Under the pieces are notes generated by a model. The model saw nothing but the letters and a program-made list of their open reading frames with translations. It was not told where the DNA came from and searched no databases. Positions 1 to 51,818 of a stretch of 51,818 nt of DNA are shown here, piece after piece. The stretch is taken from the NCBI GenBank assembly GCA_021815805.1, contig JAKAZQ010000023.1, positions 1 through 51,818 on the forward strand, read 5' to 3'. Each line of letters begins with the position of its first letter. The stretch's first letter is position 1. Both the position numbers and the translations under genes were made by a program. This DNA is from Pseudomonadota bacterium (lineage in GTDB: Bacteria; Pseudomonadota; Gammaproteobacteria; Burkholderiales; Burkholderiaceae_C).

Positions 1-158
1 CCTCAAACCGCCCTCCGCGGCGCGCATCGCGGCCGACAAGTCGTTCACTGTCGCTGACGGAAATCATCCCGTGGCCTTCATCACGCCGTCGCGGCAACCA
101 TCGGGCAATTTCGGACACCATCCCTAGCGGACGAGGTGACGCAGGGTTGCAACGATGC

Positions 159-181
159 GGGTACAAATGAGGGTACAAATG
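159..181. repeat. Tandem 11-bp direct repeat GGGTACAAATG
   Basis: GGGTACAAATG occurs at 159-169 and again at 171-181, separated by a single base, giving a 12-base period. The local sequence is richer in A and T than its surroundings. Doubled GGGTACAAA-type words are often seen at the very start of P4-family integrase genes, but no integrase frame follows. It may be a remnant of one, or chance. Confidence 0.45.
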
Positions 182-279
182 CAATCGGGCATGCCTATGT
201 GGTCATAAAAACAACAACATGCGAAATATTCGCGGTTGCTGTACCACCACCAGATGCGCGTGCACGCAAGTGCGCCGAA

Positions 280-321
280 GGCCGCAAGCCCCTGAGAAAT
301 CATGGACTTGCGGCCTTTTTT
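280..321 (+). terminator. Terminator-like inverted repeat with T-run
   Basis: The 9-base arms GGCCGCAAG (280-288) and CTTGCGGCC (307-315) are perfectly complementary and are followed by six T (316-321). The loop of 18 bases is longer than in a typical intrinsic terminator. No gene was recognised upstream on the plus strand, so it may belong to something lost. Confidence 0.4.
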
Positions 322-509
322 CGTCCTGGGTGGAATTTCGGCGCGTTCCAACCGGCTTACCGCAAGCCTGGCACATGGCTCAAATCGGCACCGGCGCCAA
401 CAGTCTGCTTGCACACGGCTGCGCACGCCGTAGTTCATGCGCCTGGCGGCGGCATGGCTTGGCCGCGCGATTGGCGAAACGCCGACCCTCCGCCGCAAAC
501 GAGGGAGTC

Positions 510-532
510 CCGCGGCGCCCCTCGCGCCGCGG
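510..532 (-). terminator. GC-rich hairpin downstream of lipoprotein gene
   Basis: A perfect 9-base stem CCGCGGCGC / GCGCCGCGG closes a 5-base loop, 22 bases past the stop codon of the lipoprotein gene on the minus strand. It lacks a clear T-run, so it may stabilise the 3' end or act as a weak terminator. Confidence 0.4.
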
Positions 533-554
533 TGGGATGGTCCGCCGCGGCGGG

Positions 555-1625
555 TCAGTGCGTCGACGGCACGATGCCGAAGGCGAGGAACCCGGGGCCG
601 CTGCCGAAGTTGTTGCCGGTGTTGCTGACGTCGACGAGCAGGCCGCTTGGAGATGCGATCAGGTAGTTGAGGGTGACGCCGTCGGCCGCCGTTGCCGTGG
701 CCAGCCCCTGAATCGGGCTGTCGGTCGTCAGCGGCACGGGTGTCGGGCCGGAGCCGCTGACCGCGGAGCTGCCGTAGACGATGGTCTGCTGCGCGACGCC
801 GTCCGTGGTGTTGACCGCGTAGGGGCCCGACAGCGGGCTCCAGGGCGCTTGCGCCAAGCCGAAGTGCAGACCCTGGACCAGCCCGCTGCCGGTGTCGTGC
901 TCGGCGGTGACCAGGATCTGGCTCGCGCCGTCGTTGACGACGAACGAGTCGCCACGCACCAGCCCGGCGGAGGCGAACTCGAATTCGACGTTGCTTCCGG
1001 CCAGGGGGCCGAAGCTTCCGGTTGCCGTCGGCGACGAGCAGGAGGGGGCGTTCTTGCACATGCTCCAGGCACCGCCGTTGCTGACGTTGATCGTCGCGTA
1101 CGAGGATCGCGTCTGTCCGCCATTGGTGGTGTCGGTCTGGTAGCGGAGCAGGTCGTAGGTCCCCGCGAGGTTGCTGAGGCTGTTGGAAACCAGCGCGCTT
1201 TGCGCCAGCAGGACCACCGGCTCGTCGGCTCCGTTGACCTTGGCATGGGAGATGCCGATGATGCCGCTGCTCTGGATCGTGGTGCGCATCGAGTTCGTCG
1301 CGCTGCCCGAGTCCATGCAGACACCGGTGTTGTTCGGGTCTTGTACCAGGTCGAGCGACCCGCTGAGTGTGTTGTTCGTGAAGCTGGACGGATAGGAACT
1401 GTAGGTCAGCGTCGAGCCCCCGTTGCTGAACTGGGCCTGTCCGACCTGCCCGGTCAGGGAGATGGCGACGAACGGCCCGCCGGAGATGGTGCAGGCGCTC
1501 GCCGTCTGGGCGACGGTGTTGCTGTTCCCGCCGCCACTGCCGCCACTGCCGCCACCGCCGCCACATGCGGTCAGCGCCACTGCGCCGACCGCCAGCGCGG
1601 CCCAAAGCTTGGTGGGACCCACCAT
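555..1625 (-). CDS. Gly/Ser/Thr-rich exported lipoprotein of unknown function
   Basis: 356 residues. The N-terminus is a lipoprotein signal peptide: a charged start, a hydrophobic stretch, then the lipobox LTAC followed by a glycine/serine run (GGGGGSGGSGGG) that would act as a flexible tether after lipidation. The remainder is rich in Ser, Thr, Gly, Asn and Val with short beta-like stretches and a few cysteines, as in surface or periplasmic beta-rich proteins. I do not recognise a named family. The start at 1625 is chosen because it places the signal peptide at the N-terminus; the open frame continues 43 codons upstream to a TTG at 1754, but those residues are charged and not signal-like. 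A purine-rich GAGAGAGAAG lies about 10-20 bases upstream of the start. The gene stands alone. Confidence 0.75.
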   Translation of the reverse strand: MVGPTKLWAALAVGAVALTACGGGGGSGGSGGGNSNTVAQTASACTISGGPFVAISLTGQVGQAQFSNGGSTLTYSSYPSSFTNNTLSGSLDLVQDPNNTGVCMDSGSATNSMRTTIQSSGIIGISHAKVNGADEPVVLLAQSALVSNSLSNLAGTYDLLRYQTDTTNGGQTRSSYATINVSNGGAWSMCKNAPSCSSPTATGSFGPLAGSNVEFEFASAGLVRGDSFVVNDGASQILVTAEHDTGSGLVQGLHFGLAQAPWSPLSGPYAVNTTDGVAQQTIVYGSSAVSGSGPTPVPLTTDSPIQGLATATAADGVTLNYLIASPSGLLVDVSNTGNNFGSGPGFLAFGIVPSTH

Positions 1626-1815
1626 GTTGTTCTTCACTTCTCTCTCCCTGTGTGTGTTGGGGGTATCGTTCGCTTCCGCGTGTGCGGATCGAGGCGGTGA
1701 TTCATTCGAAATGCATTCAACGGACGAATGATCGACATCCATCAGTGCAGCCAAATGCTGACCGGCTGACCGCAGGTTCGCCTCAGAGCTTCACCCAGTT
1801 GTGGGCGCCGGGATT

Positions 1816-2013
1816 CTACTTGCGTACATGCTGCAGACTCGCTTGGTTGTTCGCGTCGAGCAACTCGATGGCGACGATCCTGGCATAAGCCGTGATGTCC
1901 ATCCGGCCCGGCGCGGGAAGGTTCAGAACCCCTCCCAGAACGGGGGCCGAGCCGTATCCTCTGCCATCGCAGCGCTGCCCGTGAGGGCTTGTGATGATGG
2001 GTCGCAAAACCAT
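1816..2013 (-). CDS. Small hypothetical protein, 65 aa
   Basis: A short open frame with a very good ribosome binding site: AAGGAG (2019-2024) ends 5 bases before the ATG at 2013. A second ATG sits directly in front (2016) but would be only 2 bases from the site. The protein has a mixed N-terminal half with Pro and Gly and a plausible amphipathic C-terminal helix containing DITAYARIVAIELLDANNQ. It has no signal peptide or membrane segment and I recognise no family. It lies about 190 bases upstream of the lipoprotein gene on the same strand, so co-transcription is possible. Its composition is less GC-skewed than random frames nearby, which supports coding, but homology evidence is lacking. Confidence 0.45.
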   Translation of the reverse strand: MVLRPIITSPHGQRCDGRGYGSAPVLGGVLNLPAPGRMDITAYARIVAIELLDANNQASLQHVRK

Positions 2014-2016
2014 CAT

Positions 2017-2638
2017 TTCTCCTTGCGCCTCGCTGTCTTCGCGCTGCCTCCCGGCCATTTCGCGAACCAGCTGTTTTGTGCGTCGAGTGCGGCCGCGTGA
2101 GAGTGTCGTGCTGCCGGCCGGCGGTGGTCCGGCCGCGGCGCAGCGGGCGATCCTGCCGCGCTCCCCCGCGCCTCGGGACAGCATGTCGGAGGCTTCATGG
2201 CGCGATCGCAGGCCGATATTCCCGGAAAGCAGCGCGGGGAACGCAACTGCGCCGCGGCTGCAGCACTCGACGCCCCGGGTCGTCCGCGGCGCCGCGGCAG
2301 CGCGCGGTCTCCGCGCGGCCGGGCATGTTGCTCCCGCGGTCTGTTCGATGTCACCAAGTTCGTGAAGGCGACACCCGCGCTCGCGCAACACCGTGCGATC
2401 CTGGCTTGTGCAGGCGTGTAGGGCGCCGGGCCTTACCGCGGCGGCAGCCGAAGCGCATGCGTGGTTTCGCGCATGCCGATGCGCGCAGCCGCAGGGGCTT
2501 CGGCGCTTGGGTAGTATGGCCGCAGGAGTGCCGGCCGGCACGGCTCGATGGGGTCGCGCGGGCGCTTTCCGGATGTTCGGAGACACTGCACCCGCGGCGG
2601 CCGTCCGGGTGCGCCGCAGCGGCGAAAGGAAGCGTGAC
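2017..2638. other. Intergenic region, divergent promoters expected
   Basis: About 620 bases between the minus-strand small ORF and the plus-strand alcohol dehydrogenase. The open frames here are Arg/Ala/Pro-rich shadows with no ribosome binding sites or recognisable domains. It should hold the promoter of the dehydrogenase, but I could not identify a convincing sigma-70 or sigma-54 box. Confidence 0.4.
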
Positions 2639-3796
2639 ATGGCGAGCTTTGCATTCAACACCGTGGGCCAGGTGGTGTTCGGCGAGGGCAGCGCGGCGAA
2701 GCTGGGCGGCATCGCCACGCCGCGCCTGGGCCGGCGCATGCTGTTCGTCACCGATCCCGGGCTGGTCGCGTGCGGGCTGATCGAGCCGGCGCTGCAGTCG
2801 CTGCGCCAGGCGGGCGCCGAGGTGCGGGTGTATTCCGAGGTCGCCGCCGATCCGCCCGAGGCCGTGGTGCAGGCGGCCGTCTCCGCGGCGGTGGCCTTTG
2901 GCAGCGACGCCGTGGTTGGCTTCGGCGGCGGCTCGTCGATGGACGTGGCCAAGCTGGTGGCGTTGCTCGCGCCGGGCCTGCAGCGCCTGGACGAGGTCTA
3001 CGGCGTCGGCAATGCGCGCGGGCCGCGCCTGCCGCTGCTGCTGGTGCCAACCACCGCCGGCACGGGCTCGGAGGTCACGCCGATTTCCATCGTGACCACC
3101 GGAGCGAACGAGAAAAAAGGCGTGGTCACGCCGGTGATCCTGCCCGACATCGCGCTGCTCGACCCGGAACTGACCTACGCGCTGCCGCCGGCGATCACGG
3201 CGATGACCGGCATCGACGCCATGGTGCACGCGATCGAGGCGCATGCGTCGGCCAGCGCCAACAACAATCCGCTGTCGCGCTGCCTCGCGCGCGAGGCGCT
3301 GCGCCTGCTCGGCGCCTCGCTGGAGCGCGCGGTGCGCGACGGCCAGGATCGCCAGGCGCGCGCCGACAACCTGCTCGGCGCGATGCTGGCGGGCCAGGCC
3401 TTCGCCAATTCCCCGGTGGCTGCAGTGCACGCGCTGGCCTATCCGATCGGCGGCCGCTATCACGTGCCGCACGGGCTTTCCAACTCCCTGGTGTTGCCGC
3501 ATGTGTTGCGCTTCAACGCCGAGGCCGCGGCGCTGGCCTACGCCGAGACCGCGGTATGCGCGTTTCCCGAACTGGCCGCGGTGCCCGAGCAGGGGCGAGC
3601 CGCGGCCTTCGCCGAGCGGCTCGATGCGCTGGCGCGGCGCTGCGAACTGCCGACCCGGCTGCGCGACGTGGGCATCGCGCGCGAGGCCCTCGACGACCTG
3701 GCCGCCGACGCGATGCTGCAGACGCGGCTGCTGGTCAACAACCCGCGCAGCGTGTCGCAGCAGGACGCGCGCGCGATCTACGAGGCCGCCTGGTGA
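2639..3796 (+). CDS. Iron-containing (group III) alcohol dehydrogenase
   Basis: 385 residues, the normal length for the family, which interconverts alcohols and aldehydes or ketones with NAD(P)H in the cytoplasm. The dinucleotide-binding motif GGGSSMDVAK lies at 96-105. The four metal ligands expected for the family are present: Asp193 and His197 in GIDAMVHAIEAH, His264 in HALAYPIGG and His278 in VPHG. The ATG at 2639 is chosen because family homology begins there and the GCGAAAGGAAGCG sequence before it can serve as a ribosome binding site; the open frame extends further upstream with poor coding character. Substrate is not predictable; the beta-hydroxyacid dehydrogenase downstream suggests a role in short-chain alcohol or aldehyde metabolism. 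Its 3' end overlaps the convergent SEL1 gene by 62 bases. Confidence 0.9.
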   Translation: MASFAFNTVGQVVFGEGSAAKLGGIATPRLGRRMLFVTDPGLVACGLIEPALQSLRQAGAEVRVYSEVAADPPEAVVQAAVSAAVAFGSDAVVGFGGGSSMDVAKLVALLAPGLQRLDEVYGVGNARGPRLPLLLVPTTAGTGSEVTPISIVTTGANEKKGVVTPVILPDIALLDPELTYALPPAITAMTGIDAMVHAIEAHASASANNNPLSRCLAREALRLLGASLERAVRDGQDRQARADNLLGAMLAGQAFANSPVAAVHALAYPIGGRYHVPHGLSNSLVLPHVLRFNAEAAALAYAETAVCAFPELAAVPEQGRAAAFAERLDALARRCELPTRLRDVGIAREALDDLAADAMLQTRLLVNNPRSVSQQDARAIYEAAW

Positions 3797-4364
3797 GCCG
3801 GCGGCGCAGCCAGGCCACGGCCTCGTCGGGTGGGCCGTCGCCGGCATCGGCCAGCGGCAGCGCGGCCAGGCTGTACTGCGCCGAGCGATGGCCCTGCTCG
3901 GCGGCGCGCCGCAGGTACAGCCGGGCCAGCGCCGGGTCGCGCGGCACGCCGTCGCCGCGCTCGTAGAGTCGCCCGAGAAACCAGCTCGCGGCGGCGTCGC
4001 CGGCGTCGGCGGCCTCGCGGTAGTACTGCGCGGCGCGCGCGGCGTCGCGCCGCACGCCGTGGCCGTTCTCGTGCAGGATTCCGATGGCGCCCACCGCGCC
4101 GCTCATGCCCTGGGCGGCCGCCTTGCGCCACCAGTACAGCGCGCGCTTGGAGTCGATGGGCCCGCCACGTCCGTGGAAACAGGCCCAGCCGAGCTTGTAT
4201 TGGGCGCTCGCCGAGCCTCCCGCCGCCGCCTGGCGGTACCAGCCCATGGCCTGGTCCGGCAGCCCCTGATCGCGGCAATGGTCGGCGATCCACTCCTGCG
4301 CCAGGGTGTCGCCCGACGCGGCGAGGCCGGCCAGGGGTTCGGGGATGGAGGTCTTGAGCGACAC
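3735..4364 (-). CDS. SEL1-like tetratricopeptide repeat protein
   Basis: 209 residues built of about four SEL1 repeats of roughly 36 residues, recognisable by the recurring pattern A-x-x-x-Y-x-x-A-A-x-x-G-x-x-x-A-x-x-x-L-G (for example AMGWYRQAAAGGSASAQYKL and AARAAQYYREAADAGDAAAS). Such repeats form alpha-solenoids for protein-protein contacts. There is no signal peptide, so it is probably cytoplasmic. The start is taken as GTG 4364, just before the first repeat; upstream in-frame sequence is Arg/Pro-rich and unlikely to be translated, and no strong ribosome binding site is seen. The C-terminal tail is Arg-rich and overlaps the end of the convergent alcohol dehydrogenase gene, so the last 20 or so residues are under double constraint. 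Partner unknown. Confidence 0.75.
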   Translation of the reverse strand: MSLKTSIPEPLAGLAASGDTLAQEWIADHCRDQGLPDQAMGWYRQAAAGGSASAQYKLGWACFHGRGGPIDSKRALYWWRKAAAQGMSGAVGAIGILHENGHGVRRDAARAAQYYREAADAGDAAASWFLGRLYERGDGVPRDPALARLYLRRAAEQGHRSAQYSLAALPLADAGDGPPDEAVAWLRRRLTRRPRRSRARPAATRCAGC

Positions 4365-4506
4365 GTGGCGAACATAGCCGCGGGGCGGCGTGGCACGCCA
4401 CGCCGCCGGCGGTCTGCCGGCGCCGCGCCGAATGGCCCTACGATGCCGGCTCACGTCGCCGCCGCCGCTTGTGCGCCGGCGTCCGCACCACGAGGGAGAC
4501 GCACGC

Positions 4507-5388
4507 ATGGACACGCATCGACAGATCCGCCGCATCGGTTTCATCGGCCTGGGCATCATGGGGCGCAGCATGGCCGGCCACGTGCTGGCGGCCGGACATG
4601 AACTCTGGGTCTACAACCGCTCGCGCGACAAGGCCGACGAATTGATCGGGCGTGGCGCCCGCTGGTGCGACAGCCCGGGTGAGCTGGCCGCCGCCTGCGA
4701 CATGGTGATCACCATCGTCGGCTATCCGTCGGATGTCGAGCAGGTCTATCTGGGCGACGGCGGCCTGGTCGAGCGCGCCGCGCCGGGCACGCTGCTGGTG
4801 GACATGACGACCTCGAGTCCGTCGCTGGCGCGGCGCATCGCACAGGCCGCGCAGGCGCGGGATTGCGCCGCGCTGGATGCGCCGGTGTCGGGCGGCGACG
4901 TCGGCGCGCGCGAGGCCCGCCTGTCGATCATGGTGGGCGGCGACGAGGCCGCCTTCCAGCGCGCGCTGCCGGTGCTTTCGTGCATGGGCAAGAACATCGT
5001 GCGGCTTGGCGGACCCGGCAACGGCCAGCACACCAAGATGTGCAACCAGATCGTCATCGCGTCGACCATCGTCGGCGTGACCGAGGGCCTGGTCTACGCG
5101 CAGCGCGCCGGGCTCGACCCGACGACCGTGCTGCAGGCCATCGGCGGCGGAGCCGCTGCCGGGTTCCAGCTCAACGTGCTGGGCCCGCGCATCGTCGCCG
5201 GGGACGTCGCGCCGGGCTTTTTCATCGAGCACTTCCTGAAGGACCTGGGCATCGCGCTGGGCGAGGCGGCGCAGATGGGCCTGGAGTTGCCGGGGCTGAC
5301 GCTGGCGCGCAGTCTGTACGAAAAGATGGCCGGGCGCGGCTTCGCGCGCGACGGCACGCAGGCCTTGTTCAAGCTCTACCAGGGCTGA
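4507..5388 (+). CDS. NAD(P)-dependent beta-hydroxyacid dehydrogenase (3-hydroxyisobutyrate / tartronate semialdehyde reductase family)
   Basis: 293 residues, typical for the family. The Rossmann motif GFIGLGIMG is at 11-19, the substrate-binding signature DAPVSGG at 124-130, and the catalytic lysine is Lys177 within GPGNGQHTKMCNQ. The enzyme reversibly oxidises 3-hydroxy acids such as 3-hydroxyisobutyrate, 2-hydroxy-3-oxopropionate or glycerate; sequence alone does not separate these. GAGGGAGAC lies 6 bases before the ATG and fixes the start. It lies downstream of the iron alcohol dehydrogenase on the same strand but the SEL1 gene lies between them on the other strand. It converges with the Rieske oxygenase gene, 24 bases apart. 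Confidence 0.88.
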   Translation: MDTHRQIRRIGFIGLGIMGRSMAGHVLAAGHELWVYNRSRDKADELIGRGARWCDSPGELAAACDMVITIVGYPSDVEQVYLGDGGLVERAAPGTLLVDMTTSSPSLARRIAQAAQARDCAALDAPVSGGDVGAREARLSIMVGGDEAAFQRALPVLSCMGKNIVRLGGPGNGQHTKMCNQIVIASTIVGVTEGLVYAQRAGLDPTTVLQAIGGGAAAGFQLNVLGPRIVAGDVAPGFFIEHFLKDLGIALGEAAQMGLELPGLTLARSLYEKMAGRGFARDGTQALFKLYQG

Positions 5389-5412
5389 CGCGGCGGGCCT
5401 GGCGGCGCCGGC

Positions 5413-6399
5413 TCAGGCGTCGTCGCCGCCGCGGATGCGCTGCAGGTAGATCTTGCGGAAGGCCAGCGTCGGCGCGTCGGTGCGCACCGATTTCTCGGCC
5501 GCGGGGTGCGGCACTTCGGCAGGCTGCGAGGACTCGACGATCGCGCGGTCCTCGCGCGCGATGCGAGCGTTCATGCGCCGGAACAGCGCATCGAAGGCGG
5601 GCAGGCGGGCGAAATTGCGCACTGTGTACAGGCTCAGCGTGGTTCGGTCCGGCGACTGCGGCGTGCACACGGCGAGCAGGCGCAGGATGCGCCCGGGCGG
5701 GTCGATGCGCAATTCCATGGCGTTGGGAAAGCGGTAGCTGAGCCGCGCGCCGTCACGCGGTGCGCCGTCGATCTGGCTCAGGATGTCGGCACCGTAGCGC
5801 GTGGCCTGCCAGCGCAGATCCATGCGTCGATCGCTCCACCCGACCAGCGAGCGGCCGATGCTGGCGCGATGCACGAAAGGCAGGTGCGGGCTGTCGAGCA
5901 TGTTCTCCATGACGCGGGTCCAGTGGATGTCCCAGGCCACGCTTTGCGCGCACAGCCGCACATCGTCGCGCAGCAGCGCCTCGCCGGGCATCGGCTGGTT
6001 GTCGGCATCGGCCTCGGCCTCGGCGGCGGCGCCGGTGTACAGCCAGACCAGGCCTGCCGCCTCCCGCACCGCCAGCGGCGTGGCGCCGAGGCGCTCGCGG
6101 CGCGCGTCGGGGTTCCACGGTACGTGGCAGTTGCGTCCGTCGGCGGCGAAGCGCCAGCCATGGAAGGGGCATTCGACGACCCCCGCGCACACGCGCCCCA
6201 GCGACAGCGCAGCGCCGCGGTGCGGGCAGCGGTCCAGCAGCGCGGCGACGCGGCCGTCGGCGTCGCGGAACACGACGATGCGCTCACCGGCGACGGTGTA
6301 CGAGCGCAGGCGGTCGCCACGGATGTCCCGGGCGAGCGCAAGAATCACCCAGAGCCTGGAAAAGCCCGAAAACACGCTGATCTCCCCGTCGAGTGCCAC
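5413..6399 (-). CDS. Rieske [2Fe-2S] non-heme iron oxygenase (VanA / pheophorbide-oxygenase-like)
   Basis: 328 residues. The N-terminal Rieske domain shows the cluster ligands Cys58-x-His60 (CPHRG) and Cys77-x2-His80 (CPFHGW). The C-terminal catalytic domain carries the mononuclear iron motif in NMLDSPHLPFVHR, with Asp169, His172 and His177; the third carboxylate ligand is likely within the late EDRAIVE segment. This family hydroxylates or O-demethylates aromatic or other ring substrates using electrons from a separate reductase, which is not found nearby. The start is a GTG (6399), with no clear ribosome binding site; a slightly later start is possible because Rieske homology begins near residue 17. 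Convergent with the hydroxyacid dehydrogenase; upstream is a 464-base region before the cytochrome gene. Confidence 0.85.
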   Translation of the reverse strand: MALDGEISVFSGFSRLWVILALARDIRGDRLRSYTVAGERIVVFRDADGRVAALLDRCPHRGAALSLGRVCAGVVECPFHGWRFAADGRNCHVPWNPDARRERLGATPLAVREAAGLVWLYTGAAAEAEADADNQPMPGEALLRDDVRLCAQSVAWDIHWTRVMENMLDSPHLPFVHRASIGRSLVGWSDRRMDLRWQATRYGADILSQIDGAPRDGARLSYRFPNAMELRIDPPGRILRLLAVCTPQSPDRTTLSLYTVRNFARLPAFDALFRRMNARIAREDRAIVESSQPAEVPHPAAEKSVRTDAPTLAFRKIYLQRIRGGDDA

Positions 6400-6609
6400 G
6401 AAGCGTCGACGCCAGCGTACATGCGCCCTGCGCGACCGTGCAGGGCTGCGACCGGCGTTGGGAAATTGCGCATGAGCGTGTGGAAAAAATCAATGTACAA
6501 GCTCAAGCCGGCCGCCGTACAAACACGTCACAACATTGATCGGGCCCAAGTTCACGGGCGCGGGTGCCACGACCCGAACGGCCGGAATGCCCGATCCGAA
6601 GGAGACGCA

Positions 6610-6840
6610 ATGCCCGAACCCGGTGTTCCGCGACGCCGTGCAGCACCGCCGTCCAGCCACGCGCGCAGCGCGCGCGGCGGCCTGCGCTCCTTGTTCCCGG
6701 GGGCGCCAGCCGGCCCCGCGGCCGACGCGCCGCGGTGCTCGCCGACCCCGGCCCGATCCCGCACAGGGATGCCTGTTCCGACGCCCGCCGTGCGCAGCGC
6801 GCGTCCGTGCGCCGCGCCGCCCGCAGGCGTGCCGGCATGA
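6610..6840 (+). CDS. Possible small Pro/Ala/Arg-rich ORF, 76 aa
   Basis: An ATG preceded by GAAGGAGACGC, an excellent ribosome binding site with about 5 bases spacing, opens a 76-codon frame ending 23 bases before the cytochrome c gene. The product is very rich in Pro, Ala, Arg and Ser, with two Cys, and has no recognisable domain, signal peptide or membrane segment. It might be a leader frame or a real microprotein of the cytochrome/PQQ-dehydrogenase operon, or a chance frame in GC-rich DNA. The strong binding site is the only positive evidence. Confidence 0.3.
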   Translation: MPEPGVPRRRAAPPSSHARSARGGLRSLFPGAPAGPAADAPRCSPTPARSRTGMPVPTPAVRSARPCAAPPAGVPA

Positions 6841-6863
6841 TCCGTTGACTCCAGGAATCCCGC

Positions 6864-7322
6864 ATGCCATCTTCCGTGCCCCGCCGTCGCTTTTGCGTTC
6901 CCGCCCGCGCGCTGTTGAGCGCCGCCCTCGCGTTTGGCCTGCCCGCGCTCGCGCAGGCCGCCAGTTGCCCGGCCGGGCAGGGCGATTACAGCTCCGCGCA
7001 GGCGGCGCAAGGCAAGACGCTGTTCATGGCCAATTGCGCCGCGTGCCACAGCGCCGACCTGAAGGGCAATTCGGGGCCGGCACTGGCCGGCGCGGATTTC
7101 GATTCCTATCTTCACTTCAGCAAGATCTCCGCGGCCCAGCTGCTCGCGTTCATGACCGCGCAGATGCCGTACCAGGCGCCTGGAAGTCTCAAGCCCGCCG
7201 ACTACCCCAAGATCTTTGCGTACATCCTGCAGGTCAATGGCTACAAGGCCGGCGACAAGGAACTCACGCCGGCCGACGTGGCCTGTGTCTCCATGCTCCC
7301 GTACCCGGGGGACAAGCAGTAG
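6864..7322 (+). CDS. Periplasmic class I c-type cytochrome, partner of the PQQ dehydrogenase
   Basis: 152 residues. A signal peptide (about residues 1-32, cleavage after ALAQA) exports it to the periplasm. One heme c site CAACH is at 58-62, and Met101 in AQMPYQAPG is the likely sixth ligand, matching the common pattern of small cytochromes that accept electrons from quinoproteins. A weak AGGA lies 8 bases before the ATG. The gene is 180 bases upstream of the PQQ dehydrogenase on the same strand, so it most likely takes electrons from that enzyme to the terminal oxidase chain. Two extra cysteines (35 and near the C-terminus) could form a disulfide. Confidence 0.88.
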   Translation: MPSSVPRRRFCVPARALLSAALAFGLPALAQAASCPAGQGDYSSAQAAQGKTLFMANCAACHSADLKGNSGPALAGADFDSYLHFSKISAAQLLAFMTAQMPYQAPGSLKPADYPKIFAYILQVNGYKAGDKELTPADVACVSMLPYPGDKQ

Positions 7323-7502
7323 GCGCGCACGCGGCGCGGGCCGAAAGGGGCCGACCCGCGACGCAGGTTCGACAGCAGGCAGCCCCGCATACGCGCATAC
7401 GTAGTCGCAGCACCGCCGACAGAAGCAGTCGCATTCACCGCCGCGCGCGGGCCGCAGCGCATTCCGGCTGCCGGTTCGCCACGTCAGAGCCAAGAGGGAA
7501 CC

Positions 7503-9209
7503 ATGACAACACACACTGAGATGCACCACCGGGTACGCCGAAGCTTCGGCAAGGCGGCGATGGCCGCAGCCGTGCTGTTCGGCAGCGTGCTGGCCGTCAG
7601 CGCGCATGCCGTCGGCGTGAAGGCCGAGGGCTCCGAGACCGGGGGCCAGAAGGCGCAGATGCAGAACAACATCATGGACGACGTGGGCGTGACCCAGTCG
7701 ATGCTGAACAACGCCGCGAACGACAGCGCCAACTGGGTGGTCAACGGGCGCAACTACGACAACACGCGCTTTTCGCCGCTGACCCAGATCGACACCCGCA
7801 ACGTGAAGGACCTGAAGCCGGTGGCCATCGTGCAGACCGGCTACACGGCCAGCTTCGAGACCACTCCGCTGGTGGTCAACGGCGTGATGTACGCGACCAC
7901 GCCGATGGTCAACAAGAAGCAGGCGCTGATGGCGCTCAACGCCGCCACCGGCCAGACCCTGTGGACCTACGTGTACACCAACGGCTTCAACCAGATCTGC
8001 TGCGGTCCGGTGAATCGCGGAGCCGCCGCCGGCGACGGCATGGTGTATTTCCTGAGCATCGACAACCACCTGGTGGCGGTCAACGCGCGCACCGGCAAGA
8101 AGGCGTGGGCGACCGTGGTCGCGAACTCGCAGGCCGGCTACTCGGAGACCATGGCGCCGACCTTCTATCACAACATGGTGATCATCGGCAGCGCCGGTGG
8201 GGAATGGCCGGTGGCCGGCTTTGTCGCCGCCTACGATGCCCGTAACGGCAAGCAGATCTGGCGCTGGCACAGCACGTCGGATCACTCGACCTGGTCGGGA
8301 GATTCCTGGAAATACGGCGGCGGCACGGTGTGGACCACTCCGGCTATCGACACCAAGCGCGGGTTGCTGATCTTCTCCACCGGCAACCCGAACCCGGACC
8401 TGAACGGAGCGATGCGCCTGGGCGACAACAAGTACACCGATTCCATCGTCGCGCTGGACGTGAAGACCGGCAAGTTCCGCTGGGCCTACCAGGAAGTGCC
8501 GCATGACGTGTGGGATCTGGACGCCGTCAGCCCGGTGATCCTGTTCGACACCATGGATCACGGCAAGATGGTCCCGGCGGCCGGCGAGGCCGGCAAGACG
8601 GCCTTCTACTACGTGGTGAACCGCGAAACCGGCAAGCTGATCCGCATGTCGGAGCCCTTCGACGAGCAGCAAAACCTGTTCGCGCAACCGACCACGCACG
8701 GCACGCAGATGCTGCCGGGCGCCAACGGCGGCTCGGAATGGTCGCCGCCGGCCTACTCGCCGCTGACCAAGTACGTGTACGTGCTGGGCATGAACCAGCT
8801 CATGACCTACACCAAGGAGGACAACTCGCCGCCGGTGCCGGGCATGATCCGTCTCGGCAGCACCTTCAAGAACGTCAAGGGCGGCATCCAGGATGGAACC
8901 TTCTCGGCCATCGACGTGAACACTGGCAAGATCGCGTGGAACAAGACCCTGCCGCAGCCGATGATGGGTGGCGCGCTGGTGACCGCCGGCAACCTGGCCT
9001 TCACCGGCGAGGGCAATGGCTGGTTCGATGCCTTCGACGCCAAGACCGGCGACCGGCTGTGGCGCTTCAACCTGGGTGCTGGCGTGAACGCACCGCCGAT
9101 CACCTACACCGTGCATGGACGGCAGTACGTGGCCGTGGCCGCGGGGGGCAACTTCCAGATGTCCTACCCGTACGGCGACGCCATCGCGATCTTCACCGTG
9201 GAAAAATGA
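7503..9209 (+). CDS. PQQ-dependent alcohol/methanol-type dehydrogenase with lanthanide signature
   Basis: 568 residues, a soluble periplasmic quinoprotein of the methanol/ethanol dehydrogenase family. A signal peptide ends near AVSAHA (residues 31-36). The adjacent cysteine pair that stacks on PQQ is Cys166-Cys167 (QICCGPV). Likely metal ligands are Glu234 (GGEW), Asn295 (GNPNPD) and the catalytic base Asp338 in PHDVWDLDAVS; two residues further is Asp340, the extra carboxylate that distinguishes lanthanide-dependent enzymes (XoxF, PedH) from calcium enzymes, which have Ala or Ser there. Tryptophan-docking repeats such as ALNAATGQTLW and AFDAKTGDRLW are visible. No heme domain is fused. AGAGGGA ends 3 bases before the ATG. 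A cytochrome c gene precedes it; PQQ synthesis genes are not in the window. Substrate could be an alcohol, or thiosulfate as reported for a XoxF of Advenella. Confidence 0.92.
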   Translation: MTTHTEMHHRVRRSFGKAAMAAAVLFGSVLAVSAHAVGVKAEGSETGGQKAQMQNNIMDDVGVTQSMLNNAANDSANWVVNGRNYDNTRFSPLTQIDTRNVKDLKPVAIVQTGYTASFETTPLVVNGVMYATTPMVNKKQALMALNAATGQTLWTYVYTNGFNQICCGPVNRGAAAGDGMVYFLSIDNHLVAVNARTGKKAWATVVANSQAGYSETMAPTFYHNMVIIGSAGGEWPVAGFVAAYDARNGKQIWRWHSTSDHSTWSGDSWKYGGGTVWTTPAIDTKRGLLIFSTGNPNPDLNGAMRLGDNKYTDSIVALDVKTGKFRWAYQEVPHDVWDLDAVSPVILFDTMDHGKMVPAAGEAGKTAFYYVVNRETGKLIRMSEPFDEQQNLFAQPTTHGTQMLPGANGGSEWSPPAYSPLTKYVYVLGMNQLMTYTKEDNSPPVPGMIRLGSTFKNVKGGIQDGTFSAIDVNTGKIAWNKTLPQPMMGGALVTAGNLAFTGEGNGWFDAFDAKTGDRLWRFNLGAGVNAPPITYTVHGRQYVAVAAGGNFQMSYPYGDAIAIFTVEK

Positions 9210-9265
9210 GTTCAAGCATCGACGCGGCGCCGCATGCGCGCCGCGTCGATGCCACGAGCGACCTC

Positions 9266-9288
9266 GCCCCGCCTTCGCGGGGCTTTTT
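9266..9288 (+). terminator. Intrinsic terminator after the PQQ dehydrogenase
   Basis: Perfect 7-base stem GCCCCGC / GCGGGGC with a CTTC tetraloop followed by five T. It lies 57 bases after the stop codon. A second inverted repeat (GACGCGGCG ... CGCCGCGTC, about 9220-9247) sits between them. Confidence 0.85.
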
Positions 9289-9634
9289 CTTGGGTCCGGC
9301 CATATCCCGCAGAGCTCCCGCGCATGTCCCGTCCAGGTCGGGGCCCCGGGCGTAAAGCCCGGCGAAAATTGCGCTTCCTCTGGGTATTCGCGAGGAACGG
9401 GCGGGTTCATTCGACAAAGTCCCGGACGATCTGCGGCGCGCGCAAGCGCCCGCCGCGCTCGACCCCGAGCCCGCACCTTAGAATTCGGGCGCTTGGTCAT
9501 CGCGGCTCGAACGCCCACGCCGTGAATCGCGCATGGCGATGTTTCAAACAAGCATGAAAAGCGCGCTGCAACACTTTGATCTTGCCGCTTTTTTTTGTAT
9601 TTGATACGCTTTGCTGCAAATTCTTCAAGCCATC
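9289..9634. other. Intergenic region with likely promoter of the endopeptidase gene
   Basis: About 345 bases with no coding frame of note. Near its 3' end the sequence becomes A/T-rich (TTGATCTTGCCGC, then eight T, then TATTTGATACG), which could hold a sigma-70 promoter for the downstream gene, for example TTGATC and TTTGAT spaced 18 bases. This is a by-eye call. Confidence 0.35.
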
Positions 9635-11029
9635 ATGCGCACCCCTCGATCCCGCCTCCGGCACGGCACCGGCATGCTGCCCATCCTGCGCACCCTGGCG
9701 CTTGCCTGGCTGGTCGGGCTCGTCCTGTCGCCGGCGCGCGCCGCAGAGCCGGCGGCAGCCACGGGCAGTGCCAGTGGCCCCCGGGCCTCGCTACCCGGGC
9801 CCGGCGCGCAGCACGCAGAGGCACGCGTCGCGGCGCGGCACGCTGTCGTACGTCACCCCAAGCGTCGGCGCGAGGTCGTACGGCACCACGTCGTGCGGCA
9901 CCGCATCGTCGCGCACCACGTCGTCAGGCACCACGTCGTGCGGCACCACGTCGTGCGGCACCACGTCGTGCGGCACCACGTCGTCGCGCGCCACGTCGTC
10001 AGGCGCCACGTCGTCGCGCACCACGTCGCCCGTCATGTGGTGCGGCACCACGCCGTCGCCCACCATGTCGTTGTCCACCACGCCGAGCAGCGGCAGCCTG
10101 TGGCAGCGCGCCACGCGGTACGGCTACTTCACCGTGGCGCGTCCCCTCGTGTGCCCGTGGTGCAACACGCGGCCGAGCGCCGTGCCATGCCGCGTCGCGT
10201 CACGGCGCTGCGCCTGGGCACCGATCCGGTGAGCCTGGCGTCCGGTTCCGCGCTGGTCATCGATGCGCGCACGCACCAGGTGCTGCTGAGCAAGGACGCC
10301 ACCGACGTGCGCCCGATCGCCTCGCTGACAAAGCTCATGACGGCGGCTGTGGTGCTGGATGCGCACCAGCCGATGGACCAGCGCATCGAGATCACCGATG
10401 CCGACATCGACACCCTGAAATGGAGCAGTTCGCGCCTGCGCCCCGGCATGGTGTTCACGCGCCAGGAACTGCTCAAGCTTGCGCTGATGTCCTCCGAGAA
10501 CCGCGCCGCGCACGCGCTGGCGCGCAACTATCCGGGCGGCCTTGCGGCCTGTGTAGCGGCCATGAACCGCAAGGCCGCGGGTCTGGGCATGCTGCACACC
10601 CGTTACGTGGAGCCGACCGGGTTGTCGCCGCAGAACGAGTCCACCGCCAGCGACCTGGCCAAGCTGGTGGGTGCGGTCTACGCCTATCCGTTGATTCGCG
10701 AATATTCGACCCACCCGCAAAGCATGGTCACGGCCGGGCGGCGCGAACTCGAGTTCCGCAACACCGACCACCTGATCTTCAATCGCGGCTGGGACATCCT
10801 GCTGCAGAAGACCGGATTCATCAACGAGGCGGGGCACTGCCTGGTGCTGAACACCGTGGTGCAGGGGCGCCGCGTCATCGTGGTGCTGCTCGACGCGTGG
10901 GGGCGCTACGCCCACTTCGTGGATGCCGAGCGGATCCGCGACTGGATGGAAACCTCCGGCCGCACGCTGCTGACCCGCGTCGACCCGGTGCGGGCGGCCG
11001 ACGCGAGCGCCGGCGCGGTCGACGAATAA
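9635..11029 (+). CDS. pbpG: PBP7-type D-alanyl-D-alanine endopeptidase with His-rich linker
   Basis: 464 residues. A signal peptide (hydrophobic LPILRTLALAWLVGLVLSPA) exports it. The catalytic penicillin-binding domain starts near residue 195 and has all three hallmarks: Ser230-x-x-Lys233 (SLTK), Ser287-Glu-Asn289 (SEN) and Lys392-Thr-Gly394 (KTG). It is therefore a low-molecular-mass peptidase cleaving peptide cross-links in the cell wall. Between export signal and enzyme domain is an extraordinary linker (81-149) of near-perfect pentapeptides HHVVR/RHVVA, described separately. ATG 9635 is chosen; a TTG eight codons earlier and an ATG thirteen codons later are alternatives. It converges with the IclR regulator gene. 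Confidence 0.88.
   Translation: MRTPRSRLRHGTGMLPILRTLALAWLVGLVLSPARAAEPAAATGSASGPRASLPGPGAQHAEARVAARHAVVRHPKRRREVVRHHVVRHRIVAHHVVRHHVVRHHVVRHHVVRHHVVARHVVRRHVVAHHVARHVVRHHAVAHHVVVHHAEQRQPVAARHAVRLLHRGASPRVPVVQHAAERRAMPRRVTALRLGTDPVSLASGSALVIDARTHQVLLSKDATDVRPIASLTKLMTAAVVLDAHQPMDQRIEITDADIDTLKWSSSRLRPGMVFTRQELLKLALMSSENRAAHALARNYPGGLAACVAAMNRKAAGLGMLHTRYVEPTGLSPQNESTASDLAKLVGAVYAYPLIREYSTHPQSMVTAGRRELEFRNTDHLIFNRGWDILLQKTGFINEAGHCLVLNTVVQGRRVIVVLLDAWGRYAHFVDAERIRDWMETSGRTLLTRVDPVRAADASAGAVDE
9875..10081 (+). repeat. 15-bp tandem repeat encoding His-Val-Arg pentapeptides
   Basis: Within the endopeptidase gene a 15-base unit (CACCACGTCGTGCGG and variants) is repeated about thirteen times, encoding HHVVR with changes to RHVVA, HHVVA or HHAVA. 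The middle copies are identical at the DNA level, which points to recent slippage or unequal crossing-over. The product segment would be strongly positively charged at acid pH and could bind metal ions or anionic cell-wall polymers. Confidence 0.85.
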
Positions 11030-11055
11030 GCGCTGGCGCCGCGGTCGCGGCGCGC

Positions 11056-11871
11056 TCAGTCGCGGCGCGCGACGGCCCGCGCCGGCTTCGGGCGGTGGCC
11101 GAGCAGCGCCGAGATGCGTGCCGCGGTGTCGATGACCTTGCCCAGCCAGTCTTCCTGCAGGCGATCGGCCGGCGCCGACAGCGACAGCCCGGCCACCAGG
11201 CGGCCCGAGTCGTCGAGAATGCCGGCGGCCATGCAGCGCACGCCGAGTTCCAGTTCCTCGTTGTCGCGCGCGAAGCCGAGCTGGCGCACGCGCACGAGTT
11301 CGGCCTCCAGCTGGGCCAGGTCGGTGATGCTGTTGCGCGTGTGTCCGGCAAGCCCGGTGCGCAGCGCATAGGCCTTGACCTTCTGCGCGTCCTCGCCGGC
11401 GAGAAAGAGCTTGCCCACCGAGGTCAGGTGCAGCGGGGCGTGCCCGCCGACCGTGCGCACCACCTGCATGCCCGAGCGTTCGCTGAAGGCGCGCTCGATG
11501 TAGATGATCTCGTCGCCCTGACGCACGCTCAGGTTCACCGGCTGGTGGGTCAGGCGATGCAGTTCGCGCATCGGCCCGAGCGCGACATCGCGCACGTTCA
11601 GGCGCGCCTTCACGAGGTTGCCGAGCTCGAGCAGGCGCATGCCCAGTTGATACACGCCGGGTTCGCAGCGATCCACCAGATGGCCGGTGGCGAGATCGTT
11701 CAGGATGCGGTGCGCCGTGGAAGGGTGCAGGCCGCAGCGTTCGGCGATCGCCTTCAGTGCAACCGGCTCGGCCTGCTCGGCCAGCGCATCGAGAATCGCG
11801 AACATGCGTTCGATGACCTGGATCGCGGGTTGCTCGCGCTTGCCGGCGCTGGAAGGTGTGGGCTTGGTCAC
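11056..11871 (-). CDS. IclR-family transcriptional regulator
   Basis: 271 residues, usual length for IclR proteins. An N-terminal winged helix (about 15-75) contains AIQVIERMFAILDAL and the recognition-helix region GLHPSTAHRILNDL; the C-terminal effector-binding domain (about 90-255) shows the family pattern including LHLTSVGKLFLA, RGFARDNEELELGVRC-like text (here QLGFARDNEELELGVRC) and the Cys-containing core. These regulators usually control catabolic genes in response to aromatic or small organic acids. No adjacent catabolic operon shares its direction, so the target is unknown. Start is GTG 11871. The bpt gene lies 32 bases upstream on the same strand, so co-transcription with bpt is possible. 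Confidence 0.9.
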   Translation of the reverse strand: MTKPTPSSAGKREQPAIQVIERMFAILDALAEQAEPVALKAIAERCGLHPSTAHRILNDLATGHLVDRCEPGVYQLGMRLLELGNLVKARLNVRDVALGPMRELHRLTHQPVNLSVRQGDEIIYIERAFSERSGMQVVRTVGGHAPLHLTSVGKLFLAGEDAQKVKAYALRTGLAGHTRNSITDLAQLEAELVRVRQLGFARDNEELELGVRCMAAGILDDSGRLVAGLSLSAPADRLQEDWLGKVIDTAARISALLGHRPKPARAVARRD

Positions 11872-11903
11872 ACCCCCATTTTAGATGCCGAAATGTCGGT
11901 ATG

Positions 11904-12680
11904 TCATGCGAAATCTTCCGCGGGCCTGGACCAAGCGTGCGCAGCGGGCGGGCCGTCGAGCCAGGTACCGTCCGGCTGAAGCACCTGGAACGGACGAAAG
12001 CGGCTCTTGTAGGCCATCTTGGGGCTCTCGGCGATCCAGTAGCCGAGGTAGGTGTGCTCGAGACCCAGCGCACGGGTCTGCATGATCTGCCACAGCACAC
12101 TGAAGGTGCCGAGGCTGGCCCCCGCTTCGTCGGGGTCGTAGAAGGTGTACACCGCCGACACGCCGTCGCGCAACAGGTCGATGACCGAGACGATCTTCAG
12201 GGCATCGGCTTGCGTCGGATCGCGGAATTCCACAACGCGGGTGTCCACGCGGCTTTGCAGCAGGAACTGCGTGTACTGATCGATGCTGTCCTGATCCATG
12301 CCGCCGCCGGTATGGCGCCGCGCCTGGTAGCGCAGGTACAACTGGTAATGCTCGGGCACGAACTGCGGCCCCAGCACGCGCGCCCGCAGCCCGGCATGCC
12401 GCTTCCAGGCGCGGCGCTGGCTGCGGTCGGGCTGGAACGCGCTTGCCCGCACGCGCAGCGCGACGCAGGCCCGGCAGGTCTCGCATTGCGGGCGGTAGGT
12501 GAACAGGCCGCTGCGCCGGAAACCGGCCTGCACGAGGTCGGTGTACACGTCCGGCAGCACGCGGTGCGCCGGCGTGACCACCTGCGAGCGCGCAAGGCGT
12601 TCGGGCAGGTAGCTGCAGGGGTACGCGGCGGTCGAGTAGAACTGCAGCGCACTGAACGGTAGCTCGTTCGGGTGGGTCAC
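11904..12680 (-). CDS. bpt: Aspartate/glutamate leucyltransferase (Bpt, ATE family)
   Basis: 258 residues. It transfers leucine from Leu-tRNA to proteins beginning with Asp or Glu, feeding them to ClpS/ClpAP. The N-terminal segment has the conserved cysteines Cys22 (AAYPCSYLP), Cys66, Cys69 and Cys72 (CETCRAC), and the C-terminal GNAT-like fold shows [20 protein letters not shown] and [19 protein letters not shown], both typical. GTG 12680 is chosen as start because its GTGA overlaps the aat stop codon, giving translational coupling; a longer frame would add 12 poorly conserved residues. With aat it forms the two-gene bacterial N-degron pair. Confidence 0.92.
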
Positions 12681-13423
12681 AGCCAGGCTGCGCAATGCTG
12701 GACGAAGTGCGTCCAATCATACTGCCAGCTCGCCGGCCCCGGCTGCCGGCGGGCCTGCTCCAGCTCCCGCAGGAAGCGCTGCCGCGGCCACGGCCGCGCC
12801 CCCAGGCTGGCGAGGTGCGCGGTCTGCTGCTGGCAGTCGATGAAGCGCAGCCCGCGGGCATGCGCGAAGCCGCACAGCGCCATCAGCAGCACCTTCGAGC
12901 CATCGTCGACGCGCGTGAACATGGACTCGCCGAAGGCGGCGCCGCCGAGCGCCACCAGGTACAGCCCGGCGATCAGTTCGCCGTCGCGCCGCAGCTCGAA
13001 GCTGTGCGCCAGACCGTCGCGATGCAGGGCGACGTAGGCGCGCACGATCGCCGGGCCGATCCAGGTTCCCGCCACGCCGCCGCGCGGCGCCGCGCAGGCC
13101 ACCATGACCTGTTCGAAATCGCGATCCACCGCAAGCTCGAAGCGCGGATCCGCGGCAAACCGGCGCGCGGCGCGGCGCAGCGAGCGCGTCACCCGCAGTT
13201 CCTCGGGAAGCAGCACCATGCGTGGGTCGGGGCTCCACCACAGCGGCGGCTCGTCGGCGCCGAACCACGGAAAGATGCCGTCGGCGTAGGCGCGGCGCAG
13301 CGTGGCCGCGTCGACGCTGCCGCCGGCGGCGAGCAGCCCGGGGTAGGGCGCCTGCGCCGGCAGCGCGGCCTCGGGCGGCGGAAACGGCTCGCCGGGTCGC
13401 AGTCGGGGGAGGGTCCAGTTCAT
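12677..13423 (-). CDS. aat: Leucyl/phenylalanyl-tRNA--protein transferase
   Basis: 248 residues from the ATG at 13423; an in-frame ATG at 13477 would add an 18-residue Ala/Pro-rich extension that the family lacks. It attaches Leu or Phe to N-terminal Arg or Lys for degradation through ClpS. Diagnostic motifs are [18 protein letters not shown] and [16 protein letters not shown], followed by [16 protein letters not shown]. It ends in a 4-base overlap with bpt. The neighbouring gamma-carbonic anhydrase gene is divergent, so a shared promoter region lies between about 13424 and 13533. Confidence 0.93.
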
Positions 13424-13533
13424 GGCGTCGGGGGCGGGTGTCGCGGCGGCTGCCGGGGCGGCAACCTTGCCGCGCATGGGTTATTCTCGCCGCAACCCTT
13501 TCATCGACGGCGCGTCCGACACGCGCGTGAGCC

Positions 13534-14076
13534 ATGACTCTTTTCCGACTCGGCAATGTGCAGCCCCAGGTCGCGCCCGACGTCTTCGTCGCCGACACCG
13601 CGCGCGTCATCGGGCGCGTCAGCCTGGCGCGCCACAGCAGCGTGTGGTTCGGCGCCGTGCTGCGCGGCGACAACGAGCCCGTGGAAGTGGGCGAGCGCAG
13701 CAACGTGCAGGAATGCGCCGTGCTGCACACCGACCCTGGCTATGCGCTGCGGGTCGGCGCCGGCGTGACCATCGGGCACCAGGCCATGCTGCACGGCTGC
13801 AGCGTCGGCGACGGCAGCCTGATCGGCATCCAGGCCGTGGTGCTCAACGGCGCGCGCATCGGGCGCAACTGCCTGGTCGGCGCCGGCGCCCTGGTCACCG
13901 AGGGCAAGAGCTTCCCGGACGGCAGCCTGATCCTCGGCAGCCCGGCGCGCGTGGCGCGCGAGCTGCGCCCGGAGGAAATCGAGGGCATGCAGCGCAACGC
14001 CGAGGTCTACGTGCGCAAGGGCGCCGAGTACCTGAGCAGCCTGCAGCCGGTCGACGACGACGCGGTGCGCCGCTGA
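13534..14076 (+). CDS. Gamma-class carbonic anhydrase-like hexapeptide protein
   Basis: 180 residues with a left-handed beta-helix signature of hexapeptide turns (GAVLRGDNEPVEVGERSNVQ, IGIQAVVLNGARIG). The three zinc ligands of the family are found as His65 (VLHTD), His82 (IGHQ) and His87 (MLHGC). Members of the YrdA/PaaY type are trimeric metal enzymes, some active on CO2, others of unsure substrate. The start is ATG 13534, without a strong ribosome binding site. It is 10 bases upstream of hslO and probably in one operon with it. Confidence 0.9.
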   Translation: MTLFRLGNVQPQVAPDVFVADTARVIGRVSLARHSSVWFGAVLRGDNEPVEVGERSNVQECAVLHTDPGYALRVGAGVTIGHQAMLHGCSVGDGSLIGIQAVVLNGARIGRNCLVGAGALVTEGKSFPDGSLILGSPARVARELRPEEIEGMQRNAEVYVRKGAEYLSSLQPVDDDAVRR

Positions 14077-14086
14077 GGGCGCGCGC

Positions 14087-15028
14087 ATGAGCGACAGCCT
14101 GCTCAAGTTCATGCTCGGCGACGGCCATGTGCGCGGCGTCGCGGTGCGCCTGCACGACAGCTGGCAGGAAATGCGTCGGCGCCGCCGCCATGGCGCCGGC
14201 GTGCAGGAACTGCTGGGCGAGATGAGCGCGGCCTCGGTGCTGCTGGCCGGCAGCCTGAAGTTCGACGGCACGCTGGTGCTGCAGATCCATGGCGATGGCC
14301 CGTTGCGCCTCGCGGTGGCGGAATGCCAGCCGGATTTCGGCCTGCGCGCCACCGCGACCTCGGGCGCGGGCGACGACGATGCGCCGGCCGACGCAGCGGC
14401 CGATTTCACGCAGCTCGCCAACCCCCACGGCGCGGGGCGCTGCGTCATCACGCTGGATCCACGCCAGCCCGGGCAGCAGCCCTACCAGGGCATCGTCGCG
14501 CTGAACGACGCTGACGGGCATGCGCTGCGCGATCTGTCGGCGGTGCTGCGCCAGTATCTCGACCAGTCCGAGCAGATTCCGTCGTGGTTGATGCTCGCGG
14601 CCGACCAGGAGCATGCCTGCGGGCTGCTCGTGCAGCGCATGCCCGACGCCGGCGGCCAGGGCTCCGGCGAGGCCGCGCGCGCCGACGAGGATTTCGCGCG
14701 CGCCGTGCACCTGGCCTCGACCCTGCAGCGCGACGAACTGCTCGGTCTGGAACCGCAGGAGCTGCTGCGACGCCTGTTCTGGGAGGAGCAGGCGCGCGTG
14801 TTCACCCCGCCGCAGCCGCGGTTCCATTGCACCTGCTCGAAGCAGCGCGTGACGCAGATGCTGCGCATGCTCGGGCGCGAGGAAGTGGAATCGGTGCTGG
14901 CCGAGCGCGGCGAGGTCGACGTGCGCTGCGAGTTCTGCGGCGCCGGCTATGCCTTCGACCTCGTCGATGCGGCGCAGTTGTTCCGCGAGCCGGTCGACCA
15001 GCCGCCAGGATCGTCGCGCAGCCAGTAG
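14087..15028 (+). CDS. hslO: Redox-regulated chaperone Hsp33
   Basis: 313 residues. Hsp33 is a cytoplasmic holdase activated by oxidative unfolding. The C-terminal zinc centre is complete: Cys248-x-Cys250 (HCTCSKQR) and Cys281-x-x-Cys284 (RCEFCGAGY). The N-terminal domain contains LLAGSLKFDGTLVLQIHGDG and the middle region the LPSWL-like segment IPSWLMLA, both typical. Residues 90-105 hold a small acidic insertion (GAGDDDAPADAAAD). It follows the carbonic anhydrase gene by 10 bases and converges with ftsB 13 bases downstream. Confidence 0.95.
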   Translation: MSDSLLKFMLGDGHVRGVAVRLHDSWQEMRRRRRHGAGVQELLGEMSAASVLLAGSLKFDGTLVLQIHGDGPLRLAVAECQPDFGLRATATSGAGDDDAPADAAADFTQLANPHGAGRCVITLDPRQPGQQPYQGIVALNDADGHALRDLSAVLRQYLDQSEQIPSWLMLAADQEHACGLLVQRMPDAGGQGSGEAARADEDFARAVHLASTLQRDELLGLEPQELLRRLFWEEQARVFTPPQPRFHCTCSKQRVTQMLRMLGREEVESVLAERGEVDVRCEFCGAGYAFDLVDAAQLFREPVDQPPGSSRSQ

Positions 15029-15041
15029 CCGGCGCGGCGGC

Positions 15042-15368
15042 TCAGCGCGCCGGCGCCGACGGCGGCGCCAGCGGGGGCAGCGGGCTCGACGCCGGCAGCA
15101 CCTGCACGTAGATCTCGTCGGGCGCGATCATGCCCATCTCGCTGCGCGCGCGCTCCTGCACCGCCTGCGTGCCGGAACGCAGGTCATGCGCCTGCGCCGA
15201 CAGCGCGGCGTTGCGCTGGCTCGCCTGCTGGTTGGCGAGCAGCTGCGCGTGCAACTGGCGGCGCAGGCGCTGCACCGCCGGCCAGCCGCGTTGCCCGAAC
15301 CACAGCGGCCATTGCAGCAGCACCAGCGCGAGCAGCAGCACGACGGTGACCCAGCGCAGCGAACGCAT
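15042..15368 (-). CDS. ftsB: Cell division protein FtsB
   Basis: 108 residues. A single N-terminal membrane segment (about 6-23, WVTVVLLLALVLLQWPLWF) is followed by a coiled coil (about 30-68) and the conserved ERARSEMGMIAPDEIYVQV end, which identifies FtsB, the divisome protein that pairs with FtsL and FtsQ. A Pro/Ala-rich tail (90-108) is extra. It is the last gene of the minus-strand block and lies 39 bases after eno, the arrangement common to proteobacteria. Confidence 0.93.
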   Translation of the reverse strand: MRSLRWVTVVLLLALVLLQWPLWFGQRGWPAVQRLRRQLHAQLLANQQASQRNAALSAQAHDLRSGTQAVQERARSEMGMIAPDEIYVQVLPASSPLPPLAPPSAPAR

Positions 15369-15407
15369 CGCGGAGCCCCGTACGCGGCGTTTGCGGCGGC
15401 TGCCCGC

Positions 15408-16739
<1,332 letters not shown>

Positions 16740-17576
16740 TCAGCGCAGCTGGTCCTCCAGATAGTCGCGGCGCTTGACCACCGCATCGATGGCGCACAGA
16801 TCCTCGAGCAGCGCGCGCATAAGGCGCAGCGGCAGCGCGTTGGGCCCGTCGGACAACGCCCGCTCGGGGTCGGGGTGGGTCTCCGCGAACACGCCGGCGA
16901 CGCCGGCGGCGACCGCGGCGCGCGCCAGCACCGGCACGAACTCGCGCTGCCCGCCGGAGCGCTCGCCGAGGCCGCCGGGTTGCTGCACCGAGTGCGTGGC
17001 GTCGAACACCACCGGGCAACCGGTGTCGCGCATGATGGCCAGGCCGCGCATGTCGGACACCAGCGTGTTGTAGCCGAAGCTAACGCCGCGTTCGCACACC
17101 ATGACCTGCTGGTTGCCGACGGCGCGCGCCTTGTCGACCACGTTGCGCATGTCCCAGGGCGCGAGAAACTGGCCCTTCTTGATGTTCACCGGGCGCCCCT
17201 GGCGCGCCACGTTCTGGATGAAATTGGTCTGCCGGCACAGGAACGCCGGGGTCTGCAGCACGTCGACCACCGACGCCACCTCCTGCAGCGGCGTGTCCTC
17301 GTGCACGTCGGTCAGCACCGGCACGCCGATCTGGCGCCGCACCTCGTCGAGCACCTGCAGCCCCTGCTCGAGGCCGGGGCCGCGGAACGAGGCCGCCGAC
17401 GAGCGGTTGGCTTTGTCGAACGACGATTTGTAGATGAACGGCACGCCGAGTTCGGCGCACAGTTGCTTGAGCTCGCCGGCGGTGTCCAGCGCGAGCTGCC
17501 GGCTCTCGATCACGCAGGGGCCGGCGATCAGGAACAGCGGCCGGCGCGCACCGACCTCGAATCCGCACAGTTGCAT
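16740..17576 (-). CDS. kdsA: 3-deoxy-D-manno-octulosonate 8-phosphate synthase
   Basis: 278 residues. KdsA condenses arabinose 5-phosphate with PEP to Kdo-8-phosphate, for lipid A-core and for Kdo-containing capsule linkers. The N-terminal [17 protein letters not shown], the [20 protein letters not shown] segment and the [13 protein letters not shown] motif are diagnostic. A Cys in the PCVIES position is seen in both metal classes; I did not classify it. Start ATG 17576 is 16 bases after the pyrG stop, so the genes are coupled in one operon. The Kdo product is also the donor precursor for the KpsS/KpsC-like enzymes near 45-48 kb. Confidence 0.96.
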
Positions 17577-17592
17577 GCGAGGGCTCCGCGGT

Positions 17593-20145
<2,553 letters not shown>

Positions 20146-20149
<4 letters not shown>

Positions 20150-22875
20150 GTCGCGTCCCCGGTGGCGGCGCGTGCCTGGTCGCGCAGCTGGTACAGGTGC
20201 TGCAGCGCCTCGCGCGGCGAGAGCGCGTCGCAGTCCAGCGCGGCCAGGCTGTCGAGCAGCTGCGCCACGGCGGGGTCGGGCGGCGACGCCTGGGCCGGCG
20301 CGTCGCTCGCGGCCGGCGCGCCGAACAGGTCGAGCTGCGCCAGGCGCTCCACCTGCGCCTGCTGCAGCGCCTGCAGACGCTGGCGCGCATCGCGCAGCAC
20401 CGGCGTCGGCATGCCGGCGAGCTGCGCCACCTGCACGCCGTAGCTGCGGCTTGCCGGGCCCGGCTGCACCTCGTGCAGGAACACGATGCCGGCGTCGTGC
20501 TCGACGGCGCCGACGTGCAGGTTCAGCGCCTGCGGATGATGCGTCGGGAAATCGGTGATCTCGAAATAGTGGGTCGCGAACAGCGTGTGGCTGCGGCAGC
20601 GCTCGTGCAGGTGCGCGGCGATGGCCAGCGCCAGCGCCAGGCCGTCGAAGGTCGAGGTGCCGCGCCCGATCTCGTCCATCAGCACCAGGCTGTCGGGCCC
20701 GGCGCTGCGCAGGATCGATGCCGCCTCGCTCATTTCCACCATGAAGGTCGAGCGCCCGCCGGCGACGTCGTCGGAGGCGCCGATGCGCGTGTGGATGGCA
20801 TCCAGCGGCCCGATGCGCGCGCTCGCCGCGGGCACGAAGCTGCCCATGCAGGCGAGCAGGGCGATCAGCGCGGTCTGGCGCATGAAGGTCGACTTGCCCC
20901 CCATGTTGGGCCCGGTGATGATCTGGGTGCGCGCGTTGGGCGACAGCACGCAGTCGTTGGGCACGAAGCGCTCGACCTGGGTCTGCACCACCGGATGGCG
21001 GCCGCCGCGGATCTCGATGCCGGGCACTGCCGACAGCTCCGGGCGCACCCAGTCCCAGGTGCGCGCGCGCTCGGCCAGCGCCGCCAGCACGTCCAGCCGC
21101 GCCAGTGCGCGGGCCGCGCGCTGCCAGGGCGCCACCGCCGGCTGCAGCGCCTGCAGCAGTTCGCTCCACAACGCGCGCTCGCGCGCCAGCGCGCGCTCCT
21201 GCGCCGACAGCGCCTTGTCCTCGAAGGCCTTCAGCTCGGGCGTGATGTAGCGCTCCGAGCCCTTCAGCGTCTGGCGCCGGCGGTAGTCCGGCGGCACCTT
21301 GTCGGCCTGCCCGCGCGTGACCTCGATGGCGAAGCCGTGCACCTTGTTGTACAGCACGCGCAGGTTGGCGATGCCGGTGCGTTCGCGCTCGCGCGCTTCC
21401 ATGGCCAGCAGGAACGAGCTGCAGTCGCGACCGATGGCGCGCAATTCGTCGAGCTCGGGGTCGAAGCCCTCGCCGAACACCCCGCCGTCGCGCAGGTTGA
21501 GCGCCGGCGTCTCGGCCAGCGCGCGCTGCAGCAGGTCCAGGCCGGCCTGTCCGGGCTCCAGGTCCGCGCGCAGGCCCTGCAGCGTGGTTTCGTGCGACGG
21601 CACGCAGGCGGCGATCCGGGGCAGCCGCTGCAGGCTCTCGCGCAGCGCCGCGAGTTCGCGCGGACGCGCCTGCTGCAGCGCCACGCGCGCGGCGATGCGC
21701 TCGAGATCGGCAAGCCCGCGCAGCGCGTCGCGCAGTGCGTCGGCACCGTCGCGCAGCAGCGCGGCGACGGCGTCGTGCCGGGCCCGCGCCAGCGCCTGCG
21801 CGCGCGGCGGCGCCGCCAGCCAGCCGCGCAGCAGCCGGCTGCCGGCCGCGGTGGCGCAGCTGTCGAGCACCGAGAACAGCGTCGGCGCGGGCTCGCCGCG
21901 CAGCGTGCTGAACAGTTCCAGGTTGCGGCGTGCGTTGACATCCAGCAGCACGCAATCCTCGAAGCGCTCGACCTGCAGCTCGGCCAGGTGCTGCAGTTCG
22001 CGCCCCTGCGTCTGGCGCGCGTAGTCCAGCGCCGCCGCGGCAGCGGCGTGCGCGCGCTCCAGGCCGTCGGCGCCGAAGCCGCCGAGATCGAGCACGCCGA
22101 GGCCGCGGCACAGGAGCTGGGCGCCGGCGTCGGCGTCGAACTGCCACGGCGCGCGCGGGGTCAGCGCAATACCCTGCAGCGCCTGCGGCACCGGCTGGTC
22201 GGCCGGCCACAGGGCTTCGGCCGGCTGGATGCGCGCCAGCCATGCCGCCAGCTCGTCGCCCCGGCATTGGGCCAGGCGTACCGATCCGCTCGACAGCACC
22301 AGCCAGGCCAGACCGTACTCGGGCTGGCGCCGCGATGCCGGCGCAGCGACGGCCAGCAGCACGCAGTCGCTGCGTTCATCGAGCAGGCCGTCATGCAGCC
22401 GCGTGCCGGGCGTGACCACGCGCTCGACGCGGCGTTCCACCGGTCCCTTGCTCGTCGCAGGGTCGCCGATCTGTTCGCAGATGGCCACCGATTCACCCAG
22501 GCGCACCAGCTTGGCCAGGTAGTTGTCGAGGGCCTGCACGGGCACGCCGGCCATGACGATCGGCGCTCCCGCCGACTGGCCGCGTCGCGTCAGGGTCAGG
22601 TCGAGCAGGCGCGCGGCCTTCTCGGCGTCGGCGTAGAACAGCTCGTAGAAATCCCCCATGCGGTACAGCAGCATGTGCTCGGGGTGTTCGGCCTTGATGC
22701 GCAGGTACTGCTGCATCATCGGCGTGTGGCGGGCGAGCTCCGCGTCGAGTTGCGCGGAGTCTCCGGTGGTCGGTGTTGCCGGATGGTTCAAGGTGATCGC
22801 CGTCGGGTCGGTATGCGCCGCGCGCGGCCTGCGCCGCCGGGCATTTCGGAGGGCCGTGGAGGCGGCGCGGGGCAT
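20146..22875 (-). CDS. mutS: DNA mismatch repair ATPase MutS
   Basis: 909 residues with this start. The mismatch-binding motif MGDFYELF is present near residue 72, the core and clamp domains follow, and the ATPase has Walker [14 protein letters not shown] near residue 650, then [16 protein letters not shown] (Walker B and signature) and [11 protein letters not shown]. The N-terminus is uncertain: from ATG 22875 there are 52 residues before TPMMQQYL, about 30-40 more than in most MutS proteins and Arg/Pro-rich; a TTG at 22791 would give a standard N-terminus. No start has a good ribosome binding site. Divergent from the TRIC-like gene. Confidence 0.95.
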
Positions 22876-23030
22876 CGGCCGCGGCGTCTGTGTCCGACCG
22901 CCCCCGGGCTGTTCACAGCCTGCCAGCCCTGCATTGTGCGCGACTCGCGCCGGCGCCGGGCGCGCGCCGGGTTCACGCCGGGATCATGCCGGCCTTATGC
23001 TGGCGCCGTGTCCGCGCCGGAGTCTGCCGC

Positions 23031-23648
23031 ATGCTGCATGGTTGGTTCGTCTGCTTCGATCTGCTGGGAACCTTCGCCTTCGCGCTGAGCGGCGCATCGG
23101 CGTCCATCGAGCGCCGGCTCGACGCCTTCGGCGTGCTGGTGGTCGCCTACGCCACGGCCTGCGGCGGCGGCATCGTGCGTGATGTCTGCCTCGGCGCCGT
23201 GCCGCCCGCCGGCATCACCGACTGGCGCTACCTGGCGGTCGCGCTGTGCGCCGCCGCCGTCGCGTCCTGGGCGCATTCGCTGGTGCGCCGCCTGCGCCAC
23301 CCGGTACTGTTCTTCGACGCCATCGGGCTCGGTTTCTTCGCCGTCACCGGCGCGCACAAGGCGCTCGCGCTGGGTGGCGATGCCGAGGTCGCGATCGTGC
23401 TCGGGGTGGTCAGCGCGGTCGGCGGCGGGGTGTTGCGCGACGTCCTGCTGAATCGCGTCCCGGCCATCCTGCAGCGCGAGATCTACGCCACCGCGGCGCT
23501 GCTCGGGGCCTGCATCCAGGTGCTCGGACAGCGCCGCGGCTGGAGCCCTCTGCCCACGCTGTGGTGCGCTGTCGCGGCCTGCGCGTGCCTGCGCTTCCTG
23601 GCCATGCGCCGGCGCTGGAGCCTGCCGGTGCCGGGGCGCGCATCCTAG
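23031..23648 (+). CDS. TRIC cation channel family membrane protein (UPF0126)
   Basis: 205 residues, seven predicted membrane segments in two pseudo-repeats. Each repeat ends with the family signature: GGGIVRDVCLG near 43-53 and GGGVLRDVLLNRVP near 130-143. Prokaryotic TRIC proteins form trimeric cation channels in the inner membrane. ATG 23031 is chosen since the hydrophobic domain begins there (MLHGWFVCFDLLGTFAFALSG); upstream in-frame sequence is Pro/Arg-rich. It stands divergent from mutS and upstream of the hydrolase/isomerase pair. Confidence 0.9.
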   Translation: MLHGWFVCFDLLGTFAFALSGASASIERRLDAFGVLVVAYATACGGGIVRDVCLGAVPPAGITDWRYLAVALCAAAVASWAHSLVRRLRHPVLFFDAIGLGFFAVTGAHKALALGGDAEVAIVLGVVSAVGGGVLRDVLLNRVPAILQREIYATAALLGACIQVLGQRRGWSPLPTLWCAVAACACLRFLAMRRRWSLPVPGRAS

Positions 23649-23760
23649 GAGCCTGGATATTTCATGAGTCGCCATCGTGGTCGGGCGTGACCGCGAGCGC
23701 GTGAATAATGGCCCGCATGCGCGCGCCGCGCCCGGCATGCGCGACCGACAGGAGAACCGT

Positions 23761-24471
23761 ATGGACTTCGTGTTCGCTGCGCCGCCGCCGGTGGCGCTGC
23801 CCGTGGCCGGCAGCGGCGCGCTGTTCCCGGTGCGCCGGGTGTACTGCGTGGGTCGCAACTACGCCGCGCATGCGCGCGAGATGGGCTCGGACCCGACGCG
23901 CGAGCCGCCGTTCTTTTTCTGCAAGCCGGCGGACGCCGTGCTGCCGGTGGCGCCCGGCACGACCCTGGAACTGCCGTATCCGGGCATGACCGCGAACCTG
24001 CACCACGAGGTCGAACTGGTCGCGGCGATCGGCAAGGCGGGACGCGACATCGACGCCGGCGACGCCGCCGCGCATGTGTTCGGCTACGCCGTCGGCCTGG
24101 ACATGACGCGGCGCGACCTGCAGGCGGACATGCGCCAGGCCGGACGCCCCTGGGAGATCGGCAAGGCCTACGACGCGAGCGCGCCGATCGGGCCGATCCA
24201 CGCCGCCGGCGGCCTCGCGCAGGCCCTGGCGCGCGCGCCCATCGCGCTGACCGTGAACGGCCAGACGCGGCAGAGCAGCAGCCTGGACCAGCTGATCTGG
24301 TCGGTGCCCGAGACCATCGCCCATCTGTCGCGCTACTTCGAGTTGCGCCCCGGCGACCTGATCTTCACCGGCACTCCGGAGGGGGTCGGCGCGGTCGTGC
24401 CGGGCGATCTCATGGTGGGCAGCATCGCCGGGCTGGGCAGCCTGTCGGTGCGCGTGATCGAGAGGACCTGA
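23761..24471 (+). CDS. Fumarylacetoacetate hydrolase family protein (fumarylpyruvate hydrolase-like)
   Basis: 236 residues, the short single-domain type. Motifs YCVGRNYAAHAREM, NLHHEVELVAAIGK (metal-binding Glu residues), VGLDMTRRDLQ and GDLIFTGTPEGVG are all present. The family hydrolyses C-C bonds of acylpyruvates such as fumarylpyruvate or fumarylacetoacetate. AGGAGAACC ends 2 bases before ATG 23761, fixing the start. It is followed after 3 bases by a zeta-class GST isomerase, the nagK-nagL or hppd-independent maiA-type arrangement, so together they would process maleylpyruvate (gentisate route) or maleylacetoacetate (homogentisate route). Confidence 0.9.
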   Translation: MDFVFAAPPPVALPVAGSGALFPVRRVYCVGRNYAAHAREMGSDPTREPPFFFCKPADAVLPVAPGTTLELPYPGMTANLHHEVELVAAIGKAGRDIDAGDAAAHVFGYAVGLDMTRRDLQADMRQAGRPWEIGKAYDASAPIGPIHAAGGLAQALARAPIALTVNGQTRQSSSLDQLIWSVPETIAHLSRYFELRPGDLIFTGTPEGVGAVVPGDLMVGSIAGLGSLSVRVIERT

Positions 24472-24474
24472 GCC

Positions 24475-25119
24475 ATGCGCCTGTACAGCTATTTCTACAG
24501 TTCCACGTCGTATCGCGTGCGCATCGCGCTGGCGCTGAAGGGTCTTGCCTTCGACATCCTGCCGGTCAACCTGCGCGCCGATGCGCAACGCGATCCGGAG
24601 TACCTGGCGCGCAATCCGTCGGGCGGCGTGCCGTTGCTGCAGGACGACGATTTCAGTCTGTCGCAATCCCTCGCGATCATCGACTACCTGGACCAGACGC
24701 ACCCGCAGCCGCGGCTCATCCCGCTCGAGCCGCGGCTGCGCGCCAGGGTGCTGGAATTCGCCAACGGCATTGCCTGCGACATCCATCCGCTGAACAACCT
24801 GCGGGTGCTGCGTTACCTGCAGCGCGAACTCGGCGTCGACGACGCCGCGCGCCAGCGCTGGTACGCGCACTGGGTCGCCGAGGGACTGGGCGCGGCGGAG
24901 GCGCTTGTGCAGCGCCATGCAGGTGCGGCGTCGAGCTATTGCTTCGGCGATGCGCCGAGCCTGGCCGACGTGTGCCTGGTGCCGCAGGTGGCGAACGCCG
25001 AGCGCATGCACTGCGATCTCGAGCCGTACCCGCGGCTGCGCGCGATCGTCGCGCATTGCCGCGAGCACGCGGCCTTCCAGGCCGCCGCGCCGTCGCGCCA
25101 GCCTGATTTCACCGGCTGA
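24475..25119 (+). CDS. maiA: Maleylacetoacetate / maleylpyruvate isomerase (zeta GST)
   Basis: 214 residues. The thioredoxin-fold N-terminal domain begins LYSYFYSSTSYRVRIALALKG, where the SSTSYR segment holds the active-site Ser of zeta-class glutathione transferases; QSLAIIDYLDQTHP and the all-helical C-terminal domain with NLRVLRYL follow. It isomerises maleyl to fumaryl intermediates with glutathione as coenzyme. It is 3 bases from the hydrolase gene, clearly co-translated. The ring-cleaving dioxygenase (gentisate or homogentisate) is not in the window. Confidence 0.92.
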   Translation: MRLYSYFYSSTSYRVRIALALKGLAFDILPVNLRADAQRDPEYLARNPSGGVPLLQDDDFSLSQSLAIIDYLDQTHPQPRLIPLEPRLRARVLEFANGIACDIHPLNNLRVLRYLQRELGVDDAARQRWYAHWVAEGLGAAEALVQRHAGAASSYCFGDAPSLADVCLVPQVANAERMHCDLEPYPRLRAIVAHCREHAAFQAAAPSRQPDFTG

Positions 25120-25137
25120 GCGCGGCCGCGCCCGTCC

Positions 25138-25161
25138 GGCGGCGCGGCGGACCGCGCCGCC
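25138..25161 (+). terminator. GC-rich hairpin after the isomerase gene
   Basis: Perfect 10-base stem GGCGGCGCGG / CCGCGCCGCC closing a CGGA loop, starting 18 bases after the stop codon. No T-run follows, so it may be a factor-assisted or weak terminator. Confidence 0.5.
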
Positions 25162-25503
25162 GGGCCCGACGGCCGGCGCCGTACCACGCCACGCCCGCCC
25201 GTGCGCCCGTGCGCCGGATCGCGCCTGCGCCCGAAGGCTTGGTGCGGAATCGGGCGCTGGCCGCACCCCGCATCTTGCGCGGGCGCCCAGCCCGCGCTGC
25301 GATCCGGCGCACGCCCAGCATCCCGATGCTGCACCAACGCGGCCCCCTGGGGTATTTCAACAGCCTGCTAACGCACCCGCTCCTATAGTCGATCGCACGG
25401 GGCGAAGGCCCGACGCCCGTGCGTGCTGGCGCGGTCGCCCCGGGGCCCATGTGCGGTCCGTTCGCCGCGATCCGCGGCGCTCTTCGATGGGGAGGGCTCG
25501 ACC
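25162..25503. other. Intergenic region upstream of the fimbrial operon
   Basis: About 340 GC-rich bases with no coding frame of note. The slightly A/T-richer part at 25350-25395 (GGTATTTCAACAG ... CTCCTATAGTCG) is the best candidate for the fimbrial promoter, with CTATAG as a possible -10 element. No invertible-element repeats were seen. Confidence 0.35.
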
Positions 25504-26079
25504 ATGAACATGCTGTGCATCGGCAACTGCCGCGTGGCGCTGCGCTGCCGGCTGCCGGCGGCGCTGTTCGCAGTGCTGTACCTGCTGTCGCCCGCGGCGC
25601 AGGCCAGCGACGGCACCATCACGGTGACCGGTCAGGTCACCGCCAGCACCTGCGCGATCAGTCTCGACGCGGGCGCCGCCAACACCACGGTGCTGCTGCC
25701 GACGGTGTCCACGTCGGCGCTGCCCGCGGTCGGCTCGGTCGCCGGCGCGACCCCGCTGACCTTCAGCTACTCGGGCTGCTCCAGTGGCCTGACCAGCGCC
25801 ACCGTGTACTTCGAGGCCAGCGGCACGCAGGATTTCAACACCGGCTGCCTGACCAATACCGCCACCACCGGCGCGAGCAACGTCGAGGCCTGCGTCACGA
25901 AACTCGACGGCACGCTGGCCTTTCTCGGCAAGCCCAGCGGATCGCAGGGCGTGCCCGCCGCGGCGCTCACCGGGGGCGCCGGTTCGCAGACCTTCCTGGT
26001 GTCCTACTACGCGCCCAAGGGCGCCGCCACCGCCGGCGCCTTCAGCTCCCAGCTCACCTACTCGGTCGTCTACCAGTAG
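25504..26079 (+). CDS. Type 1-like fimbrial major subunit (chaperone-usher pilin)
   Basis: 191 residues. A signal peptide ends near SPAAQA. The mature start GTITVTGQVTASTCAISL is a typical donor strand region, with the conserved disulfide formed by the Cys in STCAI and the Cys in FSYSGCSSG; a second Cys pair follows (TGCLTN and EACVTK). The C-terminus ends in the alternating hydrophobic strand FSSQLTYSVVYQ that the chaperone and usher complete. GGGGAGGG lies about 9 bases before the ATG. First gene of a four-gene operon and thus likely the shaft subunit. Confidence 0.85.
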   Translation: MNMLCIGNCRVALRCRLPAALFAVLYLLSPAAQASDGTITVTGQVTASTCAISLDAGAANTTVLLPTVSTSALPAVGSVAGATPLTFSYSGCSSGLTSATVYFEASGTQDFNTGCLTNTATTGASNVEACVTKLDGTLAFLGKPSGSQGVPAAALTGGAGSQTFLVSYYAPKGAATAGAFSSQLTYSVVYQ

Positions 26080-26097
26080 GCGAGCGGGGCGCGCCAC

Positions 26098-26868
26098 ATG
26101 CCCGATTCGCGCCGGCGCCGCGGTCTGCTGCCGGCCTTGCTGCCGGCCTTGCTGCCGGCCATGCTGCTGGCCTGGTGCGCAGTGCCGCCCGCCGCGCATG
26201 CCGAACTCGTGCTCACCGCAACGCGCCTGATCTACCACGCCGCCGCGCTCGATGCACGTATCGGCGTGCGCAACGTGGGCACGCAGCCGGCGCTGATGCA
26301 GGCCTGGATCGACGACGGCAACGCGCAGGCGAAGCCGCAGGACATGCATGTGCCGTTCGTGGTCACGCCGCCGATGGCGCGCATCGATCCGGCGCAGAGC
26401 CAGACCCTGAGCGTGGTGTTCACGGGCGACACGGCGCTGCCGCGCCGGCGCGAAAGCCTGTTCTGGCTGAACGTGCTGGACATTCCGCCCGAGCCGACGC
26501 GGCGGGCCGGCGCCGACTACATCCAGTTCGCGGTGCGCACGCGCATCAAGCTGGTGTACCGGCCTTCCGCGCTGCACGCCAGTCCGGCGCAGGCGATGCG
26601 CTGGCTGCGCTGGTCGGAGCGCTGCGGCTCCGGGCGCTGCGTGCTCGAGGTGCACAACCCGACGCCCTACGACATGCCGATCGTCGAGCTGCGCCCGGCG
26701 GGGCAGGGCGGCGCCGCGCCACGCCCCCTGCAAGGCACCGTACGACCCTTCGCGTCCAGGCGCTGGGCGGTGCCGGGTGCGCGCCCGGTGCGATCGGTGC
26801 GCTACGACGTGATCGACGATGACGGTGGCTTCGTCCATGGCTCTGCGGATCCTGCGCATACGCCGTGA
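26098..26868 (+). CDS. Periplasmic fimbrial chaperone (PapD-like)
   Basis: 256 residues. A signal peptide with a tripled LPAL motif (three 12-base repeats at 26128-26163) is followed by two immunoglobulin-like domains. Family signatures are VLTATRLIYHAAALDARI, FVVTPPMARIDPAQSQTLSV and RRRESLFWLNVLDIPP, including the Arg and Lys that anchor pilin C-termini. It escorts subunits to the usher. It starts 18 bases after the subunit gene and its stop overlaps the usher start. Confidence 0.92.
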   Translation: MPDSRRRRGLLPALLPALLPAMLLAWCAVPPAAHAELVLTATRLIYHAAALDARIGVRNVGTQPALMQAWIDDGNAQAKPQDMHVPFVVTPPMARIDPAQSQTLSVVFTGDTALPRRRESLFWLNVLDIPPEPTRRAGADYIQFAVRTRIKLVYRPSALHASPAQAMRWLRWSERCGSGRCVLEVHNPTPYDMPIVELRPAGQGGAAPRPLQGTVRPFASRRWAVPGARPVRSVRYDVIDDDGGFVHGSADPAHTP

Positions 26869-29369
26869 AGCGGCGGCTCGGGCACTGCGCAGTGCTGCTG
26901 CTCGGCGCGGCGATGGCGAGTCGCGCCGCGGCGCAGCAGACGGTGCGCTTCAACCCGCGGCTGGTGTTCGGCGGCGCGGCCGAGGCACGTGACGTGTCGC
27001 AGTTCGATCGCGGCAATCCGGTGCCCTGCGGAAACTATCGCAGCCGGGTGTTCCTGAACGGCGCGTCGCTGGGAACGCGCGTGGTGAAACTGCGCGTCGC
27101 CGGCGCCGCACCGGTGACCCAGGTCTGCCTCGACCGCGACCTGTTGCGTCGTCTCGACCTCGATCCCCGGCGCCTGCACGCCGCCGCCAGGGCCTGGCTC
27201 GGCACCCACGACGCGCCGGACTGCGAGGCGGCGCCGCGGATCGCGCCGGGCCTGCATGCCGCGTTCGACCTGACGCGGCTGCGCGTCGACATCACGGCGC
27301 CGCAGCGCATCCTGCAGCACCGGCCGCTCGGCTGGGTTTCGCCGGCGGCATGGAACAACGGCATCGACGCCGCTCGCCTGAACTACCAGCTCAACGCCGT
27401 GCGCAGCCGGCGTGCCGGTGCCGCATCCGGCCAGACCCAGATCTTTCTCGGGCTGAGCGCCGGCTTCAACCTCGGCGCCTGGCAATTCCGGCATCGCGGC
27501 ACCCTTTCGGGCGCCGGCGTGACCGGTCTGCACTACCTCGGCATCGCCAGCGACCTGCGCCACGACGTCGCCGGGCTGGGCGGCTACGTGCAGCTCGGGC
27601 AGGGGCACAGCGACGGCCGGCTGTTCGACAGCGTGGCCTATCGCGGCGTGCTGCTGGCCAGCGATCCGCGCATGCAACCGCCTTCCGAGCGCGGCTTCGC
27701 GCCGGTGATCCGCGGCTTCGCCGCCGCGCCGGCGATCGTGCGCGTACGCCAGAGCGGCGTGCTGCTGTACCAGACCAGCGTGCCGGCCGGCAGCTTTCGC
27801 ATCGACGACCTCTACCCGCCGGCGGCGGGGGCGCCGCTGCAGGTCAGCGTGCGCCAGCTCGACGGCGCCGTCTCCGGGTTCAGCGTGCCGGTGTCGCTGC
27901 TGCCGCAACTGCAGCGCCCGGGCCATGCCAGCTACCAGTTGCTGGCCGGGCGCATGCGCCCGGCGCTCGGCGCGGCGGACTGGCCGGTGCTGCTCGGCAG
28001 CCTGCTGTACGGCTTCGACAATGTCCTGACCGGGGAGTTCGGGGTGCTGGCCGCGCGCGGCTACGCCGACACCGCGCTGGGCGCGGCCTTCAATACGAGC
28101 GTCGGCGCGCTGGCGCTGGAACTGGCGCGCTCGCGCTTCGACCTTCCGGCCGGCCGGCGACGGCGCGGGCTGCGCCTGCGCGGCACCTGGAGCCTGGCGC
28201 GCGGCCGGCTCGACCTGAACCTGCGCGCGACCTATCGCTCGGTCGGCTACTACGGGGCGCAGGACGCGCTGGACAGCGGCCCCGGCGCCGCCGCGCCGAG
28301 CCCGCCGGGGCGCGCGCGCGATGACCTGCAGGTGCAGTTCACGCAAGCGCTCGGCGCGGCCGGCGAGGCCTATCTGAGCGGCGCGCGCACGCGCTATTGG
28401 AATGCCTGGCCGCGCCAGACCACGCTGCAGTTCGGCTGGACGCGCAGTTTCGGCGCGGCGCAGCTCACGCTGGCTTTCAGCCGTCAGATCGGCAGTGCCG
28501 GCGGCGGGGCGGGCAATGCCCTGAGCCTCAGCCTGTCGCTGCCGCTGGGCTCCGTGTCGAGCGCGCCGACCATGCGCTTCGGCGTGCAGCGCGACGGCGG
28601 CGGTCGCAGCAGCGCGCAATGGGATCTGTCGGGCGGCAGCGATACTCCGGACGGCCTCGGCTACGGGCTGCAGGCCGGCGCCGGGCAGGGCACGCGAAAC
28701 CTCGGTGTGAACGCCAGCTGGCGCAGTGCGGGGGGCAGTTTCGCCGCCGCCGCCACGCAATCGGAGGGCGCGCGCGGCACGATTCGCGCGCTTTCGCTGG
28801 ACGCCAGCGGCGGCGTCGTGGCCTTCGACGGCGGTGTCACGTTCACGCCGTACCTGGGCAACACCATTGCGCTGATCGAGGCCCCGGCGGCGCGCGGCGC
28901 CGCCGTGCTCGGCGATGCGTCGCGCATCGACGCGCACGGCTATGGCGTCGCCACCTACCTCACCCCCTATCAGTACGACACCGTGGGCATCGACCTCGCC
29001 CGCGCCGCGCTGTTGCAGCAGGGGTCGGCGAGGGTCGTGCCGCGCGCCGGTGCGATCGTCGCCGTGCCGCTGCGCAGGCGGCGCGGCCGCTGGGTGCTGA
29101 TCTCGGGGCGGCGCGCCGGTGGTGCGCCACTGCCGTTCGCGGCGCAGGTGCTGGGCCGGGCCGGGCGGCTTGTCGGCTATGTCGGACAGGGCAGCCGCAT
29201 CGACGCCCACCTGCGCCACGAAAGCGGCCGCCTGCTCGTGCGCTGGGGCCGTGCGGACACGCAGGCCTGCGAACTGGGTTACCGGCTGCCGGCGGCGCGC
29301 GTCGGCGCGCGGCCGCTGCGGCTGCGCGGCGCGGTGTGCGCCACGCCGGCACGGAGCGCCGCGCCATGA
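26865..29369 (+). CDS. Fimbrial outer-membrane usher
   Basis: 834 residues with a GTG start that overlaps the chaperone stop (GTGA). Signal peptide ends near SRAAA. The periplasmic N-terminal domain (about 25-150, beginning VRFNPRLVFGGAAEARDVSQF) binds chaperone-subunit complexes; a beta-barrel with a middle plug domain follows, with signature PVIRGFAAAPAIVRVRQSG and the linker YLTPYQYDTVGID; two C-terminal domains end with a Cys pair (ACELGYRLP, GAVCATP). Length and order are standard for FimD/PapC. Confidence 0.93.
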   Translation: MKRRLGHCAVLLLGAAMASRAAAQQTVRFNPRLVFGGAAEARDVSQFDRGNPVPCGNYRSRVFLNGASLGTRVVKLRVAGAAPVTQVCLDRDLLRRLDLDPRRLHAAARAWLGTHDAPDCEAAPRIAPGLHAAFDLTRLRVDITAPQRILQHRPLGWVSPAAWNNGIDAARLNYQLNAVRSRRAGAASGQTQIFLGLSAGFNLGAWQFRHRGTLSGAGVTGLHYLGIASDLRHDVAGLGGYVQLGQGHSDGRLFDSVAYRGVLLASDPRMQPPSERGFAPVIRGFAAAPAIVRVRQSGVLLYQTSVPAGSFRIDDLYPPAAGAPLQVSVRQLDGAVSGFSVPVSLLPQLQRPGHASYQLLAGRMRPALGAADWPVLLGSLLYGFDNVLTGEFGVLAARGYADTALGAAFNTSVGALALELARSRFDLPAGRRRRGLRLRGTWSLARGRLDLNLRATYRSVGYYGAQDALDSGPGAAAPSPPGRARDDLQVQFTQALGAAGEAYLSGARTRYWNAWPRQTTLQFGWTRSFGAAQLTLAFSRQIGSAGGGAGNALSLSLSLPLGSVSSAPTMRFGVQRDGGGRSSAQWDLSGGSDTPDGLGYGLQAGAGQGTRNLGVNASWRSAGGSFAAAATQSEGARGTIRALSLDASGGVVAFDGGVTFTPYLGNTIALIEAPAARGAAVLGDASRIDAHGYGVATYLTPYQYDTVGIDLARAALLQQGSARVVPRAGAIVAVPLRRRRGRWVLISGRRAGGAPLPFAAQVLGRAGRLVGYVGQGSRIDAHLRHESGRLLVRWGRADTQACELGYRLPAARVGARPLRLRGAVCATPARSAAP

Positions 29370-30409
29370 GCGCCGGGCGGCGGCTGCGGCGCCTGGCCGC
29401 CTGGGGCGCGCTGGCATGCGCCATGGCCGCGGCGCACGCGGCACCGCGGCCGCGCGGCGCCAGCATGAACTGCACTCCCGCCAGTTACGCGCAGCTGGTG
29501 CCATCTCCCGGGCGCATCATCGTGCCGGCGGCCCGCGGCACCGGAGCGGCGTTGTGGGGCGGCTCGCTCAGCGTCGGTTTCAGCTGCACCAGCAGCGGAT
29601 CCGGCGCCACGCTGGGCGCCGGCAGCGTGCTCGGCGGCAGCAGCCAGGCCACGCTCGCCGCCTCGGGCGGCGGCGCCGACGGCGTGTCGATCGTCTCCGC
29701 CGGCACGCCGGCGCTGAGCCTGAGCTCGCCCGGTTGCGCGCTGCGCTCGCTGCGCGAATCCGCGACAGCCTGGAGCTTCGCCATGGTCTCGACGGCAGCC
29801 GGAACCTGTTCCGGAACCCTGGTCGCGCCGCTGGAGTTGGTGCGCGCCGGCGGCGCTCTCGGCACCGACATCGCGGCGTCGAACCCGCTGGGCACGGGCG
29901 GCGCCGCGTGGGTGAGCTTCCCGACGCGGGCCGTGAATGCCACGAGCCCGCTCGGGCTGCCGGCGCCGGTGCCGCTGCTGTCCGGCGGCGGCTGCACGGT
30001 GTCGCCGACGCTGCAGACGGTGAGCCTGCCGCAGGTATCGGTGAGCGCGCTGGCGACGCCGGGTCAGACGGCCGGTGCGACGCTGTTTCGCATTCCCCTG
30101 CAAAGCTGCCAGGCGATCACGGCGACGGCGTACTCGGTGTACGCGAGCTGGAGCTTCGCCGCGGTGACGGGCCATCCATCCGTGATCCGCAACTCGGCCG
30201 GACATGGTGCGCGCAATGTCGGGGTGCAGATCACCGATGCGGCGGGCGTGCCGGTGACCAGCGGCGCCGGCACCGATTTCCTGGCCGGCAGCGTCGACAG
30301 CGCGGGCGGCGTCGCCGCGCAGATGTTCGTGGCGCAGTACATGGCCACCGGCGCGGTCAGCGCCGGGGCCGTCACGGCGACCGCAACGTACACGCTCACA
30401 TACCGCTAA
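29366..30409 (+). CDS. Fimbrial tip adhesin / minor pilin-like protein
   Basis: 347 residues, roughly twice a pilin, as for two-domain adhesins. Signal peptide at 1-26. An N-terminal receptor-like domain with Cys pairs (MNCTPASYA, SFSCTSSG-type, SPGCALRSL, AGTCSGT) leads to a C-terminal pilin domain (about 205-347) beginning near GGGCTVSPTLQTVSLPQV and ending with the beta strand TATATYTLTYR that resembles subunit C-termini. Its ATG overlaps the usher stop (ATGA). Last gene of the operon, a usual place for the adhesin. Binding target unknown. Confidence 0.78.
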   Translation: MSAGRRLRRLAAWGALACAMAAAHAAPRPRGASMNCTPASYAQLVPSPGRIIVPAARGTGAALWGGSLSVGFSCTSSGSGATLGAGSVLGGSSQATLAASGGGADGVSIVSAGTPALSLSSPGCALRSLRESATAWSFAMVSTAAGTCSGTLVAPLELVRAGGALGTDIAASNPLGTGGAAWVSFPTRAVNATSPLGLPAPVPLLSGGGCTVSPTLQTVSLPQVSVSALATPGQTAGATLFRIPLQSCQAITATAYSVYASWSFAAVTGHPSVIRNSAGHGARNVGVQITDAAGVPVTSGAGTDFLAGSVDSAGGVAAQMFVAQYMATGAVSAGAVTATATYTLTYR

Positions 30410-30571
30410 AGTTCCAGGTGGCGCGCGGGCTTGCGACCCCCGATCCCGGCAGCTGCCGGCCCATCGACGGGCGCGGGACGCGCCGCGCAGCGGGCCGGCG
30501 CCAGCCAGGCCCCGTTGTTCGTTCCCCCCGCATGCCGGCGTGTCCGGCATGCCCTGACCCGGAGACCCACC

Positions 30572-31231
30572 ATGAGTTTGCGTATCGGCAGCACGGCTCC
30601 CGATTTCACCGCCCAGACCACCGAAGGCACGATCCGTTTCCACGACTGGATCGGCAACCACTGGGCGCTGCTGTTCTCGCACCCGAAGGATTTCACCCCG
30701 ATCTGCACCACCGAACTGGGCACGGTGGCGCGCATGAAGCCCGAATTCGACAAGCGCGACTGCAAGCTCATCGGGCTGTCGGTCGACCCCGTCGAGGAGC
30801 ACCGTCGCTGGGCCCAGGACATCGCGGAAACCCAGGGCACCGCGCCGAACTACCCGATCATCGGCGACACCGACCTGAACGTGTCCAAGCTGTACGACAT
30901 GCTGCCCGAGGCCGAGCCGGATTCCTCCACCGGACGCACCGCGAACGACAACGCCACGGTGCGCAGCGTGTTTTTCATCGGTCCCGACAAGAAGGTCAAG
31001 GCCATGCTCACCTACCCGATGAGCAACGGCCGTGATTTCGACGAAATCCTGCGCCTGCTCGACGCGCTGCAACTGAGCGCGCGCCACGGCGTGGCCACCC
31101 CGGCCAACTGGCGCCCGGGCGGCGACGTGGTGATCCCGACCTCGGTCAGCGACGAGGCCGCCCGCGAGCGTTTCCCGCAGGGTTTCAAGACCCTCAAGCC
31201 GTACCTGCGCGTGGTGGCGCAGCCCAAGTGA
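30572..31231 (+). CDS. 1-Cys peroxiredoxin (Prx6 family)
   Basis: 219 residues. The peroxidatic Cys45 lies in DFTPICTTELG, the Prx6 form of the motif, and the long C-terminal domain with ANWRPGGDVVIPTSVSDEAA distinguishes it from 2-Cys enzymes. It reduces hydrogen peroxide and alkyl hydroperoxides in the cytoplasm. GGAGACCCACC precedes the ATG at 30572. The open frame extends upstream into the fimbrial 3' region but without coding character. A strong hairpin follows the stop, so it is probably monocistronic. Confidence 0.94.
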   Translation: MSLRIGSTAPDFTAQTTEGTIRFHDWIGNHWALLFSHPKDFTPICTTELGTVARMKPEFDKRDCKLIGLSVDPVEEHRRWAQDIAETQGTAPNYPIIGDTDLNVSKLYDMLPEAEPDSSTGRTANDNATVRSVFFIGPDKKVKAMLTYPMSNGRDFDEILRLLDALQLSARHGVATPANWRPGGDVVIPTSVSDEAARERFPQGFKTLKPYLRVVAQPK

Positions 31232-31237
31232 TCCAGC

Positions 31238-31269
31238 GCGGCACGGCGGCGTTCGCGCCGCCGTGCCGC
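31238..31269 (+). terminator. Strong hairpin with UUCG loop after the peroxiredoxin gene
   Basis: Perfect 14-base stem GCGGCACGGCGGCG / CGCCGCCGTGCCGC with a TTCG tetraloop, 6 bases after the stop codon. No T-run follows; it may be a terminator or a 3' stability element. Confidence 0.6.
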
Positions 31270-31293
31270 GGCACGGCATGGCTTGTGCAAGGG

Positions 31294-31339
31294 TTGTCAG
31301 GCACGAGTAAACTAGGGTTTATACCTAAGGTGTAACCCT
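31294..31339 (+). promoter_or_regulatory. Promoter with nested dyad upstream of the DUF3563-like gene
   Basis: TTGTCA (31294-31299) and TTTATA (31318-31323) are spaced 18 bases and could be -35 and -10 elements. Overlapping the -10 is a dyad with outer arms AGGGTT (31314-31319) and AACCCT (31334-31339) and inner ACCT/AGGT around 31323-31331. The geometry suggests an operator that would block the polymerase. Confidence 0.4.
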
Positions 31340-31364
31340 GATCTTCCCCACAAGGGAGCCTGCC

Positions 31365-31517
31365 ATGACCCTGCTGCTGAACCTGTTCCGATCCTTCCTG
31401 CCGCCGCAGGACGAGGCCCGCGAGCGCGCGGAACAATACCTGGCGCAAGCGCGCGACATCTTCGAACTCGAGCGTCGCATGAACCACCTGGCGCATGCCG
31501 CGCCGGGCAACTGGTGA
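31365..31517 (+). CDS. DUF3563-like small protein, 50 aa
   Basis: 50 residues with a good ribosome binding site (AAGGGAGCC, then 4 bases, then ATG). An N-terminal hydrophobic patch (TLLLNLFRSFLP) is followed by an amphipathic helix EQYLAQARDIFELERRMNHL, which matches the small DUF3563 proteins widespread in Burkholderiales, whose role is unknown. It is too short for most gene finders. The stop codon overlaps the start of the next frame (TGATG), so the two are coupled. The upstream dyad suggests regulation. Confidence 0.75.
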   Translation: MTLLLNLFRSFLPPQDEARERAEQYLAQARDIFELERRMNHLAHAAPGNW

Positions 31518-31753
31518 TGGCGCGCGCCACGAGTTTCGCGCCGGCCGCCGCGGCCTGGCTGGCCACCGACGCGTCGTGGGAGCCGTGGCTGCGGCGCATG
31601 GCCGCCTGCCCGTTCGACGCCTTGCGCGCGCAGTACGCCGGCGCGGTGCGCAGCGGCGTGCTTCCGGCCTCGCTGCTGGCCGCCGGCCGCTTCGAACGCG
31701 GCGTGGCGCAGTGGGAATCCCTGCTGCTCGGGCCCTGGGCGCGGGCGCGCTGA
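31517..31753 (+). CDS. Small hypothetical protein coupled to the DUF3563-like gene
   Basis: 78 residues from ATG 31517, which shares a base with the stop of the preceding gene. Rich in Ala, Trp and Leu (five tryptophans in 78 residues), with helix-forming segments such as AAWLATDASWEPWLRRMAA; no signal peptide. I recognise no family. The overlap with the preceding microprotein and the terminator downstream argue for a real second gene of a two-gene operon. Confidence 0.6.
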   Translation: MARATSFAPAAAAWLATDASWEPWLRRMAACPFDALRAQYAGAVRSGVLPASLLAAGRFERGVAQWESLLLGPWARAR

Positions 31754-31809
31754 TCCGGCGCGTCATCGCTGCCGCGGCCTGCAGCCGCCCCCTGCAGTTG
31801 CCACCTGCA

Positions 31810-31837
31810 GCCGCCCGCATCGCGGGCGGCTTTTTTT
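31810..31837 (+). terminator. Intrinsic terminator after the two microprotein genes
   Basis: Perfect 9-base stem GCCGCCCGC / GCGGGCGGC with an ATC loop and seven T. The best intrinsic terminator of the window. Confidence 0.92.
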
Positions 31838-31949
31838 CGCCTGCAGGCGCAGCGCCGAAGCCGTGGAATGGCGCGCGGGCCGGGAAAATCGAGGAATTCA
31901 GGAAGTTTTCCTCTTCAAATGCGGTGGGTCGTCGTTAGCATCACGGATC

Positions 31950-32927
31950 ATGCCGATTGCCGAGTTTCCAGAAGCACACCCTGCGGGCATGGTTCGGCGT
32001 CGGCACATCCTGTGCGTGGACGACGACCCGGTACTGCTCGCGGCGCTGCGCCACGGCCTCGCCTCCCAGTCCGAGGTCTGGGACATACGCTTCTCGCAGG
32101 ATCCGCGGCAGGCGCTGGACTGGAGCCGCGACGCCAGCTTCGACCTCGTCGTGGCCGACATCGGCATGCCGGGCATGGACGGGATCACGATGATCGAGGC
32201 CATGCGCGCGGTCTCGCCCCGGCTGCGCAGCATCGTGCTGTCCGGCACCGATCGCTTCGATGTCCTGGTGGATGCCGTGAATCGCGCCGGCATCCTGCGC
32301 TTTCTGCGCAAGCCCTGCAGCGCCGAGACCCTGATCGGGGCCATCCAGGCCTCGCTCGAGCCCTTGCTGGCGAGTGCGTCGATGCATGCCGTGTTCGAGC
32401 GTCTGCCGCAGGCGGCGCTGCTGGTGGACGCCGACTCCTGCCTGGTGTTCGCCAATCAGGCGGGAGCCGACTACCTCGATCCGGCGGCCGCCCTGCTGGT
32501 CGACGCGCAGGGCCGGCTGACGGCCTGCGACCGTGCGCAGGCCGCGGCGCTGCACCAGGCGATCCGCGCGGTCGCGCTGAGCGGGCGCGATGATGTGCTG
32601 GCGCTGCCACGCGTCGACGGCAAGGGCGTCGTGGCGCTGGCGCTGACGGCCTGGGGCGACGGCGCGGTGCTGTACGTGCAGGACGCGCGCAACCGGCCGG
32701 CGCCGGCGCCGGGGCATCTGGCCAAGCTTCTCGGCCTGACGCCTTCCGAGGGCCGGCTGGCCCATGCACTGGCGACCACCGGCTCGCTGGAGGACGCCGC
32801 CGGCATGTGCGGCATCACCCTGGCCACGGCGCGCACCTACCTGAAGGTGATCTTCGGCAAGACGGCGACCCGCGGCCAGCCCGATCTGGTGCGACTCCTG
32901 ATGGGCCTGCCGCGCGTGCGCTCGTAG
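31950..32927 (+). CDS. Orphan response regulator with PAS-like and LuxR-type HTH domains
   Basis: 325 residues. The receiver domain (about 17-140) has the acidic pocket Asp24-Asp25-Asp26, phospho-acceptor Asp70 (LVVADIGMPGMDG), Ser98/Thr100 and Lys121 (FLRKPC). A middle region (about 142-250, FERLPQAALLVDADSCLVFANQAG) looks like a PAS-type sensory domain. The C-terminal HTH (about 262-320) has LTPSEGRLAHALATTGSLEDAA and TLATARTYLKVIFGKTATRGQPDLVRLL, a LuxR-like DNA-binding pattern. No histidine kinase gene is adjacent. The start may instead be the Met 14 residues further in. An EAL phosphodiesterase gene follows, suggesting a regulatory link to cyclic-di-GMP. Confidence 0.87.
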   Translation: MPIAEFPEAHPAGMVRRRHILCVDDDPVLLAALRHGLASQSEVWDIRFSQDPRQALDWSRDASFDLVVADIGMPGMDGITMIEAMRAVSPRLRSIVLSGTDRFDVLVDAVNRAGILRFLRKPCSAETLIGAIQASLEPLLASASMHAVFERLPQAALLVDADSCLVFANQAGADYLDPAAALLVDAQGRLTACDRAQAAALHQAIRAVALSGRDDVLALPRVDGKGVVALALTAWGDGAVLYVQDARNRPAPAPGHLAKLLGLTPSEGRLAHALATTGSLEDAAGMCGITLATARTYLKVIFGKTATRGQPDLVRLLMGLPRVRS

Positions 32928-32964
32928 GTGGCGTCCCGCGGCGCGCCGGCGGCCGCCGCCGCGC

Positions 32965-33978
32965 ATGCTCCCGATACTCCCCAAATTGGAGTGGCGCCGG
33001 CGCCGACGCGTCGGGAAAATCCGCGCTCGGTGCTTCGTCGTCCCGGCGATGGCCGCAACCTGCACCTCGTGTGCAAGCCGATCGCCCCGCATGCCCCCGT
33101 CACGTTCCCAACGCCCGCCGCACGCGCACGACCCAGCCGGCTGCTCGCCACGCGCCGGCACGGCTCGCCGCGTCTGCCGCGAACGGCTGTACGCGGGCGG
33201 CCTGGAAATGCTGTACCAGCCGATCGTCGACCTGCGCTCGGGCGCGCTGGCGAAGGTCGAGGCGCTGGCGCGCCTGCGCCTGCGCGACGGTCGGCTCATC
33301 GGGCCGTCCGAGTTCCTGCCGCATTTCGCGCGCCGCGAACTCGCCGAACTGTTCCGCCAGGGACTCGAGCAGGCCCTGAGCAGCCTGCGCGCCTGGGACG
33401 CGCTGGGCCTGCCGCTCGACGTGTGCGTCAACCTGCCGCCGTCGCTGCTCGCGCTGGAGTCATGCGTCGACTGGGTCGACGACGCGCTGCGCCGGCATGG
33501 CGTGGCGGCGTCGCGCCTCAGCCTCGAACTGCTCGAGCACCCGTTCGAGCACGCGGCGATGCTCGTGGAGCGCCGCGCGCTGGATCGCCTGCGCGGTCTC
33601 GGCGTGAGCCTGGCGATGGACGACTTCGGCAGCGGGCACAGCGATCTGCGGCGCCTTGCCGCGATACCCTTCGACGCGCTGAAGGTCGACCAGGAACTGA
33701 CGCGCCTGTTCGCCAGCGACTCCGACGCCGGACCGCCGCCCCCGCGTGCGCGCACCCGCCTGCGGCGCCTGCTGCGCAGGCTGCCGGCCGAGGTCGTGGT
33801 CGAGGGCGTGGAGGATTGCGCTGCGCTGGCCGCCGCGCGCAAGCTCGGCGCCGGCTTCGCCCAGGGTTTCGGCATCGCGCGTCCCATGCCGTGGCCCGCG
33901 CTGCCCGCGTGGGCGCAGGATTTCGCCACGCGCCGGTGCGCTCACGCCGCGTCGCCGGCGCCATGCGCCGGCGCTTGA
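32965..33978 (+). CDS. EAL-domain cyclic-di-GMP phosphodiesterase
   Basis: 337 residues. The EAL domain (about 76-315) looks catalytically complete: Glu99 of the EAL motif (KVEALARL), Asn156, Glu188, Asp219-Asp220 (MDDFGSG), Lys240, Glu280 or Glu283 (VEGVED) and Gln300 (FAQGFGIARPMP). It should cleave c-di-GMP to pGpG in the cytoplasm. The first 70 or so residues are Arg/Ser/Pro/Cys-rich and may be untranslated; later ATG codons at 33049 and 33091 are alternatives, none with a good ribosome binding site. It follows the response regulator by 37 bases. Target processes could be the fimbriae and the polysaccharide encoded nearby. Confidence 0.85.
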   Translation: MLPILPKLEWRRRRRVGKIRARCFVVPAMAATCTSCASRSPRMPPSRSQRPPHAHDPAGCSPRAGTARRVCRERLYAGGLEMLYQPIVDLRSGALAKVEALARLRLRDGRLIGPSEFLPHFARRELAELFRQGLEQALSSLRAWDALGLPLDVCVNLPPSLLALESCVDWVDDALRRHGVAASRLSLELLEHPFEHAAMLVERRALDRLRGLGVSLAMDDFGSGHSDLRRLAAIPFDALKVDQELTRLFASDSDAGPPPPRARTRLRRLLRRLPAEVVVEGVEDCAALAAARKLGAGFAQGFGIARPMPWPALPAWAQDFATRRCAHAASPAPCAGA

Positions 33979-34543
33979 GCCGCGCGCCTTCGACGCAACG
34001 CGTGCCCGACCACGCCGGGCCCGATGCCGCGGCCCGAGCCGCATGCCGATGCCTGCCCGGCGGGAGGCTGCGAGGACCTCGGCACAGGCCGCACGGCAGC
34101 GCTCAAGCGCTGCAACGCGACGTGATCGACACCTGTGACGCTTCGGCGTGAACCGTCCGGGCCGGGTCGCGCAGCCGTTCCGGCGCTGGCGCGCGGGCGC
34201 GCTGCGACCCGGGTCGACCGAGCGCGATGGCGGGCTTGCGGGCTGCCGCGGCCGGTGCGGCGCCATGCCCGCGCCGACGGTGCGGCGTCGCAGGTGCTAA
34301 GGTCACGGCGGGATGCGCGCGGTTTTCCGCGGCAGGATTCCCGCGTCCGCGCCGCGCGCTCGGCCGCGGATGCGCCGACCCGGCTGCCGCCCGCCGCGGC
34401 CGGCAGGCACCCATGCGAAGCTCACACCAGGCGATGAACCCCTTGTCCACAGCGGCCCGCGGCGGCCGCGTCGGCGGCCCCGCCGGACACATCGGCAGCG
34501 CACGCCGGGCGCCGCGGCCGCGCGCGCATTGAGGGCCGGCGGC
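33979..34543. other. Intergenic region before the amidase gene
   Basis: About 565 GC-rich bases. Frames on both strands are Arg/Ala/Pro-rich with no domain or ribosome binding site. Nothing functional recognised apart from the expected promoter of the amidase gene. Confidence 0.4.
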
Positions 34544-36070
34544 ATGCTGTCCGACTACCCCCACCTCGATGCCACCGAGCTGGCCGCGCGCATCGCGCGG
34601 CGCGAGGTGTGCTGCGTGGAACTGCTGCGGGCCGCGCTGGCGCGCCTGGATGTCTGCAACCCGCAGCTCCACGCCGTGGTGTACGACTGGCGCGAGCAGG
34701 CGCTCGAGCAGGCACGCGCCTTCGATGCGCTGGCGCCTGGCGATGCGCGCCGCGCCGCGCCGTTCGCAGGCGTGCCGTTTCTGCTCAAGGACCTCGGCCA
34801 GGACCTGCGGGGCCTGCCCGCCAGCTGGGGCAGCCGGGCGCGCCGCGGCGTGCGCGCCGCCGCCACCTCGGCGGTGGTGCGGCGCTGGCAGGCCGGCGGG
34901 CTGCTGGTACTGGGCAAGACCAACCTGCCGGAGCTGGCGCTCAAGGCGGTCACCGAGCCGGCCCTGTTCGGCCCCTGTCGCAACCCGTGGGATCTGCAGC
35001 GCACTCCCGGAGGCTCGTCCGGCGGCTCGGGTGCTGCGGTGGCCGCCGGTATCGTGCCGCTGGCCGGCGCCTCCGACGGCGGCGGCTCGATCCGCATCCC
35101 GGCGGCCTACTGCGGCCTGTTCGGGCTGCGTCCGTCGCGCGGGCGCGTCAGCCACGCCCCGCAGGCCGATGAATTCTGGGAGGGCGCCAGTTCCACCCAC
35201 GTGCTGACGCGCAGCGTGCGCGACAGCGCGCTCGCGCTGGATGTCGTCGCCGGCGCCGAGCCCGGCGACCCGTTCGCGGTGGCCGCGCCGGCACGGCCCT
35301 ACGCGCAGCAGATCGCCACCCCGCCTGGGCGCCTGCGCATCGGCTTCAGCGTCGATTCCCCACTGGGCGGCGAGGTGCATGCCGACCATGTCGAGGCGGT
35401 GCAGCGGGCCGCCGCGCTGCTGCGCGAGCTCGGCCACGACGTCGAACCGGCGGCGCCGTGCATCGACGGCATGGCGCTGGCGCAGAGCTATCTCGGCATG
35501 TACTTCGGGCAGGTGGCGGCCGAGGTGCGGCGCTGCCGGCGCGAGTTCGGCGCGCGCAACACCGATTTCGAACTCGACACGCGCGCGCTGGCGGCCATCG
35601 GCGAGAGCATGCCGGCGGCCGCCTACGTGCAGTTGCACCAGCGCTGGAACGGCTTCGCGCGCGCGCTGGCCGAGTTCCATGCGCGCCACGACCTGCTGCT
35701 CACGCCGACCACGGCGCAGCCACCGGCACGCATCGGCGAACTCGACGCGCCGGCGTGGCAGCAGCACGCGCTGCGCGCGCTGCTCGGCCTCGGTCTCGGC
35801 GGCCTGCTGCGGCGCAGCGGCATGGTCGAGGACCTGGCCCGCGTGTCGCTGGCGCGCACGCCGTTCACGCAACTGGCCAATCTGACCGGCGTGCCGGCGA
35901 TGAGCGTGCCGCTGCACCACGGCGCCGCCGGCCTGCCGGTGGGTGTGCAGTTCATCGCGTCATGGGGGCGCGAGGACCTGCTGCTGCGCCTGGCCGCGCA
36001 GCTCGAGGCGGCGCATCCGTGGTCGGGGCGGCGCCCGCCCGACCCCGCCGACGCGGTCGTGCGCGCCTAG
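34544..36070 (+). CDS. Amidase signature family enzyme
   Basis: 508 residues. The Ser-cis-Ser-Lys triad is visible: Lys in [11 protein letters not shown], cis-Ser and neighbouring residues in [16 protein letters not shown], and nucleophilic Ser in [17 protein letters not shown]. Family members hydrolyse amides such as 6-aminohexanoate cyclic dimer, acylated amines or aryl amides; the substrate here cannot be assigned. ATG 34544 is chosen as the first Met before homology starts ([16 protein letters not shown]); GAGGGCCGGC before it is only a weak site. The last 55 codons and about 60 bases of 3' flank recur as a degenerate copy at 39612-39855. Confidence 0.92.
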
Positions 36071-36134
36071 CCCCGCAGTTGCGGTTCGTGCGCCGGGTCT
36101 GGGCGTGCGGGCTTGCACGCCGCAAACCGGTTCT

Positions 36135-36170
36135 TCGACTTGCAGCCGGCGCTGGCGCCGCGCCGGCGGG
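36135..36170 (-). pseudogene. Short relic matching the kpsC-like gene
   Basis: Thirty-six bases between the amidase and phosphoesterase genes match 33 of 36 bases of the KpsC-like gene (47757-47792) in the same orientation. Translated on the minus strand it reads PARRQRRLQVEE against LARRQRRLQLDQ. Outside this core the similarity fades. I read it as a tiny remnant of a former kpsC copy; convergent chance in GC-rich DNA is less likely but not excluded. Confidence 0.4.
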
Positions 36171-36278
36171 CGCAGCCGACAGCGGGAGCACGCTGGGCTT
36201 CGCATCTCGCCACGTCGTCGCGTGCGTGTGAACGGCTCGAAAGATCGGCGGCTGGCACCTTCCGCTGAGCCACTGTCA

Positions 36279-36302
36279 TACCCCTGTTGCAAGGCTGGGG
36301 TA
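36279..36302. promoter_or_regulatory. Small dyad upstream of the phosphoesterase gene
   Basis: TACCCC (36279-36284) and GGGGTA (36297-36302) form an inverted repeat with a 12-base spacer, about 45 bases before the ATG. It might be an operator; no -35/-10 pair was clear. Confidence 0.3.
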
Positions 36303-36346
36303 GCGTGCAAGCTCCGAGCAACTTCCGCGACTGCCGACATCCCGCC

Positions 36347-39028
36347 ATGAACGCCCGTTTCCGCCGCTTGGGACTCACCCTGCTTGCCGGCCTGCTCGGC
36401 GCCGCCGTGCCGGCGGCGGCCGCCGCAGCGTCCGTCGGCCACAGCGCGCTGCTGCCCAGCGGGCGCGCCCTCACCCCGGTGGGCGCGCTCGCCGGCACCG
36501 ACAATTTCCCGGTGCGGGTGCTGCCGCTCGGCGATTCGCTGGCCGTGCTGGACAGCGGCGCCGGCCGCGTGCAGCACATCGAGTTGTTCCAGCAGGCACC
36601 GCAGTTGCGCCGGGTCGCCCGTTTCGACGCCTTCGCGCAGGCCCGCCCGGCCAGCCCCGGAGCCACCATCGCCCAGGGCAGACGCGCTGCCGCAAGCGGG
36701 CAGGGCGCCGACGGCGTGGAGCGGCAAAGCCTGTTCCAGGGCATGGCGGCTTCAGCCGACGGACGCACGCTGTTCGTCGCCGGCGGCGACAGCGACGACC
36801 TGCTGGCCCTGCGCCACGTCGGCGCACAACTGCGCCTGCAGCGCCGCTACCCGCTGCGCTGGCAGGCTTTCGCGTCCAGCGAGTATCCGTATCAATACGC
36901 CGGCAACTGGCAGCAGGCGCGCCACTTCTACCCCGACGGCGTGGCGCTCGGCCCGGCCGGGCGCCATGCCTACGTCACCGGCATGTTGTCCAACAGCCTG
37001 GCCCGCATCGACCTCGCCAGCGGCAAGGTGCGCTACCTGCGCGTGGGCAGCTATCCCTACGGCGTGGTGCTGGCCGACGGCGGGCGCAGGCTGGTGGTCA
37101 GCAACTGGGGCGGCAACGGCGTCACCGTGGTCGACCCCAAGTCCTGGAAGGTGCTCGGCAGCATCGCCACCGGGCCCGCGCTCGGTCCGCGCAGCAGCGC
37201 TGCCGGCGTGCACCCCACGGCCATGGTGGCCGAGCCCGGCAGCGCCCGCGTGTGGGTCGCCGACACCAATGTCGACCGCATCGTCGCCATCGACACGCGC
37301 TCGCTGCGCGCGTTGCGCGTGATCGACGACAGCCCCTTCGCCGGCGCCGCCCCCGGATCGATGCCCGACGCGCTGGCTCTCGCCGGCTCGCGCCTGTTCG
37401 TGGCCAACGCCGGCGACAACGACGTGGCCGTCTACCAGTTGCCCGGCGGCAAGCGCGTGGCGCTGATTCCCACCGGGTGGTCGCCCGCAGGCCTCGCCGT
37501 GCACGACGGCATGCTCGACATCGTCAGCAGCAAGGGTCTGGGCAGCGGCCCCAACCTGCGACGCCAGTGGGTGGGCAGCTTCATGCACGGCCTGCTGCAG
37601 CGCGTGCCGCTGTCCGCGCTCGATGTGCACGCCGTGCCATGGACCGCGCAGGCCCTGGCCGATGCCGGCATGGCGCCCGCGCAGCGCGCGCGCCTGCGGC
37701 GGGCCAACCGGCTCGCCACGCGCTGGCTGCGCGCGCACATCCGTCACGTGGTGTTCATCCTGCGCGAGAACAAGACCTTCGACGAGGAACTCGGGCGCTA
37801 TGCCGCAGCAGGCGCGAAGGCCGATCCGAAGCTGGCCCTGTACGGTCCGCGCCAGCTGCCCAACCTGTTCGCGCTGGCACGCGGCGGCGCGCTGTTCACC
37901 GACTTCTACGCCGATGGCGAAGTCACGTCGCAAGGCCACCAGTGGACCACCGCCGGCGCCGACTCCGACTTCATCGAGCGGACCTGGCCGCTGTACTACT
38001 CCAACCGCGGCTACGTCGCCAACTCCGGCTGGACCCAGTCGCTGGCGCCCGACGCGCGCGACGCCCACGACCCCTTCGCCATCTACACCGACCTGTCGCA
38101 ACTGGCGCACTGGAGCAACCCATGGGTCGGCTACCCGAGCCGGCGCTTCCTGTTCGACCAGTTGCTGGCCCACGGCGTGTCCTTCGAGGACTTCGGCGAG
38201 TTCGCGTCGCGCGACCGCTCCGGCAGCATCGCTGCGGCCATGCGCGCGCACATGGCGGTGGACTACCCGGCCTGGGATCGCGCGGTGTTCGACACCGTGC
38301 GCGTACGCCTGTTCGCGCACTGGCTGAAAGGACATGCCCTGCCCACCGTCACCTACCTCTGGCTGCCCGACGACCACACCGCCGGCAGCGCGCCGTGCAT
38401 GCCCAGCCCCGACACCTACGTGGCCGACAACGACCAGGCCACGGCCCGCGTGATCCGTGCGCTGTCGAGGACCCCGCAATGGAGCAGCACCCTGGTGCTG
38501 CTCACGGAGGACGACGCCCAGTCCGGCGCCGACCACGTCGACGCGCACCGCACCTTCGCGCTGGCCTACGGACCGTGGGTGGCGCCTGGCCTGCTGGTGG
38601 GCTCGCACCTGTCACAGGTCGACCTGCTGCGCACCATCGAGGCCGTGGCCGGCGTGCCGCCGATGTCCCAATGGGATCAGGGGGCGCACGTGCTCGACGG
38701 CATCTGGCGCAAGCATGCCGATCCCGCGCGCTTCGAGCCGCGGCCGCTGCGCCAGCGCGCGCTGCGCAACCCGGGTACCTGCAAGCCCGGCTCTCCGTTT
38801 CGCGATCTGCCGGTGGCTGCCGCCGACGCCCAGCTTGCGCTGCGCGTCGACCAGCGCTTTGGCACCACCACCTTGCTCAAGGTCGACGGGCCCGAGCAGA
38901 TGCGCCAGATCTGGCTGGCCAGCCGGGGACCCCAGGCCTACGCGCGCATGCTTGCCCACGTGCGCCGGCTCGGCCGCGACGAGCATCGCCCGCTGTCGAG
39001 CCTGATGGCCGCCGGCGACGACGACTGA
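36347..39028 (+). CDS. Secreted beta-propeller / phosphoesterase fusion
   Basis: 893 residues. A signal peptide (about 1-27) exports it. Residues about 40-430 form a YncE-like beta-propeller with recurrent blades such as YPDGVALGPAGRHAYVTG, YPYGVVLADGGRRLVVSN and HPTAMVAEPGSARVWVAD. Residues about 460-850 are a phosphoesterase domain of the phospholipase C / acid phosphatase type: HVVFILRENKTFDEELGRY, a GEVTSQGHQWTTAG segment, FEDFGEF, LPDDHTAGS and LLTEDDAQSGADHVDAHR carry the expected acidic and His metal ligands. Likely a periplasmic or secreted phosphatase, possibly for phosphate scavenging; no Pho box was identified. Monocistronic. Confidence 0.87.
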   Translation: MNARFRRLGLTLLAGLLGAAVPAAAAAASVGHSALLPSGRALTPVGALAGTDNFPVRVLPLGDSLAVLDSGAGRVQHIELFQQAPQLRRVARFDAFAQARPASPGATIAQGRRAAASGQGADGVERQSLFQGMAASADGRTLFVAGGDSDDLLALRHVGAQLRLQRRYPLRWQAFASSEYPYQYAGNWQQARHFYPDGVALGPAGRHAYVTGMLSNSLARIDLASGKVRYLRVGSYPYGVVLADGGRRLVVSNWGGNGVTVVDPKSWKVLGSIATGPALGPRSSAAGVHPTAMVAEPGSARVWVADTNVDRIVAIDTRSLRALRVIDDSPFAGAAPGSMPDALALAGSRLFVANAGDNDVAVYQLPGGKRVALIPTGWSPAGLAVHDGMLDIVSSKGLGSGPNLRRQWVGSFMHGLLQRVPLSALDVHAVPWTAQALADAGMAPAQRARLRRANRLATRWLRAHIRHVVFILRENKTFDEELGRYAAAGAKADPKLALYGPRQLPNLFALARGGALFTDFYADGEVTSQGHQWTTAGADSDFIERTWPLYYSNRGYVANSGWTQSLAPDARDAHDPFAIYTDLSQLAHWSNPWVGYPSRRFLFDQLLAHGVSFEDFGEFASRDRSGSIAAAMRAHMAVDYPAWDRAVFDTVRVRLFAHWLKGHALPTVTYLWLPDDHTAGSAPCMPSPDTYVADNDQATARVIRALSRTPQWSSTLVLLTEDDAQSGADHVDAHRTFALAYGPWVAPGLLVGSHLSQVDLLRTIEAVAGVPPMSQWDQGAHVLDGIWRKHADPARFEPRPLRQRALRNPGTCKPGSPFRDLPVAAADAQLALRVDQRFGTTTLLKVDGPEQMRQIWLASRGPQAYARMLAHVRRLGRDEHRPLSSLMAAGDDD

Positions 39029-39125
39029 GCCGATTTCCGCGCACTCATGCAACGGTCCGCGGACGGCCCGCTGCCAACGCGGCGGTGGCCGCGTGCTGAC
39101 TGCGGCAGGGCCTGCATGCAGCCCG

Positions 39126-39602
39126 CTACCGGCCTCCGGCAAGCCGCTCCAGCAGGGGGCGGACGGCCTACCGGGGGCTGCCCCCCGAACCCGAAAGGCG
39201 CATGTCCGGGTTCTCGGGCGCTTCGTAGGGGCTCTGGATGCACGTCATGCAGGGGGTTTGCCCGCTGCGCGCCTTGCGGTACAGGCCCTTGACATCGCGT
39301 GCTTTGCACACCTGGAGTGGCGTTTGCAGGTACACCTCGACACAGCGCTTCGGGGCGACGATCTCCCGGGCCATCGCGCGGTCGCGCGCGTAGGGCGATA
39401 TGAAAGCCGTCAGCACGACAAGCCCTGCGTCGGCCGTCAGGAGGGCCACTTCGGCCAAGCGGCGGATGTTCTTGACGCGATCGGCTTCCGTGAGTCCGAG
39501 GTCCCGGTTCCGGCCGTCGCGTACGTAGTCGCCGTCGAGCAGGTAGGTGCGCAGCCCGCGCTGCTGCAGTTCCACCTCCCGCGCGTAGGCCAGCGTGGAT
39601 TT
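39126..39602 (-). pseudogene. cysC: 5'-truncated, frameshifted APS kinase gene (cysC remnant)
   Basis: The minus strand encodes a degenerate APS kinase closely similar to the C-terminal half of the intact cysNC at 50645. Homology begins exactly inside the P-loop (KSTLAYAREVELQQRGLRT against [19 protein letters not shown]); the preceding GLSGSG is absent and replaced by unrelated sequence, so ATP binding is lost. It continues through LLDGDYVRDGRNRDLGLTEA and [19 protein letters not shown], then stops early at 39168. A one-base shift in the run of six G near 39178-39183 restores VGRPPLLERLAGGR, matching the intact C-terminus [12 protein letters not shown], and ends at 39126. Non-functional. Confidence 0.85.
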
Positions 39603-39611
39603 GCGGGCGTC

Positions 39612-39795
39612 CGGGGTGCCTGCGAGGAGCGTGCCGCTGCACCACGGCGCCGCCGGTCTGCCGGTGGGTGTGCAGTTCATCGCGCCATGGGGGCGCGAGG
39701 ACCTGCTGCTGCGCCTGGCCGCGCAGCTCGAGGCAACGGATCCGTGGTCGGGGCGGCACCCGCCCGATCTCGCCGACGCGGTCGCAGGCGCGTAG
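39612..39795 (+). pseudogene. 3' fragment of an amidase gene
   Basis: Encodes about 58 residues, beginning [20 protein letters not shown], that match the last 55 or so residues of the amidase at 34544-36070 with about seven changes, including the stop codon. Similarity continues about 60 bases past the stop. The 5' part is missing: upstream is the truncated cysC on the opposite strand. It has no start codon context and is not expected to be expressed. Confidence 0.88.
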
Positions 39796-40107
39796 CGCAG
39801 CAGTCACGCGTCGTGCGCCCAGGCTGTGCGCGCAGGCTTCGACGCTGCGACCGCGTCGGCCGCCGGCGGCCCGGCCTGTTCCGGGCCGCGAGGTCGCCGT
39901 GCCACCGGCGCAAGCCGCCTCGCGACGGACTTCCCGGCGATGGCGCAAATCCTCTGCAAATGGGGGTATCGAAAGCATCCCCCCGGGTGTATCGTCGTAT
40001 CCAGAGTGTCGTGCTCCGGCTTGTGGGCACACGGTGGCGTTGCGCGCGCCGTGTCGCCTCGCTACCACGACGTAGGTACGCCGATCACCAACCTGCAGGA
40101 GGCCGAT
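39796..40107. other. Intergenic region before a hypothetical gene
   Basis: The first 60 bases continue the similarity with the amidase 3' flank at 36071. The remainder holds GGGGG (39962-39966) and a C-run around 39979-39984 that could pair, and near 40027-40062 GGCACACGG...CCGTGTC, another weak dyad. These may regulate the gene at 40108. No coding frame seen. Confidence 0.4.
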
Positions 40108-40497
40108 ATGTCAGCGCTCGTCGCACGCCACGATGTCTGGGTCGAGGAGCAGCAGTTCGCTCGGGACGCGGTCGATGTCGACGGGCTGCGCAGGCTGCTG
40201 GCCGAGATCGACAAGGAAAAGCTCGAGCTGCGCGGCACGGCCTGCGCCTTGCCGTTCAGGGCATTCTCCGACTCGGCGGGGCGCTATGCGATCGATGCGG
40301 TGCTCATGCGATCAGAGCGCGGCATCGTTGCCTTGCTACACGACGACCTATGGCGCGTGGGGGATGCCTTCCACATCGGCATGAATGGCAGGATCGTGCG
40401 CTTTTGCGTGAACGCTTCGCGGTCGGGGCGGCGCAAGTCGGATGCCGCATCGCTGCGCGTGCTGTACCTGCGCCCGGCCTGGGGGGCCGGGCGGTAG
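40108..40497 (+). CDS. Hypothetical protein, 129 aa
   Basis: 129 residues starting at ATG 40108, with AGGAGG 5 bases upstream, a strong ribosome binding site. The N-terminal part is acidic and helical (VEEQQFARDAVDVDGLRRLLAEIDKEKLEL in pieces), followed by beta-like segments (AIDAVLMRSERGIVALLHDD, GRIVRFCVN) and a basic end. No signal peptide or membrane segment. I do not recognise the family. It is the first intact gene before the polysaccharide export gene, 190 bases downstream, with a palindromic site in between, so it may or may not belong to the capsule island. Confidence 0.7.
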   Translation: MSALVARHDVWVEEQQFARDAVDVDGLRRLLAEIDKEKLELRGTACALPFRAFSDSAGRYAIDAVLMRSERGIVALLHDDLWRVGDAFHIGMNGRIVRFCVNASRSGRRKSDAASLRVLYLRPAWGAGR

Positions 40498-40619
40498 AGA
40501 GGAGGAGCGGCCGCGGCGAGACGCGCGGCGCGCGCAGACAGCGGCGGCGCATAGCATGCGCCGGAGGCGAGAGGGCTGCGCTCAGACCCTGCTTTCACAT
40601 GCCTTGTTTAAACTGTTCA

Positions 40620-40644
40620 AGTTCGCACCAAGCTTGTGCGAACT
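40620..40644. promoter_or_regulatory. Perfect 9+9 palindrome upstream of the export gene
   Basis: Arms AGTTCGCAC (40620-40628) and GTGCGAACT (40636-40644) are perfectly complementary; the 7-base spacer CAAGCTT contains the palindrome AAGCTT. It sits 45 bases before the export lipoprotein ATG, next to an A/T-rich stretch (CTTGTTTAAACTG, 40603-40615). The position fits an operator; no T-run follows, so a terminator is less likely. Confidence 0.6.
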
Positions 40645-40688
40645 ACGCCATACCTCTCGACCTTCGGCGACTCGTCGCTGTGCCGCGC

Positions 40689-41858
40689 ATGAATTTCCGA
40701 CGACTTGTGATCGCGCCATTCTTGGCGCTCGCTTTACTGCTGGGCGGATGCGCCCACTTCCTGCCGGGCACCGGCCCCTCCGAGCACACCGTGCGGCAGG
40801 CGCCGGACGAAGCGTCGCTCCGGGGTATCGAAGTCGTGCCGGTGAACTACGCGGTGGCGCGGGAACTCGAGCGCGATCGGATGAAGCAGCGCTTTTCCAG
40901 CGTGTTCCGCGGTGCCGAGCACCCCGCGCACCGGGTGGGCGCGGGCGACGTGCTGCGGGTGTACATCTGGGAGGCACCTCCCGCGATGCTGTTCACGGCG
41001 CAGGCGGTCGCGTCGGCCGGGCTGAGCCTGGGCGGAAGCGGCATGGTCAGCCTGCCGCCGCAGACCGTGGACAACGCCGGGAACATCGCGGTGCCGTTCG
41101 CCGGGCGCATCCCGGCGGCGGGCCGTACCCTGGCGCAGATCGAATCGATCATCACGCAGCGCCTGAAAGGCATGGCCAACCACCCCCAGGTTCTGGTCGC
41201 GCTGGCGCAGAACAACACTCAGAACGTTACCGTGGTGGGCAATGTCCAGCACAGCATGGAACTGCCCCTCAACCCCGGTGGCCTGCGCTTGCTGCGCGCG
41301 CTCGCGCTGGCCGGCGGGGTCACGCGGCCGGTGGAAAAGACCTCCATCCAGTTGTCGCGCGACGGCCGGGTCATGACCCTGCCGCTGCAGACCATCCTGC
41401 GCGATCCGCGCCAGAACATCGCGCTGCGTGCCGGCGACGTGGTCACGGCGCTGTACCAGCCGTCGAGCTTCACCGTGCTGGGCGCCGTCGGGCGCGATGC
41501 CGAGATCGATTTCGAGGCCAGCGGCATCACCCTGGCGCAGGCGCTGGCGCGTGCGGGCGGAATCGACGGCAATCGCTCCAACCCGTCCGGCGTGTTCCTG
41601 TTCCGTTTCGAGGCTCCGGCTGCGCTGCACTGGCCACGCAAGCCGACGACACTGGTCGACGGCAAGGTGCCGACCATTTTCCAGTTCAACTTGCGCGACC
41701 CGGCGACATTTTTCGTGGCGCAGACCTTCGCCGTGCAGAATCACGATCTGATCTACGTTTCCGATTCGCCGTCGACCGACCTGCAGCGCGTGCTCGGCGT
41801 GGTCGGCTCCATCGTCTATCCGTTTGCCAGCCTGCAGAACCTGGGCGTGATCCATTGA
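40689..41858 (+). CDS. Capsule-type polysaccharide export outer-membrane lipoprotein (KpsD/CtrA/Wza-like)
   Basis: 389 residues. A lipoprotein signal peptide ends with the lipobox LLGGC, Cys21 being lipidated. A polysaccharide-export (Poly_export) domain begins around HRVGAGDVLRVYIWEAPP (about 80) and contains VDNAGNIAVPFAGRIPAAGR; SLBB-like beta-grasp modules follow, with NVTVVGNVQHSMELPL and FTVLGAVGRDAEIDF. The C-terminal part (about 330-389) has YVSDSPSTDLQRVLGVVGS and a hydrophobic end. It would form the outer-membrane channel of a Kps/Wza-type exporter. It is the first plus-strand capsule gene and faces the glycosyltransferase gene, 29 bases apart, which is on the other strand. Confidence 0.9.
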   Translation: MNFRRLVIAPFLALALLLGGCAHFLPGTGPSEHTVRQAPDEASLRGIEVVPVNYAVARELERDRMKQRFSSVFRGAEHPAHRVGAGDVLRVYIWEAPPAMLFTAQAVASAGLSLGGSGMVSLPPQTVDNAGNIAVPFAGRIPAAGRTLAQIESIITQRLKGMANHPQVLVALAQNNTQNVTVVGNVQHSMELPLNPGGLRLLRALALAGGVTRPVEKTSIQLSRDGRVMTLPLQTILRDPRQNIALRAGDVVTALYQPSSFTVLGAVGRDAEIDFEASGITLAQALARAGGIDGNRSNPSGVFLFRFEAPAALHWPRKPTTLVDGKVPTIFQFNLRDPATFFVAQTFAVQNHDLIYVSDSPSTDLQRVLGVVGSIVYPFASLQNLGVIH

Positions 41859-41887
41859 TCGGGCGCAGCACCCCGCTGCGCCGACGC

Positions 41888-43141
41888 TCAGGTGCCGGCG
41901 AGCAGCGCCTCGATGGCGCTGCAGGCGGCCATCGCACCGTCCTCGGTCTGCATGGCGCACGCGGCCTGTGCTGCGCGTCGATGGAGTGCGGCATCGTCGA
42001 GCACTTCGCCGAGCGCGTGCGCCATGGCACGCGCGTCGGCCTGCCGAGCCGTCAGGGTATGGGCCACGCCGGCACGCTGCGCGCGCCGGGCGTTGTCGAA
42101 CTGATCCCACTCCGCAGGTACGAGCAGTTGCGGCACCGCGGCGCGCATGGCCCAGCCGATGCTGCCGATGCCTCCCGAATGCACCACTGCCGCGGCCAGC
42201 GGGAACAGCTGTTCGTAGGGCAGGTAGCTGGTAACGGCGATGTCCGCACCGGTCGGCAGCGCGTCGTGGAAGCGAGGTGCCGCGACGACGATGCCGCGGC
42301 GCCCCAGATGCCGGCACACCGCTACTGCGCGCGCCAGGAATTCCTGCGGATGCCCGCGCAGGCTGCCACCGGGCGCGAAGACCACCGGTGGACTGCCTTG
42401 CTGCGCGAACTCCGCCAGCGCCTGCGCCTGCCGGGCATCGCCCAGGAACTGCGGCGCGAACCAGGCAAAGCCGGTGACTCGTGTAGCCCTCGGCCAGTCC
42501 GGTTGGGGCGGTGCCAGCCACTGCGAGGTGGCCAGCAGGTTCAGCCGTTCGGAGTACATGGCCTCGAATCGCGGGTGCCCGGGGCTGCCCAGCCCGAGGG
42601 CACGGCGCGGCAGTGCATGCGCCAGCATGAGTCCGCGCGTGGCGCCACGCGCCGGCGCGATGAACCAGCGCTGCGGCAGGCCGACGCGCCCGGCCAGCTG
42701 CTGCAGGCCGTGCAGGTAGGGCCACAGCGGGGCGTCGTGGCGCGACGGGATGGCCAGCGGCGACGCGGCACAGAACACCCAGGGTTTGCGCAGCGCGCGC
42801 CGCACCAGCGAGCCGGCGTAGGCCAGCTGGTTGCCCAGCAGCAGGTCGGCACGCGCGGCCAGCGGCAGCAGCGCGTCGACCTCGGCTCGCAGCGATGCGG
42901 GCGACAGCGTGTCGCGCAGGGCCCGACCGGACGCGGTCCAGGCCACGCCGCGCCGCGCCGCGGCCTGCGGTGCCAGGGCCAGCGGGTGCAGGGGCAGGTC
43001 GGCGAGGGCACAGGCCTGCGCGTGGTGCGCCTCGCCGGCCACGGCTACCTGATGGCCGCGGCGACGCAGTTCGCGGCCGATCGCCAGCAGCGGCAGGACA
43101 TCGCCGAAGCCGCCCTTGCCCACGATTAAGATTTCGGCCAT
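41888..43141 (-). CDS. GT1-family glycosyltransferase (UGT / MGT-like)
   Basis: 417 residues with a GT-B fold. The N-terminal acceptor domain begins ILIVGKGGFGDVLPLLAIGR, and the C-terminal donor-binding domain has PPVVFAPGGSLRGHPQEFL and the signature AVVHSGGIGSIGWAMRAAVP followed by EWDQFDNARR, the nucleotide-sugar and pyrophosphate-binding region of UDP-glycosyltransferases. The start is ATG 43141, no clear ribosome binding site. The gene is alone on the minus strand, divergent (130 bases) from the acyl/aminoacyl transferase gene. A rhamnosyltransferase- or glucuronosyltransferase-like role on a lipid or polysaccharide is plausible; the exact sugar is unknown. Confidence 0.85.
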   Translation of the reverse strand: MAEILIVGKGGFGDVLPLLAIGRELRRRGHQVAVAGEAHHAQACALADLPLHPLALAPQAAARRGVAWTASGRALRDTLSPASLRAEVDALLPLAARADLLLGNQLAYAGSLVRRALRKPWVFCAASPLAIPSRHDAPLWPYLHGLQQLAGRVGLPQRWFIAPARGATRGLMLAHALPRRALGLGSPGHPRFEAMYSERLNLLATSQWLAPPQPDWPRATRVTGFAWFAPQFLGDARQAQALAEFAQQGSPPVVFAPGGSLRGHPQEFLARAVAVCRHLGRRGIVVAAPRFHDALPTGADIAVTSYLPYEQLFPLAAAVVHSGGIGSIGWAMRAAVPQLLVPAEWDQFDNARRAQRAGVAHTLTARQADARAMAHALGEVLDDAALHRRAAQAACAMQTEDGAMAACSAIEALLAGT

Positions 43142-43270
43142 GCGAGCGAGAAAATCACAAGGTGTCGGGGGTGGCGCGCACAGCCGTGGCCTGAACACGT
43201 CGCCGGCCGATGCGCTGGGCGCATGGTACGGGGCGCGCGAGCCCATCGCGAAGGCGGGTAAGGAGCCGAG

Positions 43271-44404
43271 GTGCTGACCCCGGAAGTGTTCGACAGCATC
43301 GAGCAGGTGCCGCGCGATGCCTGGAACGCACTGGCGCTGCGCCAGTCGCGCGCCATGTCCTGGGAGTTCTGGCGCGTGGTCGAGGCTGCGCGCATGAACG
43401 ATTTTCGCTATTTCCACGTGGTGTTTCGCAACGCCGACGCACGCCCCGTGGCCGTGGCCAGCTTCTACTCCATCACCACGGACATCGCGATTTTCGCGCC
43501 GGCGCCGCTGCGCATGCTGCTGGGCGCGGTGCGCCGCGTGTGGCCCGGTTTTTTCAAGCTGCGCATGCTCGAGTGGGGTACCCCGATCACTCTGAGCAGC
43601 CCCCCGTTCGCGCGTGACGACTCGGTGCGCGACGACGAAGTCATCGAGGCCATGCACGAGGTGCTGCGCGGCACCGCGCGCAGGCAGGGCCAGCTGCTGC
43701 TGGTGGTGCGTGATTTCGAGCCTTCGCAGCAGGGCCTGCGCGGGCGTTTCGCACGCCTGGGCTACCACTGGACCGACAGCCTGCCGAACACCTACCTGGA
43801 GCTGCGCTGGCGCAGCGTGGACGACTACCTCGGCTCCATGCGCAGCTACTACCGCAGCAAGGTGCTCAAACACCTCAAGCGAAATCGCGAGGCCGGCGTG
43901 CGTCACGAACTGGTGCGTGATTTCGCCGCGCTCGCCCCGGTGCTGCAGGCGCAGTGGATGGTGGTGCACGAGCATGCCAAGGAATTCCAGCGCGAGGTGC
44001 TGACCCCGGCGCTGTATGCCGGACTCGCCGAGGAGTTGTCGGGCGATGCCATGGTGCTGCTGTTCCACCGCGGCGAGCAGCTCGTCGGGCACGCTCTGCT
44101 GCTGCGCGACGGCGACATGCTGCGCTGGTTGTATGTCGGTCGCGAGGTGTCGGCGCACGACAGCCTGTACCTGTACGTGGCCTTCAGCGTGGTGCAGACG
44201 GCCATCGAGCTGGGTGCCAGGCGCCTGGAGATGGGGCTGACCACCTACGACATCAAGCTCGACCTGGGTGCCGAGGCGGTACCCGTGCGTGTCGCGCTGC
44301 GCGCCGCATGGGGCCTGATCAACCCCTTCGTCGGCCTCGGCTACCAGCTGCTCAACAAGGTGCCGTCGCCGGGGGCGCGCCAGGTATTCAAGGCGCGGAG
44401 CTGA
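43271..44404 (+). CDS. FemAB/GNAT-like N-acyltransferase (BioF2-like)
   Basis: 377 residues with a GTG start 5 bases after AAGGAGCC. The C-terminal half looks like the acetyltransferase fold found in FemAB-like and polysaccharide-biosynthesis acyltransferases (PF13480 type): VDDYLGSMRSYYRSKVLKHLKR, then LVGHALLLRDGDMLRWLYVG and LYLYVAFSVVQTAIELGARRLEMGL. Such enzymes often acylate an amino sugar or add an amino acid to a glycan in export pathways. A family member is usually found beside glycosyltransferases, as here. It leads a plus-strand three-gene run with the SDR (3 bases apart) and KpsS-like genes. Confidence 0.78.
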   Translation: MLTPEVFDSIEQVPRDAWNALALRQSRAMSWEFWRVVEAARMNDFRYFHVVFRNADARPVAVASFYSITTDIAIFAPAPLRMLLGAVRRVWPGFFKLRMLEWGTPITLSSPPFARDDSVRDDEVIEAMHEVLRGTARRQGQLLLVVRDFEPSQQGLRGRFARLGYHWTDSLPNTYLELRWRSVDDYLGSMRSYYRSKVLKHLKRNREAGVRHELVRDFAALAPVLQAQWMVVHEHAKEFQREVLTPALYAGLAEELSGDAMVLLFHRGEQLVGHALLLRDGDMLRWLYVGREVSAHDSLYLYVAFSVVQTAIELGARRLEMGLTTYDIKLDLGAEAVPVRVALRAAWGLINPFVGLGYQLLNKVPSPGARQVFKARS

Positions 44405-44407
44405 GCC

Positions 44408-45433
44408 ATGCTCGTGTCACCTGCCGCGGCTGTCGCCGCGCCGGTGCTGGTGACCGGCGCCAGCGGGTTCATCGGGCGACACCTGGCGTTGCGCCTGCTG
44501 CGCCAGGGGCGCCCGCTGCGCCTGCTCGTGCGCGATGCGCAACGTCTTGATCCCGAACTGCGGGGAGGTGCCGAGGTGCTGCACGGCGACCTGCGCGACC
44601 CCGCCAGCCTGGCGCCCGCCGTGCGCGACTGCGCGGCGCTGTTTCACTGTGCCGGCAACGTGGCCACCTGGGATCGCTGGCCCGCATATCGCGAGGCCAA
44701 CGTCGACGGTGTGGCCAACCTGCTGCGGGCCGTTGCGACGGCCGGCGGCGCCGCGCCCGCGCGGATCGTGCACCTGTCCACGGTCGACGTCTACGGCTAC
44801 CCGCGGCGGCCCGCGGACGAGCGCGCGCCTTGCGATGGCGGCGCCTTCGGCTACGGGCGCAGCAAGGCGCAGGGCGAGGCCTTGCTGCGCGAGCGGGCCA
44901 GCGCTATGGGGCTGTCCTGGTGCGTGTTGCGCCCGACCAATGTCATGGGCCCGCACAGCCCCTTCATCGAACGCATCGGCGCCGAACTGCAGCGGGGGTT
45001 GATGCTGCTGGTCGACGGCGGGCGCGCCGACTGCGGCTTCCTGTACGTCGACAATCTGGTGGACTGCATGCTGTGGGCCGAGACATCGCCCGAGGCGCAC
45101 CAGGCGGTGTTCAACGTGCGCGACCCGGCGAGCGTGAGCTGGCGGCGCTTCGTGCACGATCTGCGCAGCGGCATCGACGGACAGGGCCATGTGCTGGTGC
45201 TGCCGCAGGTGCTGGCCGAGGCTGGCGCGCAACTGCTGCAGGGCGCGCACCGGCTGCTGCGCCTGCGCGGCGAGCCGCTGCTGCACCCGCTGCTGGTGCG
45301 CATGTTCGGGCGCACCTGCGGGCACGACATCGCGCGGCTGCGGCAGGCCGGCGCGCCGCTGGGCGCGGTGCCCTACGAGCAGGCCATGCAGCGCAGCAGG
45401 GAATGGTTCCTGCAACGGCAGTCCGAAGCATGA
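44408..45433 (+). CDS. NAD(P)-dependent sugar epimerase/dehydratase (extended SDR)
   Basis: 341 residues. NAD-binding motif TGASGFIG (16-23, Gly17, Gly20, Gly23) and active-site Tyr149-x-x-x-Lys153 (YGRSK) with the preceding Ser/Thr at HLSTVDVYG define an extended short-chain dehydrogenase, a family of nucleotide-sugar epimerases, dehydratases and reductases (also 3-beta-hydroxysteroid-like). It would supply or modify a nucleotide sugar for the glycan. Its stop codon overlaps the start of the KpsS-like gene (ATGA), indicating one operon. Confidence 0.88.
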   Translation: MLVSPAAAVAAPVLVTGASGFIGRHLALRLLRQGRPLRLLVRDAQRLDPELRGGAEVLHGDLRDPASLAPAVRDCAALFHCAGNVATWDRWPAYREANVDGVANLLRAVATAGGAAPARIVHLSTVDVYGYPRRPADERAPCDGGAFGYGRSKAQGEALLRERASAMGLSWCVLRPTNVMGPHSPFIERIGAELQRGLMLLVDGGRADCGFLYVDNLVDCMLWAETSPEAHQAVFNVRDPASVSWRRFVHDLRSGIDGQGHVLVLPQVLAEAGAQLLQGAHRLLRLRGEPLLHPLLVRMFGRTCGHDIARLRQAGAPLGAVPYEQAMQRSREWFLQRQSEA

Positions 45434-46668
45434 AGCCGGCGGGACCGACGCGGCATTTCCTGTTCCTGCAGGGCATGCCTTCCCCGTTCTTTCCGCGCAT
45501 CGCGCAGGCCTTGCGCGAGCACGGGCATCGCACCACCCGCATCAACCTGTGCCTGGGCGACCACCTGTTCTGGCGGCGTGGTGGCGAGGTGCTCGACTGG
45601 CGCGGCAGCCATGCCGAATGGCCCGCGTTCATCCAGGCCTTCCTGCGCCAGCAGCAGGTCAGCGACCTGCTGCTGCTGGGCGAGCAGCGCTACTACCACC
45701 GCGAGGCCGTGCAGGCCGCACTGGCACAGGGCGTGGCGGTCACCGTGCACGATTTCGGCTACATCCGCCCCGACTGGATCACCTTCGAGCGCAACGGCAT
45801 GAGCGGCGCCTCGCTGTTCCCGCGCAAGCCCGAGGCCATCCGCCAGCTGGCGGCGGCGAGCCCGAGTCCCGATTTCGCACCGCGCTTTCACGACGACGCG
45901 CTGCGCATGGCCGCCGCCGATCTGCTGTACAACTTCGCCAACCTGCTGCCGCTGTCGCGCTACGCCCGCTACCGCCGCAGCGACCGCCGGCCCCCCACCA
46001 TGGCCTACACGCTGGCCAGCGCGCGGCGCCTGCTCGGCAACCGACTGCTGCGCGAGCGCATGCACGCGCTGGTGCGTGACATCGAGTCGGCTGGCCGCCC
46101 CTATTACGTGTTCCCGCTGCAGCTCGACCACGACTTCCAGATCGTCGCCTACTCCCCCTACACCGGCATCGAGCACGCCATCGAGCAGGTGCTGCGCTCG
46201 TTCCAGCTGCACGCCCCGCGCGACGCGCTGCTGGTGCTCAAGGAGCATCCCTGGGATCCGGCGCTTCGCGACTGGCAGCGCGTTTCGGCGCGCCTGGCGC
46301 AGGGCTTGGGACTGGCCTCGCGCGTGCGCTACCTGCGCGGTGGAACCCTCGACACCCTGATGCGCGGCAGCGCCGGCGTGGTCACCGTCAACAGCACCAG
46401 CGGGCTGCGCGCGCTGCAGCTCGGATGCAAGCTCAAGGTGCTGGGCCAGGCTGTGTACGACGTGCCCGGCCTGAGCTTCCAGGGTGAGCTCGACGCCTTC
46501 TGGACCCAGGCGACAACGCCCGACCCGGAGCTTGTGCAGGATCTGCTGCGCGCCATCGCCGGCAGTATCCAGATCCGCGGCGTGTTCTTCCGCGAGCCCG
46601 GACTGGGGCACGCGGTGCAGCAGGCGGTGGGGCGTCTGCTCGACGGCACGGTGGGCAGGCCGGGGTGA
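45430..46668 (+). CDS. Capsule biosynthesis protein, KpsS-like (beta-Kdo transferase family)
   Basis: 412 residues, the size of KpsS. It has the capsule synthesis family pattern: an N-terminal FLFLQGMPSPFFPRIAQAL, TVHDFGYIRPDWITFE, then VLKEHPWDPAL, VRYLRGGTLDTLMRGSAGVVTVNST, and KVLGQAVYDVPGLSFQG, which resemble the donor site of the retaining Kdo transferases that build the poly-Kdo linker on phosphatidylglycerol at the inner membrane. ATG 45430 overlaps the SDR stop. The KpsC-like partner is 0.9 kb away on the other strand, so the two are not co-transcribed. Confidence 0.88.
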   Translation: MKPAGPTRHFLFLQGMPSPFFPRIAQALREHGHRTTRINLCLGDHLFWRRGGEVLDWRGSHAEWPAFIQAFLRQQQVSDLLLLGEQRYYHREAVQAALAQGVAVTVHDFGYIRPDWITFERNGMSGASLFPRKPEAIRQLAAASPSPDFAPRFHDDALRMAAADLLYNFANLLPLSRYARYRRSDRRPPTMAYTLASARRLLGNRLLRERMHALVRDIESAGRPYYVFPLQLDHDFQIVAYSPYTGIEHAIEQVLRSFQLHAPRDALLVLKEHPWDPALRDWQRVSARLAQGLGLASRVRYLRGGTLDTLMRGSAGVVTVNSTSGLRALQLGCKLKVLGQAVYDVPGLSFQGELDAFWTQATTPDPELVQDLLRAIAGSIQIRGVFFREPGLGHAVQQAVGRLLDGTVGRPG

Positions 46669-47577
46669 GTCGGCGCAGGCCCGGGGCCTGCACGGCCCGG
46701 CGTGCTCACGCGCCCGGGGACGCCCGGCCGTCCGATGTTCCGCGTTGCGACGCTTCTCGAACACGTTCTTGCAGGCACTGCTGTACCTTGGCCTCGATGG
46801 CCTCGATGGCCGCGAGGGGGCCATCGGGGAACCCGCTGCTCCGGCGCGATGCGCGCCGGCACGCGCATGACCCTCTCGCCCAGGCGCTGCACGGATTGCA
46901 CCGCCCCGATGCGCGCCGAGGGCGTCGGCATGAGGCGCGCAAGGCCGAGTCGCTCCACGAGCCAGGCGTAGCCGATCGGCTCTGCCGTAGTCCGCGCAAC
47001 AGACGCGTCAGCGGCGCGGCGACGGGATGCCCGACTTGACCATGGCTGAAGCTTGAGGTGCTTGAAAAAAGATTCAGAATCCAGACATCTTGGCCGAAAT
47101 TTTCAAGAAAACCGCCTTGCCGCGCCAAATCCCCGACGCTGCAAGCTCGGGCAGATCTCTTTGGTATTCGGGCATTTCTTTCAGAAATCCGCCGGGTTCC
47201 GAAAAAAGATTGAGCTCTTGGTCGTCATGCCGGCGTGACGGCAGGGTGGTTGCCCGGGGCGCCGCGGCAGTCGGGGGAGCCGGCACGTCGCGGGCCGGCG
47301 AGCCTGCCGCGCGCTGCGGGCGATCATTCGCCGTCCATGGCTCGCGGCAGCCATGGGCGCTTGGCGTCGCCAGGTGCGGTGATAGTGACCTGCATGGCAG
47401 TCCACCTTGGCCAGATGATGGTTTGATGGGGCCACGTCATGGCCGAGCAACAACTGGGCGGTGAGCGGGCTGCTCGACCGCACGCTGCATCGCGCTCACG
47501 CCTTCGACGGCGCCCGACCGCTGGGGCTATGGCTTCATCGCGTGGGGCCGTGGCGTCGACGCAGCGCCTGCGCACGC
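46669..47577. other. 909-base region with no confident gene; decayed or unusual DNA
   Basis: Minus-strand fragments look protein-like: AWLVERLGLARLMPTPSARI / GAVQSVQRLGERVMRVPARI (about 46830-46970) and, in a shifted frame, PDGPLAAIEAIEAKVQQCL (about 46765-46830), suggesting a gene broken by a frameshift; I cannot name the family. Around 47055-47230 the DNA is markedly less GC-rich, with GAAAAAAGATT occurring twice (47064-47074 and 47200-47210), and a minus-strand frame reads LFSEPGGFLKEMPEYQ. No intact gene is supported. Confidence 0.4.
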
Positions 47578-48627
47578 TCAGCGTACCCCGATGAAGCGTC
47601 GCAGCAAAAAGCGCCAGCCCTCCCACCACCAGGGCCGCGGGCCCGCGCTGCGCGCCTTCCAGGCCGCCAGTTCGTCCAGCGCCTGCTCCGGCTCCACCGG
47701 ACCGTGCGGGCCCAGATAGAGGGGGTACAAGAGCAGCGCTCCGGCCACCAGTTGGTCGAGTTGCAGCCGGCGCTGGCGTCGCGCCAGCGGGAGGCGGTCC
47801 TCGGTGAGCCCCCAGCCGCTGTAGAAGGGCTGGCCGTGGCACACCACCGGAAGGCCGCGCAGCAGCGCCTCGAAGCCGGCCAGCGAGGTCAGCACTTGCA
47901 GTTCGTCGACCTGCGCCAGCATGGCTGCCATCGGCACGTCTCCCACCACCTCGTCGCAGGCCTGCAGGGCATCTGACTCGCCGGCGCCGCGCCGACGCAG
48001 GCCGGCCAGCACGTCGGGATGGGGCTTGTACACCACGTAGCTGTCGGGGCGTTCGCGGCGCACCGTGCGCAGCAACTCCAGGTTGGTACGCAGCCCCGGC
48101 GCCCCAAAGGCCAGCGAAGCGTCGCTTTCCACCTGGCCGGGCACCAGCACCACGTGGCGCACTCCCGGCGGGCGATGCCAATCCTGGCTGCCCACGTTGT
48201 ACTTGCTCAGGCCCTCGCGCACCACGCGCTCGCGCAGCGCACGCGCCCGCGCCAGCAATTCGGGCGTGAATTCCGTCTCGGCCAGCAGGCGCTCCAGGCC
48301 CGACGGTCGGGTGGCGTCGTAGTACATGCCGTGGGTATCCACCACCCACGACAGCGGCCGCGCAAGTTCCGCGCCCAGGCCCACCGAGCGCAGGAAGCCA
48401 TCCTCCATGCGCAGTACCCGCATCCCCGGCGCCTGGCCCTCGGGCGGCGGCTTCGTGCCCCACAGCACCAGCGTGCCCCGCGCGGGCAGCGCAGCGCCCT
48501 CACGCAGGAACACCACCTCACGTCCGGGAAAGCAGCGGCGCACGAAGCGGTGTTTCCACCACGGGAAGGCGTGGACGTACAGCGCTCGCGAGGCAGGTTC
48601 GTCGCGCCGAGGATCAGGCCTGGCCAT
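47578..48627 (-). CDS. Single-module KpsC-like capsule Kdo transferase
   Basis: 349 residues. It has the capsule-synthesis pattern found in KpsC: RALYVHAFPWWKHRFVRRCF at the N-terminus, MRVLRMEDGFLRSVGLG, VVYKPHPDVLAGL, QVLTSLAGFEALLRGLPVVC and GQPFYSGWGLTEDRLPLARR. Canonical KpsC is about 670 residues with two such modules in tandem; this protein has only one. GGAGG six bases before ATG 48627 fixes the start. A degraded IS21 element lies directly upstream. It should add Kdo to the lipid-linked linker, acting with the KpsS-like enzyme at 45430. Confidence 0.87.
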   Translation of the reverse strand: MARPDPRRDEPASRALYVHAFPWWKHRFVRRCFPGREVVFLREGAALPARGTLVLWGTKPPPEGQAPGMRVLRMEDGFLRSVGLGAELARPLSWVVDTHGMYYDATRPSGLERLLAETEFTPELLARARALRERVVREGLSKYNVGSQDWHRPPGVRHVVLVPGQVESDASLAFGAPGLRTNLELLRTVRRERPDSYVVYKPHPDVLAGLRRRGAGESDALQACDEVVGDVPMAAMLAQVDELQVLTSLAGFEALLRGLPVVCHGQPFYSGWGLTEDRLPLARRQRRLQLDQLVAGALLLYPLYLGPHGPVEPEQALDELAAWKARSAGPRPWWWEGWRFLLRRFIGVR

Positions 48628-48699
48628 TGCAAACCTCCAGGCGGTTGTCGACAGGCACGCCAAGGGTCGGCCGGGAGATCATGGGAGCGAACTGGTTGA

Positions 48700-49110
48700 G
48701 GGTTTGTCCGGGCGTCTTTGCCACCCGAGTGTAGCCACGGCCAGCCCATGGACTTCCCGATGGTCGCTTCCTCGGTGGATCATGAGGCGGGCAGCCCTCG
48801 GTGCGACAGCCAGACCCTGCCGTGCACTCGGCGTAGGCACGCTGGACCAGCGGGTGTTGGCTACACGCCATGCTGATCGCACGCCTGCGGTTGTCCATGA
48901 TGACCCGCGCAGGTGCCGACGCGAACCACTCGAAGGCGCGGCGGTGGCGGCCCAGCCAGGTGGCCACCGCCTGGTCCCGGACGAACTCCGCGTACTGGTT
49001 TGGGCTGCTGCGTGCGCGCCGACGCTGGCGCTGCGTACAGCACGAGGGGCAAACTGCGATGGATCCGCCAGCGGGACAGGACACCAGGTCGCCCGCGCGC
49101 AAACAGCCCA
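48700..49110 (-). pseudogene. istA: Decayed IS21-family transposase gene (istA remnant)
   Basis: Over about 48750-48994 the minus strand reads YAEFVRDQAVATWLGRHRRA, FEWFASAPARVIMDNRRRAI, SMACSQHPLVQRAYAE and CPPHDPPRKR, which matches the catalytic core of IS21 IstA proteins (D-D-E region around MDN). The adjoining pieces continue in other frames and no istB or complete terminal repeats were recognised, so the element is fragmentary. Boundaries are approximate. It marks an old mobile-element insertion between the KpsC-like gene and the winged-helix gene. Confidence 0.72.
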
Positions 49111-49279
49111 GCTACGAGGTGTCGGCAGACATCGCATAGTGCGGTTGAACAACACGACATGCCAGCACTGCACGCCCGGCTGCGTCAGCCCGGTAAAGTT
49201 CGGGGAAGCGAAAGCCGCTGGAGTCATTGTTCAAGCAAGAAGCAGCGCAATTCGCACAACGTGCACGCACTGGGATTTC

Positions 49280-49627
49280 ATGAGATCCACGTACCTTCGA
49301 TTCCTCAGCCTCGCCCGCATGGCCAGCAAGCTGCCCGGCCTGCCAGCGCTGGACCCGGTAGAGGAGCGCCTGCTCGCGCAGTTGGCTGCAGTGTGGGCCA
49401 ACGAGCACCATCCGACCGTGCTCGAAACCCTTCGCATCGATGAGGGGATCTCGCCGCGCACCGTTCAACGGCGCATTGAAGGCCTTCTGGTCAAAGGTAT
49501 AATTGAATACCAAAACGATCTCACCGATCAGCGTGTCAAGCGCATCGCCCCCACCAAGCTGGCCGAGCAATACTTCGCACGCTTGGACCAGCTGATGAAA
49601 GCTGCACAAGGGGGCCAGCGCATCTGA
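49280..49627 (+). CDS. Winged-helix transcriptional regulator (MarR-like)
   Basis: 115 residues. The pattern LRIDEGISPRTVQRRIEGLL (helix-turn-helix, recognition helix near ISPRTVQRRI) followed by KGIIEYQNDLTDQRVKRIAPT (wing) and a C-terminal helix is that of a MarR-type winged helix protein. ATG 49280 and ATG 49319 are both possible; no strong ribosome binding site. It sits 17 bases upstream of the MASE1-like gene, so they are probably one operon, and the regulator may sense the state of that membrane protein or control it. Confidence 0.75.
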   Translation: MRSTYLRFLSLARMASKLPGLPALDPVEERLLAQLAAVWANEHHPTVLETLRIDEGISPRTVQRRIEGLLVKGIIEYQNDLTDQRVKRIAPTKLAEQYFARLDQLMKAAQGGQRI

Positions 49628-49644
49628 TCCGTTACCTGGCCTCG

Positions 49645-50196
49645 ATGCACCGTCGCGCCGTTGCAAGTGACCTGGGCGCGGTGGCTGCCACGGCCCTGGC
49701 CTGGATCGCTGCCTTTCACCTCAACGACTGGTTGTTCGCCCGAGCAGAGCTCTCGAGCTTCGTCAGCCTCATCTTTCTGCCCGCGGGAGTTCGCGTTCTC
49801 TCGGTGCTACTGCTCGGCTGGCCTGCTGTACTGGGGCTGTTCGTCGGCGTGGTCATCGTGGCCATCCCCAACTGGCATCTGCCTGCCGCGTTCGTGCCCG
49901 CAGCCATCTCTGCCATGGCTCCAGCAGTAGCGGTGACCGTCGCGACCCGATCCATGCGCCTTCGTGACGATCTGGCAGGGATCACGCCGCGGCAGATGGC
50001 CATCATCTCTTTCGCCGAGGCCGCCTTGAACGCCCTTCCAAGCAACCTGTTCTTCTGGGCGGAGGGCCGAACCGTGTCCCCTTGGCTGGATGTCTGGCCC
50101 ATGTTCCTGGGCGACCTCCTCGGCACGCTGCTGCTGCTGTACTGCGCAGCAGTACTGCTACGCCTTTTCCTGCGCTTCCAGCGTGGGACGACGTAG
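49645..50196 (+). CDS. Stand-alone MASE1-like integral membrane protein
   Basis: 183 residues, with about five or six hydrophobic helices and short loops. The pattern FVSLIFLPAGVRVLSVLLLGWPAVLGLFVGVV is that of the MASE1 sensor domain, which is normally the N-terminal part of cyclic-di-GMP enzymes or histidine kinases; here no output domain follows, and the protein ends RLFLRFQRGTT. Thus it might act as a sensor passing its signal to a separate partner, such as the winged-helix protein encoded just upstream. Confidence 0.75.
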   Translation: MHRRAVASDLGAVAATALAWIAAFHLNDWLFARAELSSFVSLIFLPAGVRVLSVLLLGWPAVLGLFVGVVIVAIPNWHLPAAFVPAAISAMAPAVAVTVATRSMRLRDDLAGITPRQMAIISFAEAALNALPSNLFFWAEGRTVSPWLDVWPMFLGDLLGTLLLLYCAAVLLRLFLRFQRGTT

Positions 50197-50231
50197 GCTC
50201 GTCGCGAGCAGACAACGACTGGCCTCACAAG

Positions 50232-50264
50232 GCGCATGACGCTGCGCCCGCAAGCGTCATGCGC
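50232..50264 (+). terminator. 12-bp perfect inverted repeat after the MASE1-like gene
   Basis: Arms GCGCATGACGCT (50232-50243) and AGCGTCATGCGC (50253-50264) with a 9-base loop, 36 bases after the stop codon. There is no T-run. Terminator or repeat element. Confidence 0.5.
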
Positions 50265-50644
50265 ATGCAACGAGGTGCGTTTCATCCCGGTGAAGCTGTA
50301 GGGGCTTGTGTCACAGGCCCTCTCGTCGTGAAGAATCGGCTCGTCGAGCAGATCTCCTTTGACCTTCTGTCCTCTGACCTTCTGTTTCGCTGGTTCGTGG
50401 ATCTGTCGATCGCGGACACGTTGTGACGCACCGATCAATTTCCAGCTTCCAAGAATCGCCGCACTGCGCGCCGCACTGCGATCCGCGCCGATGTAGCCAC
50501 CGCAAGGCGGTCTTCATGGCTCGAACTGGAAGCGCTCTTGGGCGCGTCGTTCGCGGCGGATCGGCATCGGTGAGGAGGCCGCCGCACGGGCAAAGCGGCG
50601 TACCGCCTTGCTGCGCGACGAGACGCATCCGGACTTTCCGTCAG
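50265..50644. other. Intergenic region with a short direct repeat
   Basis: TGACCTTCTGT occurs at 50360-50370 and 50375-50385. Words of this TGACCTCTGTCC type are often seen as short arrays near mobile or four-helix-bundle protein genes, but no such gene is present. Otherwise no coding frame is supported between the MASE1-like gene and the convergent cysNC stop at 50645. Confidence 0.45.
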
Positions 50645-51818
50645 TCACGCGTCGCCCAGAAATATGTCCAGCAAGGGTCGCACTGCGTCTTGTGGAACTA
50701 CGCCCGTGCCGCTTAGCCGAAACTCGGCGTTCTCTGGCGCTTCGTAGGGACTTTGGATCCCGGTCATGTTGGGAATCTCCCCCCTGCGCGCCTTGCGGTA
50801 CAGGCCCTTCACGTCGCGCGCCTCGCAGACCTCCAGCGGGGTGTCCACGTACACCTCCAGGAAACGCTGGGCCCCCACGATGTCCCGCGCCATCGCGCGG
50901 TCCCGCGCATAAGGCGAGATGAAGGCGGTCAGCACCACCAGCCCCGCATCGGCCATCAGGCGCGCCACTTCGGCCACGCGCCGGATGTTCTCCACGCGGT
51001 CCGCCTCGGTGAAGCCGAGGTCGCGGTTCAGGCCGTGGCGCAGGTTGTCGCCGTCCAGCAGAAAGGTGCGCAGGCCGCGTTCGTGCAGCGCCACTTCCAG
51101 CGCGTTGGCCAGGGTCGACTTGCCCGAACCCGACAGCCCGGTGAACCAGATCACGCACCCGGCGTGCCCGTTGAGGCGCTCGCGCTGCTGCGGCGTGATG
51201 CTCAGCGCCTGGCGGTGCACGTTGCTGGCGCGGCGCATCGAGTGGGTGATCATGCCCGCGGCCACCGTGGCGTTGCTGAAACGGTCGATCAGGATGAAGC
51301 CGCCCAGGGTGCGCGAGTTCGCGTAGGGCTCGAAGGCCAGCGGCCGGCCGACGGCGATCTTGCAGCGCGCGATGTCGTTCATCTCCAGGCTTCGCGCCGG
51401 CTCGTGGGCCAGGGTGTTCACCTCCACCCGGTAGTCGATTCCGGTGAGCGAAGCCGTCGCCTGCTGCGTGGCCAGGCGGATTTCGTAATGGCGCCCGACC
51501 AGCCCCGGCTCGGCGTGCATCCACACCACCATGGCCTCGAACTGGTCGCTGCACTCCACGGGGGCGTCGTCGCGCGTGAGCACGTCGCCGCGTGAGACGT
51601 CGATGGCTCGGTCCAGGCGCAGCGTGACGGCGTCTCCCGCGCCGGCCTCGGCCAGCGACTCGTCCAAGGTCACGATTTCGGCCACCCGCGTGAGCTCGCC
51701 GGAAGCGCTCACCCGCAGCGCATCACCCACGCGCAGGCGCCCGCTCGCCAGGCTGCCGCTGTAGCCGCGGAAATCGGCATGCGGGCGATTCACCCACTGC
51801 ACCGGGAACACGCACTTG
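50645..51818 (-). CDS. cysNC: Bifunctional sulfate adenylyltransferase subunit 1 / APS kinase (3' part)
   Basis: The 5' part lies beyond the right edge; about 390 codons are seen. The first ~190 residues are the beta-barrel domains II and III of the CysN GTPase subunit ([39 protein letters not shown]). The C-terminal domain is APS kinase: P-loop [50 protein letters not shown] and IQSPYEAPE. The fused enzyme makes PAPS from sulfate via APS. PAPS is the donor for sulfotransferases, which in a capsule island could sulfate the glycan, but no sulfotransferase is in the window. An older truncated copy of its APS kinase part is at 39126-39602. Confidence 0.95.

Follow-up and report, generated by a model that had tools for sequence, protein, structure and literature searches.

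The window, the whole 51,818-nucleotide stretch of DNA analysed here, carries a gene for a one-heme cytochrome c (P0002) and, starting 180 bases past it on the same + strand, a gene for a PQQ-dependent dehydrogenase (P0001). From its sequence, P0001 appears to be a periplasmic PQQ enzyme, probably one that uses a rare-earth metal, and P0002 is its likely electron acceptor. Our preferred reading, which we hold with reasonable though not strong confidence, is that P0001 is a lanthanide-type dehydrogenase that oxidises an alcohol or a similar compound and would pass electrons to its own cytochrome c, P0002. The genes, the motif, the clade, the pairing and the association with PQQ genes are direct observations. 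The identity of the metal, the direction of electron flow and an organic substrate (an alcohol, a sugar or an aldehyde) are parts of this reading that we infer. The features are as follows, where clade A is the group of sequences that includes P0001 and clade B is its sister group.

6864 to 7322, + strand: one-heme c-type cytochrome P0002, 152 aa (PF00034 and PF13442 over cut-off)
7035 to 7049, + strand: heme motif CAACH, residues 58–62 of P0002 (from the sequence)
7503 to 9209, + strand: PQQ-dependent dehydrogenase P0001, 568 aa, with lanthanide-type signature (Pfam, solved relatives, alignment, tree)
7998 to 8003, + strand: Cys166–Cys167 pair (invariant in an eight-sequence alignment)
8202 to 8204, + strand: Glu234, predicted metal ligand, with Gly233 before it (alignment; PedH and XoxF have Gly here, the three calcium references Ala or Asp)
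8385 to 8387, + strand: Asn295, predicted metal ligand (alignment)
8514 to 8516, + strand: Asp338, predicted to act as catalytic base and metal ligand (alignment)
8520 to 8522, + strand: Asp340, the additional Asp typical of lanthanide-type enzymes (alignment; 14 of 14 in clade A)
8595 to 8597, + strand: Lys365, replacing the Arg of XoxF, MxaF, PedH and ExaA at the PQQ site (Lys in 14 of 14 in clade A and 14 of 14 in clade B)
8736 to 8738, + strand: Glu412, replacing the Asn of XoxF, MxaF, PedH and ExaA at the PQQ site (clade A: Glu in 12 and Asp in 2 of 14; clade B: Glu in 13 and Asn in 1 of 14)

The open reading frames match exactly the coordinates of the earlier note on this DNA, which had placed a cytochrome and a quinoprotein at 6864–9209, and Pfam agrees with both identifications. 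PF00034 scores 41.6 bits on P0002 (cut-off 21.3) and PF01011 scores 288 bits on P0001 (cut-off 26.7). The third-position G+C content is 0.85 for the P0002 gene and 0.91 for the P0001 gene, so both look like real genes for a window of 71% G+C. P0002 starts with a Sec-type signal that, by eye, ends near AQA, and CAACH is its one heme motif. In 13 of the 14 clade A members, the gene directly upstream of the dehydrogenase encodes a P0002 homologue (the window and 12 of 13 loci; it is absent near L038), which bears out the pairing with a single-heme cytochrome described earlier.

The best solved relatives of P0001 by sequence are PedH (6zcv, 263 bits) and XoxF (6dam, 262.6 bits). Our alignment comprises P0001, 79 relatives and five solved references; the relatives were drawn by similarity to P0001, and the counts that follow are not population frequencies. 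At the columns of Asp338 and Asp340, PedH and XoxF have D-x-D, MxaF (4tqo) has D-x-A and ADH IIB (1kv9) has D-x-T. The Asp338-Leu-Asp340 stretch (WDLD), assigned earlier to the metal site, aligns with the D-x-D of PedH and XoxF, and in the comparison with XoxF, PedH, MxaF and ExaA Asp340 falls in the metal-site D-x-D column. Glu234, Asn295, Cys166-167 and Gly233 likewise match PedH and XoxF rather than the calcium enzymes; we take Cys166-Cys167 to be the adjacent-cysteine pair that lies near PQQ in alcohol dehydrogenases. The two lanthanide references combine D-x-D with a Gly preceding the acidic ligand; in the three calcium references that position is Ala, Asp and Ala, together with D-x-A, D-x-S or D-x-T.

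The same columns divide the 80 sequences (P0001 counted, the five solved references left out). The residue at +2 is Asp in 65, Thr in 14 and Gly in one, so an Asp here is no rarity in this set. The state Gly-Glu, Asn, Asp-x-Asp occurs in 51 of the 80, Ala-Glu, Asn, Asp-x-Thr in 12 with two more that have Asp for the Glu, and Gly-Asp, Asn, Asp-x-Asp in six; the catalytic Asp is lost in seven, one sequence has Asp-x-Gly and one is E. coli Gcd. Where both 338 and 340 are Asp (58 sequences), Gly precedes the acidic ligand in 57, the exception being E. coli Gcd; in all 14 D-x-T sequences, Ala precedes it. This split of the references and of the 80-sequence set puts P0001 in the predicted lanthanide-type state at two positions, D-x-D and Gly before Glu. 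Glu, Asn, Asp, x, Asp are kept in all 14 clade A members, which argues that the D-x-D of P0001 is not due to chance. Judged by these residues, lanthanide is the likely metal of P0001.

At the positions that we take to contact PQQ, P0001 keeps all residues except for two, with Lys in place of Arg and Glu in place of Asn. The D-x-D motif alone is no proof of a lanthanide, since E. coli Gcd, which is 25% identical to P0001, also carries it. The rule in the earlier note that calcium enzymes have Ala or Ser at this position therefore needs widening: both residues occur, but so does Thr, and Gcd has Asp. This membrane glucose dehydrogenase is described, in a passage of PMC11996626, with Ca, Mg, Zn or Sr. 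P0001 could similarly be metal-promiscuous or use Ca or Mg, with Asp340 as an extra ligand that brings no lanthanide dependence, and clades A and B do have the Lys and Glu of Gcd at two PQQ-pocket positions. Gcd, however, lacks three features that P0001 has in common with PedH and XoxF, namely Gly-Glu, Asn and the first residue of the Cys pair, and we consider this alternative unlikely, although it deserves to be taken seriously. The Lys/Glu pair is not unique to Gcd and clades A and B: one further, distant relative (L074) has both residues and another (L016) has the Glu together with Arg.

An AlphaFold model of P0001 made from eight sequences has a mean pLDDT of 58.4. In the regions of the metal site (residues 232–237, 295–312 and 332–351) the pLDDT is under 50, and the model is therefore silent on ligand geometry. 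A Foldseek search of this weak model against the PDB returns PedH first and XoxF second; the prediction confirms the fold only, not the metal site.

We placed P0001 in its family with a FastTree tree rooted on Gcd that contains one XoxF and one PedH reference. Clade A comprises 14 sequences with support of 1.00, namely nine species of the window's genus, including the window itself, and five outside loci (Acidocella facilis, Lichenicoccus roseus, an Acetobacteraceae MAG, a “Proteobacteria” MAG and a Marinobacter MAG). Clade B, also of 14 sequences, is the sister of clade A (support 0.97) and has D-x-D in 14 of 14. The solved references fall in a separate group (0.97), and clade A does not group with XoxF/MxaF, with PedH/ExaA or with the D-x-T quinohemoproteins; a third clade, which lacks the catalytic Asp, joins A and B with a support of only 0.27. 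PF01011 and the mostly conserved PQQ contacts make P0001 a member of the PQQ-dependent alcohol dehydrogenase superfamily, and the NCBIfam model of the methanol/ethanol family (TIGR03075) gives it 444 bits, below the curated cut-off of 480.05. The earlier description “XoxF/PedH-type” thus stands for the metal site (D-x-D, Gly before Glu) but not as a family label, because the tree splits P0001 from both and TIGR03075 stays under its cut-off. We set aside the identification of P0001 as a XoxF, given its separation from XoxF/MxaF in a tree with one XoxF reference, and as a PedH, given its separate clade in a tree with one PedH reference. In the Acidocella facilis member (L040), the dehydrogenase is missing 12 residues near its start, between two TTP repeats; the gap may be a genuine deletion or may stem from the assembly.

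The notion of a XoxF-type methanol dehydrogenase in a methylotroph draws on the same D-x-D and on the rank of XoxF among the top solved relatives, but it conflicts with the position of P0001 apart from XoxF/MxaF. We recognised no mxa or xox genes beside the pair, and a search of the source genome (a 3.1-Mb draft, 94% complete, in 71 contigs) gave no match to the formaldehyde gene fae, which disfavours methylotrophy via the fae route and agrees with the earlier remark that the pair lies outside a methylotrophy cluster. A methanol dehydrogenase of this type is, in our judgement, very unlikely.

Among known systems, PedH/ExaF (PQQ-ADH type 2b, a lanthanide ethanol dehydrogenase) resembles P0001 in Gly-Glu, Asn, Asp-x-Asp, Cys-Cys and the propeller fold, and is its best solved match in both sequence and structure. 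It differs from P0001 in belonging to another clade, with about 31% identity in the fold alignment, and in having Arg and Asn where P0001 has Lys365 and Glu412. XoxF has the same metal signature as P0001, and both have a c-type cytochrome nearby, which in XoxF systems is XoxG. Unlike XoxF, which is also in another clade, P0001 has Thr for the second Trp of “WGW” and an extra residue after GNPxP. Clade B members are 42–49% identical to P0001, with the same signature and the same Lys in 14 of 14 and the same Glu in 13 of 14. Their hosts are Paraburkholderia, Caballeronia, Ideonella, Alloyangia and others, in which they are annotated only as PQQ-dependent or PQQ-binding proteins. We found no P0002 homologue adjacent upstream of clade B dehydrogenases; their cytochrome is of another kind and lies downstream, annotated so in three of the four plasmid loci viewed, and the same three have an ankyrin-repeat gene.

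Modelled by analogy on PedH and XoxF, the preferred reading of P0001 as a lanthanide-type dehydrogenase suggests the following mechanism. The P0002 and P0001 genes would form one functional unit, and P0001 would be exported to the periplasm, where it would hold PQQ and one metal ion via Glu234, Asn295, Asp338 and Asp340. The metal ion, most likely a lanthanide, would polarise PQQ; Asp338 would take a proton from an alcohol-type substrate while a hydride goes to PQQ. Two electrons would then leave PQQ singly to P0002 and from there enter the respiratory chain. The PQQ itself would be made by the pqqBCDE genes of the cell and may also be recaptured via a PqqU-like receptor.

The source genome has pqqE over cut-off, and pqqB, C, D and E lie side by side on its contig C8, in line with the PQQ synthesis genes that the earlier note had thought worth looking for. 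We surveyed 28 genomes of the genus, counting as orthologues clade A sequences at least 70% identical and as other PQQ dehydrogenases matches at E <= 1e-60. Nine of the 28 have a clade A orthologue, seven have only other PQQ dehydrogenases and 12 have none. pqqE is over cut-off in seven of the nine carriers, in 0 of the seven genomes with other dehydrogenases and in 0 of the 12 without any (7/9 carriers against 0/19 non-carriers, Fisher p 3e-5, relatedness not corrected for). It is also found in all five carriers outside the genus and thus in 12 of the 14 genomes of clade A overall. The two carriers without an intact pqqE are G471, in which the match has internal stops, and G492, a genome 86% complete with no match. 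In G470, the genes for the cytochrome, the dehydrogenase, pqqB, pqqC, pqqD and pqqE follow each other in this order on one strand.

Of the 16 genus genomes that encode a PQQ dehydrogenase, 12, among them the source genome, have a PqqU-like receptor (E <= 1e-100), against 0 of the 12 without such an enzyme; these matches score 480 to 545 bits, and none reaches the curated cut-off of 1200. The receptor gene is on the same stretch as the orthologue in G471 and G492, and in G469, which has pqqE, it is in pieces. The distribution of pqqE and PqqU-like genes fits a strategy of making or importing PQQ, as described for PqqU bacteria in a passage of PMC12124388. Seven genus species have a PQQ dehydrogenase but no clade A orthologue and no pqqE over cut-off, and five of them have a PqqU-like receptor, as expected for PQQ scavengers. 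In G471, G492 and G469 (L096, L097 and L095), a second PQQ dehydrogenase, the PqqU-like TonB receptor and a second TonB receptor are all found no more than about 12 kb from the orthologue, a cluster that is possibly a PQQ or metal uptake island.

With P0001 as the query, only three matches were found in the source genome, all of them with Gly-Glu, Asn and D-x-D. The paralogue L043 on contig C53 scores 535.6 bits with TIGR03075 and has PedH as its nearest solved protein. The gene behind it has a cytochrome domain at its end, and its first part, which gave no family match, resembles a XoxJ-type binding protein by eye only. L044, on contig C23, is a second D-x-D PQQ dehydrogenase, truncated by the contig end and located beside genes that look like ExbB/ExbD by eye.

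The pair is followed at 9611–11029 by a gene that by eye encodes a D-Ala-D-Ala carboxypeptidase, with an IclR neighbour, and both are conserved at each of the 26 further loci inspected in the genus. In four of these 26 loci, or five of 27 with the window, the dehydrogenase lies ahead of them; at one locus (L132) the upstream sequence is too short to judge, but its genome has no orthologue. In G469, G470, G471 and G492 the pair is located elsewhere. The cytochrome–dehydrogenase pair thus acts like a cassette, subject to gain, loss or relocation. By eye, the genes upstream in the window (Rieske oxygenase, hydroxyacid reductase, Fe-alcohol dehydrogenase) were not recognised next to the pair in L035 and L036, the loci nearest to it, and the gene contexts of L037–L041 differ, so that no substrate can be read from the neighbourhood.

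An inorganic substrate had also been suggested, after an Advenella enzyme that is called a XoxF oxidising thiosulfate in part of PMC6548844. A passage of PMC9774590 describes it as a thiol dehydrotransferase with two activities, one converting thiosulfate to tetrathionate and the other acting on tetrathionate and glutathione. For P0001 to be such an enzyme of inorganic sulfur (thiosulfate or tetrathionate) would suit the presence of soxB in the source genome, as well as SoxY/SoxZ close to pqq genes in G470, two DsrE-like genes next to the pair in G469, of which one passes its cut-off (similar genes by eye in G471 and G492), and TauE beside the pair in G472. However, soxB is found in 27 of the 28 genus species and the enzyme in nine, so soxB does not track the enzyme, and the sulfur-type neighbours vary between carriers, with none beside the pair in the window. 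We have set the thiosulfate reading aside because soxB occurs in 27/28 species regardless of the enzyme; SoxY/SoxZ, the DsrE-like genes and TauE keep a sulfur link barely open, and an inorganic-sulfur enzyme seems to us highly improbable.

More tentatively, clades A and B may constitute a further, biochemically unexplored lanthanide family that joins a PedH/XoxF-like metal site with a Gcd-like Lys/Glu PQQ pocket, with sugars, polyols or other non-volatile compounds as possible substrates; clade A would be a movable cytochrome–dehydrogenase cassette whose presence in the genus coincides with a capacity for PQQ synthesis. Our literature searches returned nothing tied to clade A, which is no proof that it is undescribed, and clade A or B may already bear a type number among the PQQ-ADH types of Keltjens and co-workers. 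The introduction of PMC11996626 gives XoxF and PQQ-ADH type 2b as the only enzymes with biochemically confirmed lanthanide dependence. Sequence surveys predict such dependence far more widely, and many D-x-D families have already been predicted in print. P0001 and P0002 are a good candidate for asking if the D-x-D motif is by itself a predictor of lanthanide enzymes beyond XoxF and type 2b, because the pair is compact, the presumed acceptor is next door and the metal signature can be tested residue by residue. What they add is the tight cytochrome pairing, the mixed PQQ pocket and the link with PQQ supply, and the genus offers a natural comparison between species that make PQQ and species that seemingly only import it.

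Two further observations concern relatives and neighbours of the enzyme. Seven relatives (L023, L050, L057, L067, L069, L070 and L072) have Gly for the catalytic Asp (HDRWGYD in the two viewed) and have lost the metal-binding Glu; they retain Cys-Cys and the +2 Asp, and from their sequences are perhaps enzymes without the usual metal chemistry. In two species, a (5-formylfuran-3-yl)methyl phosphate synthase-like gene lies next to SoxY/SoxZ and near PQQ-related genes (L098:2663-4340 and L112:14147-15726).
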